From: Gammaproteobacteria bacterium
GTDB taxonomy: Bacteria > Pseudomonadota > Gammaproteobacteria > HK1
DNA length: 64,000 nt
NCBI GenBank assembly: GCA_011775625.1
Contig: JAABYT010000052.1
Span: 1-64,000 of the forward strand
Direction: 5' to 3'
Below the pieces are notes generated by a model, which was not told where the DNA came from, did no database searches, and saw only the letters and a list, made by a program, of their open reading frames with translations. Below, in pieces: positions 1-64,000 of this stretch. The first letter of the stretch is position 1. The number at the start of each line of letters is the position of its first letter. The position numbers were made by a program, and so were the translations under genes.

Positions 1-150
1 GACATTGTCGGCCTGAATATCCCGACCGGCATGCCGTTGGTCTACGATCTCGACGACGATCTCAAACCCGTCTCGAGCCGCTATCTGGGCGATGCCGACG
101 CGGTCCAGAAAGCCATGCAGGCCGTGGCCAATCAGGGCAAGGCCGGGTAG
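1..150 (+). CDS. gpmA: 2,3-bisphosphoglycerate-dependent phosphoglycerate mutase, C-terminal 49 residues (cut by window start)
   Basis: The reading frame is open from base 1 and stops at 148-150. It encodes the tail of a cofactor-dependent phosphoglycerate mutase, the cytoplasmic glycolytic enzyme interconverting 3- and 2-phosphoglycerate. The segment [17 protein letters not shown] matches the family's conserved C-terminal stretch (IPTG-PLVYELD), followed by the usual YLGD turn. The catalytic histidines lie upstream of the window, so activity cannot be judged. It converges on the ABC transporter gene 34 bases downstream; no clear terminator is visible in that gap. The identification rests on about 25 conserved residues. 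Confidence 0.85.
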
Positions 151-184
151 CCTGACCCGGGCGAGGCGCCAGCGCGCGCGCGTT

Positions 185-1993
185 CTAAGCCGTCTGATAG
201 TCCCCGTAGAGCTTCGAGTAGAGTCCGCCGGCGGCCATCAAGGTCTCGTGGGCGCCGGTTTCGATGATGCTGCCGGCGTCGAAAACGTAGACCCTATCGG
301 CCTGCTTAACCGCGCTCAGCCGATGCGCGATGATGAGAGTCGTCCGATCGGCCAAAAATTCCTCCAGCGCCTTGTGCAGGCGAGCCTCCGTTTCCGTGTC
401 GAGCGCCGAGGTCGCTTCGTCGAGGATGACCACCTTGGGATTCGACAGCATCATGCGCGCGATGGCGAGCCGCTGGCGTTGTCCGCCCGATAGCCTGATG
501 CCCTGACGCCCGATGATGGCATCGAGGCCATGGGGCATCGCCGCGATATCATCGGCGATTTGCGCGACGCCGAGCGCCTTCCACAGGCTTGCCTCGTCGC
601 ATTCGCGTCCGAGCGTGAGGTTTGTGCGCACTGTGTCGTTGAGGAGCGCGGGATGCTGCAGCACCACCGCTACGTTTTCCCTGACAACGTCGAGCCCGAT
701 GCGCGTCACCGGCACGCCGTCGAAGGCCAGCTCTCCCGAGATTGGCGGATAGAGCCCGAGCAGCACCTGCACCAGCGTCGACTTGCCGCCGCCGCTGGCG
801 CCCACCAGAGCCACTTTCTCACCCGCAGCGATCTCGAGGTTGAGGTGATCGAGCACCAGCGGGCCGTGGCCGTAGGCGAAGCAGAGGTCGTGCACGCTGA
901 GCGACACGGTTCGCACTGCTTCGAAGGGATTCAGATCGTGTGGATAGTGAGGCTCCGCGTGCAGCATCCAGAGGCGATTCACGCGGGCGAGCGCGGCTTT
1001 CGCACCGTACCACGCAAACTGGATGTTCAGAACTTCCTGAACCGGCGCCATCATGAACCACAGATAACCGAACACCGCCATCATCTGCCCTATCGTGAGA
1101 TCCGAAAACACCACCAGCAGCATGCTGACTGCCCGAAATGTGTCGAATCCGACGAGAAAAACCATGAATGACAGTCGATTAGCCGCATCGCTTTTCCAGG
1201 TGAATGCGGCACCATGGTTACGAACGTCCCGGGCATGCTCGGCGACACGCTTGAGGTAGTGTCGCTCACGATTGGCGGCACGTATGGTCTGAATGACGTC
1301 GAGTGTTTCGGTCAGGCTTTGCTGAAAAATCTCGAACGCGGCGTTCTCGCGGCGTTTGAGCTCCTTGACGCGCTTGCCCATCACGATGGTGAGATAAACC
1401 ACCACAGGGTTCATGCACAGAATGAAAAGCGCGAGCGGCCAGTGCATCCACAGCAGCACAGCCGCCGTGCCGGCGAGGGTCAACACCGAGATGAGAAACT
1501 TGGCGACCGTCGTGCCGACGAAGGTATCGATGGCATCCATGTCGGTTACGAAATGAGACGCGACACCACCGCTGCCGAGCGTCTCGTACTCGGCCATCGA
1601 GATGCGCTCGAGCCGGCCGAGCAGCTCGCGGCGCATGCGAAAGACCATGTCCTTTGATATCCGCGTGAACTCGCGTACCTGCAAGGCGGCGAGAATCAGC
1701 GCGATGAAGCGAAGCACCACCGTGAGCAGCAGGATCGCGAACACGTACAGAATCGGTCCGTGCCAGGCGTCCGGGAAAATCGCCTGGAGCGTGTCCACTA
1801 CCGCTCCTGGCCGCTCGAGCAGCACCTCGTCGACGAGCAGCGGCATCAGCAGCGGTATCGGGATCGCCGCAAGCACCGCGGCCACCGCGATGATATGCGC
1901 AATGACCAGAGTGCGGCGATGTCGCCGGACGATGCCGAGCAGGTAAGACCAGCCGTAGCGATACGGCTCGGCGCTGGGTTCAGCCGCCGTCAT
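185..1993 (-). CDS. ABC exporter, fused transmembrane and ATPase domains (MsbA/LmrA-like half transporter)
   Basis: A 602-residue half-transporter of the exporter type. Residues about 25-330 form the six-helix membrane domain. The nucleotide-binding domain follows, with Walker A GASGGGKST (398-406), signature LSGGQRQR (501-508), Walker B VVILDEATSALD (from 521) and the H-loop histidine in IIAHRLS (near 557). It should work as a homodimer in the inner membrane; the substrate cannot be told from sequence. The ATG at 1993 was chosen because it overlaps the avtA stop by 14 bases and puts a short polar N-terminus before the first helix; an in-frame ATG at 2101 would lie deep inside avtA. It is probably translated with avtA. 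It could be a lipid or a drug exporter. Confidence 0.88.
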   Translation of the reverse strand: MTAAEPSAEPYRYGWSYLLGIVRRHRRTLVIAHIIAVAAVLAAIPIPLLMPLLVDEVLLERPGAVVDTLQAIFPDAWHGPILYVFAILLLTVVLRFIALILAALQVREFTRISKDMVFRMRRELLGRLERISMAEYETLGSGGVASHFVTDMDAIDTFVGTTVAKFLISVLTLAGTAAVLLWMHWPLALFILCMNPVVVYLTIVMGKRVKELKRRENAAFEIFQQSLTETLDVIQTIRAANRERHYLKRVAEHARDVRNHGAAFTWKSDAANRLSFMVFLVGFDTFRAVSMLLVVFSDLTIGQMMAVFGYLWFMMAPVQEVLNIQFAWYGAKAALARVNRLWMLHAEPHYPHDLNPFEAVRTVSLSVHDLCFAYGHGPLVLDHLNLEIAAGEKVALVGASGGGKSTLVQVLLGLYPPISGELAFDGVPVTRIGLDVVRENVAVVLQHPALLNDTVRTNLTLGRECDEASLWKALGVAQIADDIAAMPHGLDAIIGRQGIRLSGGQRQRLAIARMMLSNPKVVILDEATSALDTETEARLHKALEEFLADRTTLIIAHRLSAVKQADRVYVFDAGSIIETGAHETLMAAGGLYSKLYGDYQTA

Positions 1994-3236
1994 AAGCGCG
2001 TTTGACTTCGTCGGCGATAATCGCAATGCCCTTTTCGACGACTTGCGGAGACTGCGAGTAGGTGAGACGGATGCATTCGTGTCGGTGTGGCCAGTCCTCA
2101 CGCAGTCCGGGAAAGAAAAAATGCCCCGGGATAATCAGCACGCCGCGTTCCTTCAATCGCTGGTAGAGGACCGCGCTGGTGATGGGCAGGTTCGGAAACC
2201 AGAGCCAGAGAAAGATCGCGCCCTCGGGCCGGTGGATGCGGAAGTCGTATCCAGCGAGAGCGCTGCGTATCCAGTCGACGGCTTTGTCGGCCTTTTCCTG
2301 GTAGAAAGGCCGTATGACTTCCTTGCTCATCGAGATGATCTCGCCGCTCTCGATCATGTCCACGGTCAGCGCGGCGCCGAAGCCGCCGGTGGTCAGATTG
2401 ACGATGGCGTTGACGCCGGCGAGGGCACGGATGATCGGCTCGCTGGCGATGACGATGCCGGTGCGAACGCCCGGTAGCCCCAGCTTGGAAAGGCTCATGA
2501 GAAGGATCACGTCCTCGTTCCAGACCGGCGTGGCATCGGTGAAGATGATGTGCGGAAAGGGTGTCCCGTAGGCGTTGTCCAGAATGAGTGGAACGCCGTG
2601 CCTGCGTGCGAGCGCCACGAGCTTGGTGACCTCTTCGTCGGTAAGCACGTTTCCCGTCGGATTCGTTGGGCGGGATACGCAGATCGCGCTCACGTCGTCT
2701 TCGATGTTGAGGCTGTCGAAATCGACGTGGTACTTGAACAGGTTGTCGTCGAGCAGCTCGATTGAGGGTCGATTCGCCGTGAACATATCCGCCATGATGC
2801 CCTGGTCGGCGTAGCCAATGTACTCGGGCGTCAGAGGTAGAAGGATTCGCCGCGCAGCACCGGCATCGTCCCGGCCGGCGAGCATGTTGAAGAGCATGAA
2901 GGAAGCGGACTGGCTGCCATTGGTGACGGCGATGTTACCGGGCCCGAGCGGCCATCCGAACTCGCGCGAGAGCAGCGCCGCGAGCGCCTCGACGAAGCGC
3001 GATTCTCCCTGGGGGGGATCGTAGTCGCCGATCAGGCGCTCGAAGCGATCGCTCTCCTCGAGTATGTCGTACATGCGCCTGCGGAAGCGCGCCTGCACCT
3101 GCGGAATCTGGCCGGGATTTCCGCCACCGAGCATGAGCATGCTCTTGTTGACAGAGAGTGCATTTCCGAGATCGTCCATGAGCTGGACGATTCCGGCCTT
3201 GCTGCTGAAGCTCTTACCGAAGCTGGAAAATTCCAT
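1980..3236 (-). CDS. avtA: valine--pyruvate aminotransferase AvtA
   Basis: A 418-residue fold-type I PLP aminotransferase that closely follows E. coli AvtA from the first residues (MEFSSFGKSF; E. coli MTFSLFGDKF) to the end. The PLP lysine is K251 in MSLSKLGLPG. Cofactor-binding residues are visible as SRPTNPTGNV (N192), D220 and Y223, and the family signature PGHFFFPG is present near the C-terminus. AvtA transfers an amino group between valine and pyruvate, giving alanine and 2-oxoisovalerate, in the cytoplasm. An in-frame ATG exists at 3266, but the ATG at 3236 matches the family start and has a purine-rich GGGA upstream. The 3' end overlaps the ABC transporter gene. Confidence 0.93.
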   Translation of the reverse strand: MEFSSFGKSFSSKAGIVQLMDDLGNALSVNKSMLMLGGGNPGQIPQVQARFRRRMYDILEESDRFERLIGDYDPPQGESRFVEALAALLSREFGWPLGPGNIAVTNGSQSASFMLFNMLAGRDDAGAARRILLPLTPEYIGYADQGIMADMFTANRPSIELLDDNLFKYHVDFDSLNIEDDVSAICVSRPTNPTGNVLTDEEVTKLVALARRHGVPLILDNAYGTPFPHIIFTDATPVWNEDVILLMSLSKLGLPGVRTGIVIASEPIIRALAGVNAIVNLTTGGFGAALTVDMIESGEIISMSKEVIRPFYQEKADKAVDWIRSALAGYDFRIHRPEGAIFLWLWFPNLPITSAVLYQRLKERGVLIIPGHFFFPGLREDWPHRHECIRLTYSQSPQVVEKGIAIIADEVKRAYDGG

Positions 3237-3297
3237 TGCCGCACGTCCCAACGGAGGTGCGCTCATTGTAGCGGATAGCCGTCGGACGAAATCGCAA

Positions 3298-3317
3298 AGC
3301 GGCGGATTTCCGCCGCT
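3298..3317 (-). terminator. probable intrinsic terminator after tolC
   Basis: A perfect 8-bp inverted repeat, AGCGGCGG-ATTT-CCGCCGCT, lies 20 bases past the tolC stop. On the minus strand it is followed by TTTGCGATTT, a moderately T-rich run. It would close the PIMT-like/tolC transcript before avtA. The interrupted T-run makes it a less than ideal terminator, so some read-through is likely. Confidence 0.6.
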
Positions 3318-3337
3318 GCGGTATCAGTCGGCTGCGC

Positions 3338-4696
3338 TCAGGGGATCAGCCAGCCGTTGACCTGCTCGACGTCGGCCTCGGAGAGTGTCCCCGCCGCCTG
3401 CTTGAGCGTCAGCCGGTTGATGATGTAGTCGTAGCGCGAGAAGGCCAGATCCCGGCGCGCCTCGAAGACGCGTCGCTCCGCGTTCAGCACGTCCACCGAG
3501 GTCCGCGTGCCGACCTGGAAGCCGGCGTCGATGGCCTCCTTGGCCGATACGGTCGACTTGACCGCCTGGACGAGCGCTTTGACCCGTGAGATGTCCGACT
3601 CGAGATTCTGGTAGGCGGCGCGCGCCTGTCGCTGCACGGCGCGGCGCTGCCGCTCGAGATCGTCGAGGGATTGCTGGTACAGATGCTCGCTCTCGCGGGT
3701 CTGCGACACCACCAGCCCGCCCTCGTAGATGGGAACGTTGAGCTGAAGCCCGACCTGGCCGTCGACGGTCCGGCTGTTGAAAGTGAAGCCGCCGTCGGTG
3801 TTGAAATACTGGGCGCGTCCGACCAGGTCGAGGGTCGGGAGGTGGCCCGCACGGATGCGATCGATCTCTTCCTTGGCCGTGGCGGCGGCGTGGCGGGCGG
3901 CGGTTATCTGCAGATTCTGGCGCAGGGCTGTCTCCGTCCACTGGTTGATGTCGGCCGGCTGGGGCGTCACCAACGGCATGCCGTCGCCCAGCGAGGCGAG
4001 ATCCGTCGTGTAAAGACCCGTGACCTCGCGCAACGCCTCGCGCGCATTGTCGAGATCGTTCTCGGCCGCGATCACGTCGGCGGTCGCGAGGTCGAAGCCC
4101 GACTGGGCTTCCTCGACGTCGGTGATGGCGATCAGGCCGACCTCGAAGCGCTGCTGCGCCTGCTTGAGCTGCTGCCCGAACGCTTCCAGCGCCGCCTTGG
4201 CGAATGCCAGCTGGTCGCGGGCTCTGAGCACGTCGAAGTAACGCACCGAGATGCGCAGTATGAGCTCCTGGCGGGCGAAGGCGAACTCCGCGTTGGCCTG
4301 CCTGGTGCGCAAATCGGCCTGCTCGAGCTGCACCCAGAGATCCTGGCGGTAGACCGGCTGGGTGATGCTGATATCCGCTCGTTGGTCACCCCAGTCGATG
4401 TTTCCCTCGGCGGCCGCTTGGCCGGATTTTTGCACATCCGACCAGTTGTGTCGGACCTCGCCGCCGGCGCTCAGATTCGGCAGCAGGAACGAGCGCGCCT
4501 GGGGCGTGAGCTCCTGCGCGGCCTGGTTGGCGGCTACCGCGCTCTGGTACTCCGGATCAGCCTCCTGGGAGATTTCGAACAGCTCGATCAGCGATGTGGC
4601 CGCGCACGCGGCACCGGCCTGCACTGCGAGCACTAGCCCGGCAATGAACGACAGTCGCTCGCTGTGCAGCATTGTGTGCGTATTCCGTTTCTGCAT
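3338..4696 (-). CDS. tolC: TolC-family outer-membrane efflux channel protein
   Basis: A 452-residue outer-membrane efflux protein that forms the trimeric exit duct for tripartite drug pumps and type I secretion. The N-terminus (MQKRNTHTMLHSERLSF, then a hydrophobic stretch ending AQAGAACA) is a signal peptide with predicted cleavage around residue 32. The rest shows the internal duplication and long heptad-rich helices of the family, for example QLKQAQQRFEVGLIAITDVE and its second-half partner FQVGTRTSVDVLNAERRVFE. The ATG at 4696 has GCGGAAG upstream. Twenty bases separate it from the PIMT-like gene, so the two are probably co-transcribed. No inner-membrane pump or adaptor gene is adjacent, so it may serve several pumps. 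Confidence 0.93.
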   Translation of the reverse strand: MQKRNTHTMLHSERLSFIAGLVLAVQAGAACAATSLIELFEISQEADPEYQSAVAANQAAQELTPQARSFLLPNLSAGGEVRHNWSDVQKSGQAAAEGNIDWGDQRADISITQPVYRQDLWVQLEQADLRTRQANAEFAFARQELILRISVRYFDVLRARDQLAFAKAALEAFGQQLKQAQQRFEVGLIAITDVEEAQSGFDLATADVIAAENDLDNAREALREVTGLYTTDLASLGDGMPLVTPQPADINQWTETALRQNLQITAARHAAATAKEEIDRIRAGHLPTLDLVGRAQYFNTDGGFTFNSRTVDGQVGLQLNVPIYEGGLVVSQTRESEHLYQQSLDDLERQRRAVQRQARAAYQNLESDISRVKALVQAVKSTVSAKEAIDAGFQVGTRTSVDVLNAERRVFEARRDLAFSRYDYIINRLTLKQAAGTLSEADVEQVNGWLIP

Positions 4697-4716
4697 CGTT
4701 GGGCTTCCGCTCGTAA

Positions 4717-5370
4717 TCAGAGGACGAAACGCTCTGGCTGATCGACACCGATGAGCGGCGGCACAACGGTCTCGAAGAGACTCTCGGTCGACCACTGCGA
4801 CGCGCCCGTGCGGGTGACGAGCAGCGCTTCCATGGCGGGTTCCTGGCCGACGATGACGAAGAGCCTTCCGCCGGTGGCGAGACTCGCCTGAAACCTTTCG
4901 TCCAGGACCGGCAGGGAGCCGGTGACGGCGATGACATCGTAGGGCGCGCCCTGGTCCCAGCCGTGGCAGGCGTCCCCGGTAAAGAGCTCGACGTTGTCGA
5001 TGCCGTGGCGCTCGAGCTTGTCCTCGGCATCGCGGCGCAGCGCGTCGTGGATCTCGACGCTGGTGACGTGTGCGGCCAGGCGCGCCAGCAGGGCTGTGAC
5101 GAAGCCGCTGCCGGTGCCCACCTCGAGGACCCGGTCGCCCGGCTCGATCTGCAGGGCCTGCAGCATGCGCGCCTCCACGCGTGGCAGCATCATCGTCTGA
5201 CCATGGGGCAGCGGAATGCAGGTATCGGCGAAAGCCAGGTTGCGATACGCCGCCGGCACGAAATCCTCCCGCGGCACCTCGGCCATGATATCGAGCACCT
5301 TTTGATCCAGGACCTCCCAGGTCCGGATCTGCTGCTCTACCATGTTGAATCGAGCCTGCTCGAGGTTCAT
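4717..5370 (-). CDS. PIMT-like (Pcm-family) methyltransferase, noncanonical active site
   Basis: A 217-residue protein related to protein-L-isoaspartate O-methyltransferase, which repairs isoaspartyl residues using SAM. Residues VLEVGTGSGFVTALLA form SAM motif I. The family block usually read as GxTISxPxxVA is GQTMMLPRVEARM here, so the serine of TIS, regarded as catalytic in canonical PIMT, is a methionine. The protein may therefore bind SAM but act differently. The ATG at 5370 fits the family start (MNLEQARFNMVEQQI); a GTG at 5394 is the alternative. It lies directly upstream of tolC. I leave the pcm symbol off because of the changed motif. Confidence 0.85.
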   Translation of the reverse strand: MNLEQARFNMVEQQIRTWEVLDQKVLDIMAEVPREDFVPAAYRNLAFADTCIPLPHGQTMMLPRVEARMLQALQIEPGDRVLEVGTGSGFVTALLARLAAHVTSVEIHDALRRDAEDKLERHGIDNVELFTGDACHGWDQGAPYDVIAVTGSLPVLDERFQASLATGGRLFVIVGQEPAMEALLVTRTGASQWSTESLFETVVPPLIGVDQPERFVL

Positions 5371-5731
5371 TGAGAGGGCATCCGGGCTCACCACTGGGTG
5401 CCGAGGCTGTTGGCGGGCAAACGCATGGCAAAAGTATAATTTAAAGTTCTTTCTCAGGCGAGGAAGAGTAAGCGACTGTTATAAAGAGAAATTTCCAGAC
5501 TGTGACCCAGTCCCCACTCGCAATTTCGGCGCCTCGGCGCGGCCTTCGGGAACGCCGTGCCCAGGCCACCACGCCCGGCAGCCGGGCTGCCGAAGGCGTC
5601 GGCGTCTCGAGACGTGAAAAGTGTAGCAGGCAGGCTGCGGGGTATTGCCCCGGCGCCCGTGGCGGCTGGCTCGGATTCGTGCCCGGGTCGTCATTTCCGA
5701 TGCGTCGCAACCGGTCGGCGAAGCGCCTGCT
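5371..5731. other. divergent intergenic region with AT-rich promoter island and nested hairpin
   Basis: No convincing gene lies in these 361 bases between two divergent genes. An AT-rich island at 5431-5495 contains TATAAT (5435-5440, plus strand) and TATACT on the minus strand at 5438-5433, both good -10 elements; I see no strong -35 for either. Further right, GCCTTCGG (5542-5549) pairs perfectly with CCGAAGGC (5590-5597), enclosing a second hairpin GCCCGG/CCGGGC (5573-5587). This nested structure would fall in the 5' leader of the exonuclease transcript if it starts at the island. Confidence 0.45.
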
Positions 5732-7192
5732 ATGAGCACCGGCGCGTCCACAGCGCGGGTGCTGCTCGGTGGCCTGGCGCTTCTGCTGGTGGTGTGCATC
5801 GCCATCGACGTGTACCTCATCCTCGGCGCCCGCCTGTCGCCGTCGCAGCTGGTGCTCACGCTGGTGCTCGAGGCGGTGCTGCTGGTCGCCGCCATCGCGC
5901 TCTATTGGACGTGGCTCGAGACACGGGTGCTGCACCCGCTGCGCGTGCTGGAGGAGGACATCGATCTGCTGGTGCACGGCCACCCCGGCGAGGAAGCGCA
6001 GCCGCCCGTTGGGCATGCGCTCGGCGGTCTGCCGGCGGCGGTCAAGCGGCTGGCGGACGCGCACGCCCGTGCGCGGGTGGATACTGCCAAGGCCATGGAG
6101 TCGGCGCGCTCGGGCTCGGAGCGACGCAGAACGCGCCTGGAGGCCATCCTGAGGGATCTCAGCGAGGCCGTCATCGTGTGCACCGAGCAGCATCGCGTGG
6201 TGCTGTTCAACGATTCCGCGGCGGCGCTGTTTGCGGACGCCGGCGGGCTCGGCATTGGGCGCATGCTCACCTCTCTCGTGCAGCCGGCGGCGCTGCGCGG
6301 CGCGCTGAGTGAATTGAATCAGCGTCATCAGCGCGGCGAGGCGTCGCCCGGTGTCGTCGAGTGCGCCTGCACGCTGGCGGCCGGTGCGCAGGCGCCGCTC
6401 GCCGGGCGCATGCGCCTGGTCATCGAGCAGGACGGCTCGTCGAGTGGCTACGTGCTGGCCCTCGGCGGGGGCGCCGCGCCGCGCCCCACGGAGGCTGCCG
6501 CGCGCCGGTCCGTCGACCTGCTCGAACGCCCGGCGTTCTACGATTTCGACCTGTTCGACCAGGATCTGGACCGGGATCTTCTGGCGACGCCCCTGCGTGA
6601 TTTGAACCTGGTGATTTTCGACACCGAGACCACCGGTCTGGAGCCGTCCAGCGGCGACGAGATTGTGCAGATAGCCGGCGTGCGTGTGCTCAATGCTCGG
6701 ATGCTCGAGGGCGATCGTTTCGATGAGCTGGTCAATCCGGGTCGGCCCATACCGCGAGCGTCGACCCGTATCCACGGAATCAGCGACGACATGGTTGCCG
6801 GTAAGCCGCCGGTCGCCGACGTGCTACGCCGCTTTCACGCCTTCGTTGGCGACGCGGTGCTGGTTGCCCACAATGCCGCCTTCGACATGAAGTTTCTCAG
6901 GCTCAAGGAGCAGCAGGTCGGCGTGCGCTTCGACCAGGCCGTGCTCGACACGCTGCTGCTGTCGGTGGCCCTGCAGCCGAGCCACGTGACGCACACGCTC
7001 GATGCCATCGCCTATCGCTTCGGGGTCGAGAGTCGGGATCGGCACTCGGCTCTCGGCGACGCCGTCACCACCGCCGAGGTCTTCATCAGGATGATCGATG
7101 TCCTCGAGGCCCGCGACATCCGCACGCTGGGCGAGGCGCTGCAGGCCGCCGACACGGTCCAGGAGGTCAAACGGCTTCAGGAGAAGTTCTGA
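5732..7192 (+). CDS. membrane-anchored PAS-like / DnaQ-type (DEDDh) 3'-5' exonuclease
   Basis: A 486-residue protein with three parts. Two membrane segments sit at about 8-32 and 38-62, then a linker and PAS-like region at about 135-245 ([20 protein letters not shown] is typical PAS wording), then a DnaQ/PolC-type exonuclease at about 292-460. All DEDDh residues are visible: D297 and E299 in FDTET, D385 in HNAAFD, H438 and D443 in RHSALGD. The exonuclease should therefore be active, in the cytoplasm but tethered to the membrane. The substrate and the PAS ligand are unknown. The ATG at 5732 begins just before the first helix; a longer frame back to 5645 adds only arginine-rich sequence. It stands alone between oppositely oriented genes. 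Confidence 0.85.
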
Positions 7193-7208
7193 AGCGTGGC
7201 CATGGCGC

Positions 7209-8813
7209 TCAGTGGCGCTCCCCGCCGGCGGCCGCGTCCACGTCCTCCTCGGCAAAGTCGGCCGGCGGTTTGACGATCTCGAGCTCTCCGGGTCGACGGG
7301 CCTCCGCCTGCGCGGCCGCTGCTGCCGGCGCCGGCCTTTCCTCGTCGTCCCCGCGTCGCGGCCTGCGCGGCAGCGCGTTGCCCGAGGGGTCCGTGAAGCG
7401 GGCGTTCAGCGCCTGCACGTAGCTGTCGGCCTCACCGAGCACCTGGGCGAGCCGCCTGCGGGTGGAGGCCGACCAGCCGGCAGGCTCCACGCCGAGCAGG
7501 GGCTGCCAGGCGCGGGTGTTGCGCTCGAAGGCGTGCTCGAGCCATTCGGCGGTGTCGGCGTCGAAGTCCAGGCGGCGCATGGCCGCCGCGACGCCGTTGG
7601 CGGCGACGCGACGCAGGCGAAAGTGCAGGTACACCGCCGCAATGACCAGGGCGCCGGCGCCGAGCCAGAAGGGCACCGGGTGGTCGCTCAACCAGGCCAG
7701 CCATGGCGCGGAGAAGCTCAGGCCCTGCCAGTGGCCCGCCCAGACGCTGGCGCCCAGGGCTGCCACCAGGATGGTTCCGAAGACCGCCGTGTCGAGCCAG
7801 AGCGTGCGCCGCTTCCAACGGCGTCGAGCTTCGCGCAGGGTCGGCACCAGCCGCTCCTCGATGGTGCGGGCAATCTGCTCGAGAACGCCGATAATGCGGT
7901 AGGCACGCTCGACCTCTACCTGATCGATTCGATCCATGATCGCGTTCATGTCCGCCGCGCGGCGCCCTTCGAAGCGTGCGCGCAGGGTAGCGCTTTGGAT
8001 GGGGATCGCCGCGTCCAAATCGTAGATGCTGTAGAAGCGTCCGGCAGTGAGGCCCTTCTGCGCCAGCGCCCGCTGCCACGCCCCGAACACCTCCTCCGGA
8101 TTGTCTTCCCTGGCCGCGTTGTCGATCTGATTGAGTATGTAGAGGAACTTGTTGGCATCCGATCGTCTGACGGTATTCGCTACCAGATGCTCGAGGGTAT
8201 CGTGCATGGCGCCAGGCTCCGGGTGCCTCGCATCGAAGAACACCAGCACCAGGTCCGACAGATCGATGATGTGATCGGAAATCTTCAGCGTCGCGGTTCG
8301 CTGCTCGTCCGCGTCGAAGCCGGGCGAATCGATGATGATCTTGCCGCGCAGGTGCTCACTGTGGCAGGTCTTGAGCTGCAGGTACGAATCGATGCGCGAT
8401 CCTTCGCCGGCCGCTACGGCCTCCAGGTCGCGGCTCATCTGATAGAACGGAAAGCGGGGATCGGCATCCAGCGCGAGACCGGGCAATACCCGTTGTGTAT
8501 CGTCGTTGCTGTAGCAGATCACGGTGAACTTGTCGTCCACGGCCTGATTGCCCGTTTGCTGGAGCTTCTGCTTGAGGTAGTAGTTGATGAAGGTCGACTT
8601 GCCCGAGGAAAAGGTGCCGAGCACCGAGATCATCGGCCACCACGGTACGCGTGTGGTGAACGAGGTGGTGTCATCCAGCATGCCGAGACGATAAGCTACG
8701 CCGTCGAGCACGCGGAAGCTCTTCACCACCTGCAGCAGAAGGGGATTTTCCTGGGCCAGGTGCGAGCGAAGCTTTCTGATACGCTGTTGCAGCGCGGATG
8801 GTCTACCGAACAT
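7209..8813 (-). CDS. dynamin-like membrane GTPase
   Basis: A 534-residue dynamin-superfamily GTPase. G1 is GTFSSGKST (66-74), a threonine in DKFTVI fits G2, G3 is DSPG (162-165), and G4 is NQID (228-231) rather than the usual T/NKxD. Two hydrophobic segments at about 340-360 and 380-400 can form a membrane hairpin, with an Ala/Pro/Glu-rich C-terminal tail. Bacterial relatives remodel or tether membranes; the role here is unknown. The ATG at 8813 has GGTGGTAG upstream and is preferred over an in-frame GTG at 8825. It ends 16 bases from the convergent exonuclease gene. It could also be described as an EHD-like GTPase. Confidence 0.8.
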   Translation of the reverse strand: MFGRPSALQQRIRKLRSHLAQENPLLLQVVKSFRVLDGVAYRLGMLDDTTSFTTRVPWWPMISVLGTFSSGKSTFINYYLKQKLQQTGNQAVDDKFTVICYSNDDTQRVLPGLALDADPRFPFYQMSRDLEAVAAGEGSRIDSYLQLKTCHSEHLRGKIIIDSPGFDADEQRTATLKISDHIIDLSDLVLVFFDARHPEPGAMHDTLEHLVANTVRRSDANKFLYILNQIDNAAREDNPEEVFGAWQRALAQKGLTAGRFYSIYDLDAAIPIQSATLRARFEGRRAADMNAIMDRIDQVEVERAYRIIGVLEQIARTIEERLVPTLREARRRWKRRTLWLDTAVFGTILVAALGASVWAGHWQGLSFSAPWLAWLSDHPVPFWLGAGALVIAAVYLHFRLRRVAANGVAAAMRRLDFDADTAEWLEHAFERNTRAWQPLLGVEPAGWSASTRRRLAQVLGEADSYVQALNARFTDPSGNALPRRPRRGDDEERPAPAAAAAQAEARRPGELEIVKPPADFAEEDVDAAAGGERH

Positions 8814-8907
8814 TGTTTCTACCACCGGTGATGTGCGCTGAATATTTTAGCATCGTGCTGCGGCATTCGGTCCACTCGAATGCTGCTCCCTGCGAGGCGG
8901 CTTAGGC

Positions 8908-9618
8908 GTGCGATTCCGCGAACCACTGGTCGCCGCGACGCTGGTGAAGCGATATAAGCGGTTTCTCGCCGATGTTACCCTGGACGACGGCACCTCGCTG
9001 ACGGCCCATTGTCCCAACACCGGCTCACTGCTCGGCTGTCACGCGCCGGGGGCGCGGGTATGGCTCAGCCGTTCCGACAATCCGAAGCGCAAGTACGCTT
9101 ACACCTGGGAGCTCGTCGAGGTGCCCGGCGCGGGGCTGGTGGGCATCAATACCGGTCGCAGCAACGCGCTGGTGCGCGAGGCCATCGAATCCGGCGTGAT
9201 CGACGAGCTCACCGGTTACGACGCGATTCGGCCGGAGGTTCGCTATGGGGAAGAGGGCAGCCGGGCGGACTTTCTGCTCAGCAAGGGCGCCTCGGCCTGC
9301 TACCTGGAAGTGAAGAACGTCACGGCAGCGGTCGAGGACGGCATCGCGCTGTTCCCGGATGCGATCAGCACCCGAGGCACTCGCCATCTGCGCGAGCTCA
9401 TGGGCAGCCTGCGCGTGGCCGATCGGCGCGCGGTGCTGTGCTTCTGCGTGCAACGTTCCGATGTGAGCGAAGTGCGCCCGGCCGACCGCATCGATCCCCG
9501 GTACGGAGACACGCTGCGCGAGGCGCTGGCGGCCGGCGTCGAGGCAATCGCCTATCGCGCGACGCTTTCTCCGCAAGGCGTCGCGCTTGCCGAGCGTATT
9601 CCCGTGGTATGCCCTTGA
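8908..9618 (+). CDS. sfsA: SfsA, sugar fermentation stimulation protein homologue
   Basis: A 236-residue protein of normal family length and full-length agreement with SfsA. The N-terminal OB-like part reads KRYKRFLADVTLDDG and CPNTGS. The C-terminal nuclease-like part reads EGSRADFLLS, CYLEVKNVT and FPDAISTRGTRHL, with the E-V-K typical of the PD-(D/E)xK fold. In E. coli the gene was named for a maltose-fermentation effect and DNA binding has been reported; the biochemical role is not settled. Translation starts at a GTG (8908) with GAGG about twelve bases upstream. It diverges from the GTPase gene across 94 bases. Confidence 0.93.
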   Translation: MRFREPLVAATLVKRYKRFLADVTLDDGTSLTAHCPNTGSLLGCHAPGARVWLSRSDNPKRKYAYTWELVEVPGAGLVGINTGRSNALVREAIESGVIDELTGYDAIRPEVRYGEEGSRADFLLSKGASACYLEVKNVTAAVEDGIALFPDAISTRGTRHLRELMGSLRVADRRAVLCFCVQRSDVSEVRPADRIDPRYGDTLREALAAGVEAIAYRATLSPQGVALAERIPVVCP

Positions 9619-9644
9619 CGATCCGCGCCGGCCGCGCCGTCCGG

Positions 9645-10127
9645 CTACTCCGCGGCCCGTCGCCAGTGACCCGATCGGCCGCCCGATTTTTCGACCAGGC
9701 GCACGTCGCTGATGGTCATGCCGCGGTCGACCGCCTTGCACATGTCGTAGATGGTGAGCAGCGCAATCTGCACGGCCGTCAACGCCTCCATTTCCACGCC
9801 CGTGCGGGCAACGGTCTCCGCGCTCACCACGCACTGCACGGCGCATTCGTCGGGCAGTGGAGTGAGCGTCACCTCGACGTGACTCAACGGCAGTGGATGG
9901 CAGAGCGGGATCAGCTCGGCGGTGCGCTTGGCCGCCATGATGGCGGCGACCCGGGCCACGGCGAGGACATCGCCTTTCTTGTGACGGCCCTCGGTGACCA
10001 GCGCGAGGGTCTCGGCGAGCATGTAAATCCGGCCCTCGGCGGTGGCGGTGCGCCGGGACTCGGCCTTGTCGCCCACGTCCACCATGTGGGCATCGCCGGC
10101 AGTGTTAAAATGCGTCAGTCGCGCCAC
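9645..10127 (-). CDS. moaC: cyclic pyranopterin monophosphate synthase MoaC
   Basis: A 160-residue enzyme of molybdenum-cofactor synthesis, converting the MoaA product to cyclic pyranopterin monophosphate. Family blocks are clear: [35 protein letters not shown] and [21 protein letters not shown]. The start is a GTG at 10127 in the context ...GTGGCGCGACTGACGCAT, giving MARLTHFN, which matches the usual family beginning and length; GGCGAG precedes it. A longer frame to 10184 is less likely. It diverges from moaD. moaA, moaB and moaE are absent from the window, so the pathway is scattered in this genome. Confidence 0.93.
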
Positions 10128-10261
10128 GGTCGTTCTCGCCTGATTACCTGTCCCGCGTTGCGGCGGTGCGCGACTATGATACACGTGGGTGCCGTTTCCG
10201 GTCGCCCCCGGCCCGAAAAGGCGGGGGGTGGTGAAACGGTCGGGACGAGGCCGACGAATCG

Positions 10262-10495
10262 ATGTCTGTCACCGTGAAATACTTCGCCAGCCTGCGCGAG
10301 CGGCACGGCTCCGAGCGGCGGCTCGCCACACCGAGCGCCGGCACCACCGTGGCCGACATCTGGACCCGCGCGAGCGAGGGCGAGGCCATGCCCGCGAACG
10401 TGCTGATGGCCGTCAATCAGGAGTACGTGGGTCCCGACCACCCGGTCATGGACGGCGACGAGGTGGCTTTTTTCCCGCCCGTGACCGGCGGCTGA
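10262..10495 (+). CDS. moaD: molybdopterin synthase sulfur carrier subunit MoaD
   Basis: A 77-residue ubiquitin-fold protein ending in PPVTGG. The terminal Gly-Gly is the residue pair adenylated and thiocarboxylated so that MoaD can deliver sulfur to cyclic pyranopterin monophosphate in complex with MoaE. The length and the start [16 protein letters not shown] are typical. It lies 134 bases from the divergent moaC and converges on glnD 27 bases away, so it is a single-gene transcription unit. The catalytic partner MoaE is not in the window. Confidence 0.93.
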
Positions 10496-10522
10496 GAGGC
10501 GTCGCCGCTTGCCGCGGCCGTG

Positions 10523-13147
10523 CTAGGAAGCGCCGTTGGCGGAGTCGATGGCGGCCGCCACCCTTTCGCGGATGGTTTCGAAGCTCTCCGGGGCGAGCGG
10601 TCGGTTGCCGGCGTCGGTGACGAAGAAGACGTCTTCGGCGCGCTCGCCGAACGTGGCGATCTTGGCGTTCTGAAGTCGAACCTTGCAGTCGGCGAGCGCC
10701 CAGCCCACCGCCGAGAGCAGCCCTGGTCGATCGCGGGCAACGACTTCCATGACGGTTCGCCCGTTGCGCGAGTCGTCGCTGAAGTGAACCCGGGTCGGTG
10801 TCTGGAAATGCCGCAGCTGGCGTTTGGGCAGACGCCGATTGTCGCGCCGCGCCGAGCGGGGATCGGCGAGCGCCTCGCGCATGGCGTTGCTTATCTCGCG
10901 CTCGCGGGCGTCTCCGCTGACCGGCGTGCCGTCGAGCTCGAAAACCACGTAGCTGTCCAGGGTCATGCCGTTGTCCGCGGTGATGATTCGAGCATCGACG
11001 ATGTTCAGCCCGAGGCGCCCGAGAACCGAGGTCGACGCGGCGAACAGGAACTCCTGATCGGGCGCATAGGCGAAAACCTCGGTGCCCCCGCGGCCCTGTC
11101 GAACCAGCACCAGCGGCAGCTCTTGCGCAGGCGCGGTTACGATGGCGTGCGTGTGCCAGGCGATCTCGTCGGCGGTATGGCGCAGGAAATAGTCGTCGCC
11201 GAGACCGGCCCAGAGCTCCGCCACCGCCCGGCCCAGGCCGTCGGAACCTTCGAGCAGACGACGGGCTTCCTCCTGCGTCTCGGCGATCAGCTCGGCGCGG
11301 TCGATGGGATTCTCCAGGCCGCGCCACAGCGCATGCGTGGTCGATTCGTACAAGTCATCGAGCAGCGTCGCTTTCCAGTCGTTCCAAAGAGCGGGGTTGG
11401 TACCGCGCACGTCGGCGACCGTTAGAAGCAGCAGGTAGTCGAGATGATTCTGATCTCCCACCGTCTCGGCGAAATCCTTGATGACGTCCGGATCGGTTAT
11501 GTCCCGGCGCTGCGCGGTCAGCGACATGGTCAGATGATGGCGCACCAGCCAGGCTACCAGCCGGGCATCGTACTGGCCGAGACCGTGATCGATGCAGAAC
11601 TCCATTGCCAGCGTCATGCCGAGCTCTGAATGATCGCCGCCTCTGCCTTTCGCAATGTCGTGAAAAAGCCCTGCGATGTAGAGCAGATGCGGTTTGGGCA
11701 CACGCGCGAAGATTTCCGCGCAGCGCGGCGTGGCCCGCGAGCGCTCAGGGGAAGCGAATGCGCGGATGTTCTGCACCACGAAAAGACTGTGCTCGTCGAC
11801 GGTGTAGGTGTGGAAAAGGTCGTACTGCATTTGGCCGACCACCGCCCCGAAAACCGGAAGATATCTCTCCAGCACGCCGTAGCGGTGCATGCGCCGGAGC
11901 TCACGGGCGATGCGGTTGGGCTGCTTGAAGATCTCCATGAACAGGCTTCGGGCGCGAATGTCGGCGCGGAATTTATCGTCTATCAGATGCCGATGATCGC
12001 GGATCAAGCGGATGGTAGATGCGCGCACGCCCTTGAGGTCGTCGTGTTGCTGGACAATCAGGAAGACCTCGAGCAGCGCGAACGGGTATCGTTTGAAGAT
12101 ATCTTCGCTGGTGACTTCAACGAACCCGTTGACCGACTGGAAACGCCGATTGATCGGCGTAACGGTACGCGGCGCGTCGGCGTGCAGGATGGCTTCCTGA
12201 AAAAGCTCGAGCAACATTTCATTGAGACGACTGAGATCCATAATCGTCCGGTAATAGCGCTTCATGAACTTTTCGACGGCCAGATTCGCATCGTCGTCGC
12301 TATAGCCGAATTCGGCAGCGAGCGTGCGCTGATGGTCGAACAGAAGTCGGTCCTCGCGGCGACCCGTGAGAACGTGCAGGGCGAAACGAACCTGCCAGAG
12401 AAAGCTCTGACCCTCGATGAGCGACCCGTACTCGGATTCGGTCAGAAATCCGTGAGTGACCAGATCGTGCAGCGTTTCGGCACCGAAGTGGCGTTTCGCG
12501 ACCCAGCCGATCATCTGGATGTCACGTAATCCTCCCGGTCCCTCCTTGACGTTCGGCTCGAGGTTGTAGGCCGTGTCGTGAAACTTGTAATGACGAGCGC
12601 GCTGCTCCGCCCATTTCGCTTCGAAGAACTGGCGGCTCGACCACAGCTTGTCCGCGCTGGTCGCGCGGCGCATGCGCTCGAACAAGCGCGCGTCGCCCGC
12701 GACGAGGCGAGCCTCCATCAGGTTGGTGGCTACGGTGATGTCCTGGCGCGACTCCCGAACACAGTCCTTGACGCTGCGCACGCTGTGTCCGATCTCGAGG
12801 CCGATGTCCCAGAGGAACGTGACGTACGATTGGATCCGGGCGCGAACGGAACGAGGCTTTTCAACCAGGATGAGAATGTCGATGTCGGAGCCGGGATGCA
12901 GCTCGCCGCGGCCGTACCCGCCCACGGCGACCAGCGCGAGGTCCGTGTCAGGTGGAAGCCCGTGCGCGCGCCAGGCTTTCGCCAGCAGCGTGTCGATGAA
13001 GTGGGCGCTCTCATGCACCAGGTCGCTCGCCGGGACGCCCTCCCGGAAGCGATTGGCGACGTCGCGACGGGCGTTGTTCAACGCCTCGCGGTAGCTGTCC
13101 AGGTCGAGGCGCTCGTCCGTGCTCGGTGCTGTCGTGATGTGTTCCAC
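10523..13147 (-). CDS. glnD: bifunctional [protein-PII] uridylyltransferase / uridylyl-removing enzyme GlnD
   Basis: An 874-residue nitrogen sensor that uridylylates PII when glutamine is low and removes UMP when it is high. Domains in order: nucleotidyltransferase (GGYGRGELHPGSDIDILIL near 90, with the catalytic Asp pair), central linker, HD hydrolase (LFHDIAKGRGGDHSELG), then two ACT domains at the C-terminus (the second around GRTVMEVVARDRPGLLSAVG). All key motifs are intact. The start codon is GTG (13147), the only reasonable start before the conserved region. It lies just downstream of map and was probably co-transcribed with it, as in other gammaproteobacteria. Confidence 0.96.
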   Translation of the reverse strand: MEHITTAPSTDERLDLDSYREALNNARRDVANRFREGVPASDLVHESAHFIDTLLAKAWRAHGLPPDTDLALVAVGGYGRGELHPGSDIDILILVEKPRSVRARIQSYVTFLWDIGLEIGHSVRSVKDCVRESRQDITVATNLMEARLVAGDARLFERMRRATSADKLWSSRQFFEAKWAEQRARHYKFHDTAYNLEPNVKEGPGGLRDIQMIGWVAKRHFGAETLHDLVTHGFLTESEYGSLIEGQSFLWQVRFALHVLTGRREDRLLFDHQRTLAAEFGYSDDDANLAVEKFMKRYYRTIMDLSRLNEMLLELFQEAILHADAPRTVTPINRRFQSVNGFVEVTSEDIFKRYPFALLEVFLIVQQHDDLKGVRASTIRLIRDHRHLIDDKFRADIRARSLFMEIFKQPNRIARELRRMHRYGVLERYLPVFGAVVGQMQYDLFHTYTVDEHSLFVVQNIRAFASPERSRATPRCAEIFARVPKPHLLYIAGLFHDIAKGRGGDHSELGMTLAMEFCIDHGLGQYDARLVAWLVRHHLTMSLTAQRRDITDPDVIKDFAETVGDQNHLDYLLLLTVADVRGTNPALWNDWKATLLDDLYESTTHALWRGLENPIDRAELIAETQEEARRLLEGSDGLGRAVAELWAGLGDDYFLRHTADEIAWHTHAIVTAPAQELPLVLVRQGRGGTEVFAYAPDQEFLFAASTSVLGRLGLNIVDARIITADNGMTLDSYVVFELDGTPVSGDAREREISNAMREALADPRSARRDNRRLPKRQLRHFQTPTRVHFSDDSRNGRTVMEVVARDRPGLLSAVGWALADCKVRLQNAKIATFGERAEDVFFVTDAGNRPLAPESFETIRERVAAAIDSANGAS

Positions 13148-13155
13148 GTTCGGCA

Positions 13156-13173
13156 GGCGTCAGTTCTGACGCC
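13156..13173. promoter_or_regulatory. perfect 18-bp palindrome between map and glnD
   Basis: GGCGTCAGTTCTGACGCC is an 8-bp inverted repeat with a TT centre. It ends five bases before the map stop codon and lies eight bases upstream of the glnD start codon, covering the position of the glnD ribosome-binding site. As RNA it could form a tight hairpin over the translation start; as DNA it could be an operator. There is no T-run, so a simple terminator is unlikely. Confidence 0.5.
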
Positions 13174-13178
13174 GGATG

Positions 13179-13946
13179 CTAGACGTCATCACCGTTGCGC
13201 AGCGTAAGCACCTCGACACCGGTTTCGGTCACCAGTACCGTGTGCTCCCACTGAGCGGACAGGCTGCGGTCTTTCGTCACCACGGTCCAGCCGTCTTTCA
13301 GCAGCTTTACCTGGCGCTTGCCGGCGTTGACCATGGGCTCGATGGTGAAGGTCATGCCCGGGACCAGCCTCTCGCGCGTGCCCGGCTTGCCGTAGTGAAG
13401 CACCTGGGGATCCTCGTGGAATTTACGGCCGATGCCGTGCCCGCAGTACTCGCGCACCACCGAGTAGCGGTGCTTCTCCACGTGCTGCTGGATGGCATGA
13501 CCGATGTCTCCGAGATGTATGTCCGGACGCACCATCTCGATGCCGATGCACATGGCATCGTGACAGACCTGCGAGAGTCGCCGACCGATGATCGAGGGCT
13601 CGCCAACGAACATCATCTTGCTGGTGTCTCCGTGGTAGCCGTCCTTTATGACCGTGATGTCGATGTTCAGGATGTCACCGGACTTGAGCTTGCGCTCGCC
13701 CGGAATGCCGTGACAGACCTGATGATTGACCGAGGTGCAGATGGACTTGGGATAGCCCTTGTAGTTGAGCGGCGCCGGTATCGCATTCTGAACGTCGACG
13801 ATGTAGTCGTGACAGATGCGATCCAGCTCACCGGTGGTGACGCCCGGCTGAACGTGGGGGCGGATCATGTGCAGCACCTCCGCCGCCAGGCGTCCGGCGA
13901 CACGCATCTTGTCGATTTCCGCGTCTGTCTTGATGGTGATGGGCAT
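13179..13946 (-). CDS. map: type I methionine aminopeptidase
   Basis: A 255-residue metalloprotease that removes the initiator methionine from new proteins. The pita-bread fold ligands are recognisable: the Asp pair in DILNIDITV and GYHGDTSKMM, the histidine in EYCGHGIG, and the glutamates in FTIEPMV and QWEHTVLV. Length and sequence are typical of class Ia enzymes without an N-terminal extension. The ATG at 13946 opens the conserved MPITIKTDAEIDKMR; a longer frame to 14183 would cross the rpsB promoter and is rejected. It is divergent from rpsB, the standard gammaproteobacterial arrangement. Confidence 0.96.
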   Translation of the reverse strand: MPITIKTDAEIDKMRVAGRLAAEVLHMIRPHVQPGVTTGELDRICHDYIVDVQNAIPAPLNYKGYPKSICTSVNHQVCHGIPGERKLKSGDILNIDITVIKDGYHGDTSKMMFVGEPSIIGRRLSQVCHDAMCIGIEMVRPDIHLGDIGHAIQQHVEKHRYSVVREYCGHGIGRKFHEDPQVLHYGKPGTRERLVPGMTFTIEPMVNAGKRQVKLLKDGWTVVTKDRSLSAQWEHTVLVTETGVEVLTLRNGDDV

Positions 13947-14006
13947 GGGTTCCGCCGCCGCTGGTCCTCTGGAGGACTTTTCTCTTCTGTTACCGATACT
14001 TACCGA

Positions 14007-14035
14007 TTGTTGTCCGGAACTATCTATGGTATAAA
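14007..14035 (+). promoter_or_regulatory. sigma70-type promoter for the rpsB operon
   Basis: TTGTTG (14007-14012) and TATAAA (14030-14035) are separated by exactly 17 bases, giving a near-consensus promoter in an AT-rich pocket of an otherwise G+C-rich intergenic region. Transcription should begin near 14042, giving a leader of about 360 bases before rpsB. It is the only strong promoter seen upstream of the long rpsB-accA block. Confidence 0.75.
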
Positions 14036-14041
14036 AGCGCG

Positions 14042-14400
14042 CCTTTTGGGCGCAAATCCCCTGCTCGAAGCCGAAATGTTGAGGCCGTCGGATGCCGGGC
14101 CGGGGTGCTCGACGGGCACGAGGTTTTACTGAGTCGCGAAACCGCAGCTTCGGCCTTCTCGGTTTCCAATATCGTTCAAGCACTTACGGTGCTCGAGAAG
14201 CGGCCCGCCGGGGTACAGATGCCGGCAGGTCCAGAGGCGGACGGCGGCACCTGGGTGGGCGCCGTCCCAAATACACACATGCGTCGGCACGTGCATCCGG
14301 GTGCCCCGGCGGGGTCCGCGGTCCTTCTTTGGGGGACCGGGACCGGTCGGGGTCGGTGCACGGGGCGCATGGAGGCTCAACCCGAATTCGGAGTCGTGAC
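14042..14400 (+). promoter_or_regulatory. long structured rpsB leader, candidate S2 autoregulatory region
   Basis: About 360 untranslated bases precede rpsB. Hairpins visible by eye include GAAACCG/CGGTTTC (14138-14166), AGCAC/GTGCT (14179-14193) and CGGTCC/GGACCG (14319-14339). The rpsB ribosome-binding site is GGAG at about 14390. In gammaproteobacteria the rpsB leader is known to be bound by S2 for feedback repression of rpsB-tsf; assigning that role here is an inference from position and structure. A 102-codon frame at 14105-14413 runs through the leader into rpsB but does not look like a protein. Confidence 0.5.
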
Positions 14401-15516
14401 ATGTCCGCAGTGAGCATGCGCGAGATGCTGGAGGCCGGTGTTCATTTCGGCCACCAGACGCGCTTCTGGAACCCGAAGATGGCGCCGTACATCTTTGGGG
14501 AACGCAACAAGATCCACATCGTCAATCTCGAGAAATCGCTCCCGCTCTTCAACGAGGCGACCAATTTTCTCGGCCGTATGGCAGCCAATCGCGGCACCAT
14601 CCTGTTCGTCGGCACCAAGCGCGCCGCCGAGGAGGTCGTAGCCCGTGAGGCGAAGCGCTGCGGCATGCCTTACGTGGATCGCCGATGGCTGGGCGGGATG
14701 CTCACCAACTTCGGCACCGTTAAGGAATCCATCGGGCGCCTGAAGGATCTCGAGGCGCTCATCGAAGGCGGCGGCCTCGATCGTCTGAGCAAGAAGGAGG
14801 GGCTGTCGCTTCAGCGCGAGCTCGCGAAGCTCGAGCGCAGCCTCGGCGGCATCAAGAACATGGATGGCCTGCCCGATGTCATGTTCATCGTCGACGTGGG
14901 GCACGAGCGGATTGCGGTGCGCGAGGCGGTGAAGCTGGGTATCCCCGTCGTCGGCGTGGTCGATACCAACAACGATCCGGATGGAGTCGACTACGTGATC
15001 CCCGGAAACGACGATTCCATCCGCGCCATCGAGATCTATGTGCGGGGCGCGGCCGAAGCCGTCATCGAGGGGCGCCAGGCGGCGCAGCTCGAGATAGAAG
15101 CTGTCGAAGAGACGGCCGAGGCGGCCACACCCGGCGAGGCGGCCGTAGCGGCGAGTGCGCCGCCGCAGGCGCCCGTCGACGTGCAGGCCGAGGCATCGCC
15201 GGCCGGTGAGCCCGACGCGGCCGTCGAGGAGGCGCCCGCTCCGGTGACCGAGGCGGTCGAGGCGGTCGAGGCGGTCGAGGCGGTCGAGGCGGTCGAGGCG
15301 GTCGAGGCGGTCGCACCCGAGTCCGCCGCCCGGGCGCAGGCGCCCGAGGAGAAGCCGGCGCCGGCCGCGAGCAGCAAGAAGAAGACCACCGTCAAGAAGA
15401 AGCCGGCGGCGAAAAAGGTCGCCAAGAAGACCACCACGAAAAAGAAGACCAGCGCCGCCAAGACCACCAAGAAAAAGGCCGCCGCGAAAAAGAAAACGAG
15501 TAGCTCCAAGGGCTGA
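14401..15516 (+). CDS. rpsB: 30S ribosomal protein S2 with long acidic-repeat and lysine-rich C-terminal extension
   Basis: A 371-residue S2; the family is usually about 240-260. Residues 1 to about 230 are an orthodox S2, with [30 protein letters not shown] and [18 protein letters not shown]. After this comes an Ala/Glu/Pro/Val-rich acidic segment to about 320, containing seven perfect Glu-Ala-Val repeats (284-304). Residues 326-371 follow, where 21 of 46 residues are lysine in KKK/KKA-type clusters like histone H1 or AlgP tails. The frame stays open and in one phase with tsf following, so this is not a frameshift artefact. The ATG at 14401 follows GGAG. It is the first gene of the operon. 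The tail may bind rRNA or DNA; its function is unknown. Confidence 0.95.
15250..15312 (+). repeat. seven identical copies of a 9-bp unit (GAGGCGGTC) inside rpsB
   Basis: Seven head-to-tail copies of GAGGCGGTC with no mismatch encode (Glu-Ala-Val)7 in the S2 extension. Because the unit is a multiple of three, copy-number change by slippage would lengthen or shorten the linker without breaking the frame. Confidence 0.95.
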
Positions 15517-15551
15517 CATCGCGGACGGTCGCGATCAAACGGGAACTGAAG

Positions 15552-16439
15552 ATGCAGATTACCGCAGCAATGGTGAAAGAGCTCCGCGAGCGCACGGGCG
15601 CCGGCATGATGGAATGCAAGCAGGCGCTGGTCGACGAGGCCGGCGATATCGAGGCAGCCGTGGAAAACCTTCGAAAGAAGGGCCAGGCCAAGGCTGACAA
15701 GAAGGCCGGGCGGATCGCCGCGGAGGGCGTCATCGGCCTTGCATTGTCTGCCGATGGCACCAGCGGCGCGCTGGCCGAGGTCAACTCGGAGACCGATTTC
15801 GTCGCCAAGCAGGACGAGTTTCGGCAATTCGCCGATAAGGTTGCCGAACGCGTGCTCGACGAGCGCCCGGAGGATCTCGGCGCGTTGCTGGCCGTTGCGT
15901 TCGAAGCGGGCTCAGACCAGTCCATCGAGGAGCGCATGCGCGACATGGTGATGCGCATCGGCGAGAACATCACGGTGCGACGTTTCCAGGTGATGGCGAG
16001 CGATGGCGGTCACGTGGGCTCCTACGTGCACGGTGGGCGCATCGGGGTGCTGGTCGACGTTGTCGGTGCCGACGGCGCCATCGGCAAGGATATCGCCATG
16101 CACGTCGCGGCCAGCCGGCCGCTGGCGGTGAGTGAATCGGATATGCCTGCGGGCGCCCTCGACAAAGAGCGGGAGATACTGGCAGCCCAGGTCGCTGACA
16201 GCGGCAAGCCGCCGGAGATCCAGGAGAAGATGATCAGCGGCCGTCTCAAGAAGTACCTCGGTGAGGTCACCCTTCTCGGCCAGCCTTTCGTCAAGGACCC
16301 GGACCAGAGCGTCGAGAAGTTCCTTGCCGGCGCCGGCGCGAAGGTCGAGGCGTTCGCTCGCTTCGAGGTGGGCGAAGGCATCGAGAAACGCAGCGAGAAT
16401 TTTGCCGAGGAAGTCATGGCGCAGGTGCAGGGCGACTGA
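15552..16439 (+). CDS. tsf: translation elongation factor Ts
   Basis: A 295-residue guanine-nucleotide exchange factor that regenerates EF-Tu-GTP. The N-terminal UBA-like domain reads [26 protein letters not shown]. The core carries the diagnostic [10 protein letters not shown] (Asp and Phe contact EF-Tu), and the second half has VALSESDMP-type wording ([13 protein letters not shown]) and [13 protein letters not shown]. Length is normal. It lies 35 bases after rpsB and is co-transcribed with it. The 131-base gap to pyrH is unusually long for this operon and is structured. Confidence 0.97.
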
Positions 16440-16470
16440 ATCATTCTTCACGTTAACGGGGTGCGTCGGC

Positions 16471-16540
16471 CCGAGTGCCGGCGCTCTGCCGGCAACGGGC
16501 TCGGAGACGCAGATCGGGGAGCACCGCAACGAGGCGGTGC
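16471..16540 (+). promoter_or_regulatory. two stem-loops in the tsf-pyrH spacer
   Basis: The first structure nests an outer stem CCGAG/CTCGG (16471-16475 with 16500-16504) around an inner stem TGCCGG/CCGGCA (16476-16494). The second is GCACCGC/GCGGTGC (16521-16540). Neither is followed by a T-run, so they look more like RNA processing or stability elements, or a translational control site ahead of pyrH, than terminators. Confidence 0.45.
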
Positions 16541-16570
16541 TGAAAGCGGATGTCCGCATACCGGGCGAAC

Positions 16571-17308
16571 ATGAGCGCAGCGAAAGCGAAGTACCGGCGA
16601 ATCCTGCTCAAGATGAGCGGTGAGGCGCTCGTCGGCGACCAGGGCTACGGCATCGGCGTAGAGACGCTGGCGGGAGTCGCTCGCAATCTCATCGAGCTGA
16701 GGGAGGCCGGCGTGGAGGTGGCGCTGGTCATCGGCGGCGGCAACATCTTCCGCGGCGCCGGGCTCGCGGCCGGCGGCATGGAGCGGGTCACGGCGGACCA
16801 CATCGGTATGCTCGCGACGCTCATGAATGCGCTCGCGCTGCAGGATACCCTCGAGAGCCAGGGCGCCCATGCGCGCGTCATGTCGGCCATCCGGGTCAAC
16901 GAGCTGTGCGAGGACTACGTGCGGCGGCGTGCCATCCGACACCTGGAAAAGGGCCGCATCGTCATCTTCGCGGCCGGCACCGGCAATCCGTTCTTCACCA
17001 CCGATTCGGCAGCGAGCCTGCGTGCCGTCGAGATCGGCGCGGACCTGCTCATCAAGGCCACCAAGGTGGATGGCGTGTACTCCGCGGATCCCGCGCAGCA
17101 TCCCGACGCGGAGCGGTATTTGCACCTCAGCTACGACGAGGTGCTGGATCATCGCCTGGCCGTGATGGACGCCACGGCCATCGTGCTGTGCCGCGACCAC
17201 GCCATGCCCCTGCGTGTCATCGACATGAACAAGCCGGGGGCGTTGCTGCGCGCGGCCATGGGCGAGGACGAGGGAACACTGGTCACGGGTGCTCCGTCCG
17301 TGGATTAG
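16571..17308 (+). CDS. pyrH: uridylate kinase PyrH (UMP kinase)
   Basis: A 245-residue bacterial UMP kinase of the amino-acid-kinase fold, phosphorylating UMP to UDP for nucleotide and cell-wall precursor supply. Conserved blocks are [55 protein letters not shown] and [13 protein letters not shown]. The ATG at 16571 aligns with the family start. An in-frame ATG at 16550 would add seven residues and cannot be excluded, as neither start has a strong ribosome-binding site. It is third in the rpsB operon. Confidence 0.95.
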
Positions 17309-17358
17309 CCGGGTTCCCGGATGGGTTAAGATTCAGCGAGTCAATGGGTGGGTTGCTC

Positions 17359-17916
17359 ATGATCGAAGAAATCAAAAAAGACGCGAAAAGGCGCATGGCG
17401 AAGAGCGTCGAGTCGCTCAAGCACGAGTTCAGCAAGCTCAGGACGGGGCGCGCGCATGCCAGTCTTCTCGACCACATAAGCGTGCCGTACTACGGCTCCG
17501 AGGTCCCCATCAATCAGGTGGCCAGCGTGGTCGTCTCCGATGCCCGTACCCTCACTGTGACGCCCTGGGAGAAGAAGAGCGTGCCGGACGTGGAGAAGGC
17601 GATTCTCAACTCGGACCTCGGCTTGAACCCGGTCAGCGCCGGAGACGTCATCCGCGTACCGCTTCCTCCCCTGACCGAGGAGCGGCGCAAGGAGATGACA
17701 AAGGTCGTGCGCGACGAGGCGGAGCAGGCCCGCGTGGCCATCCGCAACATCCGCCGGGATGCGAACCAGCACCTCAAGGGCCTGATAAAGGAACAGCACC
17801 TGGCCAAGGACGAGGAGCACCGGGCCGAAGAGCAGGTGCAGAAGCTCACCGACGAGTTCGTCGCCAAGGTCGACGAGCTTCTCAAGGCCAAGGAGCAGGA
17901 CCTGATGGAGTTCTGA
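17359..17916 (+). CDS. frr: ribosome recycling factor
   Basis: A 185-residue protein, exactly the usual length. With EF-G it splits post-termination ribosomes. The two-domain RRF pattern is complete: a helix with [13 protein letters not shown], then [14 protein letters not shown] and [12 protein letters not shown], then [22 protein letters not shown]. The ATG at 17359 is preceded by GGTGGG and gives the standard MIEEIKKD start; an upstream ATG at 17344 adds five residues without support. It sits between pyrH and uppS in the same direction. Confidence 0.97.
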
Positions 17917-17952
17917 CGGGCTGACCGGGATGTGCTTAAGTAAACCTTAGAC

Positions 17953-18714
17953 ATGAACGCGGACGTCCCATCGAAGGCAACGCAGGCCCCGCTCCCGCGG
18001 CACGTTGCGATCATCATGGATGGCAACGGCCGCTGGGCCGACCGCCGCCGTCTACCCCGCTTTGCAGGCCACAAGGCCGGCGTGGAGACGGTCAAGGGCG
18101 TGGTGCGCGTATGCGGTGAGAAGGGCATCGAGGCCCTGACGCTGTTCGCGTTCTCGAGCGAGAACTGGCGCCGACCCGAGGAGGAGGTGGGACTGCTGAT
18201 GGGGCTTTTCATGACCGCCCTGGAGCAGCAGGTGCGCAAGCTTCACGAGCACAACATCCGGCTGCGCGTCATCGGCGACCGCAGCGCTTTCAGCAGCATG
18301 CTGCAGGAGCGTATCGAAGCGGCCGAGTCCCTCACGCACGCCAATACCGGGCTCAATCTCGTGGTCGCGGCCAATTACGGCGGCCGCTGGGACATGACGC
18401 AGGCCGCGCGCACGATTGCTGCCCGCGTGCACAGCGGTGAGCTCGACCCCGCGCAGGTGACCCCGGAGCTGGTGAATTCTCTGCTCTCGCTCAGCGACCT
18501 TCCCGAGCCGGATTTGTTCATCCGCACCGGGGGCGAGAAGCGCGTCAGCAACTTTCTGCTCTGGCAGCTGGCCTACACGGAGCTCTACTTCACCGATACC
18601 CTGTGGCCGGACTTCGACCGCATCGCGTTCGAGGGCGCACTGGCCTCGTTCGCGACCCGGCAGCGCCGCTTTGGCCGCACCGGCGAGCAAATCGCCACGG
18701 CCCAGAGCGTTTGA
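17953..18714 (+). CDS. uppS: undecaprenyl diphosphate synthase (cis-prenyltransferase)
   Basis: A 253-residue cis-prenyltransferase making C55-PP, the lipid carrier for peptidoglycan and O-antigen. The diphosphate-binding block [13 protein letters not shown] carries the catalytic Asp. [19 protein letters not shown] and [19 protein letters not shown] are the other family signatures. Length is normal and motifs are intact. It opens the isoprenoid and lipid portion of the operon, with cdsA 36 bases downstream. Confidence 0.96.
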
Positions 18715-18749
18715 CCGCCGGCGCCTCGGCGGTAACGGCCCAGGGCCCC

Positions 18750-19634
18750 ATGCCAACTCGAGCCGTCCACGAAGCGCCGACGGTCCCGGAGGCACCCTCC
18801 GCCGCATCCGGTCTCGTCAAGCGGGTGGTCACCGGCAGCATCCTGGCAGCTGCGGTGGTCGCCGCGACGCTGTCTGTGCCGGCGCCGTGGTTTGCGCTGC
18901 TGGTCGCGGTGTTTTTCATCGTCGGCGCCTGGGAGTGGGCGGGCATGGCGGGATGGCCGACGGCGGCGCAGCGCGCCGCCTACGCGGGCGGGGTCGCCGC
19001 CGCGCTGCTCGGCGCTGCCTGGCTCCTTCAAGGCACCGCCGGTACCCTGGTGCTGCTGCTCGTCGCGCTCGCCTGGTGGCTGACGGCGCTCGCCTGGGCG
19101 GTGCGCCTGCAGCAGGGGCTGACCGTGGCCGCGCTGGACGCGCCGGTGGTGCGCTTCGTTGCCGGCTGGCTGGTGCTGGTGCCGGCCTGGGCCGGCGTGG
19201 TGCGTCTGCACGGGGCGCCCGAGGCAGGTCCGCCCATGGTGCTCTACCTGCTGCTGCTCATCGCCACCGCGGACACCTGCGCGTACTTCGTCGGCAGGCG
19301 TTTCGGCAAGCGCCGGCTCGCCTCGCGCATCAGTCCCGGCAAGTCCGTGGAGGGGCTAGCCGGGGCGCTCGCCGCGGTGACCGTGCTGGCGGTTATTGTC
19401 GGCGTCCTCACCGAGGTGGCTTCGCCGGTCGGCTTCGTTGCCCTGAGCCTGGTGACGGCGACGGTTTCGGTGCTTGGCGATCTCACCGAGAGCGTCTTCA
19501 AGCGTCACGCCGGATTGAAGGACAGCGGCAGCATCGTTCCCGGCCATGGCGGTATACTCGACCGCATCGACAGTCTCACCGCAGCCGCACCGGTGTTCGT
19601 GCTCGGCTGCTTTCTGCAGGGCAGCGTGTCGTGA
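18750..19634 (+). CDS. cdsA: phosphatidate cytidylyltransferase (CDP-diacylglycerol synthase)
   Basis: A 294-residue polytopic inner-membrane enzyme making CDP-diacylglycerol from CTP and phosphatidic acid. Several hydrophobic segments are followed by the family signature near the C-terminus: [28 protein letters not shown], then [28 protein letters not shown], read as separate conserved blocks around K-D-S-G and D-R-I-D-S. The ATG at 18750 follows AGGGCC; a TTG overlapping the uppS stop is a possible longer start. Its TGA overlaps the dxr GTG by four bases. Confidence 0.95.
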
Positions 19635-20812
19635 AAAGGCTCACCATACTCGGAGCAACCGGTACTATCGGCGTCAACACGCTGGACGTGGTCGGAAGAA
19701 ATCCCGGGCGCTTCGAGGTGTTCGCGTTGACGGCCAACAGCAACGACGAACGCCTCGCCGAGCAGTGCCTCGAATGGCGACCGCGATTCGCCGTCATGGC
19801 GGACGCCGAAGGCGCTAGGCGCCTGCGCGAGCGCCTCACGGGCCGATGTCGGGAAACGGAGGTGCTCGATGGCGTCTCCGGGCTCGAGCTGGTTTCGGGC
19901 GCCGCCGAGGTGGATTTCGTGATGGCCGGTATCGTCGGCGCCGCCGGCCTGCTGCCGTCGCTGGCGGCAGCGCGTGCCGGCAAGCGGGTGCTGCTGGCTA
20001 ACAAGGAGGCGCTGGTCATGTCGGGGCGCTTGTTCATGGATGCGGTGCGCGCCAACGGCGCCGAGCTGCTGCCCATCGACAGCGAGCACAACGCCGTCTT
20101 TCAGTGCATGCCGCCGGATTGCCGCGGCGGGCTCGAAAGCGCGGGCATCCGGCGAATTCTATTGACCGCTTCCGGTGGACCTTTCCGGGAGGCATCCCCC
20201 GAGGAGCTCGCCCGGGTCACTCCTGAGCAGGCCTGCGCTCACCCGAACTGGGTCATGGGCCGGAAGATATCCGTCGACTCGGCGACCATGATGAACAAGG
20301 GTCTGGAGGTCATCGAGGCCTGCTGGCTCTTCGATACGACGCCCGAGCAGGTGCAGGTGGTGGTGCATCCGCAGAGCATCGTGCACTCCATGGTGGAGTA
20401 CGACGACGGCTCGGTGCTCGCCCAGCTCGGCAATCCCGACATGCGCACGCCCATCGCCCACGCTCTCGGCTGGCCGGAGCGCATGGGCTCGGGCGTCGAC
20501 AGCCTGGACCTGGCCGCCATCGGCGATCTCAGCTTCGAGGAGGCGGACTTGGAGCGCTTTCCGTGCCTGCGTCTGGGCTTCGAGGCTGCGGCGGCCGGCG
20601 GCGCTGCGAGCGCAGCCCTGAACGCGGCCAACGAGGTCGCTGTCGCGGCGTTTCTCGCCGGGCAGATCCGTTTCACCGACATCGCCCCCATTCTCGAGTC
20701 GTCGTTCGAGGCGCAGCAGGGCGGGGAGCCGCAGAGCCTCGACGAGGTGCTCGACATCGACGCCGCCGCGCGGCGCCATGCCGACGCCCAGGTGGCGCGT
20801 CTGGCGGCCTAG
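19631..20812 (+). CDS. dxr: 1-deoxy-D-xylulose 5-phosphate reductoisomerase
   Basis: A 393-residue enzyme of the MEP isoprenoid pathway, rearranging and reducing DXP to MEP with NADPH and a divalent metal. The NADPH fold reads [38 protein letters not shown] (metal ligands D and E), [27 protein letters not shown] and [13 protein letters not shown] are all present. It starts at a GTG in the GTGA overlap with cdsA (19631-19634), indicating translational coupling. A longer competing frame through cdsA in the same phase is not coding there. Confidence 0.97.
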
Positions 20813-20826
20813 CGATCGGAGATCCC

Positions 20827-22191
20827 ATGTCTTTTCTGCTTTCTGTTCTCTGGTTCGTCGTCGCCATCGGCGTGCTGGTCACCGTGCACGAGTTCGGCCA
20901 CTTCTGGGTCGCGCGCCGGGCCGGGGTCAAGGTGCTGAGGTTCTCCGTCGGTTTCGGTCGGCCTCTGTGGCGCCGGCGCGCGGGCGCCGATCAGACCGAG
21001 TACGTCATCGCAGCGATTCCGCTCGGCGGATACGTCAAGATGCTCGACGAGAACGAGGGCGAGGTCGCCGAGCACGAGCGCCATCGGGCCTTCAACCGCC
21101 AGCCGCTCGGCAAGCGTGTCGCCGTGGTCGTCGCCGGTCCGCTGTTCAATTTTCTCTTCGCAATCGTTGCCTACTGGCTGATGTTCATTATCGGCATCGG
21201 CGGCTTGAAGTCCGTGATCGGCGAGGTCGCTCCGGGCGGGGTGGCGGCCGCCGCGGGGCTCGAAGCCGGTCAACGCATCGTCAGCGTCGACGAACGCGAG
21301 ACCCGCACCTGGCAGAGCGTGGTGGAGGCGATCATCGGTGCGACCCTCAAGGAGGGCCCCCTGGCCCTGGAGGTCGACGCGCCCGGCGCGGCGCAGCGCA
21401 GCGTCGCGCTGGACCTGCAGGGCATGGGGGTGGACGAGTTCACCCAGGGCCGGCTCTTCGATGCGCTCGGCCTGACCCCGAGGCGCCCGGTCGTGCCGCC
21501 GGTCATTGGCGAGGTAGAGGCCGGCGGGCCCGCCGATCGTGGCGGCCTTCGCCGCGGCGATCGCGTTCTTGCTCTCGACGGAACGTCGCTCGGCTCCTGG
21601 CGCGAGTTTGTCACCTTCATCCGCGCGCACCCCGAGCAGTCCGTCGAGATCCAGGTCGAGCGCGCCGGCGCCCGCATCACCCTGGTTGTGCTGCCGGCGA
21701 GTGTGTCGGCGGATGGAGAGTCCTACGGCCGTATCGGCGCCGGCGTTGCGCCGCCCGAGGACGATTTCAGCGACTACTACGCGACCGTGCGCTACGCGCC
21801 CTGGACGGCGTTCGCGAAAGCCATCGCCAAGACCTGGGACATGTCGATCCTGACGCTGCGCATGCTGTGGAAAATGGTGACGCTGCAAATTTCTGTCAAG
21901 CATCTCAGTGGCCCCATCAGCATCGCCCAGTACGCAGGAATTTCCGCCGATGTCGGAATCGCGTCCTACATCGGGTTTCTCGCCATCGTGAGTATCAGCC
22001 TGGGAATACTCAACCTGCTTCCGATCCCGATCCTCGACGGGGGCCACTTGTTGTATTACCTGATAGAATCCATTCTCGGTCGGCCGGTGTCCGAAGAAGC
22101 GCAATTTTTCGGCCAGCGCCTCGGAATCGCCATGCTCGTCGGCTTGATGGGGCTTGCGTTTTATAACGATCTGGCTCGTATCTTCGGGTGA
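20827..22191 (+). CDS. rseP: site-2 zinc metalloprotease RseP
   Basis: A 454-residue inner-membrane protease that cleaves anti-sigma factor RseA within the membrane during the sigma-E envelope stress response and clears signal-peptide remnants. The zinc site is H21-E-F-G-H25 in the first membrane segment, with the third ligand in the PILDGGHLLYY block near the C-terminus. Two periplasmic PDZ domains lie between (VAPGGVAAAAGLEAGQRI and VEAGGPADRGGLRRGDRV). Length matches E. coli RseP. It precedes bamA, the usual context. Confidence 0.96.
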   Translation: MSFLLSVLWFVVAIGVLVTVHEFGHFWVARRAGVKVLRFSVGFGRPLWRRRAGADQTEYVIAAIPLGGYVKMLDENEGEVAEHERHRAFNRQPLGKRVAVVVAGPLFNFLFAIVAYWLMFIIGIGGLKSVIGEVAPGGVAAAAGLEAGQRIVSVDERETRTWQSVVEAIIGATLKEGPLALEVDAPGAAQRSVALDLQGMGVDEFTQGRLFDALGLTPRRPVVPPVIGEVEAGGPADRGGLRRGDRVLALDGTSLGSWREFVTFIRAHPEQSVEIQVERAGARITLVVLPASVSADGESYGRIGAGVAPPEDDFSDYYATVRYAPWTAFAKAIAKTWDMSILTLRMLWKMVTLQISVKHLSGPISIAQYAGISADVGIASYIGFLAIVSISLGILNLLPIPILDGGHLLYYLIESILGRPVSEEAQFFGQRLGIAMLVGLMGLAFYNDLARIFG

Positions 22192-22227
22192 CGGGCCGGC
22201 GTGAATCCGGTGGGAATCTGCGCGGGT

Positions 22228-22236
22228 AAGGAGGGG
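22228..22236 (+). promoter_or_regulatory. near-perfect Shine-Dalgarno deciding the bamA start
   Basis: AAGGAGGGG lies four bases before an in-frame GTG at 22240. The downstream ATG at 22288 has only a weak AAGA upstream. The strong site favours the GTG start and therefore a longer signal-peptide n-region. Confidence 0.6.
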
Positions 22237-22239
22237 TAG

Positions 22240-24579
22240 GTGCCCGCGCGATACCCAGGGCTGCCTGTAAAAGATACAAGAATCACGATGCATGCAACTC
22301 GATCCGCGCGTATCTGCCTGTTCTTGCTCGCCTTGTGTTTCGCATCCAACGCGATAGCCTTCGAGCCGTTCGTGGTCAACGACATCAGGCTCGAGGGCCT
22401 GCAGCGGATCTCGGCCGGCACGATCTTCAATTACCTGCCCATCAAGGTCGGTGACCGAGTCGACGAGGTACGCACGGGCGAAGCGCTGCGCGCTCTTTAC
22501 AAGACGGGCTTCTTTCGAGACGTGCGCATCGAGCGCGAGGGCGATTCGCTTGTCGTTTTCCTGCAAGAGCGACCTTCCATAGCGAGCATCGAGTTCACGG
22601 GCAACAAGGAGCTCGACACGGAAGCGCTGCTCGAATCGCTCGAGCAGGAGGGATTCGCGCAGGGGCGCGTATTCAACCGATCGACATTCGACCAGGTCGA
22701 GCAGGAGCTGAAGCGCGCCTATTTCGCGGTGGGCCGGTACGGCGTGAAGATAACCAGCACGGTCACCCCCCTCGAGCGCAACCGCGTCGGCGTGTCTTTC
22801 GAGATCTCTGAAGGCGCTGTGGCAACGATCAAGCAGATCAATATTGTCGGCAACACCGCTTACGACGACGATGACCTCGTCGATCTTTTTGCGCTGGAGA
22901 CGACCGGATTCTGGTCGTGGCTCTCGGACGCCGATCAATACTCCCGGCAGAAGCTTTCCGCTGACCTCGAGACGCTGCGATCCTTTTACCTCGACAACGG
23001 CTACATCAATTTCAACATCGACTCGACTCAGGTCTCGATTACGCCCGATAAGAAAGACGTTTATATCACCGTCAATATTACCGAGGGAAATCAGTTCACC
23101 GTCAGTGACGTAACCATGACGGGCGAGATCCTGGTGCCAAAGGACGTCCTTTTCGATCTGGTGGTCATAAAATACGGAGACATATTTTCGAGAAAGAAAA
23201 TCACGGAGACGAGCAGCAACATCAGCGACTGGCTCGGAAACGAAGGCTATGCGTTCGCAAATATTAATGCGGTGCCGGAGATCGACGAAGCGAACAAGCA
23301 GGTCGCCTTGACTTTTTTTCTCGATCCCGGCAAACGCGTCTACGTTCGACGCATCAACTTCAAGGGCAACACGTCGACCCAGGACCAAGTGCTGCGTCGC
23401 GAGATGCGCCAGCTCGAAGGCGGCTGGATTTCCACGGGCGCCATAGAGCGTTCCAAACTGAGACTCGAAAGACTGGGATTTTTCGAACAGGTCAATGTGG
23501 AAACCCCGGCCGTGGAGGGCACGACCGATCAGGTGGACGTCAACTTCTCCGTGAAGGAGCAATCCTCGGGAAGTCTGATCATCGGTGCGGGGTTCTCACA
23601 GGTTGCCGGTCTCACATTCAATATAGGGCTGACCGAGCGCAACTTTCTCGGCACCGGCAACAGAGTGAGCGCGACCATCAACACCAGCGATATCAACCGG
23701 ACCTTTGCGTTAGGCTGGGAAGATCCCTACTTTACTCAGGATGGCGTCAGCCTCGGCGTCGACGCGTTCTACCGGAAAACCAATGCGTCCGAGGCCAACC
23801 TCGCCGATTACAATACCGACGAGCTGGGCTTCAGGGTCAGCACCGGTGTTCCCATATCCGAGTTCAACACCTTGGACTTCGCCATCAAGCCGCAGAAAAC
23901 GGAGTTCGAGCCGGGCCCTAACGCATCCCAGGAGGTGCTGGATTTCGCCGCGCAGACCGGCGGAGACTACGTCACTTACACCTTCTCGGCCGGCTGGGCG
24001 AGCGATACACGCGACAGTTTTCTGCTGCCGACCAGGGGCTCGCTAATCTCGCTCGTCGGCGACGTCGCCATTCCGGGCGGCGATTTGACTTTTTACCGCC
24101 TGACGCTGCGGTACCAGCAGATAATCGATCTCACCAGGCTTTTCGCCTTGCGTTTCGACACCGAGCTCGGGTACGGCGACGGTTTCGGGGATACCCAGGA
24201 TCTTCCCCTGACAGAGAATTTTTTCGCCGGCGGACTGCGATCGGTGCGCGGCTACGAGGCCAATACGCTCGGGCCGCGCGATTCCAATGGCGAGCCCATC
24301 GGCGGCGACAAGAAATGGACCGGCACCCTGGAGCTCATCCTGCCACTACCGTTTATTCGCGACTCCAAAGCCTTTAGAATTACTACGTTCGTGGACGCCG
24401 GAAACGTGTTCGGGCCGGGGCAGAGCTTCGAATTTGCGGAACTGCGTGCCTCGGCCGGCATTTCCGGTATCTGGGTCTCACCCTTCGGACCATTGACGAT
24501 CAGCCTTGCGTACCCTTTCAACGACCAGGCAGGGGATGACATCCAGAACTTTCAATTCACACTCGGGACCGCTTTTTGA
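22240..24579 (+). CDS. bamA: outer membrane protein assembly factor BamA
   Basis: A 779-residue Omp85 protein, the core of the BAM complex that inserts beta-barrels into the outer membrane. A signal peptide ends around [11 protein letters not shown]. Five POTRA domains follow (recognisable FNxxxxDxVxxxL and GYxxF-type turns, for example [16 protein letters not shown]), then a 16-strand barrel with the lid-loop motif VRGYEAN and a C-terminal phenylalanine (QFTLGTAF) for BAM recognition. The GTG start at 22240 has a perfect ribosome-binding site; starting at the ATG 22288 would give a shorter, more typical signal peptide. skp follows after seven bases. Confidence 0.95.
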
Positions 24580-24586
24580 TTTTGAT

Positions 24587-25132
24587 ATGTATGACGTGAA
24601 ACATCTGAGACTGGTAAGCCTCGCGCGCGCGGGCATCATTCTGGCAGCCGGCATGCTCGCCGCCCAGGCGGCGTCGGCCGAGGTCAAGGTCGGATTCGTC
24701 AACGTGGCCAGGGTGCTGGAGCTGGCGCCCCAGGCGGAGGCGGCTCGAAATCGAATCGAGCGCGAGTTCGCCCCCAAGGACAGGGAGCTGCTGCAACAGC
24801 AGAAGGATGTGCGCGGACTCGAGGATCGGCTGGTCAAGAATGCGGCGGTGTTGTCGGAGGCTGAACGCCAGCGGCAGGAGAATGATATACGCGCTAACAA
24901 GCGTGAGCTTCGGCGCGCCCAGGACGAGTTCCGCGAAGATCTCAATCTGCGCCGCAGCCAGGAGCTGAGCAAGCTCCAGCAGAAGGTCACGGAGGTGATT
25001 CAGGAGCTGGCCCAGGGCGAGAAGTACGATCTGATTGTCTCCGATGGGGTTATCTTTGCCGGAGAACGGGTGGATATCACCGAGAAGGTCCTCGAGCGCC
25101 TGCGTACGGATTTCAAGAAAAGCAGCCAGTGA
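24587..25132 (+). CDS. skp: periplasmic chaperone Skp (OmpH)
   Basis: A 181-residue secreted chaperone that holds unfolded outer-membrane proteins in the periplasm. The N-terminus (hydrophobic LARAGIILAAGMLAAQAASA) is a signal peptide. The mature part begins EVKVGFVNVARVLE, then long charged helices form the tentacles (QQQKDVRGLEDRLVKNAAVL; RELRRAQDEFREDLNLRRSQ), and the conserved KYDLIVSDGVIFAG closes the body domain. The start may be the ATG at 24587 or a GTG at 24596. It lies between bamA, whose clients it feeds, and lpxD, as in many relatives. Confidence 0.94.
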   Translation: MYDVKHLRLVSLARAGIILAAGMLAAQAASAEVKVGFVNVARVLELAPQAEAARNRIEREFAPKDRELLQQQKDVRGLEDRLVKNAAVLSEAERQRQENDIRANKRELRRAQDEFREDLNLRRSQELSKLQQKVTEVIQELAQGEKYDLIVSDGVIFAGERVDITEKVLERLRTDFKKSSQ

Positions 25133-25177
25133 TTGCAGCGCATCGAACCCGGCTGCCCGCTTGAGCGCGGGCAGCAG

Positions 25178-26218
25178 ATGCCGAGCGAGGGCCGCAGGTT
25201 GAGCTATTCGTTGCGTGACATCGCCGAAAAGCTCGGAGCGCAGGTGCACGGCGATGGGAACTGCCGCATCGACCGCGTTGCGACGCTGTCCGAAGCCGGT
25301 ACCGGGGCCATCAGCTTTCTCGCCAATCGGCGTTATCGACCACAGCTCCTCGCCACCCGGGCATCCGCGGTCATCCTGGATCGCGAGTTTCTTTCCGCGT
25401 GCCCGGTCAGCGCGCTGGTGGTCGCCAACCCTTACCTCGGCTACGCGCGTGTCGCGGCGCTGCTCGCGTCCCCTGAGCCGACGCAAGCCGGGGTGCATCC
25501 TACGGCCTGCGTGAGCGGGAGTGCCGAGGTGGATGCGAGCGCCTGGGTGGGGCCCAAGGCAGTGGTGGAGGATGATGCGGTCGTTGGTGCGCGCACACGT
25601 GTCGGCCCGGGCTGTATCGTGGCACGCGGCGCCCGGGTGGGCGAGGACTGCACACTCACGGCTAACGTCACGCTTTGCCACGACGTTCGTATCGGAAATC
25701 GCGTGCTGCTGCATCCCGGCGTCGTCATCGGCGGCGACGGATTCGGCATCGCGAACGACGATGGCGTGTGGGTCAAGGTCCCGCAGCTAGGCACCGTCGT
25801 GATCGGCGACGACGTTGAAATCGGCGCCAATACCACCATCGATCGTGGCGCCCTCGCCGACACCGTATTGGAGGAGGGCGTCAAGCTCGACAATCTCATT
25901 CAGATCGGACACAACGTGCGCATCGGCGCGCACACCGCGATTGCCGCCGGGGTGGCCATCGGCGGCAGTGCCAGCATAGGAAAACGTTGCACTATCGGCG
26001 GTGCCGCAGCCATCGCCGGTCACCTGGAGATCGCCGACGACGTGCACCTGACGGCGACATCCGCCGTTCCCAACTCGATCTCGCAACCTGGCATCTACTC
26101 GTCGGGAATGCCTGTGCAGGAGAATCGCGCCTGGCGCAGGAACGTCGCGCGCCTGCGTCAGCTCGACGAGATGGCGAAACGTATCAAGGAACTGGAGAAA
26201 AGGCTCGATGAAGACTGA
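25178..26218 (+). CDS. lpxD: UDP-3-O-(3-hydroxyacyl)glucosamine N-acyltransferase LpxD
   Basis: A 346-residue trimeric acyltransferase adding the N-linked hydroxyacyl chain in lipid A synthesis. An N-terminal uridine-binding domain (to about residue 100) precedes the left-handed parallel beta-helix built of hexapeptide repeats (VGPKAV, IGNRVL, IGDDVE). The catalytic histidine lies in [13 protein letters not shown]. The C-terminal helix ([20 protein letters not shown]) is typical. The ATG at 25178 is likely; a TTG directly after skp would extend it by 15 residues. Confidence 0.95.
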
Positions 26219-26235
26219 GTCGGGGGGTGAATAAA

Positions 26236-26685
26236 ATGGCGGAAATGGATATCTGCGAGATTCTCAAGTATTTGCCGCACCGATACCCAATGCTGCTGAT
26301 AGACCGGGTAATGGAGTTCAAGCACGGCGAATCTCTGGTCGCCATCAAGAACGTCTCCTACAACGAATCGTATTTCCAGGGACACTTTCCGAAACGGCCG
26401 GTCATGCCTGCCGTGATCATTCTCGAGGCCATGGCGCAGGCGACTGGTATTCTCGTGCTGCGCGGTCTGGATAAGCTGCCGAGCGAAAACTCCATCTACT
26501 ATTTCGTCGGCATAGACGACGCGAGGTTTCGGCGACCGGTCGAACCGGGAGATCAGCTGCGCATCGAGGTCAATCTGCTGCGTTCCTCGCGCGGCATCTG
26601 GAAGTTCCGGTCGAGCGCAACAGTCGGCGGCGAGCTGGTGGCAAGCGCGGATCTGATGGGCGCGATGCGGGAAATCGAGAGTTGA
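26236..26685 (+). CDS. fabZ: 3-hydroxyacyl-[acyl-carrier-protein] dehydratase FabZ
   Basis: A 149-residue hot-dog-fold dehydratase of fatty-acid elongation. The catalytic His and Glu are in [20 protein letters not shown]. The substrate-proximal [12 protein letters not shown] and the hot-dog strand [16 protein letters not shown] are intact. The ATG at 26236 has a GGGGG run about eight bases upstream; a GTG at 26227 is possible. It lies between lpxD and lpxA, where it competes for the same hydroxyacyl-ACP pool. Its stop overlaps the lpxA start (TTGA). Confidence 0.95.
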
Positions 26686-27452
26686 TCCATTCCACGGCGA
26701 TAGTCGATGCGTCGGCGAAGATCGCATCGGGGGTCAGTATCGGACCCTATGCGGTCATTGGCAGCGACGTGGAGATCGGTGAAGGGACGTGGGTCGGGCC
26801 TCATGTGGTCATAAATGGGCGAACACGAATCGGGCGAAATAATAGAATTTTCCAGTTCAACTCCATTGGAGACATTCCCCAGGACAAGAAATTCGAGGAA
26901 GAACTATCGACACTCGAAATTGGCGATCGCAATACGATCAGGGAGTACTGCACGATCAATCGCGGCACGCAGCTCGGCGGTGGTGTGACCCGCGTTGGAG
27001 ACGAGAACTGGATCATGGCTTATGTTCACATCGCCCACGATTGTCAGGTTGGCAACAACGTCACCATGGCCAACAACGCGACGCTGGCAGGCCATGTGAG
27101 CATTGGAGATCATGCAGTGCTGGGTGGTTTCACCCTCGTGCACCAGTTCTGTGCCGTCGGGGCATACGCGTTCTCAGCCATGGGAACGGCCATCGGCAAG
27201 GACGTCGCACCGTACGTCATGGTCTCGGGTCAGCCGGCGAGAGCTCACGGATTGAACAGCGAGGGTCTCAAACGTCACGGCTTTGATGCGCAGACCCTCC
27301 GATCCCTGAAAACCGCTTACAAGACCGTGTTCAGGAGCGCCTTGAAGGCGGAGGAGGCCATCGAGCAGCTCGACGAGCTCGGAGCTGGATCGCCTGAGGT
27401 TCAGGCTTTGGCGGAGTTCATCCGAACTTCTACGAGAGGTATCGTCAGGTAG
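26682..27452 (+). CDS. lpxA: UDP-N-acetylglucosamine acyltransferase LpxA
   Basis: A 256-residue acyltransferase catalysing the first step of lipid A synthesis. The beta-helix starts at once ([20 protein letters not shown]). The catalytic histidine is in [14 protein letters not shown], followed by [16 protein letters not shown] and VHQFCAVGA. The C-terminal helices end in the conserved STRGIVR. The start codon is TTG at 26682, overlapping the fabZ stop by four bases; no ATG fits. Length equals the family norm, supporting the rare start. Confidence 0.95.
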
Positions 27453-27509
27453 TCGCCACGGCTGTGGGTAGCCCCGGCGAGCACTTGATCAGCAGGTAAG
27501 CAGGCGACA

Positions 27510-28658
27510 TTGCGGATTGCCATCATTGCCGGTGAGACCTCGGGTGACCTTCTCGGGGCCGGATTGATTCGAGCCGTTACCGCGCGCTGCCCGGAGGCCC
27601 GATTCGAAGGTATTGGCGGGCCCGGAATGACCGCCGCAGGCTGTGAGGTTCTGTATCCCATGGAGAGACTCGCGGTCATCGGGCTCAGAGAGGCCCTTCG
27701 CCGCTACCGTGAGCTGCACCAGGCACGTCGGCAGCTCATCCGCCGGTTCACCGACGATCCGCCCGACCTGTTCGTGGGCATCGATGCTCCCGATTTCAAT
27801 CTGTCACTGGAGATGGCGCTGCGTCGTGCGGGTGTGCCCACGGTTCATTACGTGAGCCCCCAGGTCTGGGCGTGGAGAGGATATCGAATTGCGAAGATTC
27901 GCCGCGCGGTAAGCATGATGCTCACGCTGTTCCCGTTCGAGGAGAAATTTTTCCTCGACCGCGGTGTGCGTGCACGCTTCGTTGGTCATCCGCTCGCCGA
28001 CATTATTCCGGACACACCCGATCAGCAGCTCGCTCGCCGGGAGCTCGAGCTGCCCGCCGAAGGCGAGATCGTCGCGATGCTGCCCGGGAGCAGACTGAGC
28101 GAGGTGTCGCTGCTGGCCGATCCCATGGTGGGCGCAGCGCGCTGGCTGGCACGACGTCGTGAAGGGGTCCGGTTCATCGTGCCGCTGGTCAACGAGGCGG
28201 TGCGCAGTCGATTCGAGACGGCACTCGGCGCGGCCGGCGATGGCCCCGAGATGCGCCTTCTCGAAGGCCATGCGCGCACCGCGATGGCAGCCGCGGACGC
28301 GGTGCTGTTGGCATCGGGCACCGCCTCGCTGGAGGCCCTGCTGCTGAAACGCCCGATGGTGATCACCTATCGGCTCGGTCGCTTGAGCTGGTGGATAGCG
28401 CGCAGGGTGGTCAAGGTCCCGTTCGCCGGCCTGCCCAATCTTCTTGCCGGCAGGGCCCTGGTGCCCGAGCTGTTGCAGGACGACGCCACGCCGGCGGAGT
28501 TGGGAGCTGCGCTGCTCGCGTTTCTCGAAAATCCCCAGTTGGCCGAGACACTGAGGGAAGAGTTCCGTCGGATTCACGCAACGCTGCGCAATAACGCCGA
28601 CGAGCGCGCCGCGGATGCGGTGCTGGAGGTGATGGGCGTGCCGGCGGGCACAGCCTAG
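27510..28658 (+). CDS. lpxB: lipid-A-disaccharide synthase LpxB
   Basis: A 382-residue peripheral-membrane glycosyltransferase (GT-B fold, family 19) joining UDP-diacylglucosamine and lipid X. Conserved regions: [14 protein letters not shown] at the N-terminus, [35 protein letters not shown] and [13 protein letters not shown]. Translation begins at a TTG (27510) with AGCAGGCG upstream; the family start [13 protein letters not shown] begins there exactly. It is 57 bases after lpxA and eight bases ahead of rnhB. Confidence 0.95.
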
Positions 28659-28665
28659 AGTCAGG

Positions 28666-29274
28666 ATGGACAATGCGGAGATGATTGCCGGTGTCGACGA
28701 GGCAGGACGTGGCCCCCTGGCAGGGCCGGTGGTGGCTGCCGCGGTGATACTCCATCCGTGCAGGGCGATTGCCGGCTTGCGCGATTCGAAGCAGTTGACC
28801 CCGGCCGGGCGAGAGCGGCTCGCTGGAATCATTCGCGAGCGCGCCGTTGCCTGGAGTCTGGGGCGTGTCGAGGCCGACGACATCGACCGTATGAATATTC
28901 TTCAAGCGACGCTGCTGGCGATGGCGCGTGCGGTGGCAGGTCTGCCGACGCTTCCCTCGCAGGTGCTCGTGGACGGCACCCACTGTCCCAGGGTGGCATG
29001 CCGGGTCCAGGCAGTGGTCGGTGGTGACCGGCTGCACGCGTGCATAAGCGCCGCATCCATTCTTGCCAAGGTGACGCGGGATACGGAAATGGTGGCGCTC
29101 GACGCACGCTATCCGCAATACGGCTTCGCGCGCCACAAGGGCTATCCAACTGCAGAGCACCGCCGTGCACTGCGCGAGCACGGGCCCTGTCCGCTGCACC
29201 GGCGCAGCTTTGCGCCGGTGCGTGCCGTCGTCGAAACATGCGCCGCTCACGGTGAAGGAGAATCCGCGCCGTGA
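28666..29274 (+). CDS. rnhB: ribonuclease HII
   Basis: A 202-residue RNase HII that nicks DNA at misincorporated ribonucleotides and degrades RNA-DNA hybrids. The catalytic acidic residues sit in [17 protein letters not shown] (D and E), VLVDGTH (D) and, later, TRDTEM (D). [16 protein letters not shown] and [14 protein letters not shown] are family hallmarks. The location between lpxB and dnaE is standard. Its TGA overlaps the dnaE GTG by four bases. Confidence 0.95.
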
Positions 29275-32200
29275 GCCCTTCCTTCGTGCATCTCCATCTT
29301 CACACCGAGTACTCGCTCGTCGATGGGACCGTTCGCATCCCGGCGCTGGTGGAGGCGCTCGGCGAAGCCGGCATGCCGGCGTGTGCCGTCACCGAGCAGA
29401 GCAACGTTTTCTCCTTCGTCAAGTTCTACCGTGCTGCGCAATCGGCCGGCATCAAGCCGATAATCGGAGCGGATCTCTGGCTCGGCGGTGATGGTGCCAC
29501 CGAGCAGCCCTTCCGCCTGGTGGTGCTTTGTCAGAACAACCAAGGATTTCGCTCACTATGCAGGCTGGTCACGTGGAGCTATTCCGAGGGCCAGGGCGGC
29601 GGAGCCCCGACGGTGCGGTGGGAGTGGCTCGAAGAAAACGCCGACGGCCTGATCGCGCTCTCTGCCGGTGTCGCCGGAGATGTCGGCCAGCTGCTGCTCG
29701 CGGAGCGGACACGCGAGGCCGAACGGCGCCTCGAGCGTTGGCTGGCGCTGTTTCCCGAGCGTTATTACATCGAGCTGCAGCGAACGGGTCGTGAAGCGGA
29801 AGAGCTCTGCGTTCAGGCCTCGGTCGACGTCGCCTCGAGGCTCGGTGTCCCCGTGGTCGCCACAAACGATGTCCGATTTCTGCGCGCCGACGATTTCGAG
29901 GCACACGAGGCCCGCGTCTGCATTCATGAAGGAAGGGTGCTCGCCGATTCGCGCCGCCCCCGTGACTACAGCCAGCAGCAGTACCTGCGCACGCCGCAGG
30001 AGATGGCGGCCCTTTTCGAGGATCTTCCGGAAGCGCTGGAGAATTCCGTTGAAATTGCCCGGCGCTGCAGCCTCGAGCTCGAGCTCGGAAGGGATCTTCT
30101 GCCCGAGTTTCCCCTGCCCGAGGGCACGGCCCTCGACGACCACCTCGTCGTCGAGTCCCGGGCAGGCCTGTCAAAGCGTCTGCGCCGGGACATGCGTGCC
30201 TGCCCGGAGCCGGCCGGGGACGGGCGTAGCGAGTACGAGCAGCGTCTCCAGCTCGAGCTCGACATCATCACCAAGATGGGCTTCTCGGGCTACTTCCTCA
30301 TCGTCGCCGACTTCGTTCGCTGGGCTCGTGCGCACGCTATCCCCGTGGGACCCGGCAGAGGATCCGGCACTGGCTCACTGGTCGCCTATTCGCTCGGTAT
30401 CACCGATCTGGACCCGATTGAATATGAGCTGCTGTTCGAGCGCTTCCTGAATCCGGAGCGAATATCGTTGCCGGATTTCGACATCGATTTCTGCATGAAT
30501 GGTCGGGACAAGGTCATCGATTACGTGGTCAAGCGCTACGGATCCGGCGAGGAGCACGGAGAGTGCGTTGCCCAGATCGTCACTTTCGGCAGCATGGCGG
30601 CGAAGGCCGTGGTGAGAGATGCAGGCAGAGTCCTCGGCTACCCGTACGGTTACGTGGATCAGCTTGCCAACCTGATTCCGAATGAGCTCGGAATCACTCT
30701 CGAGCGAGCACTGTCCGAGGAGCCGTTGCAGAGCCGGTACCGGGACGAGGAAGACGTGCGCAATGTCATGGACCTCGCGCGCAAGCTCGAAGGATTGGCC
30801 CGAAACGTCGGTCTTCACGCTGCCGGGGTCGTGATTGCACCATCGACGTTGACGAACTTCATGCCCCTGTATTGTGAGCGGGGCTCGAGCACACTGGTCA
30901 CCCAACTCGACAAAAACGACGTCGAGGCAATGGGTCTGGTCAAATTCGATTTTCTCGGACTGCGCACCTTGACGATCATCGACAGTGCTTTGCGCACCAT
31001 CAACGAGCGTCGTCGGGTGGCGCAGCAGGATCCGATCGAAATCAGCGCCATCGCGACAGATGATACGGCGACCTTCGAGCTCATCAAGTCCGGCGCGACC
31101 ACGGCGGTTTTTCAGCTCGAATCGCGAGGTATGAAAGATCTGATTCGCCGCCTGCAGCCGGATCGATTCGCCGATATCGTCGCCCTGGTGGCGCTTTTCC
31201 GCCCGGGACCTCTGCAGTCGGGCATGGTGGACGATTTCATCAACCGCAAGCAGGGGCGGGCGTCCGTGGAGTATCTGCATCCAGATCTCGCGCATGTTCT
31301 CGAACCGACGTACGGCGTGATTCTCTATCAGGAGCAGGTGATGCAAATCGCGCAGGTGCTGGCCGGATACACGCTCGGAGGCGCCGATATCCTGCGCAGT
31401 GCCATGGGCAAGAAAAAACCCGAGGAGATGGCCAAGCAGCGCGAGGTCTTCGTGGAGGGTGCGACCGCGCGCGGCGTCGACAAGGGGTCTGCCACCTATA
31501 TTTTTGATCTCATGGAGAAATTCGCCGGTTATGGCTTCAACAAAGCTCATTCCACCGGCTATGCGTTGATCACCTATCAAACCGCCTGGCTCAAGGCGCA
31601 CTATCCAGCAGCGTTCATGGCAGCGGTTCTTTCTGCAGACATGGACAACACGGACAAAGTCGTCACCTTGATTGACGAGAGCCGCGCGATCGGCCTCAGT
31701 GTGGAGCCGCCCGATATCAATGCGTGCGCCTTTGCGTTCACGGCCGAAGGGGAGGAGACAATTCGCTATGGTCTCGGCGCGATCAAAGGCGCCGGTGAGT
31801 CTGCGATTGAATCGATTATCGCGGAGCGGGACGCTGGCGGCCCGTTCAGGGATCTCTTCGATTTCTGTCGGCGGGTAGATACACGCAGGGCGAATCGCAG
31901 AGTTATCGAGGCGCTCATCCGCTCGGGGGCGCTCGACGATCTAGGACCCGGCCGTTCGTCCATGATGGCGTCACTGACCCTTGCATTACAGACGGCCGAG
32001 CAGCACGGTCGTGACATATCGACAGGCCAGAACGATCTTTTCGGCGGCGCGGCTATTGTCGGGGAGCAGGAGAATCGATTCAGCGATGCACCCGAGTGGA
32101 GCGACGAGGAGCGCCTGGCGGGTGAGAAGATGTCACTCGGGTTGTATCTCTCGGGACATCCAATAACGCCGTTCGAGACCGAGCTGGATCGGTTCACCAG

Positions 32201-32738
32201 CGTTCGCTTGTCCGATCTGCGGCCGAAGTCCGGGGAGATTCAGATTGTCGCGGGGATGGTTGTCGGTATACGGAAGCTGAACAGCCGTGCCGGACGTATG
32301 GCGGTAATCACCATCGACGATCGCACCGCGCGCATGGATGCCGTGATCTATTCCGATCTTTTCAGCACGCACCACGATCTGCTCGTCAAAGACAAACTCC
32401 TGGTGCTCGAGGGCGAGGTGAGCGTCGACGATTTCACCGGGGGGGCATCGATGACGGTGCAGAAGGTCAGCGATTTGGACGGCGCCCGTGAGACATTCGC
32501 ACGCAACGTGGTGATCCGGCTCGCCGCGGAGCGTGTCGGCAATGGTTTGCTCGACGAGATACGCGACGTCGTGCGTGTTCACCAGCATGGACAAACCCTG
32601 CTGTGCATCGATTATGCCCGTCCGGGCGCCAGCGTCCGACTGCCTCTCGGGGATGACTGGCGCGTTCACCCGACCCAGGAACTGCTGCGGAGCCTTGCCG
32701 AGATCGTGGGCCCGGAGAGCATCGACGTGGAATACTGA
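29271..32738 (+). CDS. dnaE: DNA polymerase III alpha subunit
   Basis: The 1155-residue replicative polymerase. An N-terminal PHP domain ([15 protein letters not shown]) is followed by the C-family polymerase core with [16 protein letters not shown] and the catalytic aspartates in [35 protein letters not shown] and [17 protein letters not shown] belong to the fingers. Near the C-terminus come an OB fold ([20 protein letters not shown]) and the tau-binding tail. It starts at GTG 29271 in a GTGA overlap with rnhB, so the two are translationally coupled. Length is within the family range. Confidence 0.97.
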
Positions 32739-32838
32739 GCAGGCGCTTGAAGCCGCTTGCCGGTAGTCTTGCCGCAGGATCTTGTAACTGCGTCGCCGAG
32801 CCGCTAAGTTTTTCTGGGGGCAGGACACATTCGATTCC

Positions 32839-33795
32839 ATGAATCTCAATTTTCTCGAATTCGAACAGCCGATCGCCGATCTCGAGGCGAAAATCGAGGA
32901 GCTGCGCCATGTGGACAGCGACTCGGAACTCAATATCGGCGATGAAATCGACCGTCTCCAGGTGAAAAGCCGGGAGCTCACGAAATCAATATTCTCCAAC
33001 CTGAATGCCTGGCAGATTGCGCAGCTTGCTCGTCATCCACAAAGACCCTACACCCTCGACTACGTGGGAAGAATCCTGACGGAATTCGTAGAGCTGCACG
33101 GTGATCGCAGCTTTGCCGATGATCCGGCGCTCATCGGCGGCATCGGTCGGCTGGACGGCCAACCGGTCATTGTGATCGGGCACCAGAAGGGACGTACGAC
33201 CAAAGAGAAGCTTGATCGGCACTTCGGTATGCCGCGCCCCGAGGGCTACCGAAAGGCTTTGAGGCTCATGCGCATGGGCGAGAAGTTCCGCATGCCGATA
33301 CTGACCTTCATCGACACGCCGGGGGCCTATCCCGGGGTGGGTGCCGAGGAACGTGGTCAGAGTGAGGCCATTGCCCATAATCTTTTGGTCATGGCGCGTC
33401 TGCGAACGCCGGTGGTCTGCGTGGTCATCGGGGAGGGCGGTTCGGGCGGCGCGTTGGCGATCGGTGTCGGCGACCGCGTGTTGATGCTTCAGTACAGCAC
33501 CTATTCGGTTATCTCGCCGGAAGGATGCGCAGCGATTCTGTGGAAAAGCGCCGACAAGGCCGCCGATGCGGCGGAAGCCATGGGAATCACCTCAGCGCGC
33601 CTGAAATCGCTCGACCTCATCGATCGTATTGTCGATGAGCCGCTCGGCGGGGCACACCGGGACGTAGAGGACATGAGCACGCGACTCAAAGCCGTGTTAC
33701 AGGAAGAGCTCGCTGCGCTCGATGGTGTCGACCCTGACAAGCTGGTCGAGATGCGCTACGAGCGTTTGCAGAGCTTTGGTCGCTTTCGTGAGTGA
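32839..33795 (+). CDS. accA: acetyl-CoA carboxylase carboxyltransferase subunit alpha
   Basis: A 318-residue subunit of the acetyl-CoA carboxylase that makes malonyl-CoA. It matches E. coli AccA throughout, from [21 protein letters not shown] to the CoA/biotin-site region [18 protein letters not shown] and [18 protein letters not shown]. The ribosome-binding site is weak and the 100-base gap after dnaE holds no clear promoter. The last eight bases overlap the DUF2203 gene. Its partner accD is not in the window. Confidence 0.96.
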
Positions 33796-34228
33796 CGTTT
33801 CTCACAGGCGTTACTTCAGCGTTGCTGAAGCGAACGCGATGATCGGCGATCTCGAACGTACATTCGCGCGCATGCTGCAAATGAAAGCTCAGGTGCGAAG
33901 CGCATACGCACGCCTCGAGGAGGCAGGCCACGCGCCTGTCGGCGACGACTTCGATTTGGCGCCCGCAGGCGCGGGTCCCGAGGTGGCCAACGACCTTACG
34001 ACCCTCAAGATGCTCATCGATGCCCTCAAGGCCGATGTCGAGGCGCTTCACGATGTCGGCTGTCTGGTCAAGGATATCGATGAGGGTATCGTCGACTGGT
34101 ATGCGAGCAAGGCAGGGCGCGACGTGCTTTTGTGCTGGAAGCTCGGCGAGAAAAAGGTTGCCTACTGGCACGACCCGGACGCCGGATTCGCGGGCCGGCG
34201 TCCTATTTCGGAGCTGCTCGAAGACTGA
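33788..34228 (+). CDS. DUF2203-family protein
   Basis: A 146-residue soluble protein of unknown function. The opening [20 protein letters not shown] and the closing [28 protein letters not shown] and [16 protein letters not shown] blocks are those of DUF2203 proteins, known from widely different bacteria and without an assigned role. The middle is helical. It starts at a GTG (33788) inside the end of accA, so the two are translationally coupled, which hints at co-regulation with fatty-acid synthesis but does not prove it. It converges on the GAF pair. Confidence 0.82.
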
Positions 34229-34246
34229 CCGCGCCGGGCGGGCGCG

Positions 34247-34855
34247 CTATTTCTCGCCCTGACTCTGCTGAAGAACCGTGAACAGCAGCTCGCCCGCGAA
34301 ACGGCACATGAGTGTGAGAAGCGTCTGATCGCCGACAGTGAAGAGCTTGTCGTCTTTCTTGTTGAGCACCTCGATAACACCCAGCACACGCCCTCCGCCG
34401 ATGATGGGCGCTGCCAGAACCGAGTCGGTCCTGAAACCCAGCTCGCGATCCAGGGCAGGATAGAATCGATCATCGGCCTGAGCATCGTTGACGATCGTCG
34501 CCCGACGATGCTTGGCCACCCAGCCCGCGATTCCCTCGTCCGGTGGCAGCCGCTGCCAGGCGAGCTGCTCTTTCGCGGCCTCGCCATGAGTAATGACGAA
34601 GACCAGCTCGTTGGTATCCTCATCGAGGACGAGAAGGGAGCCGTCGCTGGCATTGATAGTGTGCAGCGCGTTTCCGAGCACATCTGAAAGAAGCTCCATC
34701 AGCTCCGCCTCGGGCAACGGCTGCTCGACGGCCTCCATCAGGTTCTGCATGGAGTCGATAAAAGTTCGCAGTGAGCGGATCTCGGCGCGCAAAGACGCGT
34801 TCTCGGACTCGAGTTGGGCAATCTCGTCTCGAACCTTATCTTGAGAGTCGCTCAT
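34247..34855 (-). CDS. GAF-domain protein A (downstream copy of a tandem pair)
   Basis: A 202-residue cytoplasmic protein. An N-terminal coiled coil of about 45 residues (QDKVRDEIAQLESENASLRA) is followed by a single GAF domain, with SLLVLDEDTNELVFV, DEGIAGWVAKHRRATIVND, FRTDSVLAAPIIGGGRVLGV and LTLMCRFAGELL. There is no output domain. It is clearly paralogous to the gene just upstream, sharing the coiled coil, the GIAGWVA and LTLMCRFAGELL motifs and length. GAF domains bind small ligands or mediate dimerisation; the ligand here is unknown. The ATG at 34855 is preferred to a TTG at 34864. Confidence 0.8.
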   Translation of the reverse strand: MSDSQDKVRDEIAQLESENASLRAEIRSLRTFIDSMQNLMEAVEQPLPEAELMELLSDVLGNALHTINASDGSLLVLDEDTNELVFVITHGEAAKEQLAWQRLPPDEGIAGWVAKHRRATIVNDAQADDRFYPALDRELGFRTDSVLAAPIIGGGRVLGVIEVLNKKDDKLFTVGDQTLLTLMCRFAGELLFTVLQQSQGEK

Positions 34856-34864
34856 GGCTGTCAA

Positions 34865-35506
34865 TTATGCCTGTCCCACGCTTTTCATGCTCTGGGTAAG
34901 TTCGGCCTTCGAGATCGCACGGTTGAGCAGCTCACCGGCGAAACGGCACATGAGCGTCAGCACGGTCAGGTTGCCCGTGCTGAACAGCTGCCCGTTCTGC
35001 TTGTTGATCACCTCGACGACGCCGAGCAGGCGGTTGCCGCCAAGCAGCGGCGCAGCCAGCATCGACGACGTGCGGTAGTCGAGCTCGACGTCCAGCTCGG
35101 CGTAGAATCTTTCGTCGGCGGGCACGTTGTTGACCGCGGCGCCACGTCGATTTTCGGCGACCCAGCCGGCGATACCGCGGCCTGCGGGCAATCGCCGACC
35201 GATCAGATTTGGCCGCGTCGCCTCACCCTGCACCAGCACGAACACCAGCTCGCCGGTTTCCTCGTCGGGAATCAGCAGGGATCCGTCTCTGGCGCCGATG
35301 GCGCGGATCGCGCTCTCGAGCACGCGCGCGAGTAGCCCCAGCGCTTCGGACTCGCCGGTCGGGCTCTCAATCGCCTCGATAAGCGTGACCATGGAGTCCA
35401 TGAACTGGCGAAGCACGTCGGCTTCCTGCTCGAGCTCGAGGTTCTCCTCGCGCAGGGCCTCGAGGCGCTCGAGCCAGTCCTGTTCGCTCAACTGTGTATC
35501 GGTCAT
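34865..35506 (-). CDS. GAF-domain protein B (upstream copy of a tandem pair)
   Basis: A 213-residue protein with an N-terminal coiled coil (ERLEALREENLELEQEADVL) and one GAF domain: SLLIPDEETGELVFVLVQG, AGRGIAGWVAENRRGAAVNN, YRTSSMLAAPLLGGNRLLGV, LTLMCRFAGELL. It lies nine bases upstream of copy A in the same direction, so the pair arose by tandem duplication and is co-transcribed. No kinase, cyclase or DNA-binding domain is attached, so they may act as a heterodimeric sensor on a separate partner. That is inference. Confidence 0.8.
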   Translation of the reverse strand: MTDTQLSEQDWLERLEALREENLELEQEADVLRQFMDSMVTLIEAIESPTGESEALGLLARVLESAIRAIGARDGSLLIPDEETGELVFVLVQGEATRPNLIGRRLPAGRGIAGWVAENRRGAAVNNVPADERFYAELDVELDYRTSSMLAAPLLGGNRLLGVVEVINKQNGQLFSTGNLTVLTLMCRFAGELLNRAISKAELTQSMKSVGQA

Positions 35507-35878
35507 GCGGAAATCTTTGTCCCCGGATAGCGTCTAGGGCGTGCCGTCGGCCGGTCGCAAGCCCCCTGTGGCCGCCGCCGAGCCCCGATGCGACTGGTGC
35601 GATGGTCCCGAAATCAATAGGATAAATCGCATTATGGCGCGCCGATCACCACCCTGTCAGGGGCCTATCCTCCGGACTGTGACCTGCTCCCCGACTTGCG
35701 CCCCGGGACGGGCGCCGGGGCGCGATGATGCAGGCACGCGGCTGCAGAGGGCGCGGGGAGCGTTCCGCCCGGGGCCTTCGCGGCCGGGTTGCGCGCAGCC
35801 GGGGCCGCCCCCCTCAGCCGGGCCGCGCGCTGCAACGCCTGCGGCCGGTCGCGGGCCCGTGTGCGGGCACCGACGGGC
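35507..35878. other. divergent intergenic region between GAF pair and ppsR
   Basis: No gene is supported in these 372 bases. A short AT-rich island (35610-35636, AAATCAATAGGATAAATCGC) in otherwise very G+C-rich sequence is the likeliest promoter site, but I find no good -35/-10 pair on either strand. A small palindrome CCCTGTCAGGG lies at about 35652. From 35695 to 35878 the sequence is extremely G+C-rich with many self-complementary runs and would make a highly structured ppsR leader. Confidence 0.4.
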
Positions 35879-36697
35879 ATGAAACGCAGCATTTTTTTCG
35901 TCTCCGACAGCACCGGCATCACCGCCGAGACCCTGGGTCACGCGCTGCTGAGCCAGTTCGAGGCGCTCGAGTACGACCAGACGACAATCCCCTTCGTCGT
36001 CGGCGAGACCGAGGCTCGCGCGGCGGTGCGTCGCATCGATGACGCGGCCGAGGCGGGCGCCGGTCGACCCATCGTTTTCAGCACCCTCGTCAATCCGGAT
36101 CTGAACGAGATCCTGCGCGAGAGCGATGCGCTCGTTGTGGATTTCTTCAGCGCCTTCGTGCGGCCGCTGGAGATCGAGTTCAACCGCGGCTCGTCCCACG
36201 CGACCGGGCGTTTCCATGGGCTCGTCGACCGCGCCTCCTATGACGGCAGAATCGATGCCATGGACTACGCGCTCGACCACGACGACGGTGGCGGCATACG
36301 ACACTATCATGATGCGGATGTCGTCCTCGTTGGGGTGTCTCGGTCGGGCAAGACGCCGACTTGCGTGTATCTCGCGCTCCAGTTCGGCATTCGCGCGGCC
36401 AACTATCCGTTGACCGAGGAGGATCTCGATGCCGGCAATCTTCCCGACATGCTCGCTCCCCACAGGGAGCGACTCTTCGGCCTGACCATCGTTCCCGAGC
36501 GGCTGCGGCAGATTCGCAGCGAGCGGCGACCCAACAGTCGCTATGCATCGCTCAACCGGTGTCGCAAGGAAGTCGCCGATGCGGAGTCCATTTTCAGGCG
36601 CGAAGGCGTTCGTTTCATCGATACCAGCGGCAGCTCGATAGAGGAAATCGCATCGAAGATTCTCCAGTCCACCGGGCTCACGCGGCGGGCATTTTGA
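35879..36697 (+). CDS. ppsR: phosphoenolpyruvate synthase regulatory protein (bifunctional kinase/phosphorylase)
   Basis: A 272-residue DUF299 protein that inactivates PEP synthase by ADP-dependent phosphorylation and reactivates it by phosphorolysis. The start MKRSIFFVSDSTGITAETLG, the P-loop-like VGVSRSGKTPTCVYLA, and NYPLTEEDL with GLTIVPERLRQIR are family signatures. The family also includes pyruvate,phosphate dikinase regulators; proteobacterial context favours the PEP synthase type. ppsA is not nearby. The ATG at 35879 is the conserved start although its ribosome-binding site is poor. Confidence 0.92.
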   Translation: MKRSIFFVSDSTGITAETLGHALLSQFEALEYDQTTIPFVVGETEARAAVRRIDDAAEAGAGRPIVFSTLVNPDLNEILRESDALVVDFFSAFVRPLEIEFNRGSSHATGRFHGLVDRASYDGRIDAMDYALDHDDGGGIRHYHDADVVLVGVSRSGKTPTCVYLALQFGIRAANYPLTEEDLDAGNLPDMLAPHRERLFGLTIVPERLRQIRSERRPNSRYASLNRCRKEVADAESIFRREGVRFIDTSGSSIEEIASKILQSTGLTRRAF

Positions 36698-36723
36698 GCG
36701 CTGCCGCACGCCCGGGCGGTGAA

Positions 36724-38094
36724 GTGAACCCGCGGGCCACGCACGCCCCAGGCGGCGCCTTCTCTCCGGCGGCCCTCGCCGAGTCCCTCGCGCGGCTGCC
36801 GGCGATGCGACGTATCATCGTTGCGTACAGCGGCGGCGCCGATTCGCTGGCCCTGCTGCACGCCATGTGCGCGCTGCGCGAGCGGCTTGCGCCCACGGAG
36901 CTTTCGGCTGTGCACGTGCACCACGGCCTGCACGACCAGGCCGACGAATGGCTGGACGGTTGCGCACGCGCGTGCACCGCGCTCGACGTGTCACTCGAGG
37001 TCATTCGTGTCGATGCCGCCGCTGACACCGGTGAGAGTCCGGAGGCAGCGGCCCGGCAGGCACGCTACGAGGCTCTGGAGAAGCTTCCCGGTGTGGACGA
37101 AGCGGTGTGCACCGCGCATCACCAGCGCGACCAGGCCGAGACCGTGCTGCTTCAGCTGCTTCGAGGCGCCGGAGCAGCCGGGCTGGCGGCGATGCCGGCG
37201 CTCGCTCCGCTCGGGCGCGGCTGGCTCGTGCGCCCGCTGCTAGACACGTGCCCGCGCGCCCTGCGCGACTATCTGGTGCGAAACGGTGTGGAGTGGAGCG
37301 AAGACCCGAGCAACGCGGATCGGCGCTTCGATCGCAATTATCTGCGCCACGAGGTCTTTCCGCTGCTCGAGAGACGCTGGCCCGGGGTGCACCGAACACT
37401 GGCGCGTGCCGCGGCTCACCAGGCCGACAGCGTCGCGCTCGCGGCGGATCTGGCGGAGCTCGACGTGCACGACGCCCGGGGCCGTGCGCCCGGGACGCTG
37501 TCGGCCGGCGGTCTCCTGCGGCTGTCGCCGCCCCGCGCGCGTAACCTGCTGCGTTTTTGGCTCTCGGAGCGGGGGCTTTCGGCGCCGACTGCGGCCCATC
37601 TGGAGCGGATCCTCACCGAGCTGGTAGGAGCCCGCGAGGACGCCGAGCCTCTGGTCTGCTGGCCGGGCGCCGAGGTGCGCCGCTATCGTGACGACGTCCA
37701 CGCCGGGCCTGCGATGCCCGCGCACGATGGGTCGTGGGTCGTGGCCTGGAATCCCGGCGACCCGCTCGAGCTGCCCCTCGGCCGTCTCGAGGCCGTCAGC
37801 GTCGAAGGCCGCGGCCTCGACGTGGAACGCTGCCGGGGCGCGCGCGTCGAGGTGCGCTTCCGGCAGGGAGGCGAGCGTTTTCAGCCTGCCGGCCGTGCGC
37901 ACTCCACGTCGCTCAAGAAACTGCTTCAGGAGAGCGGCGTGCCGCCCTGGCTACGGGAGCGAATTCCACTCGTCTACGTCGACGACGCGCTTGCCGCGGT
38001 TGCGGGGCTTTGGGTCGCACGGACTTTCGCGGCCGCCGAGGGCAGGCCCGGATGGGTGCTAACATGGAGCGTGCTCGCCGGGCATCGGGCCTGA
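36724..38094 (+). CDS. tilS: tRNA(Ile)-lysidine synthetase
   Basis: A 456-residue enzyme that attaches lysine to C34 of tRNA-Ile(CAU), letting it read AUA. The PP-loop motif IVAYSGGADSLALLHAM, the HHGLHDQADEW helix, CTAHHQRDQAETVLLQLLRG, RPLLD, and WSEDPSNADRRFDRNYLRHEV are diagnostic. A C-terminal TilS substrate-binding domain (GERFQPAGRAHSTSLKKLLQE) completes it. The GTG at 36724 has GGGCGGTGAA upstream. In many relatives tilS follows accA directly; here about 2.9 kb of other genes intervene. Confidence 0.94.
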   Translation: MNPRATHAPGGAFSPAALAESLARLPAMRRIIVAYSGGADSLALLHAMCALRERLAPTELSAVHVHHGLHDQADEWLDGCARACTALDVSLEVIRVDAAADTGESPEAAARQARYEALEKLPGVDEAVCTAHHQRDQAETVLLQLLRGAGAAGLAAMPALAPLGRGWLVRPLLDTCPRALRDYLVRNGVEWSEDPSNADRRFDRNYLRHEVFPLLERRWPGVHRTLARAAAHQADSVALAADLAELDVHDARGRAPGTLSAGGLLRLSPPRARNLLRFWLSERGLSAPTAAHLERILTELVGAREDAEPLVCWPGAEVRRYRDDVHAGPAMPAHDGSWVVAWNPGDPLELPLGRLEAVSVEGRGLDVERCRGARVEVRFRQGGERFQPAGRAHSTSLKKLLQESGVPPWLRERIPLVYVDDALAAVAGLWVARTFAAAEGRPGWVLTWSVLAGHRA

Positions 38095-38127
38095 AACCAA
38101 TTGCCGCGCAGGCGGGTCAAATAACGT

Positions 38128-38538
38128 ATGGCGTTCGACGAAAATATCGCCCCCGACGTCGATTCGGTGCTGACCGCGACGGCGCTGCTCGACATCACCG
38201 AGTGGGATTTCTTCAATCTCGCTTACAACCGCTGGCACGGTGAGCCGGCCGCGGAGGGGATCATGGAGCCGATATTCGCCGCCTACATGTTTGACGACAT
38301 TGTGCCCCCGTGGGCCCGTCACTTCTCGCGTCTGGTGGAGCGTCTTTACCGCCGCGGCGTGCTCGATCGGGCCGCGCTCGGCGTCGAGCGCCTGCCTTCC
38401 AGTGCCCAGATGGTCGGGCGCGGCATGCGCTACAGTGTCCTCATCGCCGCGATTCTCACCGCGCTCATCGTAGTGGCCGAGTTTCTGGCCCAGATCGTCA
38501 AGATCGGGGAGCGCTGCTTTTTTCCGCCCTGTTACTGA
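38128..38538 (+). CDS. small single-pass membrane protein of unknown function
   Basis: A 136-residue protein I do not recognise. The N-terminal 100 residues are soluble, rich in aromatic and acidic residues (LLDITEWDFFNLAYNRWHG). A basic turn is followed by one hydrophobic segment at about 103-126, then IGERCFFPPCY with two cysteines at the very end. It starts 33 bases after tilS in the same direction. Codon bias toward G/C at third positions resembles the neighbours, supporting real coding. It could be a tail-anchored protein with the soluble part in the cytoplasm. Confidence 0.6.
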   Translation: MAFDENIAPDVDSVLTATALLDITEWDFFNLAYNRWHGEPAAEGIMEPIFAAYMFDDIVPPWARHFSRLVERLYRRGVLDRAALGVERLPSSAQMVGRGMRYSVLIAAILTALIVVAEFLAQIVKIGERCFFPPCY

Positions 38539-38565
38539 CGCGCCCCGCCTGCGCGTGCACCGCGA

Positions 38566-40110
38566 CTACTGGCGACCCAGCCCCCTTTTTCTGTCCGATG
38601 GGCGAAAAGGCGTGACGGTGCCGTCGCCACCCTCGATGCCGGCACGATCCCGTGCGGCGAGCAAGGTGAACTTGAGCGTCACGTCGCCGAGCTCGACGAG
38701 ATCGCCGTTGCCGAGGATCGCGCTGCGCGCCTTGCGGCCGTTGACATACACGCCGTTGAGGGAGTCCAGATCGCGGATCACGTAACGGTTGCTCATGTCG
38801 TGCCTGATTTCCGCGTGAAAGCGCGAAATCGAAGGGTCGGCCACCATCAGCTCGTTGTCGGCGTGCCGGCCGATGCGAAACGTCTCGCCGGAGATAGGGT
38901 GGCGGGCGCGCAGCTCGTCCTGAACCTCCAGGTAGGCGAAGGGACGAGCACCGAGCTCGACCGTCTCCGCCCAGTTTGACTCGGGCTGCGCTGCGCCCGA
39001 GCGGCGCCTGACGAGCCATGTGAGGACCGTTGCCGCGATCAAAAGCGCCGCTCCGATGCTCACCCAGAGAAGATTTCGCCCGAGCCAGCCCTGGCCCTGC
39101 GCCGCCGTGGCCCGCCCGGTCTGTGCGGCCGGCGCCGCCTGCACCGCGGGAGCATGGCCGCCGGCGAAGGCGTCGAGACGCAGGGGCACATGGGCCGAGG
39201 CGCTGCCGACGGCCCCTCGCCAGCGCAGCTCGAGGATCGCTTCCGGCCCCAGCCCCGCGGGATCTCGAAGCACCGCGGACAGGTCGACCTGCAAGCGGCC
39301 GCCGCTGGCGAGCTGGGCGAATACACGCGCGGCGAAATCGTCGGCAAGCTCGGCCCCCGGTTCCACCGTCACGTACAGCCCCCCGGTCTCCTCGGCGAGC
39401 CTGCGCAGGCGTTCCAGAGGTGCCGAGCGGTCCGGCGTTTCCAGATAGCCGACGGCGAAGATGGCCACCTCGTACTGGCGTGCCGCGTCGACCACGTCGT
39501 CATGGAAGTAGGCGGAATCGTTGGCGACGCCGTCGGACATCAGGACCAGCGCCCGCCTCTGGGCCGGATAGTGGCCCAGCAGTCGAACCGCCTCGAGGGC
39601 GCTGCGATAGAGCTGTGCCGCGCCGTCAGCGGGGGTGAGTCCGGCGAGGGCGTTGCGCACGCGCTCGGCGCCCGGGGCGATCGGGGCAAGCATCTCCATC
39701 TCCCGGTCGAAGCTGGCGAGGCCGTAGTGCTGATCGGCGGGGCTGGCGTCGAGGAGGCCGGTCACGTGCTGCCGCGCGCTCCCGGTGAGCTCGGCGCGAC
39801 TGGCATCGACCAGGAACATGACGGCGCTCGAGCCGGGTTGCGCGGCGTAGGGCGTGATGCGAGGCGCCGGCAGCTCGCGTCCCGCGAGGCGCGCCGTGAC
39901 CTGCTCGGAACTGGTTGCCGCGAAGCGCCGGAAGTCACAGGCGAGCGACGTCGCATCCTGCTGCCAGCAGGCCAGCTGCACCCCTTCGCCGAAGATGTGA
40001 TAGTCGTAGGCAGCGGCGCTGCCGAGCCACGCCAGCAGGGCGCTCGCGAAGGCAATGGCGAACCGACGCCGCGCGACGCGGCGCATCGTGGCGATGGTTG
40101 CCGAGCCCAT
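38566..40110 (-). CDS. secreted VWA domain / transmembrane / cytoplasmic FHA domain protein
   Basis: A 514-residue protein. A signal peptide (RRVARRRFAIAFASALLAWL) leads to a periplasmic von Willebrand A domain at about 95-265 (AVMFLVDASRAELTG, ALVLMSDGVANDS). A membrane segment follows at about 347-368, then a cytoplasmic FHA domain at about 410-485 with all key residues: R415 in FRIGRH, SRFH (429-432) and LNGVYVNG (N452). FHA domains bind phosphothreonine. The VWA metal site reads DASRA instead of DxSxS, so metal binding may be altered. A kinase gene lies about 1.6 kb upstream on the same strand beyond fetAB; a functional link is plausible. The start could be ATG 40110 or 40086. Confidence 0.8.
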   Translation of the reverse strand: MGSATIATMRRVARRRFAIAFASALLAWLGSAAAYDYHIFGEGVQLACWQQDATSLACDFRRFAATSSEQVTARLAGRELPAPRITPYAAQPGSSAVMFLVDASRAELTGSARQHVTGLLDASPADQHYGLASFDREMEMLAPIAPGAERVRNALAGLTPADGAAQLYRSALEAVRLLGHYPAQRRALVLMSDGVANDSAYFHDDVVDAARQYEVAIFAVGYLETPDRSAPLERLRRLAEETGGLYVTVEPGAELADDFAARVFAQLASGGRLQVDLSAVLRDPAGLGPEAILELRWRGAVGSASAHVPLRLDAFAGGHAPAVQAAPAAQTGRATAAQGQGWLGRNLLWVSIGAALLIAATVLTWLVRRRSGAAQPESNWAETVELGARPFAYLEVQDELRARHPISGETFRIGRHADNELMVADPSISRFHAEIRHDMSNRYVIRDLDSLNGVYVNGRKARSAILGNGDLVELGDVTLKFTLLAARDRAGIEGGDGTVTPFRPSDRKRGLGRQ

Positions 40111-40291
40111 GGATTCCGCTTCCGCCTTGTTATCGTTGGCCGGCCGCGCTGCCCCTGACGGTTGACAGCGCAACTCGAGCCAATGGCCTTATGTTAGCGC
40201 GATTGGGTCTCCAATGCCGCCCTCTGATTGACCCCGGAAAACATAAAAAATCCTTTTGTTATTCGACGCTTACTGACAAGACCCGGGTTCG

Positions 40292-41083
40292 TCAGGGAGC
40301 TCGCAGGCGGTCCAGGCGCAGGCGCTCCCGGGCGTCGAAGAGGCGCCGGCAGGCCACCTGAACGGCGAACGCCGTGCCGCCGGTGGTGGCCCCCATGATC
40401 AGGCACATGATGAGAATCTGGTACTTGACCGCCTCGACGGGCGGTGCACCGGCAAGGATCTGGCCGGTCATCATGCCCGGCAGGCTGACGATGCCCGCCG
40501 CCGCCATGGCATTCAGCGTCGGGATCAGGCCGGCACGCATGCAGTCGCGACGGATATCGGTCACCGCTTCGCGCCAGGTGTGGCCGAGCATGAGGCGGGC
40601 CTCGACGGCGTCGCGCTGGACCCACAGGGTCTGGGTGAGCCGATCGAGCCCCAGCGCCACGCCGGTCATGGTGTTGCCGAGCAGCATGCCGAGCAACGGG
40701 ATGGCGTATTGGGGCGTGTACCACGGCGAGGGCCCGAGAATGACCACCAGGGTCAGGACCGTGACCGTGAAGGTCGACAGGAACATGGCCGCCACGCCGA
40801 TGCCGATGCTCCACGCGCCGGCCAGTCGGCGTTTCTGGCGCGCGGCGCTCTCGTAGCCCGCTACGATCAGCATCACCAGCGCGATGATGCCGATCCAGGT
40901 GAGATCGACGCGGTCGAACACCACCTTCAGAATCAGGCCGACCAGCAGCAGCTGCACCACCATGCGCGTGCCGGCGATGAGAAGGCTCGCCGTGAGACCA
41001 AGCCTGAGGGCAAACGCCAGCGCCGCCGAGCCGAGCACGAGGAGCGCGGCCAGCGCCAGCTCCAGGGGGCCGAGAAGAATCAT
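40292..41083 (-). CDS. fetB: FetB-like ABC transporter permease (UPF0014 family)
   Basis: A 263-residue permease with about seven membrane segments. The wording TASLLIAGTRMVVQLLLVGLIL, NTMTGVALGLDRL, RRDCMRAGLIPTLNAMAAAGIVSLPGMMTGQILAG and MGATTGGTAFAV is characteristic of the FetB/YbbM family, whose E. coli member exports iron with FetA under oxidative stress. The ATG overlaps the ATPase gene stop by four bases (ATGA), so the two subunits are coupled. Substrate by homology is iron; not demonstrable here. Confidence 0.85.
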   Translation of the reverse strand: MILLGPLELALAALLVLGSAALAFALRLGLTASLLIAGTRMVVQLLLVGLILKVVFDRVDLTWIGIIALVMLIVAGYESAARQKRRLAGAWSIGIGVAAMFLSTFTVTVLTLVVILGPSPWYTPQYAIPLLGMLLGNTMTGVALGLDRLTQTLWVQRDAVEARLMLGHTWREAVTDIRRDCMRAGLIPTLNAMAAAGIVSLPGMMTGQILAGAPPVEAVKYQILIMCLIMGATTGGTAFAVQVACRRLFDARERLRLDRLRAP

Positions 41084-41718
41084 CGCGGCGCGTCCCCGAT
41101 CGGCTCGGTGTCCGGCGCTTGCACCAGCCGACCACCCTCGAGCCGCAGGCGACGGTCGGCCACGCGGCGCATTTGCTGCGGGTCGTGGCTTACCCACAGG
41201 ACCGCCGCCCCTTCGCTCCGCCGGTAGTCCGCGATCAGGTGCTCGACCCGTAAGGCGTTGTCCGGATCGAGATTGGCCGTGGGCTCGTCGAGCAGCAGCA
41301 CCCGTGGGTGATTGGCAAGCAGGCGCAGCAGCGCGAACCGCTGTCGTTCGCCGCTGGAGAGCTTTGCCACCGGCGCGCGCAGCAGCGCCTCGTCGAGGGC
41401 CAGTGCCTCGAGCATCTCGCCCGCCGGCGGTGCTGCAAAATGCTCATCGACGCGATCCCGCCACCAGCGGCTGTCCGCCGCCAGCATGCCGACCCGACGG
41501 CGCCACTCCGAGGGCTCGAGCGCCTCGGCGGTGGTGCCCTGGCAGGCGACCCGTCCTTCGTGCACGTCCAGGTCGGCGATGGCGCGCAGCAACCGGCTTT
41601 TGCCGGCGCCGGATGGGCCGCCGAGCGCCAGGCACTCGCGGGGCGCCAGCCACAGGTCCACGGGGCCCACGCCGCCGAAGCGCAGCCCCTCGACGTCGAG
41701 CTGGCGGGCCTCGGTCAT
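41080..41718 (-). CDS. fetA: FetA-like ABC transporter ATP-binding protein
   Basis: A 212-residue ATPase with Walker A GGPSGAGKSRLLR, signature LSSGERQRFALLRLL, Walker B VLLLDEPTANLD and the switch histidine in WVSHDPQQM. It is short, as expected for the FetA/YbbL type, and overlaps the FetB permease gene. The ATG at 41718 is ten bases from the end of the upstream kinase gene, so kinase and transporter may share a transcript. Iron export is inferred from the permease partner. Confidence 0.85.
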   Translation of the reverse strand: MTEARQLDVEGLRFGGVGPVDLWLAPRECLALGGPSGAGKSRLLRAIADLDVHEGRVACQGTTAEALEPSEWRRRVGMLAADSRWWRDRVDEHFAAPPAGEMLEALALDEALLRAPVAKLSSGERQRFALLRLLANHPRVLLLDEPTANLDPDNALRVEHLIADYRRSEGAAVLWVSHDPQQMRRVADRRLRLEGGRLVQAPDTEPIGDAPR

Positions 41719-41728
41719 CGAGTGCGAC

Positions 41729-43018
41729 TCACACCCGACGCAGCTGGGAGAGAAGGGAAGTGGCGTCGGTGAGCCGCTCGATCAGCGTGCGCACGAACGC
41801 CCGGTGGAAGCGCAGCTGAGTGTCTTCGGCGGCGCGATCGATAGTGGAGTCGTTGACCTTCATCAGTGAGACATCGGTGCGCGCAATGGCGCTGGCGATG
41901 CGCCGCGCGCGGCTGAGATATCCCATCTCACCGAAGCAGTCGCCTTCCTGAAGTACGTTCACGACGCTGCCTTCTTTCTCGATGATGACCACGCCGGACA
42001 GCACGATATAGAAGGAGTGGTCCATATCGCCCTCGCGGATGATCGACTGGCCGGGCGAGTAGGTCTGCCAGGCGCAGGCGCGAATCAGCTCCCAGATGTC
42101 TGCGTCGGAGAAACCTTTGAAGAATCCAAGGCTCTTGATGGTGGCGAACTTCTCGCGTAATCCGTCCTCGTCGGCGACGGCATCCAGGTCTTCGAATATC
42201 ACGGCCAGGTCCGCCGCCAGGTCGAGCCCGCTGGCGTAGCGCTCGCTCGGATTCTTCTTCAGCATGCGTCCCAACGTGTAGCTGAGCTCCTGCGGCAGGT
42301 CGCTGCGGAATTCGCCGAGCGGGCGCGGCTCGGCACTGGATATTTTCTGGTTGATGGCGAACAGACTCTCTGCCTGAAAGGGATGGGAGCCGGTCAGCAG
42401 CTGATACATGACGGTTCCCAGGGAGAATATGTCGCTCTGCCCGGTAATGGCTTCTTCGTTGAATTGCTCGGGCGACATGTACAAGGGCGAGCCCAGGACT
42501 CCGATGAACTGCGTCTGCATGGCGTCGGCGCGCGTGATCATGGCGACGCTGAAATCGGCAAGCTTGACGTCGCGATCCTGAGTCAGAAGGATGTTGCCAG
42601 GCTTGATGTCGCGATGAATGACGCCCTGGCGATGGGCATAATCCAGAGCCTTGGCGGTTTTGTAGACGATGCCGACCACCTCCGGCACTGAGAGCAGCCT
42701 GTCGGGGCTGCAATAAGGCTCGAGCGTATCGCCATCTTCGACGAGCTCCATCACCAGGTAGCAGCAGTCTCCGTCCATGTCGGCGTCGAATACTTGAAGG
42801 ATATTCGGGTGATCGAGCATGCCGGCTGCATGGGCCTCGTTGAAGAACAGCTTGCGAAACTTGCGCGCATTGGTGGTGTGCTCCGCGTGCTGCGGATGCG
42901 CGACCTTGATCGCCACCAGCCGGTTAGTGAACGGATCGTGGGCCGAGTACACCGTGCCCATGCTGCCGCTCGCAAGGCGCTCGACGAGCTCGTACTTGCC
43001 GACCTTCTCCGCAAGCAT
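41729..43018 (-). CDS. soluble Ser/Thr protein kinase fused to a cyclic-nucleotide-binding domain
   Basis: A 429-residue Hanks-type kinase (about 9-275) followed by a cNMP-binding domain (about 300-395). The kinase has LASGSMGTVY (P-loop), VAIK (K38), HRDIKPGN (135-142) and the activation segment GSPLYMSPEQF. The metal-binding DFG is DFS (155-157). The C-terminal domain shows the phosphate-binding-cassette pattern FGEMGYLSRARRIASAIA with Glu and Arg, so it could bind cAMP or cGMP and gate the kinase. No membrane segment is present. The ATG at 43018 follows GGTGGGA; an in-frame GTG at 43054 is weaker. It diverges from mtaB; fetAB and the FHA gene follow in the same direction. Confidence 0.88.
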   Translation of the reverse strand: MLAEKVGKYELVERLASGSMGTVYSAHDPFTNRLVAIKVAHPQHAEHTTNARKFRKLFFNEAHAAGMLDHPNILQVFDADMDGDCCYLVMELVEDGDTLEPYCSPDRLLSVPEVVGIVYKTAKALDYAHRQGVIHRDIKPGNILLTQDRDVKLADFSVAMITRADAMQTQFIGVLGSPLYMSPEQFNEEAITGQSDIFSLGTVMYQLLTGSHPFQAESLFAINQKISSAEPRPLGEFRSDLPQELSYTLGRMLKKNPSERYASGLDLAADLAVIFEDLDAVADEDGLREKFATIKSLGFFKGFSDADIWELIRACAWQTYSPGQSIIREGDMDHSFYIVLSGVVIIEKEGSVVNVLQEGDCFGEMGYLSRARRIASAIARTDVSLMKVNDSTIDRAAEDTQLRFHRAFVRTLIERLTDATSLLSQLRRV

Positions 43019-43158
43019 GGAATTTCCCACCGGCTGCAGATGCCGGATGCCCACCCGGCGGTGATGTTAGCGCAAAGTCGCACTCTGGCGCACCGGCGGA
43101 CGGCTCTATAGAATCAGGCGCCGGCTTTCGAGTGCGGCTTCGTATCCAGGGAATTCAG

Positions 43159-44475
43159 TTGAAAAGCGTCGCTTTCTGCACCTTCGGCTGCCGTCTCAAC
43201 CAGTACGACACCGAGACGATCCGCACGCTGCTCGACACATATGGTGGCTGGCGCAGCGTGCCGTTTCGCGAGCATGCCGACGTCTATGTGGTCAACACCT
43301 GCAGCGTGACGGCCCGGGCAGACGCCACCTGCCGCAAGGCCATCCGGCGTATCCACGCCGAAAGGCCGGAGTCCGCCATTGTCGTGACAGGCTGCTACGC
43401 TCAGCGCGCTCCGCGTGAGATTGCCGAGCTGCCGGGCGTGCAGCTCGTTGTCGGCGCCGCCGAGCGCGGCGACATTGCATACAAAATGGGCAGTCTGAGC
43501 GCCGGCGAGGTGCAGATCGCGGTGTCACCGATCGCCGAGGCCAGCGAGTTCGTGGACGTGCCCATTACCGAGATGATGGAGCACAGCCGTGCCTTCGTTA
43601 AGGTGCAGGAAGGCTGTAACGAGTCGTGCAGCTTCTGCATCGTTCCCCAGACCCGCGGAGTATCGAGAAGTCGCTCGCCGGAGAGCGTTCTGGGCCAGGT
43701 GCGTGAGCTGGTGGCGGCCGGCTACGAGGAGATCGTGCTGACCGGGGTGCATCTCGGTGACTACGGCCTGGACCTTGCGCACAGGCAATGCTCGCTCGCG
43801 GATCTCGTGCGCGAGATTCTCGCGACGCCGGGACTCGCACGCTTTCGCTTGAGCTCTATCGAGCCTGCGTCGATTACCGATGAGCTGATCGCGCTCATGG
43901 CTGGTCACGATAAGTTTGCCAGGCATTTTCATATTCCGCTGCAGAGCGCGAGCAACGCCATACTCTCGCGCATGAAAAGGCGCTACACGGCCGAGCAGTT
44001 CTCGCGCCTCATTGGCCAGATCGCGGAGGCAATTCCCGATTGCGGTATCGGTACGGACGTGATTTGCGGGTTCCCGGGAGAGAGCGATGCCCACTTCCAG
44101 GAAACTTTCGACTGTCTCGCCGAGCTGCCGATCACCTACCTGCACCCCTTCACTTACTCGGTGCGGCCTGGATCGGAAGCGGAAAGCTACGGAGATCAGA
44201 TTCCCGGAGAGGTCAAGAAGCGTCGCACGCGCGCGCTCAAACGACTCATGCGGGACAAGCAGCGCGCGTTTCGCGAGCACCACGTCGGTAGGACTCTGCC
44301 CGTGCTGCTGGAAACCTCGCGACGCGGAAGTCGAACGCAGCTCGCTGGTTGGACCGACAATTATCTGCGCATAGAGCTCGGAGAGGGGACTGCTGACGGC
44401 GGCATCGAGCACGTGCGGATCGTCGCGCTCGAAGGCGATCAGCTGATCGGGGAACGCCTCGCCGCCTGCGCCTGA
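43159..44475 (+). CDS. mtaB: tRNA t6A37 methylthiotransferase MtaB
   Basis: A 438-residue radical-SAM methylthiotransferase converting t6A37 to ms2t6A37. The N-terminal UPF0004 domain carries cysteines in TFGCRLNQYD, VNTCSVT and GCYAQ. The radical-SAM cluster is CNESCSFC (CxxxCxxC). A C-terminal TRAM domain ends the protein. LNQYDTE and the short N-terminal spacing distinguish MtaB from MiaB and RimO. Translation probably starts at TTG 43159 after AGGGA; a GTG at 43132 would add nine residues without a ribosome-binding site. It converges on rnd eight bases away. Confidence 0.92.
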   Translation: MKSVAFCTFGCRLNQYDTETIRTLLDTYGGWRSVPFREHADVYVVNTCSVTARADATCRKAIRRIHAERPESAIVVTGCYAQRAPREIAELPGVQLVVGAAERGDIAYKMGSLSAGEVQIAVSPIAEASEFVDVPITEMMEHSRAFVKVQEGCNESCSFCIVPQTRGVSRSRSPESVLGQVRELVAAGYEEIVLTGVHLGDYGLDLAHRQCSLADLVREILATPGLARFRLSSIEPASITDELIALMAGHDKFARHFHIPLQSASNAILSRMKRRYTAEQFSRLIGQIAEAIPDCGIGTDVICGFPGESDAHFQETFDCLAELPITYLHPFTYSVRPGSEAESYGDQIPGEVKKRRTRALKRLMRDKQRAFREHHVGRTLPVLLETSRRGSRTQLAGWTDNYLRIELGEGTADGGIEHVRIVALEGDQLIGERLAACA

Positions 44476-44483
44476 AGCAGGCC

Positions 44484-45614
44484 TCAGGTTTGATCGTCCA
44501 TGGTTTCGAGAGCGCGCAGCAGCGGCGTGCCGATGATCGCCTGCCGCCAGCCTCGCAGCTCTTCGGGTAGCGCGGCTTTGCCGGATGCCGCTGCCTGGAC
44601 CAGGGATTCCAGGATGCGCGACTGCGCCAGCAGGGGCGCTGGTATGCCAAGGGCCTCGGCCTGCTCGCGCACGATCTGCTTTAACACCTTGAGTCGGGGC
44701 GTGTAACGGGGTTCCATCGCTGATTCCGTCGACGGCTCGGCATCCGCGGGCGCGCTGCGCGCCCGAGCCACGCGCTCGAGCAGTGAGTCCGCGTAACGCG
44801 AGCGTGCCGCTTGCGCAAGCGCCGGGATCGCCGCCAGTGCGCTCTCGTCGGCGGGCAGCGCCGCCGCCAGGTCTATCATCACCGCGTCGTCGAGGATCGC
44901 CTGGCGCGGCACGTCGCGTTTGCGCGCCTCCAGCTCGCGCCAAGCGGCGAGCTCGCGCAGCGCCGCCCGTTCAGTGGCATCGAGGCGCCCGGCGCTGCGA
45001 ATGCGCTGGTAAGCGCGCCGCGGGTCGCGATCGGCGTCGCGCCGACGCTGGATGCGTTCGATTTCCTCGCGCAGCCAGGCCTCGCGACCGAGCTCGACCA
45101 GCGTATTTTTCAATATCCGGTACATGGGCAGCAGGTGCAGGACGTCGAGGGCCGCATAGGCTATCTGAGCGTCGCTCAACGGACGCTTCAGCCAATCGGA
45201 GCGGGTCTCGTCTTTGGCGATTCGCTCTCCAAGCAGCCTCTCCACGAGCGTGCGGTAGCCGAGCGAGAAACCGTGCCCGGCGAAAGCGGCGGCCAGCTGG
45301 GTGTCGAAAACAGGGTTCGGCGTGACACCGGCCAGCTGCTCCAGGATCTCGATGTCACCCTCGGCGGCGTGCATCACCTTCGTGATGCCGGGGCATTGGA
45401 GCAGCTCCGCGAGCGGCGCGAAATCGTCGATGCCGAGCGGATCGATGATCGTCACGCGTTCGGCGTCGAAGATCTGAATCAGGGCAGGGCGCGGATAGTA
45501 GGTGCGAGTGCGTTCGAACTCGGTATCGAGCGCGATCGCGTCGAGGGCGATCCAGCGCCGGCAGGCGGTTTGCAGCTGTGCGCGGTGCTCTATGAAGTTC
45601 GGTTTCGTGTGCAT
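44484..45614 (-). CDS. rnd: ribonuclease D
   Basis: A 376-residue 3'-5' exoribonuclease acting in tRNA 3' maturation. The DEDD nuclease domain has IALDTEFERTRTYYP (D, E), HAAEGDIEIL (D) and YAALDVLHLLPMY (Y, D). A central HRDC domain follows (DVPRQAILDD) and a second HRDC-like region lies near the end. The ATG at 45614 matches the family start, but a strong terminator ends four bases before it, so the ribosome-binding region overlaps the terminator's 3' arm and T-run. Expression may therefore depend on read-through or on a weak start. Confidence 0.93.
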   Translation of the reverse strand: MHTKPNFIEHRAQLQTACRRWIALDAIALDTEFERTRTYYPRPALIQIFDAERVTIIDPLGIDDFAPLAELLQCPGITKVMHAAEGDIEILEQLAGVTPNPVFDTQLAAAFAGHGFSLGYRTLVERLLGERIAKDETRSDWLKRPLSDAQIAYAALDVLHLLPMYRILKNTLVELGREAWLREEIERIQRRRDADRDPRRAYQRIRSAGRLDATERAALRELAAWRELEARKRDVPRQAILDDAVMIDLAAALPADESALAAIPALAQAARSRYADSLLERVARARSAPADAEPSTESAMEPRYTPRLKVLKQIVREQAEALGIPAPLLAQSRILESLVQAAASGKAALPEELRGWRQAIIGTPLLRALETMDDQT

Positions 45615-45618
45615 GCAC

Positions 45619-45672
45619 AAAAAAAGCTCGTCGCACGCGGATGCTGCTGCGCAGTATCGGCGTACGACGAGC
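45619..45672 (-). terminator. strong intrinsic terminator between nrdJb and rnd
   Basis: On the minus strand, GCTCGTCGTACGC (45672-45660) pairs with GCGTGCGACGAGC (45638-45626), a 13-bp stem with one G-T pair. The loop is about 21 bases, and the stem is followed at once by seven T residues (45625-45619). This is an excellent rho-independent terminator for the nrdJa-nrdJb operon. It ends only four bases before the rnd ATG. Confidence 0.85.
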
Positions 45673-45781
45673 CAGTGCCGACTTCCCTCTCGGCGCCCGT
45701 CACGGCCTCCACATGAAGGCGTGGTAGAAAATTCGTGCGATATGTCGCGTCGCTACGTTGTCACCTCCGGTTGCGCCGCCG

Positions 45782-46510
45782 TTATCCGCATTTCGAGTCG
45801 CCGCAGTTCAGACAGGTCAGGCAGCCGTCGGCCTGGATCACCGCCTTGGCATGGCAGTGCTGACAGAAGGCCGCGTACTCGGGAAATCCCAGCTCCGCCG
45901 GCACGTCACGGGCGGCGCTTTCCGCCTCCAGGCGTGCGCGTGTCTGCTCGAGGTATTGCTGCTGTTGCTCATCGAGCGGCTCTCCGGTAATGAGACCGAT
46001 GCTGCGCAGATGTGAATCGATGGCGTCGCCGAGCTCCGCGACGAGCGATGGCATGTATTTCCCGCCCTTCTTGAAATATCCGCCGCGCGGATCGAATACC
46101 GAGCGCAGCTCCTCGACCAGAAAGGTGACGTCACCGCCTTTTCTGAAGACCGCGGAGATGATGCGGGTGAGCGCCACGATCCACTGGAAGTGCTCCATGT
46201 TCTTGGAGTTGATGAACACTTCGAAGGGGCGTCGCTGCTCGTGCTCGGTCCCGGAGTTCAGGATGATGTCGTTGATGGTCACGTACAGGGCGTGGTCCGA
46301 GAGGGGCGTCTTGATCTTGTAGGTCGAGCCTACGAGCATCTCCGGGCGCTCGACCCGTTCGTGCATCTGGATGACCTCGGCGCTTTTCGGCACCGCGCTG
46401 GAACGCACGGGCGGCTCAGCGGAGGTGGGCTCGGCGCCTTCCGCGACTTCGCTCTTAGCGGTCGTGGTTACCTCATAGTCGACGATTTGCTTGTCTATCT
46501 TAATTGCCAT
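45782..46510 (-). CDS. nrdJb: class II ribonucleotide reductase small component NrdJb
   Basis: A 242-residue protein corresponding to the C-terminal part of adenosylcobalamin-dependent ribonucleotide reductase, encoded separately as in pseudomonads. It contains ERPEMLVGSTYKIKTPL, FINSKNMEHFQWIVALTRI and a C-terminal cysteine cluster (FCQHCHAKAVIQ, then CLTCLNCGDSKCG) that provides redox or zinc-binding cysteines. It follows nrdJa by 18 bases. The split is genuine: NrdJa ends with its own stop and NrdJb has its own start MAIKIDKQIV. Confidence 0.92.
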   Translation of the reverse strand: MAIKIDKQIVDYEVTTTAKSEVAEGAEPTSAEPPVRSSAVPKSAEVIQMHERVERPEMLVGSTYKIKTPLSDHALYVTINDIILNSGTEHEQRRPFEVFINSKNMEHFQWIVALTRIISAVFRKGGDVTFLVEELRSVFDPRGGYFKKGGKYMPSLVAELGDAIDSHLRSIGLITGEPLDEQQQQYLEQTRARLEAESAARDVPAELGFPEYAAFCQHCHAKAVIQADGCLTCLNCGDSKCG

Positions 46511-46528
46511 GACACTTCGCTCTTTGTT

Positions 46529-48688
46529 TCAGAATTTTCCGTAATAGCCTTCCTTGATGGCGTCGTAGAGATTCGCGGCGCTGTGGATTTCGCCGTCGTA
46601 TTCGATTTCCTCATTACCCTTGACCTCGACGACACTGCCGTCCTCGAGGGTAAAGCGATACGTGGTGTTCGCCAGATCCTTCTCCTTTACGAGGACTCCC
46701 TGAAAGGCCTGTGGGTTGAAACGGAAGGTCGTGCAACCTTTCAGTCCCTTCGAATGGGCGTAGCTGTAAATGTCCTTGAAGTCCTCGTAGGGATAATCGG
46801 TGGGCACGTTCGCCGTCTTCGATATGGAAGAGTCGACCCATCTCTGGGCGGCCGCCTGGACGTCCACGTGCTGCCTCGGCGTGATGTCCTCGGCCGTGAC
46901 GAAATACTCCGGGAGAGTATCCACGCCGACGCCATCCTCCAATGAGTCCGCATTGACGAGCTCCCGGTAGGCGAGCATCTCGAAGGAGTACACGTCGACC
47001 TTCTCCTTGGTCTTCTTGCCCTCGCGGATGACGTTGCGAGAGTAGTGATGCGCGAAGCTCGGCTCGATGCCGTTGCTGGCGTTGTTCGCCAGCGACAGCG
47101 AGATCGTGCCCGTGGGCGCGATCGAGGTGTGGTGCGTGAAGCGCGCGCCTTCGTTGGCAAGCCCCTCGACGAGCTCTGGCTCGACTTCGGCGATGCGCTG
47201 CATGTAGCGGCTGTAACGCGCGTGCAGAACCCGTCCCTCGACCTCGTCCCCGGCCTTGTAGCCGTCGGCTTTCATCTTCGGACGCAGACGAAGCATGTCC
47301 TCGGTGACCGTGAAGCGCTCGTTCATGATCGGAGCCGGTCCCTTCTCGCGGGAAAGATCGAGTGCGGCCTTCCATCCCTCGATCGCCATCTCGCGCGTGA
47401 CGCGCTCGGTGAACTCCAGAGAGTCGGGTGCACCGTACTTCATGCCGAGCATGGTGAGAGTCGAGCCGAGGCCCAGGTAGCCCATACCGTGGCGGCGTTT
47501 TCGTTCAATCTCCCGACGCTGCTCGTTGAGCGGCAGTCCGTTCACCTCGACCACGTTGTCGAGCATGCGGGTGAACACGCCGACCGTGTTCCGATAGCCG
47601 TCCCAGTCGAACCGCGCGCGATCGGTGAACGGATCGAGCACGAATTTCGTGAGATTGAGGGATCCGAGCAGGCACGCGCCGTACGGCGGCAGGGGCTGCT
47701 CGCCGCAGGGGTTGGTGGCGCGCACGTTCTCGCAGAACCAGTTGTTGTTCATCTCGTTGATCTCGTCGACGAGGATGAAACCCGGCTCGGCGAAGTCGTA
47801 GGTGGACGCCATGATCAGATCCCACAGGCGCCGCGCGCGAATATGACGGTAGATCTTGCAGGCGACGCGCCCGGCGTCGTCGACGATGTATTTCTCGCGC
47901 ACGGGCCACGTGCGCCAGATGACGAGCGATTCGTCTTCGAGGTCGATGCCGTCGTCCTCGATCTCACGCTCGGTCACGGGGAAGGCGAGCGGCCACTCGT
48001 CGTCGCTGCGCACCGCCTGCATGAACTCAGAGGTGATCAGCAGCGACAGATTGAACTGGCGCAGCCGGCCATCCTCGCGCTTGCTGCGGATGAAGTCGAC
48101 GACATCCGGATGGCCGACATCGAAGGTTGCCATCTGCGCGCCTCGTCGTCCGCCGGCGGAGGACACCGTGAAGCACATCTTGTCGTAGATATCCATGAAC
48201 GACAGCGGCCCGGAGGTGTAGGCGCCGGCGCCCGAGACATATGCGCCCTTGGGTCGAAGCGTCGAGAACTCGTAACCGATGCCGCACCCTGCTTTGAGGG
48301 TCAGGCCGGCCTCGTTGACCTTTTCGAGAATATCCGCCATGGAATCGCCGACCATCCCTGACACCGTGCAGTTGATGGTCGAGGTTGCGGGCTTGTGCGC
48401 CTGCGCACCGGCGTTGGAGATGATGCGCCCGGCCGGGATCGCGCCGCTCTTGAGCGCGCGAAGGAACCTCTCGAACCACTCCTCGCGCAGTGCCTCGGTG
48501 GCCTCGACGGCCGACAGCGCTTTGGCGACGCGGTGGTATGTGTCTTCGATGTCCCGATCGAGCGGCGCGCCGTCCTTGGTCTTCAGGCGGTACTTGGTGT
48601 CCCATATGTCCAGAGACGCCGCCTGGAACGGAATTTCAGAAGCGTGAACGGATACGAAATCACTGGTCTTGCGGTGAGCCAGCTTCAT
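46529..48688 (-). CDS. nrdJa: class II (B12-dependent) ribonucleotide reductase catalytic subunit NrdJa
   Basis: A 719-residue catalytic subunit making deoxynucleotides with adenosylcobalamin, independent of oxygen. The 10-stranded barrel motifs are TSTINCTVSGM (active-site Cys), GCGIGYEFSTLRP, ATNPCGEQPLPPYGACLLGS (Asn, Cys, Glu of the radical site) and APTGTISL. It ends with SAANLYDAIKEGYYGKF. The long 5' leader and the control sites upstream are described separately. No class I genes are in the window, so this may be a main source of dNTPs. Confidence 0.95.
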   Translation of the reverse strand: MKLAHRKTSDFVSVHASEIPFQAASLDIWDTKYRLKTKDGAPLDRDIEDTYHRVAKALSAVEATEALREEWFERFLRALKSGAIPAGRIISNAGAQAHKPATSTINCTVSGMVGDSMADILEKVNEAGLTLKAGCGIGYEFSTLRPKGAYVSGAGAYTSGPLSFMDIYDKMCFTVSSAGGRRGAQMATFDVGHPDVVDFIRSKREDGRLRQFNLSLLITSEFMQAVRSDDEWPLAFPVTEREIEDDGIDLEDESLVIWRTWPVREKYIVDDAGRVACKIYRHIRARRLWDLIMASTYDFAEPGFILVDEINEMNNNWFCENVRATNPCGEQPLPPYGACLLGSLNLTKFVLDPFTDRARFDWDGYRNTVGVFTRMLDNVVEVNGLPLNEQRREIERKRRHGMGYLGLGSTLTMLGMKYGAPDSLEFTERVTREMAIEGWKAALDLSREKGPAPIMNERFTVTEDMLRLRPKMKADGYKAGDEVEGRVLHARYSRYMQRIAEVEPELVEGLANEGARFTHHTSIAPTGTISLSLANNASNGIEPSFAHHYSRNVIREGKKTKEKVDVYSFEMLAYRELVNADSLEDGVGVDTLPEYFVTAEDITPRQHVDVQAAAQRWVDSSISKTANVPTDYPYEDFKDIYSYAHSKGLKGCTTFRFNPQAFQGVLVKEKDLANTTYRFTLEDGSVVEVKGNEEIEYDGEIHSAANLYDAIKEGYYGKF

Positions 48689-48983
48689 GAACGGTTACCC
48701 CCGAAAGCAAGAAGTCCGGGGTCGAGTGCAACGATGTCATGTCCATGTGTTGTGGCACGTGGTTATTCCGAGGCAAATCGACCCAAACCCTTCCCGAAAA
48801 TCCCATCTCGAGGATGGGGCCGTCAGCACGACTGGGACGCGTCGTCCAGGCGAACCTGCCACGGTCGGCGCCCCTTCGGACAAGCCGCCCGCTGTCCCAG
48901 CGCTCCTCCCCTCGTGATTTTGTTGCTTTGACGACCGTCTCCGCGGGTCCCGAACCGGGTCCGCGTCGCACAGTCAGACTAAC
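48689..48983 (-). other. nrdJa leader (about 290 bases), no gene seen
   Basis: The stretch between the nrdJa promoter and its start codon holds no credible gene. A CGCGG/CCGCG inverted repeat with an internal GGGTCC direct repeat lies at about 48940-48965. I looked for a cobalamin riboswitch, which would be logical for a B12-dependent enzyme, but found no recognisable B12 box. Confidence 0.4.
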
Positions 48984-49011
48984 AGTGTAAACCACAAGGG
49001 ATTGTAGTCAA
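48984..49011 (-). promoter_or_regulatory. sigma70-type promoter for nrdJa-nrdJb
   Basis: On the minus strand, TTGACT (49011-49006) and TACACT (48989-48984) are separated by 16 bases, giving near-consensus elements. The predicted transcript begins near 48977. The first NrdR-like box overlaps the -35 edge and spacer, so a bound repressor would block RNA polymerase. Confidence 0.72.
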
Positions 49012-49039
49012 GGACCCGATATTACTCAATATATTGTGG
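48992..49039 (-). promoter_or_regulatory. tandem NrdR-like boxes upstream of nrdJa
   Basis: The NrdR consensus is approximately ACACWATATATWGTGT. ACTCAATATATTGTGG (49024-49039) fits at 14 of 16 positions. A weaker copy, CCACAAGGGATTGTAG (48992-49007), keeps the outer CA-TTG core. Their equivalent C residues (48995, 49027) are exactly 32 bp apart, the three-helical-turn spacing usual for NrdR pairs. They lie on the nrdJa promoter, as expected for the ribonucleotide reductase repressor. Confidence 0.72.
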
Positions 49040-49067
49040 TTAACGGGTGAAAAATCCGGTGAAAAGC

Positions 49068-49076
49068 TGTGGATAA
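49068..49076 (-). promoter_or_regulatory. perfect DnaA box (TTATCCACA)
   Basis: TGTGGATAA on the plus strand is the exact complement of the DnaA consensus TTATCCACA. A second 8-of-9 match, TTAACCACA on the minus strand, lies at 49043-49035 overlapping the upstream NrdR-like box. E. coli nrdAB is known to have DnaA boxes in its promoter region; this site could likewise tie reductase expression to replication. A chance match is possible. Confidence 0.55.
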
Positions 49077-49165
49077 GCGGTGGAAATTCCGGGCTCGAGC
49101 GAGGCGGTGTACTATCGTTTCCCTGGTGACCGGATACCCCCAATCGACAGCCGCCGAGAGTTGTC

Positions 49166-50539
49166 ATGACTGAGCATTCCAGCGAGGAAGCGCGGCTCGC
49201 CGAGCTTGCCGCGTTTCTCCAGGCGCATCCGAACATCGATCACGTGGACGCCTGCCTGATCGATCTGTGCGGCATCATCCGCGGAAAGCGCTACCCGCGC
49301 GCAGACCTGGAGAAGCTGTTCCGTTCCGGGCTGCAGTTTCCCTACTCCACGTATTATCTCGATGTCACCGGGCATTGCGCCGACCCGTGTGGCCGCGGCA
49401 TCAGCGACGGCGATCCGGACGGTGTCTGCCTGCCCGTCCCGGGCACCCTGGTGCCGACGCCGTGGGTCAGCGAGCGCGCGGCGCAGGTGCTGGTGACCAT
49501 GAGCGACGGTGACGGCGCGCCCGCAAGCGCCGAGCCGCGCAACGTCGCCGCCGGCGTGTGCCGTCGCTTCACGGAGCTCGGTCTGCGACCCGTGATCGCC
49601 TTCGAGCTGGAGTTCTATCTGCTCGACGAGGTGGCGGACGACCAGGGCCGGCCGCAGCCACCGGTATCGCCGCTCACCGGCCTGCGCGACAACAGCACCC
49701 AGGTCTACGGCGTCGACGAGGTGACCGGTTTCACCGATCTGTTCGGCGAGGTGGATCGCGCCGCCGCGGCCCAGAACATACCGGCCTCGGTGACCAGCGC
49801 CGAGTTCGCGCCCGGTCAGTACGAGATCAACCTGAAGCACGTGGATGCGCCGCTGGCGGCGGCGGACCACTGCGCGCTGCTGCGCCAGGTGGTGAGGGGA
49901 GTGGCCCGACGTCACGGCATACGCGCCACGTTCATGCCGAAGCCTTTCCCCGAGCGTGCCGGCAACGGCATGCACGTGCACATGAGCCTGCTCGACGGAG
50001 ACGGCAACAACGTCTTCGACGACGGCAGCGACTCCGGCAGCGAGACGCTGCGCTTCGCCATCGGCGGCATGCTGGCGACGCTCTCCGACGCCATGGCGGT
50101 ATTTTCCCCGAGCATCAACGGTTATCGTCGATTCGCCCCGCGGCTCTACGTGCCGGTGACCAAGAGCTGGGGCATCGACAATCGCTCGGTGGCGCTGCGC
50201 ATCCCCTCGGGCGCCTCCTCGAGCCGGCGCTTCGAGCATCGCGTCGCGGGCGCCGACGCCAATCCGTATCTGGTCCTGGCGGTGCTGCTGGCGGGAATCC
50301 ACCACGGGCTCAGCCAACGCATCGACCCCGGCCCGGCATGGCAGGGCAGCGCCTGTGAGGAGGCGGATGCGGACATTCCCGCCGATCTGTCCTCGGCGCT
50401 GGCGCGCCTGCGCAGCTCGAGGGTGCTGAAGTCCTATCTGGGCGACAGCTACGTCGATCTCTACTGCGCCACCAAGCAGGCCGAGCTCGCGAGCTTCATG
50501 GATCACATCACGCCGCGCGAGTACGAGTGGTACCTTTAG
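49166..50539 (+). CDS. glutamine-synthetase-family ligase (PuuA-like gamma-glutamylputrescine synthetase)
   Basis: A 457-residue type III glutamine-synthetase-fold ligase. Metal and ATP motifs are visible: FELEFYLL, SAEFAPGQYEINL (Glu ligands), NGMHVHMSLLDGDGNN, INGYRRFAPRLYVP (in place of the GlnA NSYKR wording) and NRSVALRIP with RRFEHRVAGADANPYLVLA. The length and the divergence from GlnA point to gamma-glutamylation of an amine such as putrescine. No other puu gene is adjacent, so substrate is uncertain. It is divergent from nrdJa and 30 bases from nudC. Confidence 0.82.
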   Translation: MTEHSSEEARLAELAAFLQAHPNIDHVDACLIDLCGIIRGKRYPRADLEKLFRSGLQFPYSTYYLDVTGHCADPCGRGISDGDPDGVCLPVPGTLVPTPWVSERAAQVLVTMSDGDGAPASAEPRNVAAGVCRRFTELGLRPVIAFELEFYLLDEVADDQGRPQPPVSPLTGLRDNSTQVYGVDEVTGFTDLFGEVDRAAAAQNIPASVTSAEFAPGQYEINLKHVDAPLAAADHCALLRQVVRGVARRHGIRATFMPKPFPERAGNGMHVHMSLLDGDGNNVFDDGSDSGSETLRFAIGGMLATLSDAMAVFSPSINGYRRFAPRLYVPVTKSWGIDNRSVALRIPSGASSSRRFEHRVAGADANPYLVLAVLLAGIHHGLSQRIDPGPAWQGSACEEADADIPADLSSALARLRSSRVLKSYLGDSYVDLYCATKQAELASFMDHITPREYEWYL

Positions 50540-50569
50540 AGGCGTCACCCGGATTCCAACGGCCGCCGC

Positions 50570-51547
50570 GTGGACCACTACCAGCGATCCAATCTCAACT
50601 ACTTCTCCGCCGGGGGGCTCGACCGGGCCACGCAGCTGCGCCCCAAGGACGCTTGGCTCCAGGCGCGCCTCGCGGATGCCGCGACCCGCATCGTTCCCGT
50701 GTGGCGCATGCAAAATCTCCTCTGCGGCGATGTCATGCCGTTGCCGGTGCTGCTGTCGCCGATGCAGCTGCGCGACGTGGGCGTCGACTGCGCCAACGCC
50801 GTGCTGCTCGGCACCCGCGCCGAGGTCGCCTACTTCGCCCTCGACCTCGCTGGCGACGAGACGCCGCTGGAAAGGCTGGTTCCCGCCGGCGCCAGCTTCC
50901 GGGAGCTGCGCGACGTAGGACCGTTACTGGACGCCGACGCCGGCTCGCTACTCGCCTACGCGCGCGCCATCACCTACTGGCATGCCCGGCACCGGCACTG
51001 CGGCGACTGCGGCAGCCCCACCCGGGTGGCCGAAGGCGGACACCTGCGGGTGTGCGCCGCGCCGCGCTGCGGGCAGAAGCATTTTCCCCGCACCGACCCC
51101 GCCATCATCGTGCTGGTGGTGCATCCCGGCGGGCTCGGTGACGAGGAACGCTGCCTGCTCGGGCGCCAGAGGGAGTGGCCGGAGACGCTCTACTCGGCGG
51201 TCGCCGGCTTCGTCGAGCCGGGCGAGAGCCTCGAGGATGCGGTGGTACGCGAGGTGGCCGAGGAAACCGGTATCGGCGTGAGCGCGGTGCACTACCATTC
51301 GTCCCAGCCGTGGCCGTTCCCGAGCTCGATCATGCTCGGCTTCACGGCCACCGCCCGCGATGCGCGTATCGTGCGACACGACGACGAGCTTGCCGATGCG
51401 CGCTGGTTCTCGCGCACCGACATCGTCGAGGCGCTCGCCCATGGGCGCCTGCGGGTGGCGCGGCGGGTGTCCATCGCCTATCGGCTGCTGGAGGACTGGT
51501 TCGATGCCGGCCGGCTCGGCCCATTGGCCGGCTACCTGGGCGAGTGA
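50570..51547 (+). CDS. nudC: NADH pyrophosphatase / RNA deNADding enzyme NudC
   Basis: A 325-residue Nudix hydrolase cleaving NAD(H) and NAD-capped RNA. An N-terminal domain precedes the zinc ribbon HCGDCGSPT...CAAPRCG. The Nudix box is GFVEPGESLEDAVVREVAEE followed by TG, and the NADH-specific SQPWPFPSS motif follows. It starts at a GTG (50570). The protein is longer than E. coli NudC because of the N-terminal domain, a form common in proteobacteria. It may be co-transcribed with the upstream ligase gene. Confidence 0.94.
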   Translation: MDHYQRSNLNYFSAGGLDRATQLRPKDAWLQARLADAATRIVPVWRMQNLLCGDVMPLPVLLSPMQLRDVGVDCANAVLLGTRAEVAYFALDLAGDETPLERLVPAGASFRELRDVGPLLDADAGSLLAYARAITYWHARHRHCGDCGSPTRVAEGGHLRVCAAPRCGQKHFPRTDPAIIVLVVHPGGLGDEERCLLGRQREWPETLYSAVAGFVEPGESLEDAVVREVAEETGIGVSAVHYHSSQPWPFPSSIMLGFTATARDARIVRHDDELADARWFSRTDIVEALAHGRLRVARRVSIAYRLLEDWFDAGRLGPLAGYLGE

Positions 51548-51559
51548 GCGGTGCAGCCG

Positions 51560-51955
51560 CTAGCCGGCGAAGGCGTCGATCAGCACCAGTGTCCACACCA
51601 CGAGGCAAATGACCAGGCTGACCAGCACCGCGGCGCTGCCGGCGTCCTTGGCGCGACCGGAAAGCGCGTGGTTGTCCTCGGAGATGCGGTCGACCACGGA
51701 TTCGATGGCCGAGTTCAGCAGCTCGACGAGCAGCACCAGCAGCACGCTGCCGATCAGCAGCGCGCACTGACTCCAGCTGACCGGCGAGAGCAGCGCCAGC
51801 GCCAGCGCTGCGGGGACGAGCAGCGCGGCCGCCGCGAGCTCCTGGCGGAAAGCGGCCTCGTGCTGGAAAACCGCGCGCAATCCCTGAACCGAGTAACGCG
51901 TTGCGCGCCACAGGCGCGCAACGTCGAGCACGCCGCCCGGAGGGTCGGATTTCAC
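51560..51955 (-). CDS. dgkA: diacylglycerol kinase
   Basis: A 131-residue trimeric inner-membrane kinase that recycles diacylglycerol to phosphatidic acid. Three hydrophobic segments are present and the catalytic stretch VELLNSAIESVVDRI with DNHALSGRAKDAGSAAV is the family signature. An N-terminal amphipathic helix carries HEAAFRQEL. The start is GTG 51955, two bases after the Sel1 gene stop, so it is probably translated from the same transcript. It converges on nudC. Confidence 0.93.
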   Translation of the reverse strand: MKSDPPGGVLDVARLWRATRYSVQGLRAVFQHEAAFRQELAAAALLVPAALALALLSPVSWSQCALLIGSVLLVLLVELLNSAIESVVDRISEDNHALSGRAKDAGSAAVLVSLVICLVVWTLVLIDAFAG

Positions 51956-51957
51956 GG

Positions 51958-54612
51958 CTAAGTGCCGCGTCCGAGGGAGGTTGCGCTGAGCAGGCCCTGG
52001 CGGGCGAGGCGGTGCTTGAGATTGAGCATGGCGGCGCCGGCGTCCCTGCTGTGGGGTGGCAGGAGTATGCGCGTGCCGGCGCCGGTGAACAACAGGTCCG
52101 GCGACCTGACGAAGAGCCGGCCCGGCGTGGCGTCGTCGAGGTCGATGAGCGGCGACGCGATGGGCAGGTTCGCGAGCAGGCGCGCCTCCTGCTCGTGGCG
52201 GCGCTCGGGGTACTGATAAAGGTGCAGCACCTCGGCAACGAGCACGCGCACCAGATCGTAGACACCTTCCACCTCGACGAGCGTGTCACAGACAGCACCG
52301 ATGCCGGCGAGGGGCTCGCGCAGCCTGGCGAGGGCCTCGCGGGCGTCGCCATCTTCGTATTTGACGCGGTAGAGCGTGCCGTCGGCACGATTCGGATCCA
52401 CCAGTGGTCCGGGCAGGATCGGCCGGCGCACTGGATCGAGCGGCCGCGCGCTGGCGCGCCGCTGGTCGAACGCGGCCAGAGGCAAGACGATGCGCAACGC
52501 ATCGTCGCTATCGCTGCCGGCACGCAGCGGCGCGGCGCTGTCAACGGCCAGGGTGAAGCTCGCCATGTAGACCGAATAGTCGCTTTCGGATCCGTCGCCG
52601 GCGGCGCGTGCGCTGGCGTTGATAAACGATCCGAGCAGCAATGCGTCGTCGTCGTCGAGCTCGGTCAGGCGGCGGCCCTCCCATGCGTCCGTGCAGTACG
52701 CGGTGTTGTAGAGGCGCACGTGTTTGGTCGTGGCGCCGTGAGTAGGGAGCATCGAGACGAGCGCGTCCCAGGACGCGAAGTGCACGATGCCGTCGGCGGA
52801 CGATTCCACCATGTGGTCGTTCTTGATCTCGCGCACCGAGGCCAGCAGTTGCGTGAACGCCGTCCCCAGCGCGCGACGTTGGGATTCGTTGACAATACCC
52901 TGCGACTTCAGGTGGGCGAGCCTGGCGGCGACCAACGCCTGGCGGTGCCCGGCGTCTGCGGCGCGGGTGATCCACGCCTGGAACGCGTCCTCGTCGACCG
53001 GCGTGCCCTGTCCCCTCTCGAAGGCGAGGGCGGTGCGGTACATGGCGTCGACGTAGCCCGCCTCGGCGGCGCTGCGCATCCAGGTGAAGCAGCGCCCGGC
53101 ATCGGCACGGGTGCCGATTCCGTCCTGATAGCACAGCGCCGCGTTGTACATGGCCAGCGGCTCACCGTCCTCGGCAGCCGACAGCAGCCACTGCAGGTGC
53201 TTGACCGTGTCCCGCTCCACCCCTTTGCCAGCCTCGTAGGCGAGCGCGAGGTTGAACTTCGCGCGCGTGTCACCGGCGCCGGCCGCTTTCCGGGTCCACT
53301 CGTAGTAACGGGCGGAATCAGCCTCGAGGCCGGTGCCGCTCCAGTACGCCATGGCGAGATTGAACATGGCGCGCGGCTCACCGGCTTCCGCCGCGCGGCG
53401 TGTCCACTCGAGAAACTTCGACGCGGCCTGCCGCGTGCCTTTGCCCTCGTCGTAGGCGAGCGCCAGATGCAGCATCGCCTGCGCGTCGCCGGCCTCGGCG
53501 GCTTTGCGGATCCAGGTGAAGAACTTGCCGGCATCGGCGGTCGTGCCCTCGCCCTTCTCGTAGGCGAGGGCGAGGTTGGCCATCGCTGCCGGGTGGCCCG
53601 CCTCGGCGGCCCGCCGGGTCCACTCGAAGTAACGCGCCATGTCGGGGCGCGTGCCGTCGCCCTTCTCGTAGGCGAGCGCCAGGTTGAACATGGCGCGCGG
53701 ATGGCCGGTCTCGGCGGCCCGCCGGGTCCATTCGAAGTAAAGCGTCGTGTCCGGACGGGTCCCGACGCCCTCCTCATAGGCGAGCGCCAGATTGAACATG
53801 GCGCGCGCATGCCCGGCGTGGGCGGCGCGGCGCGTCCACTCGAAGTAGGCCCGGTCGTCGGCGTCGGTTCCGGTGCCGTTTCGGTATGCCAGCGCCAGGT
53901 TGAACATGGCGCCCATGTGCCCGGCCTCGGCGGCCTTCTGCGTCCATTCCAGGTAGGCGGCCATGTCGGCGTAGGTGCCGCGGCCCTCGTAGAAGGCCTG
54001 ACCGAGATTGAACATGGCGCCGGCATGTCCGGCCTGGGCCGCGCGCAGGGTCCATTCGAAGTACTCGGCGTCGTTGCGGGTGCGCTCGTCGCCCTCGGCG
54101 TGGCTCAAGGCGAGATTGAACATGGCATCCGGGTCACCGGCTTGCGCGGCACGCCGGGTCCACTCCGCGTAGGCTCTCGCATCCGGGGCGGTGCCCTTAC
54201 CCTTGCCGTAGGCGAGCGCCAGGTTGAACATGGCGCCGGCGTGTCCCGCCCGCGCCGCCTTGCGGGTCCATTCGAAGCACTGGCCGACGTCGGGCTCGGT
54301 GCCGGTGCCGCGGTCGTAGGCGAGGGCCAGGTTGTACATGGCGGTGAGGTCGCCGGCTTTTGCCCCCGCCAGGGTCCATTCGAAGAACTTGCCGGCATCG
54401 GGCTCGGTGCCGGTGCCGTGGTAGTAGGCCAGAGCCAGGTTGAACATGGCGCCGGCGTCTCCGGACTCGGCCGCGCGGCGGGTCCAGCGGAAGAACCGTG
54501 CCGGGTCGCTGTGCTCGCCCTGGTAGTAGAGTCGTGCGAGGCGCAGCATGGCGTCCGTATCGCCTTGCTCCGCCTTCTCGGTCAGCACGCTGAGGTCTTC
54601 GCTACGGCTCAT
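51958..54612 (-). CDS. large Sel1-repeat protein with unassigned C-terminal domain
   Basis: An 884-residue protein without signal peptide or membrane segments. Residues about 14-551 are 15 consecutive 34-36-residue Sel1-like repeats of pattern AxxGxxxAMFNLALAYxxGxGT, a helical solenoid for protein binding. After a partial sixteenth repeat, a non-repetitive domain (about 590-884) has VHFASWDALVSMLPTHG, RLYNTAYCTDAWEGRRLTEL and VYMASFTLAVDS, then a long charged C-terminus. The order (short beta entry, turn, D-x-x-E-G, F-S/T-L) is reminiscent of DUF2971, but I cannot confirm it. It is followed by dgkA at two bases. The role is unknown; Sel1 solenoids often act in signalling or host interaction. 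Confidence 0.82.
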   Translation of the reverse strand: MSRSEDLSVLTEKAEQGDTDAMLRLARLYYQGEHSDPARFFRWTRRAAESGDAGAMFNLALAYYHGTGTEPDAGKFFEWTLAGAKAGDLTAMYNLALAYDRGTGTEPDVGQCFEWTRKAARAGHAGAMFNLALAYGKGKGTAPDARAYAEWTRRAAQAGDPDAMFNLALSHAEGDERTRNDAEYFEWTLRAAQAGHAGAMFNLGQAFYEGRGTYADMAAYLEWTQKAAEAGHMGAMFNLALAYRNGTGTDADDRAYFEWTRRAAHAGHARAMFNLALAYEEGVGTRPDTTLYFEWTRRAAETGHPRAMFNLALAYEKGDGTRPDMARYFEWTRRAAEAGHPAAMANLALAYEKGEGTTADAGKFFTWIRKAAEAGDAQAMLHLALAYDEGKGTRQAASKFLEWTRRAAEAGEPRAMFNLAMAYWSGTGLEADSARYYEWTRKAAGAGDTRAKFNLALAYEAGKGVERDTVKHLQWLLSAAEDGEPLAMYNAALCYQDGIGTRADAGRCFTWMRSAAEAGYVDAMYRTALAFERGQGTPVDEDAFQAWITRAADAGHRQALVAARLAHLKSQGIVNESQRRALGTAFTQLLASVREIKNDHMVESSADGIVHFASWDALVSMLPTHGATTKHVRLYNTAYCTDAWEGRRLTELDDDDALLLGSFINASARAAGDGSESDYSVYMASFTLAVDSAAPLRAGSDSDDALRIVLPLAAFDQRRASARPLDPVRRPILPGPLVDPNRADGTLYRVKYEDGDAREALARLREPLAGIGAVCDTLVEVEGVYDLVRVLVAEVLHLYQYPERRHEQEARLLANLPIASPLIDLDDATPGRLFVRSPDLLFTGAGTRILLPPHSRDAGAAMLNLKHRLARQGLLSATSLGRGT
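52960..54573 (-). repeat. fifteen tandem Sel1-like repeats (about 108-bp period)
   Basis: The coding sequence repeats about every 108 bases, keeping the phrases encoding AMFNLALAY and EWTRRAA nearly constant while the linking residues vary. The high DNA similarity between units suggests growth by unequal recombination. A very long open frame on the opposite strand is a by-product of this periodicity. Confidence 0.9.
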
Positions 54613-54783
54613 GGGCTACTCTGGTACGTGCTCGCTCGCGCCGGTGCCGGCCGTCACCATCCCTGGCCGGCCGCGGGGCGCGGGTCGAATGCCCTGAGTT
54701 ATAGGTCAGTTCGCCACCGCCAACCGTGTCGCGGGTCACCGTTGGCTCCATTGGCGAGGCCGCCTCGGCGCGGATACCGCTTA

Positions 54784-56004
54784 TCAGGGCACCCGCTCGG
54801 TGATGGTCACGCTGACGGTGGTGCCCCGGCCGGGGGTCACGGGTGCGCTGAAGCCCTGCAGGTCGCCGCTGCTCGCCGCAGGCGTGCCGCTCAGCGCGAT
54901 GCGCGCGCCCACCACCACCTGGTCGGCGTCGGAGAGCTTGCGTCCCGGCGCCATGGCCAGGGAATCGTCGAGGGTGACGGTCAGGGGCAGGTCGCTCGCG
55001 CGCTTGCGGATCACGGCCAGCGGCATCGGCGCGCCTTCGGCGGGTCGGGCGAACACGAACAGCACTTCGCTGCCGTCGAGCCCGGTCGCCAGGCGGTCCG
55101 CGAGCGTCACGTTCACGGTCAGCGAGGGCGCATCGCCGGCAGCCGGCGCAGGGGCGGCGCCGGCAGACACCGAATCGTTGCCGCCGGCGTCGGCGATGAG
55201 AGTCCGAAGCACCTCGGCCGCCTCGGAGTCCGGCGGTTGCGCGGCGAGCAGCTCGCGCCAGCGGCTGAGCGCGAGATCGGCATCGCCACGCTGCATGGCT
55301 GCGAACGCGCCCAGCCAGAGGGCCTTCGGGTGCGCCGGCTCCAGTACCAGGGCACGCTCCAGGCGCTCGGCGGGGGCGCCGAGGAAGTTCTGTCCGTCCC
55401 GCAGAGCCTCGGCCTCGGCCAGATCGGTGAGCAGTCCCGCACTGTCGCCGAGAAGGCGGTGGGCTGCGGCGAAGGCGTCGGCGGCCTGCGCGTAACGTTC
55501 CAGCACCATGTAGGAGCGTGCCAGCAGCAGCCAGCCCTCGCTGTTGTCGGGCTCGGACTCGAGGCGCTCGGCGAGCGCCGCCACCATCTGCCCGATGTCC
55601 GCATCGCCGCCGGCCGCGACGGCAGGCGCAACGTCGATGGCGTCGGGGCGGCCGAGATGCTGATAAAGCAGCACGCTCGCCAGCGGCAGAGCGACGCCCA
55701 CGCTGATGGCCAGCCAGATGCCGGGTCGGCGCGCCCGGGTCGTCGCCGCGGGCGCAGGCCGCGCCTCGCTGTCGGCGAGCAGCTCGCGAGCCAGCTCGTC
55801 TCTGGCCTGGGCGAGATCGGCCTCGGAGAGGGCGCCGATGCGGCGCTGCTCCTCGAGCGCGGCGATGCGCGACCGGTACACCTCGCGACTGCGCGATGCA
55901 TCGTCGACGCGCGCGCGTGAGCGGCCGCTTCCGAGCAGGGGGGGCAGCACGAAGGCCAGGGCGATGGCCATCAGCGCCAGCGCGCAGAGCCAGAACGCAA
56001 TCAC
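54784..56004 (-). CDS. ccmI: c-type cytochrome biogenesis protein CcmI-like (orphan)
   Basis: A 406-residue protein. An N-terminal membrane segment (AFWLCALALMAIALAFVLPP) precedes a charged coiled loop (REVYRSRIAALEEQRRIGALSEADLAQARDELARELL) and a second membrane segment (WLAISVGVALPLASVLLYQH), then a TPR domain and a C-terminal periplasmic domain (SLTVNVTLADRLATGL). This is the CcmI layout; CcmI presents apocytochrome c to the heme ligation complex. The GTG start at 56004 follows AGAGG. No other ccm gene is adjacent, which is unusual. Confidence 0.85.
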   Translation of the reverse strand: MIAFWLCALALMAIALAFVLPPLLGSGRSRARVDDASRSREVYRSRIAALEEQRRIGALSEADLAQARDELARELLADSEARPAPAATTRARRPGIWLAISVGVALPLASVLLYQHLGRPDAIDVAPAVAAGGDADIGQMVAALAERLESEPDNSEGWLLLARSYMVLERYAQAADAFAAAHRLLGDSAGLLTDLAEAEALRDGQNFLGAPAERLERALVLEPAHPKALWLGAFAAMQRGDADLALSRWRELLAAQPPDSEAAEVLRTLIADAGGNDSVSAGAAPAPAAGDAPSLTVNVTLADRLATGLDGSEVLFVFARPAEGAPMPLAVIRKRASDLPLTVTLDDSLAMAPGRKLSDADQVVVGARIALSGTPAASSGDLQGFSAPVTPGRGTTVSVTITERVP

Positions 56005-56173
56005 GTCGCCTCTGCGCGGGGTCGAGCCGAAATCCGTTGATGCATGCGCACAGCTATGTACCCTCAATCCCCGCGAGCGGCAAGTCGCATCGGCCGGATC
56101 CCGGTCGGTCGCACGCCCAGGGCAGATCGAGTATTGTCGCGGCGACCGCCAGGCTACGCACGCGGGAGAGTTC

Positions 56174-58315
56174 ATGACCAAGGGCCGTCTTGCGCTGATC
56201 GCGATCGTCGCAGTGCTCGTCGGCGCTTTCTTCGCGTTCGATCTGGGCAGCTATGTGAGCCTCGAGAGCCTGCGGGAGCACGAGGCTGCCATCGTCGCCT
56301 ATCGCGACGAGAACATGTACCAGGCCGCCTTGATCTACTTCCTGGTCTATGTGTGCGTCACCGCCCTGTCTCTGCCGGGTGCCACGGTCATGACGCTGGC
56401 CGGTGGCGCCTTCTTCGGCATCGGCTGGGGCACGCTGCTGGTGTCGTTTGCATCCACGATCGGCGCCACGCTGGCCTTTCTGCTCGGGCGCTTTCTTTTC
56501 CGGGACGCGGTCCAGAGCCGCTTCGGCCAGAACCTGCGCGCCGTCAACGCCGGCGTCGCGCGCGACGGCGCGTTCTACCTTTTCACCCTGCGGCTCGTGC
56601 CGCTTTTTCCGTTCTTCGTCATCAATCTGCTGATGGCGTTGACGCCGATCCGCACGCTGACGTTTTTCGTGGTCAGCCAGATCGGAATGTTTCCGGCAAC
56701 GCTCGTCTACGTGAACGCGGGAAAACAGCTGGCGGCGCTCGATTCAATGGCGGGTATCCTCTCGCCCGGCCTGATCGCGTCGTTCACGTTGCTCGGGCTC
56801 TTCCCGCTGATCGCCAAGAAGACTGTCGATGTAATGAAGGCGCGGCGCGTGCTCAGGCGCTTTCCCAAACCGATGCGGTTCGAGCGCGACATGGTCGTCA
56901 TCGGTGCCGGCTCCGCCGGCCTGGTGAGCGCCTACATCGGTGCGGCGGCGAGGGCCAAGGTGACGCTGATCGAGAAGCAGGAGATGGGTGGCGATTGCCT
57001 CAACAGAGGCTGCGTGCCGTCGAAGGCGCTCATCCGCTCTGCCAAGTTCCTCGCCCAGGCCAGGCACTCGCAGCGCTACGGCATCCGCGACACGCGGGTC
57101 GAATTCGACTTCGCCGATATCATGGAGCGTGTCCACCGGGTGATTGCAAAGGTCGCCCCTCACGACTCGGTGGAGCGTTACCAATCTCTCGGCGTCGAGG
57201 TCATCAAGGGCGAGGCGCGCATCACCTCGCCCTGGAGCGTCGAGGTGGGCAAGCGCACGTTGACCACGCGCAGCATCGTCGTCGCCGCCGGGGGCAGGCC
57301 ATTCGTGCCGCCTATCCCGGGTATCGAGGAGATGGACTATCTCACCTCGGACAATCTCTGGGAGCTGCGCGAGCTTCCCGATCGGCTGGTGGTGCTCGGC
57401 GGTGGTCCGATAGGTTGCGAGCTCTCCCAGGCGTTTGCGCGCTTCGGCAGTCGCGTGACGCAGGTGGAGATGTTGCCGCGGATTCTGGCTCGCGAGGACC
57501 CGGAGGTCTCTGAAATGATCGCCGCGCACTTTCGCGAGGAGGGCGTGGATGTGCGCGTCGAGCACAAAGCCACCGGCTTTCGCGTGGAGAACGGGGAGAA
57601 GCTGCTCATCGCCGAGCACCGCGGTGAGGAGGTGCGCATTGCCTTCGACGCGTTGCTGGTTGCGGTGGGACGCGTCGCCAACACCGCCGACTATGGGCTG
57701 GAGGAGCTCGGCGTCGCGCTCACGCGCTCGCGAACGCTCGAGGTCAACGAGCACCTGCAGACATCGATCCCGACGATCTACGCCTGCGGTGACGTGGTCG
57801 GTCCCTATCAATTCACCCACATGTCGGCTCACCAGGCCTGGTACGCCAGTGTCAACGCGTTGTTCGGAAGCTTTCTGAAACGCTTCAGGGTGGACTACTC
57901 CGCGGTTCCCTGGGCGACCTTCACCGACCCCGAGGTGGCGAGGGTCGGACTCAACGAGGTCGATGCGCGGGAGAAGGGCGTCGAATACGAGGTGACGGTC
58001 TACGCCATGGAAGAGTTGGATCGCGCCATCACCGACGAAGATGCGCGTGGCTTCGTCAAGGTGCTGACAGTGCCCGGCAAGGACCGCATTCTCGGTGTGA
58101 CCATCGTCGCCGAGCATGCCGGCGACATCATCACAGAGTATGTCTCCGCCATGCGCAACAAGCTCGGGCTGAACAGGATACTCGGTACCATCCATATCTA
58201 TCCGACCCTTGCCGAGGCCAACAAGTACGCTGCGGGCGCGTGGAAACGCGCCCGCCTGCCGGGCAGGCTGCTCGACTGGGTGGAGAAGTACCATCGCTGG
58301 CGCAGGCGGGGTTGA
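56174..58315 (+). CDS. TVP38/TMEM64 membrane protein fused to a pyridine-nucleotide-disulfide oxidoreductase
   Basis: A 713-residue fusion. Residues 1 to about 225 are a DedA-like TVP38 membrane domain (SLPGATVMTLAGGAFFG, FLLGRFLFRDAV, RLVPLFPFFVINLLMAL). From about 240 it is a dihydrolipoamide/mercuric-reductase-type flavoprotein: VVIGAGSAGLVSA binds FAD, GGDCLNRGCVPSKAL carries the redox Cys pair, GGGPIGCELSQAF binds NAD(P), and the dimerisation domain has HIYPTLAEA with the usual His-x-Tyr-Pro-Thr. The C-terminal mercury cysteines are absent. Such fusions occur in other proteobacteria; the substrate is unknown. The ATG at 56174 follows GGAGAG. Confidence 0.88.
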   Translation: MTKGRLALIAIVAVLVGAFFAFDLGSYVSLESLREHEAAIVAYRDENMYQAALIYFLVYVCVTALSLPGATVMTLAGGAFFGIGWGTLLVSFASTIGATLAFLLGRFLFRDAVQSRFGQNLRAVNAGVARDGAFYLFTLRLVPLFPFFVINLLMALTPIRTLTFFVVSQIGMFPATLVYVNAGKQLAALDSMAGILSPGLIASFTLLGLFPLIAKKTVDVMKARRVLRRFPKPMRFERDMVVIGAGSAGLVSAYIGAAARAKVTLIEKQEMGGDCLNRGCVPSKALIRSAKFLAQARHSQRYGIRDTRVEFDFADIMERVHRVIAKVAPHDSVERYQSLGVEVIKGEARITSPWSVEVGKRTLTTRSIVVAAGGRPFVPPIPGIEEMDYLTSDNLWELRELPDRLVVLGGGPIGCELSQAFARFGSRVTQVEMLPRILAREDPEVSEMIAAHFREEGVDVRVEHKATGFRVENGEKLLIAEHRGEEVRIAFDALLVAVGRVANTADYGLEELGVALTRSRTLEVNEHLQTSIPTIYACGDVVGPYQFTHMSAHQAWYASVNALFGSFLKRFRVDYSAVPWATFTDPEVARVGLNEVDAREKGVEYEVTVYAMEELDRAITDEDARGFVKVLTVPGKDRILGVTIVAEHAGDIITEYVSAMRNKLGLNRILGTIHIYPTLAEANKYAAGAWKRARLPGRLLDWVEKYHRWRRRG

Positions 58316-58323
58316 ACGGGAAT

Positions 58324-60234
58324 GTGCTGAGGCTCGACAAGGTCGATCTCTGGCGGGGCGGACGATGTGTGCTGCGCGCCGTCGACCTGACCATTCACGC
58401 AGGCGACAAGGTCGGCATCACCGGGCGCAACGGCGCCGGCAAGAGCACTCTGCTGCAGGTCGTCGCGGGTAACCTGCACGCCGATGCCGGCAGCGTTTCC
58501 CTTGCCAAGGGCACCCGCATCGCCCAGGTGGCCCAGGCGCCCGCTGTTACCGACCGTGCCGCCATCGAGCACGTTATCGATGGGGACACCGAGCTGCGAC
58601 GCCTGCAATCGGAGCTCACCGCCGCCGAGCACGCCGGCGACGGGCATGGTCAGGCGCTGATTCACGGCCGACTCGCGGACATCGGTGCCTACGCAGCCCC
58701 CGCGCGTGCGGCGGAGATCATGGCCGGTCTGGGTTTCGCCGAGGCCGACGCGTCGCTGCCGCTGGCGTCATTCTCCGGTGGCTGGCGCATGCGGCTGCAC
58801 CTCGCCCAGGCGCTGATCGGCCGTTCGGATCTGTTGCTGCTCGACGAGCCTACCAATCATCTGGATCTGGACGCGGTCATCTGGCTCGAGAGCTGGCTCG
58901 GCGGCTATCAGGGCACGCTGTTGCTGATTTCCCACGATCGCGAGTTCATCGATCCGCTGGTCAGTCACATCGCCCACGTGGAGGGCGCCCGGGTATGCGT
59001 CTACAGCGGCAACTACTCGGCCTTCGAGGCGCAGCGCGCCACCGAGCTCGCCGAGCGCGAGGCGAATCGCCGCAAGCAGCAGCGCGAGATCGCCCACATG
59101 CGGCGGTTCGTCGAGCGATTCCGCTACAAGGCGAGCAAAGCCCGCCAGGCCCAGAGCCGGTTGAAGGCGCTCGAGCGCATGGAGCTGATTGCGCCGGCCC
59201 ACGTCGATTCGCCTTTTCACTTCGATTTCGCCGCGCCGAAGGATCCGCCGACGCCGCTGCTCAGGCTCGAGGCCGCGAGCGCCGGTTACGGCGCGCATGC
59301 GGTGCTCGACAACGTCGCCGTTGCGCTCGCGCCCGGCGATCGCGTCGCCCTGCTCGGCGCCAACGGCGCCGGCAAGTCGACGCTCATGAAGACCCTCGCC
59401 GGCGAGCTCGAGCCGCTCGCCGGCAAACGCATACCGGCAGCGCGCCTGACGATCGGATACTTCGCCCAGCACAGGATCGAGCAGCTCGATGCCTCGTTGA
59501 GCCCGCTGGCGCAGCTTCGGCGCATGGACAGTGGCAGCGACGAGCAACGCTTGCGCGACTTTCTCGGCGGCTTCGGTTTCGCTGGCGAGCGTGTCGAGGA
59601 GCCGGTGGCACGCCTCTCCGGCGGTGAGCAGGCGCGCCTCGCGCTGGCGTTGATCCTGTTCGGGCGCCCCAATCTGCTGCTGCTCGACGAGCCCACCAAC
59701 CATCTGGATCTGGAGATGCGCCTGGCGCTGAACGTGGCGCTGCAGGCGTTTGCCGGTGCCGTCGTGCTGGTATCCCACGATCGCCACCTGCTGCGCAGCG
59801 TGGTTGACGATCTTTATCTGGTCGCCGGCCGGCGGGTGACGCGCTACGAGGGTGATTTGCACGATTACGCCGACTGGCTCGCACGCCGGCGACGCACGCC
59901 GCGAGCGTGCGCCGCGCACGAGTCGCCCGTGGCGCCGCCCTCGGGTCGCGCGCGCCGCCAGGCCGAGGCGCGCAAGCGCGCTCGGCTCAAGCCGCTGCGC
60001 GATGAGCTCGAGCGACTCGAGGGCGAACTCGAGGCGCTCGCCGCGCAGCGCTCGGCGCTGCAGGCATCACTCGCCGACGCCAGCGTGTATCAGCCGCAGG
60101 CCCGGGATCGTCTCGAGGCCCTGCTGATCGATCGGGGTCGCGTCGAGCGGTGCCTGGAGCAGACCGAGGCTCTCTGGCTGGCGGCCAGCGAGCGGCTCGA
60201 GCGGGCCGTGCAGGAGGCCGGCGGCGAGCGCTGA
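58324..60234 (+). CDS. yheS: ABC-F family ATPase YheS
   Basis: A 636-residue soluble protein with two ABC domains and no membrane part. Walker A motifs are GRNGAGKSTLL and GANGAGKSTLM; signatures are FSGGWRMRL and LSGGEQARL; both Walker B sites are LLLLDEPTNHLDL. The linker after the first domain (SRLKALERMELIAPAHVD) is the ABC-F P-site tRNA-interaction motif and matches YheS closely. A coiled coil ends the protein. ABC-F proteins act on ribosomes. The GTG at 58324 begins MLRLDKVDL; a TTG at 58312 overlapping the previous stop is the alternative. Confidence 0.93.
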   Translation: MLRLDKVDLWRGGRCVLRAVDLTIHAGDKVGITGRNGAGKSTLLQVVAGNLHADAGSVSLAKGTRIAQVAQAPAVTDRAAIEHVIDGDTELRRLQSELTAAEHAGDGHGQALIHGRLADIGAYAAPARAAEIMAGLGFAEADASLPLASFSGGWRMRLHLAQALIGRSDLLLLDEPTNHLDLDAVIWLESWLGGYQGTLLLISHDREFIDPLVSHIAHVEGARVCVYSGNYSAFEAQRATELAEREANRRKQQREIAHMRRFVERFRYKASKARQAQSRLKALERMELIAPAHVDSPFHFDFAAPKDPPTPLLRLEAASAGYGAHAVLDNVAVALAPGDRVALLGANGAGKSTLMKTLAGELEPLAGKRIPAARLTIGYFAQHRIEQLDASLSPLAQLRRMDSGSDEQRLRDFLGGFGFAGERVEEPVARLSGGEQARLALALILFGRPNLLLLDEPTNHLDLEMRLALNVALQAFAGAVVLVSHDRHLLRSVVDDLYLVAGRRVTRYEGDLHDYADWLARRRRTPRACAAHESPVAPPSGRARRQAEARKRARLKPLRDELERLEGELEALAAQRSALQASLADASVYQPQARDRLEALLIDRGRVERCLEQTEALWLAASERLERAVQEAGGER

Positions 60235-60283
60235 TCGCCTGGCGGGGAAGGTCTGCCGCGCGCCGCCGGGAGCGCGCGTGCGC

Positions 60284-61975
60284 TCAGCGCGGATACAGCG
60301 CCGGAAGGTCGTCGCGCGCCTGCACCGCCTCGGTCGCCGGGCGCACCAGGTCCCGGCGCGCCTCCTGCCACAGGGGCTCGCCGCGCCACGGCGTCGGCTC
60401 GGCGGCGTAGAGCGTGCGATCGAGAACCACCAGCTCGGCGCGCAAGCGCGTGTCCGGCAGTCGTTCGGCGAGTCCCATGAGACTGCGCGGCGGATTCTCC
60501 GGCCAGGTGTGCGCGGCCCAGGCAAGCAACGCCGCGCGCGCCGCGCGCGGGTCGTCCGCCAGGCACGCCCGGCGCAGGCTCGCCGCGGGTCGCGGTTTCG
60601 CCGGCCCCGGTGCGCGCGGCGGCTTGCGCGTGGCCCTCGGCGTGCGCCGCGCGCGCCGCCAGGCGGCCAGCGTCACCAGCCAGAGCGCCAGCAGCACCGC
60701 GCAGGCTGCCTGCCACAGCGCCGGACGCTGCCATAGCGGCAGCGCAAGTGGCGATGGCGCCGGCGTGTCGCCCGGTGCGGCGCTCGGCGGTGCCCCCGGC
60801 GTCGCGCGCACGCCGGCGGCCACTTCGAGCACCCGTGCCGGCAGCGTCGCCTGGCGCCGGACATTGCGCTCGGTATCCCACCAGTCGATGCGGATCTCGG
60901 GAAGTGTGTACGTGCCCGGGCCGGTGGGCACCAGGGCGATACGCTGCTCGCGCACGCCCTGCACCCAGTCCACATCGGCCGTGGTGCGGGTGATCGGCTG
61001 ATCGCGGTATTCCTTGACGTCGTCGTCGACGGTCGCCGGGATCTCGGGCAGCTGCTCGGCGCTCAAGCCGAGCGCCTCGAGACGCAGGGTGCGCGTCACC
61101 GGCTCGCCGGCGCGCAGGGTGCGGGGATCGCTCGACCACTCCTCGATGAGCTGCAGACTCTTGGCCGGCAGCCAGGCAGGCCCGGTAAACTCGGCCGGCG
61201 GCGGCAGCGCCGTCGCACGCACCTCCGCCGTGCGCAGGCGCACGCGTCTGCCGCGCGCGAACAGACGGCTCAAGCCGCTGCCGGCCTGAGCCGCATCGAC
61301 CACCTCGCCCTGGAACTCGACCGGCGCGATGGTGAGCTCGCCGCTCGCCTGGGGAAACACGGCGTAGCGCCGCTCGAGGACCCGGTACGACTGGCCGTTG
61401 CGGGTCGTGGTGTAGCTGATGTCGTGTCCGAGACGCCTCAGCACGGCGTTGTTCGCGCCCGGCTCGGTGAGGGTCCCGTCGACCACGTCGACGGCGCGCA
61501 GCAGGCGCAGCACGTAACGCATCTGCGCCTGGACATACGCAGGGTCGGGCGCAATCTCGGCCTCGAGGAAAATATCGGCACTGCCGGCGGCATCCGGGCG
61601 CGGCGGCAGGACCTTCAGCGTCAGGGGCTCGGAACGAAACCTGCCCACCGGGATCGAGGGCACCTCGAGCAGGCCTTCGCGCTTCGGCGTCAGCTCGATA
61701 TGCCAAAGAGTCACCGCCGACTGGCGACCCTGGACGAACTCCACCTGCGTGTTGACGGACGTGTGAAGAATCTGGAAGTCGGCTTCGAGGGGACTCAGGT
61801 CCGGGTTGAGTCCGCCCGGAGCCCGTGTCAGCTCGAGCACCAGGCGCACGCTCTCGCCGGCGTGAATGGGATTGCGCTCGAGGCTCGACGTCAGCTGCGC
61901 GGCGCGCGAAGCGGTGGCGCCCGCGAGCAGCAGCAACGAGAGCAGCAGGCCGATGGCGCGCGCCCTCGTGACCAT
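60284..61975 (-). CDS. batD: BatD-like (oxygen-tolerance) protein
   Basis: A 563-residue membrane-anchored periplasmic protein. A signal peptide (IGLLLSLLLLAGATASRAAQ) is followed by beta-sandwich regions with SSLERNPIHAGESVRLVLEL and LEVPSIPVGRFRSEPLTL, wording typical of BatD. A membrane segment lies near 440 (QAACAVLLALWLVTLAAW), then a cytoplasmic Ala/Arg-rich tail. Bat proteins take part in a poorly understood envelope or aerotolerance function with a MoxR ATPase. Its ATG overlaps the DUF4381 stop by one base. Confidence 0.87.
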   Translation of the reverse strand: MVTRARAIGLLLSLLLLAGATASRAAQLTSSLERNPIHAGESVRLVLELTRAPGGLNPDLSPLEADFQILHTSVNTQVEFVQGRQSAVTLWHIELTPKREGLLEVPSIPVGRFRSEPLTLKVLPPRPDAAGSADIFLEAEIAPDPAYVQAQMRYVLRLLRAVDVVDGTLTEPGANNAVLRRLGHDISYTTTRNGQSYRVLERRYAVFPQASGELTIAPVEFQGEVVDAAQAGSGLSRLFARGRRVRLRTAEVRATALPPPAEFTGPAWLPAKSLQLIEEWSSDPRTLRAGEPVTRTLRLEALGLSAEQLPEIPATVDDDVKEYRDQPITRTTADVDWVQGVREQRIALVPTGPGTYTLPEIRIDWWDTERNVRRQATLPARVLEVAAGVRATPGAPPSAAPGDTPAPSPLALPLWQRPALWQAACAVLLALWLVTLAAWRRARRTPRATRKPPRAPGPAKPRPAASLRRACLADDPRAARAALLAWAAHTWPENPPRSLMGLAERLPDTRLRAELVVLDRTLYAAEPTPWRGEPLWQEARRDLVRPATEAVQARDDLPALYPR

Positions 61976-62460
61976 CAGGCGTTGCGCCTCAACCACCTCT
62001 CGCACAGCGACAGCAGCGCTTCCAGATCGACCCTTGCCACGCGCGCATAGGGTGCGCTGATCAAGGATCGGCCGAGGCCCCGGCTGAAAGCGTGTGTGTC
62101 GTCGTCGAGGAACGCGAGCCAGTCCTCGCCCGTGAGGCCCGCCACCTGCACGCGCGGATGGCGCACCATGGCGGCGCGTCGCAGCAACGTCGAGAGCTCG
62201 GCGAGCAGCACCTCCGGCGCCTCTCCATTGCGCAGGCGCGTGCGCAGCGCGGCGACACGGCGCACCGCCGCGCGCCGCGGCCGGCCACGGCGCCAGGTGC
62301 GCCAGGCAAGGCGCGCGCCGATCGCCGCAGCGGTCATCGCCAGCAGCGCCAGCAGCCACCAGCCCGGTGCCGGCGGCCACAGCGTCGGAGGTGCGGGCAG
62401 GTGGATGTCGCGAAGCCCGCCGAGGGCATCCATCGGCAGCTGCGCGAGCGTGCGCATCAT
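61975..62460 (-). CDS. DUF4381-family membrane protein
   Basis: A 161-residue protein with a short N-terminal segment (ALGGLRDIHLPAPP), one membrane helix (GWWLLALLAMTAAAIGARLAW) and a cytoplasmic part with ELSTLLRRAAMVRHPRVQVAGLTGEDWLAFLD, the recognisable DUF4381 pattern. The ATG at 62460 overlaps the DUF58 stop (ATGA), and its own stop overlaps batD. It is a regular member of MoxR/Bat operons; its function is unknown. Confidence 0.85.
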   Translation of the reverse strand: MMRTLAQLPMDALGGLRDIHLPAPPTLWPPAPGWWLLALLAMTAAAIGARLAWRTWRRGRPRRAAVRRVAALRTRLRNGEAPEVLLAELSTLLRRAAMVRHPRVQVAGLTGEDWLAFLDDDTHAFSRGLGRSLISAPYARVARVDLEALLSLCERWLRRNA

Positions 62461-63398
62461 GGGCGCGCTTCGGGCGCCGCGCCCCGGCGCAGCGCCTCGG
62501 CCACGTCGTCGCCGGTGGCGATGGGCAGCCACGCGATCGCCAGGCGCCCGAGTGTTGCCCGCAGCCGCTCGTGCTCGGCGCGAAAGCTCTCCCGGTAACG
62601 CTGGCGCGCGTGTGCCCCGACGCTGTCCAGGGTGGCCGTCTGCCAGCCGTCGGAGACCGTGTAGCGCCCCGGCGGTGGCGGTTCGATCTCCAGTCGGTCG
62701 TGAATCCAGCAGGCGAGCATGTCGTTGTGCTGGCGCAGGCGCGAGAGGCTGCCGACGGCCTCCTCGTCGAGATCGTAAAAATCGCTGATCACCACGATCA
62801 GCGAACCCGGGCGCGCAACGTGGCGTGCCCGCACGAGGCTTTCGGAGAGCCGGATGCGCTGTTCCTCATCCTCATCCGGCCTGTGGCACAAGGCCGCCAG
62901 GGCGCGCAGCACGCGCAGCACGCCGCGGCGTCCGGACTGCGGCTCGAGCTCCATGTGGGCGCTGCGTCCCGCCACCAGGGCGCCGACCCGGTCGCCGCCG
63001 CGCATGGCGGCCCAGGCGACCAGCGCGGCGGCTTCCGCAGCCACGACCGATTTGTACGCGGTGCGCGTGCCGAAGAACATGCTCGCGCCGAGATCCACGA
63101 CCAGGATTACCGGGCGCTCGCGTTCTTCCTGAAAGAGCTTGGTGTGGGGGCGGCCGGTGCGCGCTGTCACGCGCCAGTCGATGCTGCGCACGTCGTCGCC
63201 CGGCTGGTAGATGCGCGACTCGGCGAACTCCATGCCGCGGCCGCGGAAGCGCGAGCCGTGAGCCCCGACAAGGCTTCGGCGTGCGCGCCGTGCGACACTG
63301 AGCTCGAGGCGCTGGGCGCGGAAGCGCAGCCCGATGAGGTCGTCGACGCCGACATCGACGCCGCGCAGTCCGGCCCCCGCTCGGCCGCTGCCGGTCAC
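62457..63398 (-). CDS. DUF58 domain protein of the MoxR operon
   Basis: A 313-residue protein of the DUF58 family, with the diagnostic GMEFAESRIYQPGDDVRSIDWRVTARTG block split around Y-x-x-G-D and I-D-W, and PHTKLFQEERERPVILVVDLGASM leading into a VWA-like fold. It starts at GTG 63398 in a GTGA overlap with moxR. It would act with the MoxR ATPase as a substrate or adaptor in the cytoplasm; the role is not established. Confidence 0.88.
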   Translation of the reverse strand: MTGSGRAGAGLRGVDVGVDDLIGLRFRAQRLELSVARRARRSLVGAHGSRFRGRGMEFAESRIYQPGDDVRSIDWRVTARTGRPHTKLFQEERERPVILVVDLGASMFFGTRTAYKSVVAAEAAALVAWAAMRGGDRVGALVAGRSAHMELEPQSGRRGVLRVLRALAALCHRPDEDEEQRIRLSESLVRARHVARPGSLIVVISDFYDLDEEAVGSLSRLRQHNDMLACWIHDRLEIEPPPPGRYTVSDGWQTATLDSVGAHARQRYRESFRAEHERLRATLGRLAIAWLPIATGDDVAEALRRGAAPEARP

Positions 63399-64000
63399 GG
63401 CACCGGCACCAGCTTGAGCAGCTCGTCGATCACGGCGTCGGAGTCCATGCCGTCGGCCTCCGCCTCGAAAGAGATGAGCACCCGGTGGCGCAGCACGTCG
63501 CGCGCGATGGCCTGCACGTCCTGCGGCGACACGTAGTCGCGCCCGTTGAGCCATGCGTGCGCGCGCGAGCAGCGGTCGAGCGCGATGGTCGCGCGGGGAC
63601 TCGCCCCGTAGCTGACCCAGCGAGCCAGATCCTCGCGGTAGCGCGCCGCATCGCGGGTCGCCAGCACCAGCTCGACGATATAGCGCTCCACCGCCGGCGC
63701 CATGTGCAGCGTGAGGCAGTCCTGGCGCGCTCTGAAAACCGTCTCGGCGTTGAGCACCGGCTTCGGCGGGCCGAGCGCGTGCCTCGCGCGGCGCGCCGCC
63801 GCCTCGCGGTTGAGCTGCAGAATGGTGTGTTCGGCGTCGGCGGCCGGGTAATCGATGCGCACGTACATCAGGAAGCGGTCCAGCTGGGCTTCCGGCAGGG
63901 GGTAGGTGCCCTCCTGCTCGATGGGGTTCTGGGTCGCCATGACCATGAAGAGCTCGGGCAGGGGATAGGTTCGGCGCCCGACCGTCACCTGGCGCTCGCC
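63395..64000 (-). CDS. MoxR-family AAA+ ATPase, C-terminal part (cut by window end)
   Basis: 201 residues of a MoxR-type AAA+ ATPase; the frame is open to the window edge. The visible part has FMVMATQNPIEQEGTYPLPEAQLDRFL (sensor 1 and arginine-finger region, read as N-P-I-E-x-E-G-T-Y-x-L-P-E-A), YGASPRATIALDR (sensor 2) and the lid domain. The Walker motifs lie outside. MoxR proteins act as chaperones with DUF58/VWA partners; here it heads the four-gene operon. Confidence 0.92.
   Translation of the reverse strand, partial: GERQVTVGRRTYPLPELFMVMATQNPIEQEGTYPLPEAQLDRFLMYVRIDYPAADAEHTILQLNREAAARRARHALGPPKPVLNAETVFRARQDCLTLHMAPAVERYIVELVLATRDAARYREDLARWVSYGASPRATIALDRCSRAHAWLNGRDYVSPQDVQAIARDVLRHRVLISFEAEADGMDSDAVIDELLKLVPVP

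Follow-up and report, generated by a model that had tools for sequence, protein, structure and literature searches.

A cyclic-nucleotide-binding kinase, a FetAB-like exporter and a VWA-TM-FHA protein in a gammaproteobacterial genome: probable neighbours of mostly separate history

In the 64,000 nucleotides of gammaproteobacterial DNA analysed here (contig JAABYT010000052.1, positions 1 to 64,000, below the window), four intact genes lie in a row on the minus strand, from 43018 to 38566. They encode a Ser/Thr kinase, a FetA-like ATPase, a FetB-like permease and a protein with VWA and FHA domains. An earlier note, made from the sequence alone, read them as a local phospho-signalling cluster. Do they form one pathway, or have genes of separate origin come to stand side by side?

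The four open reading frames are real genes and not chance ones, since their domains are kept and homologues at 32-85% identity exist in other genomes. The row is bounded by a divergent MtaB-like gene next to the kinase (43132..44475, plus strand), and by the convergent tilS (36700..38094, plus strand), which by synteny marks a conserved address of the VWA-FHA gene. The kinase stop and the FetA-like start are separated by exactly 10 bases and the two transporter genes overlap by ATGA, while 181 bases separate fetB from the VWA-FHA gene. From the 10-base spacing, kinase and FetAB-like exporter are probably co-transcribed; the VWA-FHA gene lies past the larger gap. A scan found no promoter-like or terminator-like site at the operon border, in a GC-rich genome that makes such a scan uninformative.

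The first gene (41729..43018, minus strand) encodes a PknB-like kinase of 429 residues with its own C-terminal cyclic-nucleotide-binding domain (Pfam Pkinase 1.9e-48, cNMP_binding 9.4e-18). It is taken to be soluble because the AlphaFold model (mean pLDDT 84.9) has no membrane helix; with a pTM of 0.64, the model does not fix the packing of the domains. In the kinase domain (residues 9-261, 42236..42994), the VAIK Lys38, Glu61, the HRD Asp137, Asn142 and Asp155 are all present, and are invariant in an alignment of 81 family sequences, as in a catalytically complete kinase. The DFG motif reads DFS, and this third-position serine is found in 43 of the 81 members. A pseudokinase, which DFS might have suggested, is thus ruled out. 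The cyclic-nucleotide-binding domain (residues 318-396, 41831..42067, PF00027 match) contains a phosphate-binding cassette, GEMGYLSRARRIASAIA, whose Glu364 and Arg373 are conserved in 81/81 and 78/81 family sequences, respectively (cassette motifs as in PMC2246266). The residue following the arginine is Ile in the window, and Thr or Ser in most of the family. Past this domain, the predicted structure has a long helix (residues 398-427, 41738..41827) like the dimerisation helix of CRP, and it may play such a role here. Judging from these residues, the kinase is probably gated by cyclic nucleotides.

The kinase domain has its best NCBIfam score with the PASTA-kinase model NF033483 (266.6 against a cut-off of 450 bits, over residues 7-276 only). 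A fold search with the model matched only kinase domains, the best PDB match being PknB of M. tuberculosis. Unlike the PknB/Stk1 kinases, however, the window kinase has neither transmembrane segment nor PASTA domains, but a C-terminal cyclic-nucleotide-binding domain, and DFS in place of DFG. It joins kinase and nucleotide-binding domain in one chain as PKG does, and keeps the cassette Glu and Arg of PKG and PKA, but it has one such domain, C-terminal to the kinase, in place of N-terminal ones, and by sequence and fold the kinase is PknB-like. Bacterial nucleotide-binding domains attached to kinases are listed as 'Other_bacterial' in a survey (PMC2246266), so that the architecture is of an already known kind. 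Our literature search found no study of such bacterial kinases, no characterised member and no biochemistry on the family.

The transporter consists of an ATPase of 212 residues (41080..41718, minus strand, ABC_tran 1.7e-22) and a permease of 263 residues (40292..41083, minus strand). The permease carries a UPF0014 domain (PF03649, 1.5e-84) that scores 283.6 bits against a cut-off of 22.6. A UPF0014 permease, a short ATPase and overlapping genes are also what characterise the FetAB iron-efflux transporter. Both subunits nevertheless remain well below the NCBIfam equivalog cut-offs, with 119 versus 292 bits for FetA, which is the best model for the ATPase, and 150 versus 410 bits for FetB (TIGR00245). 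On these matches the pair is FetAB-like, a metal-exporter-like pump.

The last gene (38566..40110, minus strand; ATG at 40110, alternative ATG at 40086) encodes an inner-membrane protein of 514 residues, laid out as a signal peptide or transmembrane segment, a predicted periplasmic VWA domain (39352..39816), a transmembrane helix at about residues 344-371 (38998..39081), and a predicted cytoplasmic FHA domain (38686..38877, FHA 1.6e-18). The FHA domain has the GR, SxSRxH and NG motifs, and its phosphothreonine-binding residues are intact and conserved in relatives (GRHAD, SISRFH, LNGVYVNG). The VWA domain is less well preserved. At its MIDAS, the window reads D-A-S, a gap of three residues, R-A, then AAQLY and SDG, where relatives have DTSDPxR, TELYR and SDG, and the DxSxS...T...D metal site is not found in it. 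The structure model, built from four sequences, has a mean pLDDT of 57, and was therefore used for the transmembrane helix and secondary structure only. The earlier note was thus right about the soluble kinase with its own nucleotide-binding domain, about the same-strand FetAB-like pair 10 bases away, and about a VWA protein with a membrane helix and an intact FHA domain. Its periplasmic adhesion domain fares less well, as the degenerate MIDAS seen in the alignment with relatives weakens the case for a metal-dependent one.

Synteny, which that note had proposed as a check, was followed in 369 genomes of the class. The complete order MtaB-kinase-FetA-FetB-VWAFHA-TilS was found only in four genomes (G000, G008, G011 and G014), all of one family. 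In a fifth, G001, kinase-FetAB reaches a contig end and VWAFHA-TilS opens another contig. These five genomes span two genera, across which the kinases are only 63-67% identical to that of the window; that the order persists in spite of such divergence counts against a wholly neutral adjacency. The unrelated flanks NrdJ, MtaB and TilS are equally conserved in the syntenic stretch. Outside the family the genes are scattered, an outcome that the note had itself named as refuting, no four-gene adjacency was met among the 369 genomes, and a module conserved across the class is ruled out. The kinase family is present in 60 of these genomes, where its members occupy many unrelated neighbourhoods, the nearest other homologues of the window kinase adjoining ArgS/SPOR/ThiG or UvrC/UDG genes.

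The reading proposed by the note, a dedicated pathway in which a cyclic nucleotide activates the kinase, which phosphorylates threonines of FetA, FetB or itself, so that the FHA protein docks there and export is linked to whatever envelope state the VWA domain senses, is weakly supported, and we hold it to be unlikely. The intact kinase, plausible nucleotide site, intact FHA domain and 10-base spacing on which it was built all stand, the order is shared by five genomes of two genera, and the kinase and VWA-FHA families co-occur strongly across genomes (counts below). A kinase is also found close to the VWA-FHA gene in two other lineages: G048 (L152) has a different one 12 bases downstream, and in G058 (L228) yet another lies at a distance of about 1 kb. 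However, this order is confined to part of one family. Within that family, G007 has MtaB-FetAB-VWAFHA-TilS with the kinase missing from its place, and family f134 (L222) has FetAB-VWAFHA without kinase. Most kinase homologues have neither partner, and flanks of unrelated function are just as syntenic. The cluster contains no phosphatase (no PP2C_2 match on contig C2; the nearest kinase-PP2C-FHA cluster is a separate one of the same genome, on C40), and other FHA proteins exist in the cell, of which two are encoded directly beside other kinases. With the PpkA-PppA-Fha clusters of type VI secretion the locus shares a kinase and an FHA protein close by, but it has no PP2C and no secretion genes, so that such a system is ruled out.

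Still a little less likely is that kinase and exporter form a regulatory pair, the kinase tuning export, with the VWA-FHA gene as a bystander. Their spacing, 2-15 bases in most relatives, speaks for it, as does a separately branching kinase (L075), which is followed by FetAB after about 1.1 kb but, over the next 5.4 kb, by no VWA-FHA gene. Yet FetAB occurs without adjoining kinase in five genomes (G005, G007, G030, G035 and G050), and in G014 (L072) kinase and exporter are separated by an insert of about 150 bp. We give least credence to a network acting in trans, in which the two families cooperate wherever they are encoded, the FHA domain reading the kinase targets, and adjacency in the window is incidental. 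The kinase family is found in 21/25 genomes having the VWA-FHA gene versus 39/344 others (Fisher 7e-15), mostly non-adjacent; counted by family this becomes 10/11 versus 20/171, and without the family of the window 17/21 versus 39/344 (p = 5e-12), all counts that ignore phylogeny and are confounded by lineage, both families being typical of signalling-rich uncultured lineages. Moreover, the association is not specific, since an ExbB-like module described below co-occurs with the kinase as well (p = 8e-11). Its strength leaves room for a looser kinase-FHA link in trans, which may exist.

Only part of one family keeps the four genes together, which suggests mostly separate histories for genes that are now neighbours. 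We therefore favour, as the reasonably probable reading, three elements of separate history placed side by side: a kinase gated by cyclic nucleotides, its co-transcribed exporter, and an envelope phospho-reader. The order kept across two genera, the co-occurrence at genome level and the kinases near the VWA-FHA gene in G048 and G058 speak against it. The product of a class III cyclase would bind the CRP-like domain of the kinase (the genome has 27 class III cyclase matches and 18 cyclic-nucleotide-binding domain matches), and binding would alter packing or dimerisation via the C-terminal helix. The kinase so released would autophosphorylate its activation loop and phosphorylate targets elsewhere in the cell. 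Kinase and exporter levels would rise together, given their probable co-transcription, and phosphorylation need not act on the pump directly. The FHA domain of the third element would bind cytoplasmic phosphothreonine proteins, and its periplasmic VWA-like domain, here presumably metal-independent, would contact an envelope partner.

The VWA-TM-FHA protein appears to derive from an envelope operon, eroded at this site in the family of the window. Its gene is tied to the TilS address, and in other families it closes, in its VWA-FHA or in an FHA-only form, an upstream operon of an L,D-transpeptidase (YkuD), a DUF302 protein, an ExbB/TolQ-like channel and two small membrane proteins, for which Pfam gave no family at E up to 1. 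Among the sampled genomes, 18 from 9 families have either form next to the ExbB-like module. Reduced states with YkuD and VWA-FHA alone exist (L218, L151); in the window no ExbB-like channel gene lies beside the FHA gene, and a remote ExbB-like triad at C57 (L248, 6183-8050) has no FHA gene. Our literature search found no study of the operon either. In Myxococcus gliding, GltG binds the TolQ-like AglR in a two-hybrid assay (PMC3169522). GltG and the window protein share a cytoplasmic FHA domain, one membrane helix and a periplasmic part, and relatives of the latter have an ExbB/TolQ-like gene in their operon. GltG differs by its N-terminal FHA domain, its TonB-like end and the lack of VWA; the window has no adjoining channel genes, and against the GltG model its FHA domain scores far under the cut-off. 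Tentatively, and with rather more doubt than belief, we propose an undescribed envelope machine with a proton channel, in which the VWA-TM-FHA or TM-FHA protein would serve as the phospho-reading subunit. Its other parts would be the ExbB/TolQ-like channel, the L,D-transpeptidase, the DUF302 protein, a small membrane protein and a periplasmic protein with one transmembrane segment. The reader would couple cytoplasmic threonine phosphorylation to periplasmic force or cell-wall work, as proposed for GltG with AglRQS; in the family of the window the channel genes would have left the site, and the reader now stands beside the kinase as a possible input.

Adjacency of kinase and FHA genes is often taken to mean a pathway, and synteny here marks a limit of that inference. 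If the kinase is truly gated by cyclic nucleotides, it would offer a tractable bacterial analogue of PKG, in a family present in 60/369 of the sampled class genomes. The parts of the locus are all of known kinds, and the operon of ExbB-like channel, L,D-transpeptidase and FHA reader is the more interesting by-product, as it suggests an envelope machine under phospho-control in many Gammaproteobacteria.

The four genes at 38566-43018 that the earlier note read as a local phospho-signalling cluster are all intact and lie on the minus strand. The kinase gene (43018-41729) encodes 429 aa, with a PknB-like Pkinase domain at residues 9-261 and a cyclic-nucleotide-binding domain (cNBD) at 318-396. 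Ten bases separate its stop codon from the start of the fetA-like gene, which shares an ATGA overlap with fetB. A gap of 181 bases follows fetB before the VWA-TM-FHA start codon at 40110. FetB carries a strong UPF0014 domain, but both subunits fall short of the FetAB equivalog cut-off; the ABC pair is best called FetAB-like. The window opens contig C2 of a 3.08 Mb assembly of 59 contigs (G000), and the close relatives matched among the genome contigs are labelled as gammaproteobacterial MAGs.

An alignment of 81 full-length kinase relatives shows no variation at the catalytic Lys, Glu, HRD Asp, Asn or DFG Asp; the third DFG residue is Ser in the window kinase and in 43 of the 81. Within the cNBD cassette (motif table in PMC2246266), Glu364 is kept in 81/81 and Arg373 in 78/81. 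The residue following this Arg is Ile in the window kinase and Thr or Ser in most relatives, so that ligand preference is not readable from sequence. In the predicted structure (mean pLDDT 84.9, pTM 0.64), the kinase part is PknB-like, the cNBD forms a beta-barrel, and a long C-terminal helix resembles that of CRP. Cyclic-nucleotide signalling is plausible in G000, because its 3.1 Mb hold 27 matches to class III nucleotidyl cyclases and 18 to cNBDs, an unusually rich repertoire. Two full-length kinase-cNBD paralogues lie on contigs C44 and C37.

In the VWA-TM-FHA protein, the order signal peptide, VWA, membrane helix, FHA predicts a periplasmic VWA and a cytoplasmic FHA domain. The FHA motifs GR, SxSRxH and NG are intact, whereas the VWA metal site is not (DAS-(gap)-R, AAQLY, SDG, versus DTSDPxR, TELYR, SDG in relatives). 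Between this gene and tilS, 38128-38538 (plus strand) encodes a conserved protein of 136 aa that has a single membrane segment, at its C-terminus, and no Pfam family; it is 63-77% identical in G001 and G007. Two tandem GAF-domain proteins (34247-35506) are kept as a pair near TilS across the window's family.

The complete order MtaB-kinase-FetA-FetB-VWA-FHA-TilS was found in four genomes (G000, G008, G011, G014) from two genera of one family. In G001, kinase-FetAB runs into a contig end and another contig begins with VWA-FHA-TilS. General synteny explains much of this conservation, because the order of the unrelated flanks NrdJ, MtaB and TilS is kept too. In G014, an insert of ~150 bp between kinase and fetA (L072:9285-9450), with near-inverted ends AGCAATCTGTTGAAAGATG ... 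CATCTTTTAACAGACTGCT, resembles a small mobile element.

The kinase itself occurs in varied neighbourhoods. In the tree it clusters with G001 and three genomes of genus g8 (support 98/87); members of the sister clade lie beside ArgS, a SPOR protein and a response regulator (L070, L071, L073) or beside UvrC and uracil-DNA glycosylase (most of L077-L082). Further homologues adjoin phosphoglucose isomerase, phosphatidylserine decarboxylase or FtsX-type genes. For an earlier-branching kinase (L075), the distance to a downstream FetAB is about 1.1 kb, and the next 5.4 kb hold no VWA-FHA gene. Same-strand pairs of kinase-cNBD genes, directly adjacent in L087 and L095 and one or a few genes apart in L083, L084, L085, L086, L089, L090, L091, L092 and L099, form separate tree clades for first and second copies. 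In Gallionella/Nitrosomonadales relatives (L119:9429-10544; L121), the gene directly after the kinase-cNBD gene encodes a cNBD-GGDEF protein, which hints at cross-talk of cyclic nucleotides and c-di-GMP.

A near-full-length VWA-FHA gene is present in 25 of 369 class genomes. Its constant neighbour is tilS, which is convergent with it; AccA-like and DnaE-like genes come next (cluster labels assigned by position). In many families, the VWA-FHA gene is the last of an operon that also encodes a YkuD L,D-transpeptidase, DUF302, a MotA/TolQ/ExbB-family protein, C8 (a one-TM periplasmic protein) and C4 (a small membrane protein); a literature search found no description of this operon. By comparison of coordinates, 18 sampled genomes from nine families have C8 next to such a gene: 12 with VWA-FHA and 6 with an FHA-only version (gene order confirmed in 5/6 of the latter). 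At the TilS-AccA-DnaE address the operon ends in either version (L232:4078-8598, L220:2483-7814, L253:1715-5264, L254:4465-9780), and an NtrC-type regulator, a histidine kinase and cytochrome b561 are often encoded divergently upstream of it. Reduced states comprise YkuD with VWA-FHA (L218, L151) and, in the window's family, VWA-FHA alone. A third reduced state, ExbB-like-C8-C4 with TilS and no recognised FHA gene, occurs in L256 and L257, and G000 carries a remote ExbB-like-C8-C4 triad on contig C57 (L248:6183-8050), no FHA or YkuD gene being recognised beside it. The simplest history, which we infer from this distribution and not from a reconstructed tree, is that the VWA-FHA gene would have kept the TilS address while its former operon partners there disappeared, FetAB and the kinase coming to sit upstream.

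That the four genes form a single pathway is doubtful. The gene layout described in the earlier note stands and the parts are intact, but relatives without the kinase beside these genes speak against the pathway: G007, of the window's family, has MtaB-FetAB-VWA-FHA-TilS with about 200 bases from MtaB to FetA, and G261 (family f134) has FetAB-VWA-FHA (L222). G005 likewise has FetAB without a kinase between MtaB and FetA, and G149 (f134) has VWA-FHA without FetAB between shared flanks. In favour of the pathway, VWA-FHA and the kinase family co-occur strongly (21/25 genomes versus 39/344 others, counts that ignore relatedness; 10/11 families versus 20 of about 171, the total of 182 families being a count of family labels), and other kinases lie near VWA-FHA in G048 (12 bases) and G058 (about 1 kb). 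The co-occurrence is not specific, because the C8 module also co-occurs with the kinase. Nor is the cluster of the standard kinase-PP2C-FHA form, since it has no phosphatase; elsewhere in G000, contig C40 has kinase, PP2C and FHA genes in succession, adjoining a cyclase match on the opposite strand, and C13 a kinase match, then an FHA match. In G005, a different Ser/Thr kinase is divergent from a VWA-FHA protein with a canonical MIDAS start, DNSGS (L234:3139-6306).

In AglRQS-GltG, an FHA-TM-periplasmic protein binds a TolQ-like motor subunit (PMC3169522); this may serve as a model for the VWA-FHA family where the ExbB-like operon is kept, membership not being claimed. For the window, the best reading is a cyclic-nucleotide-gated kinase co-transcribed with an exporter, beside an envelope phospho-reader of separate origin.
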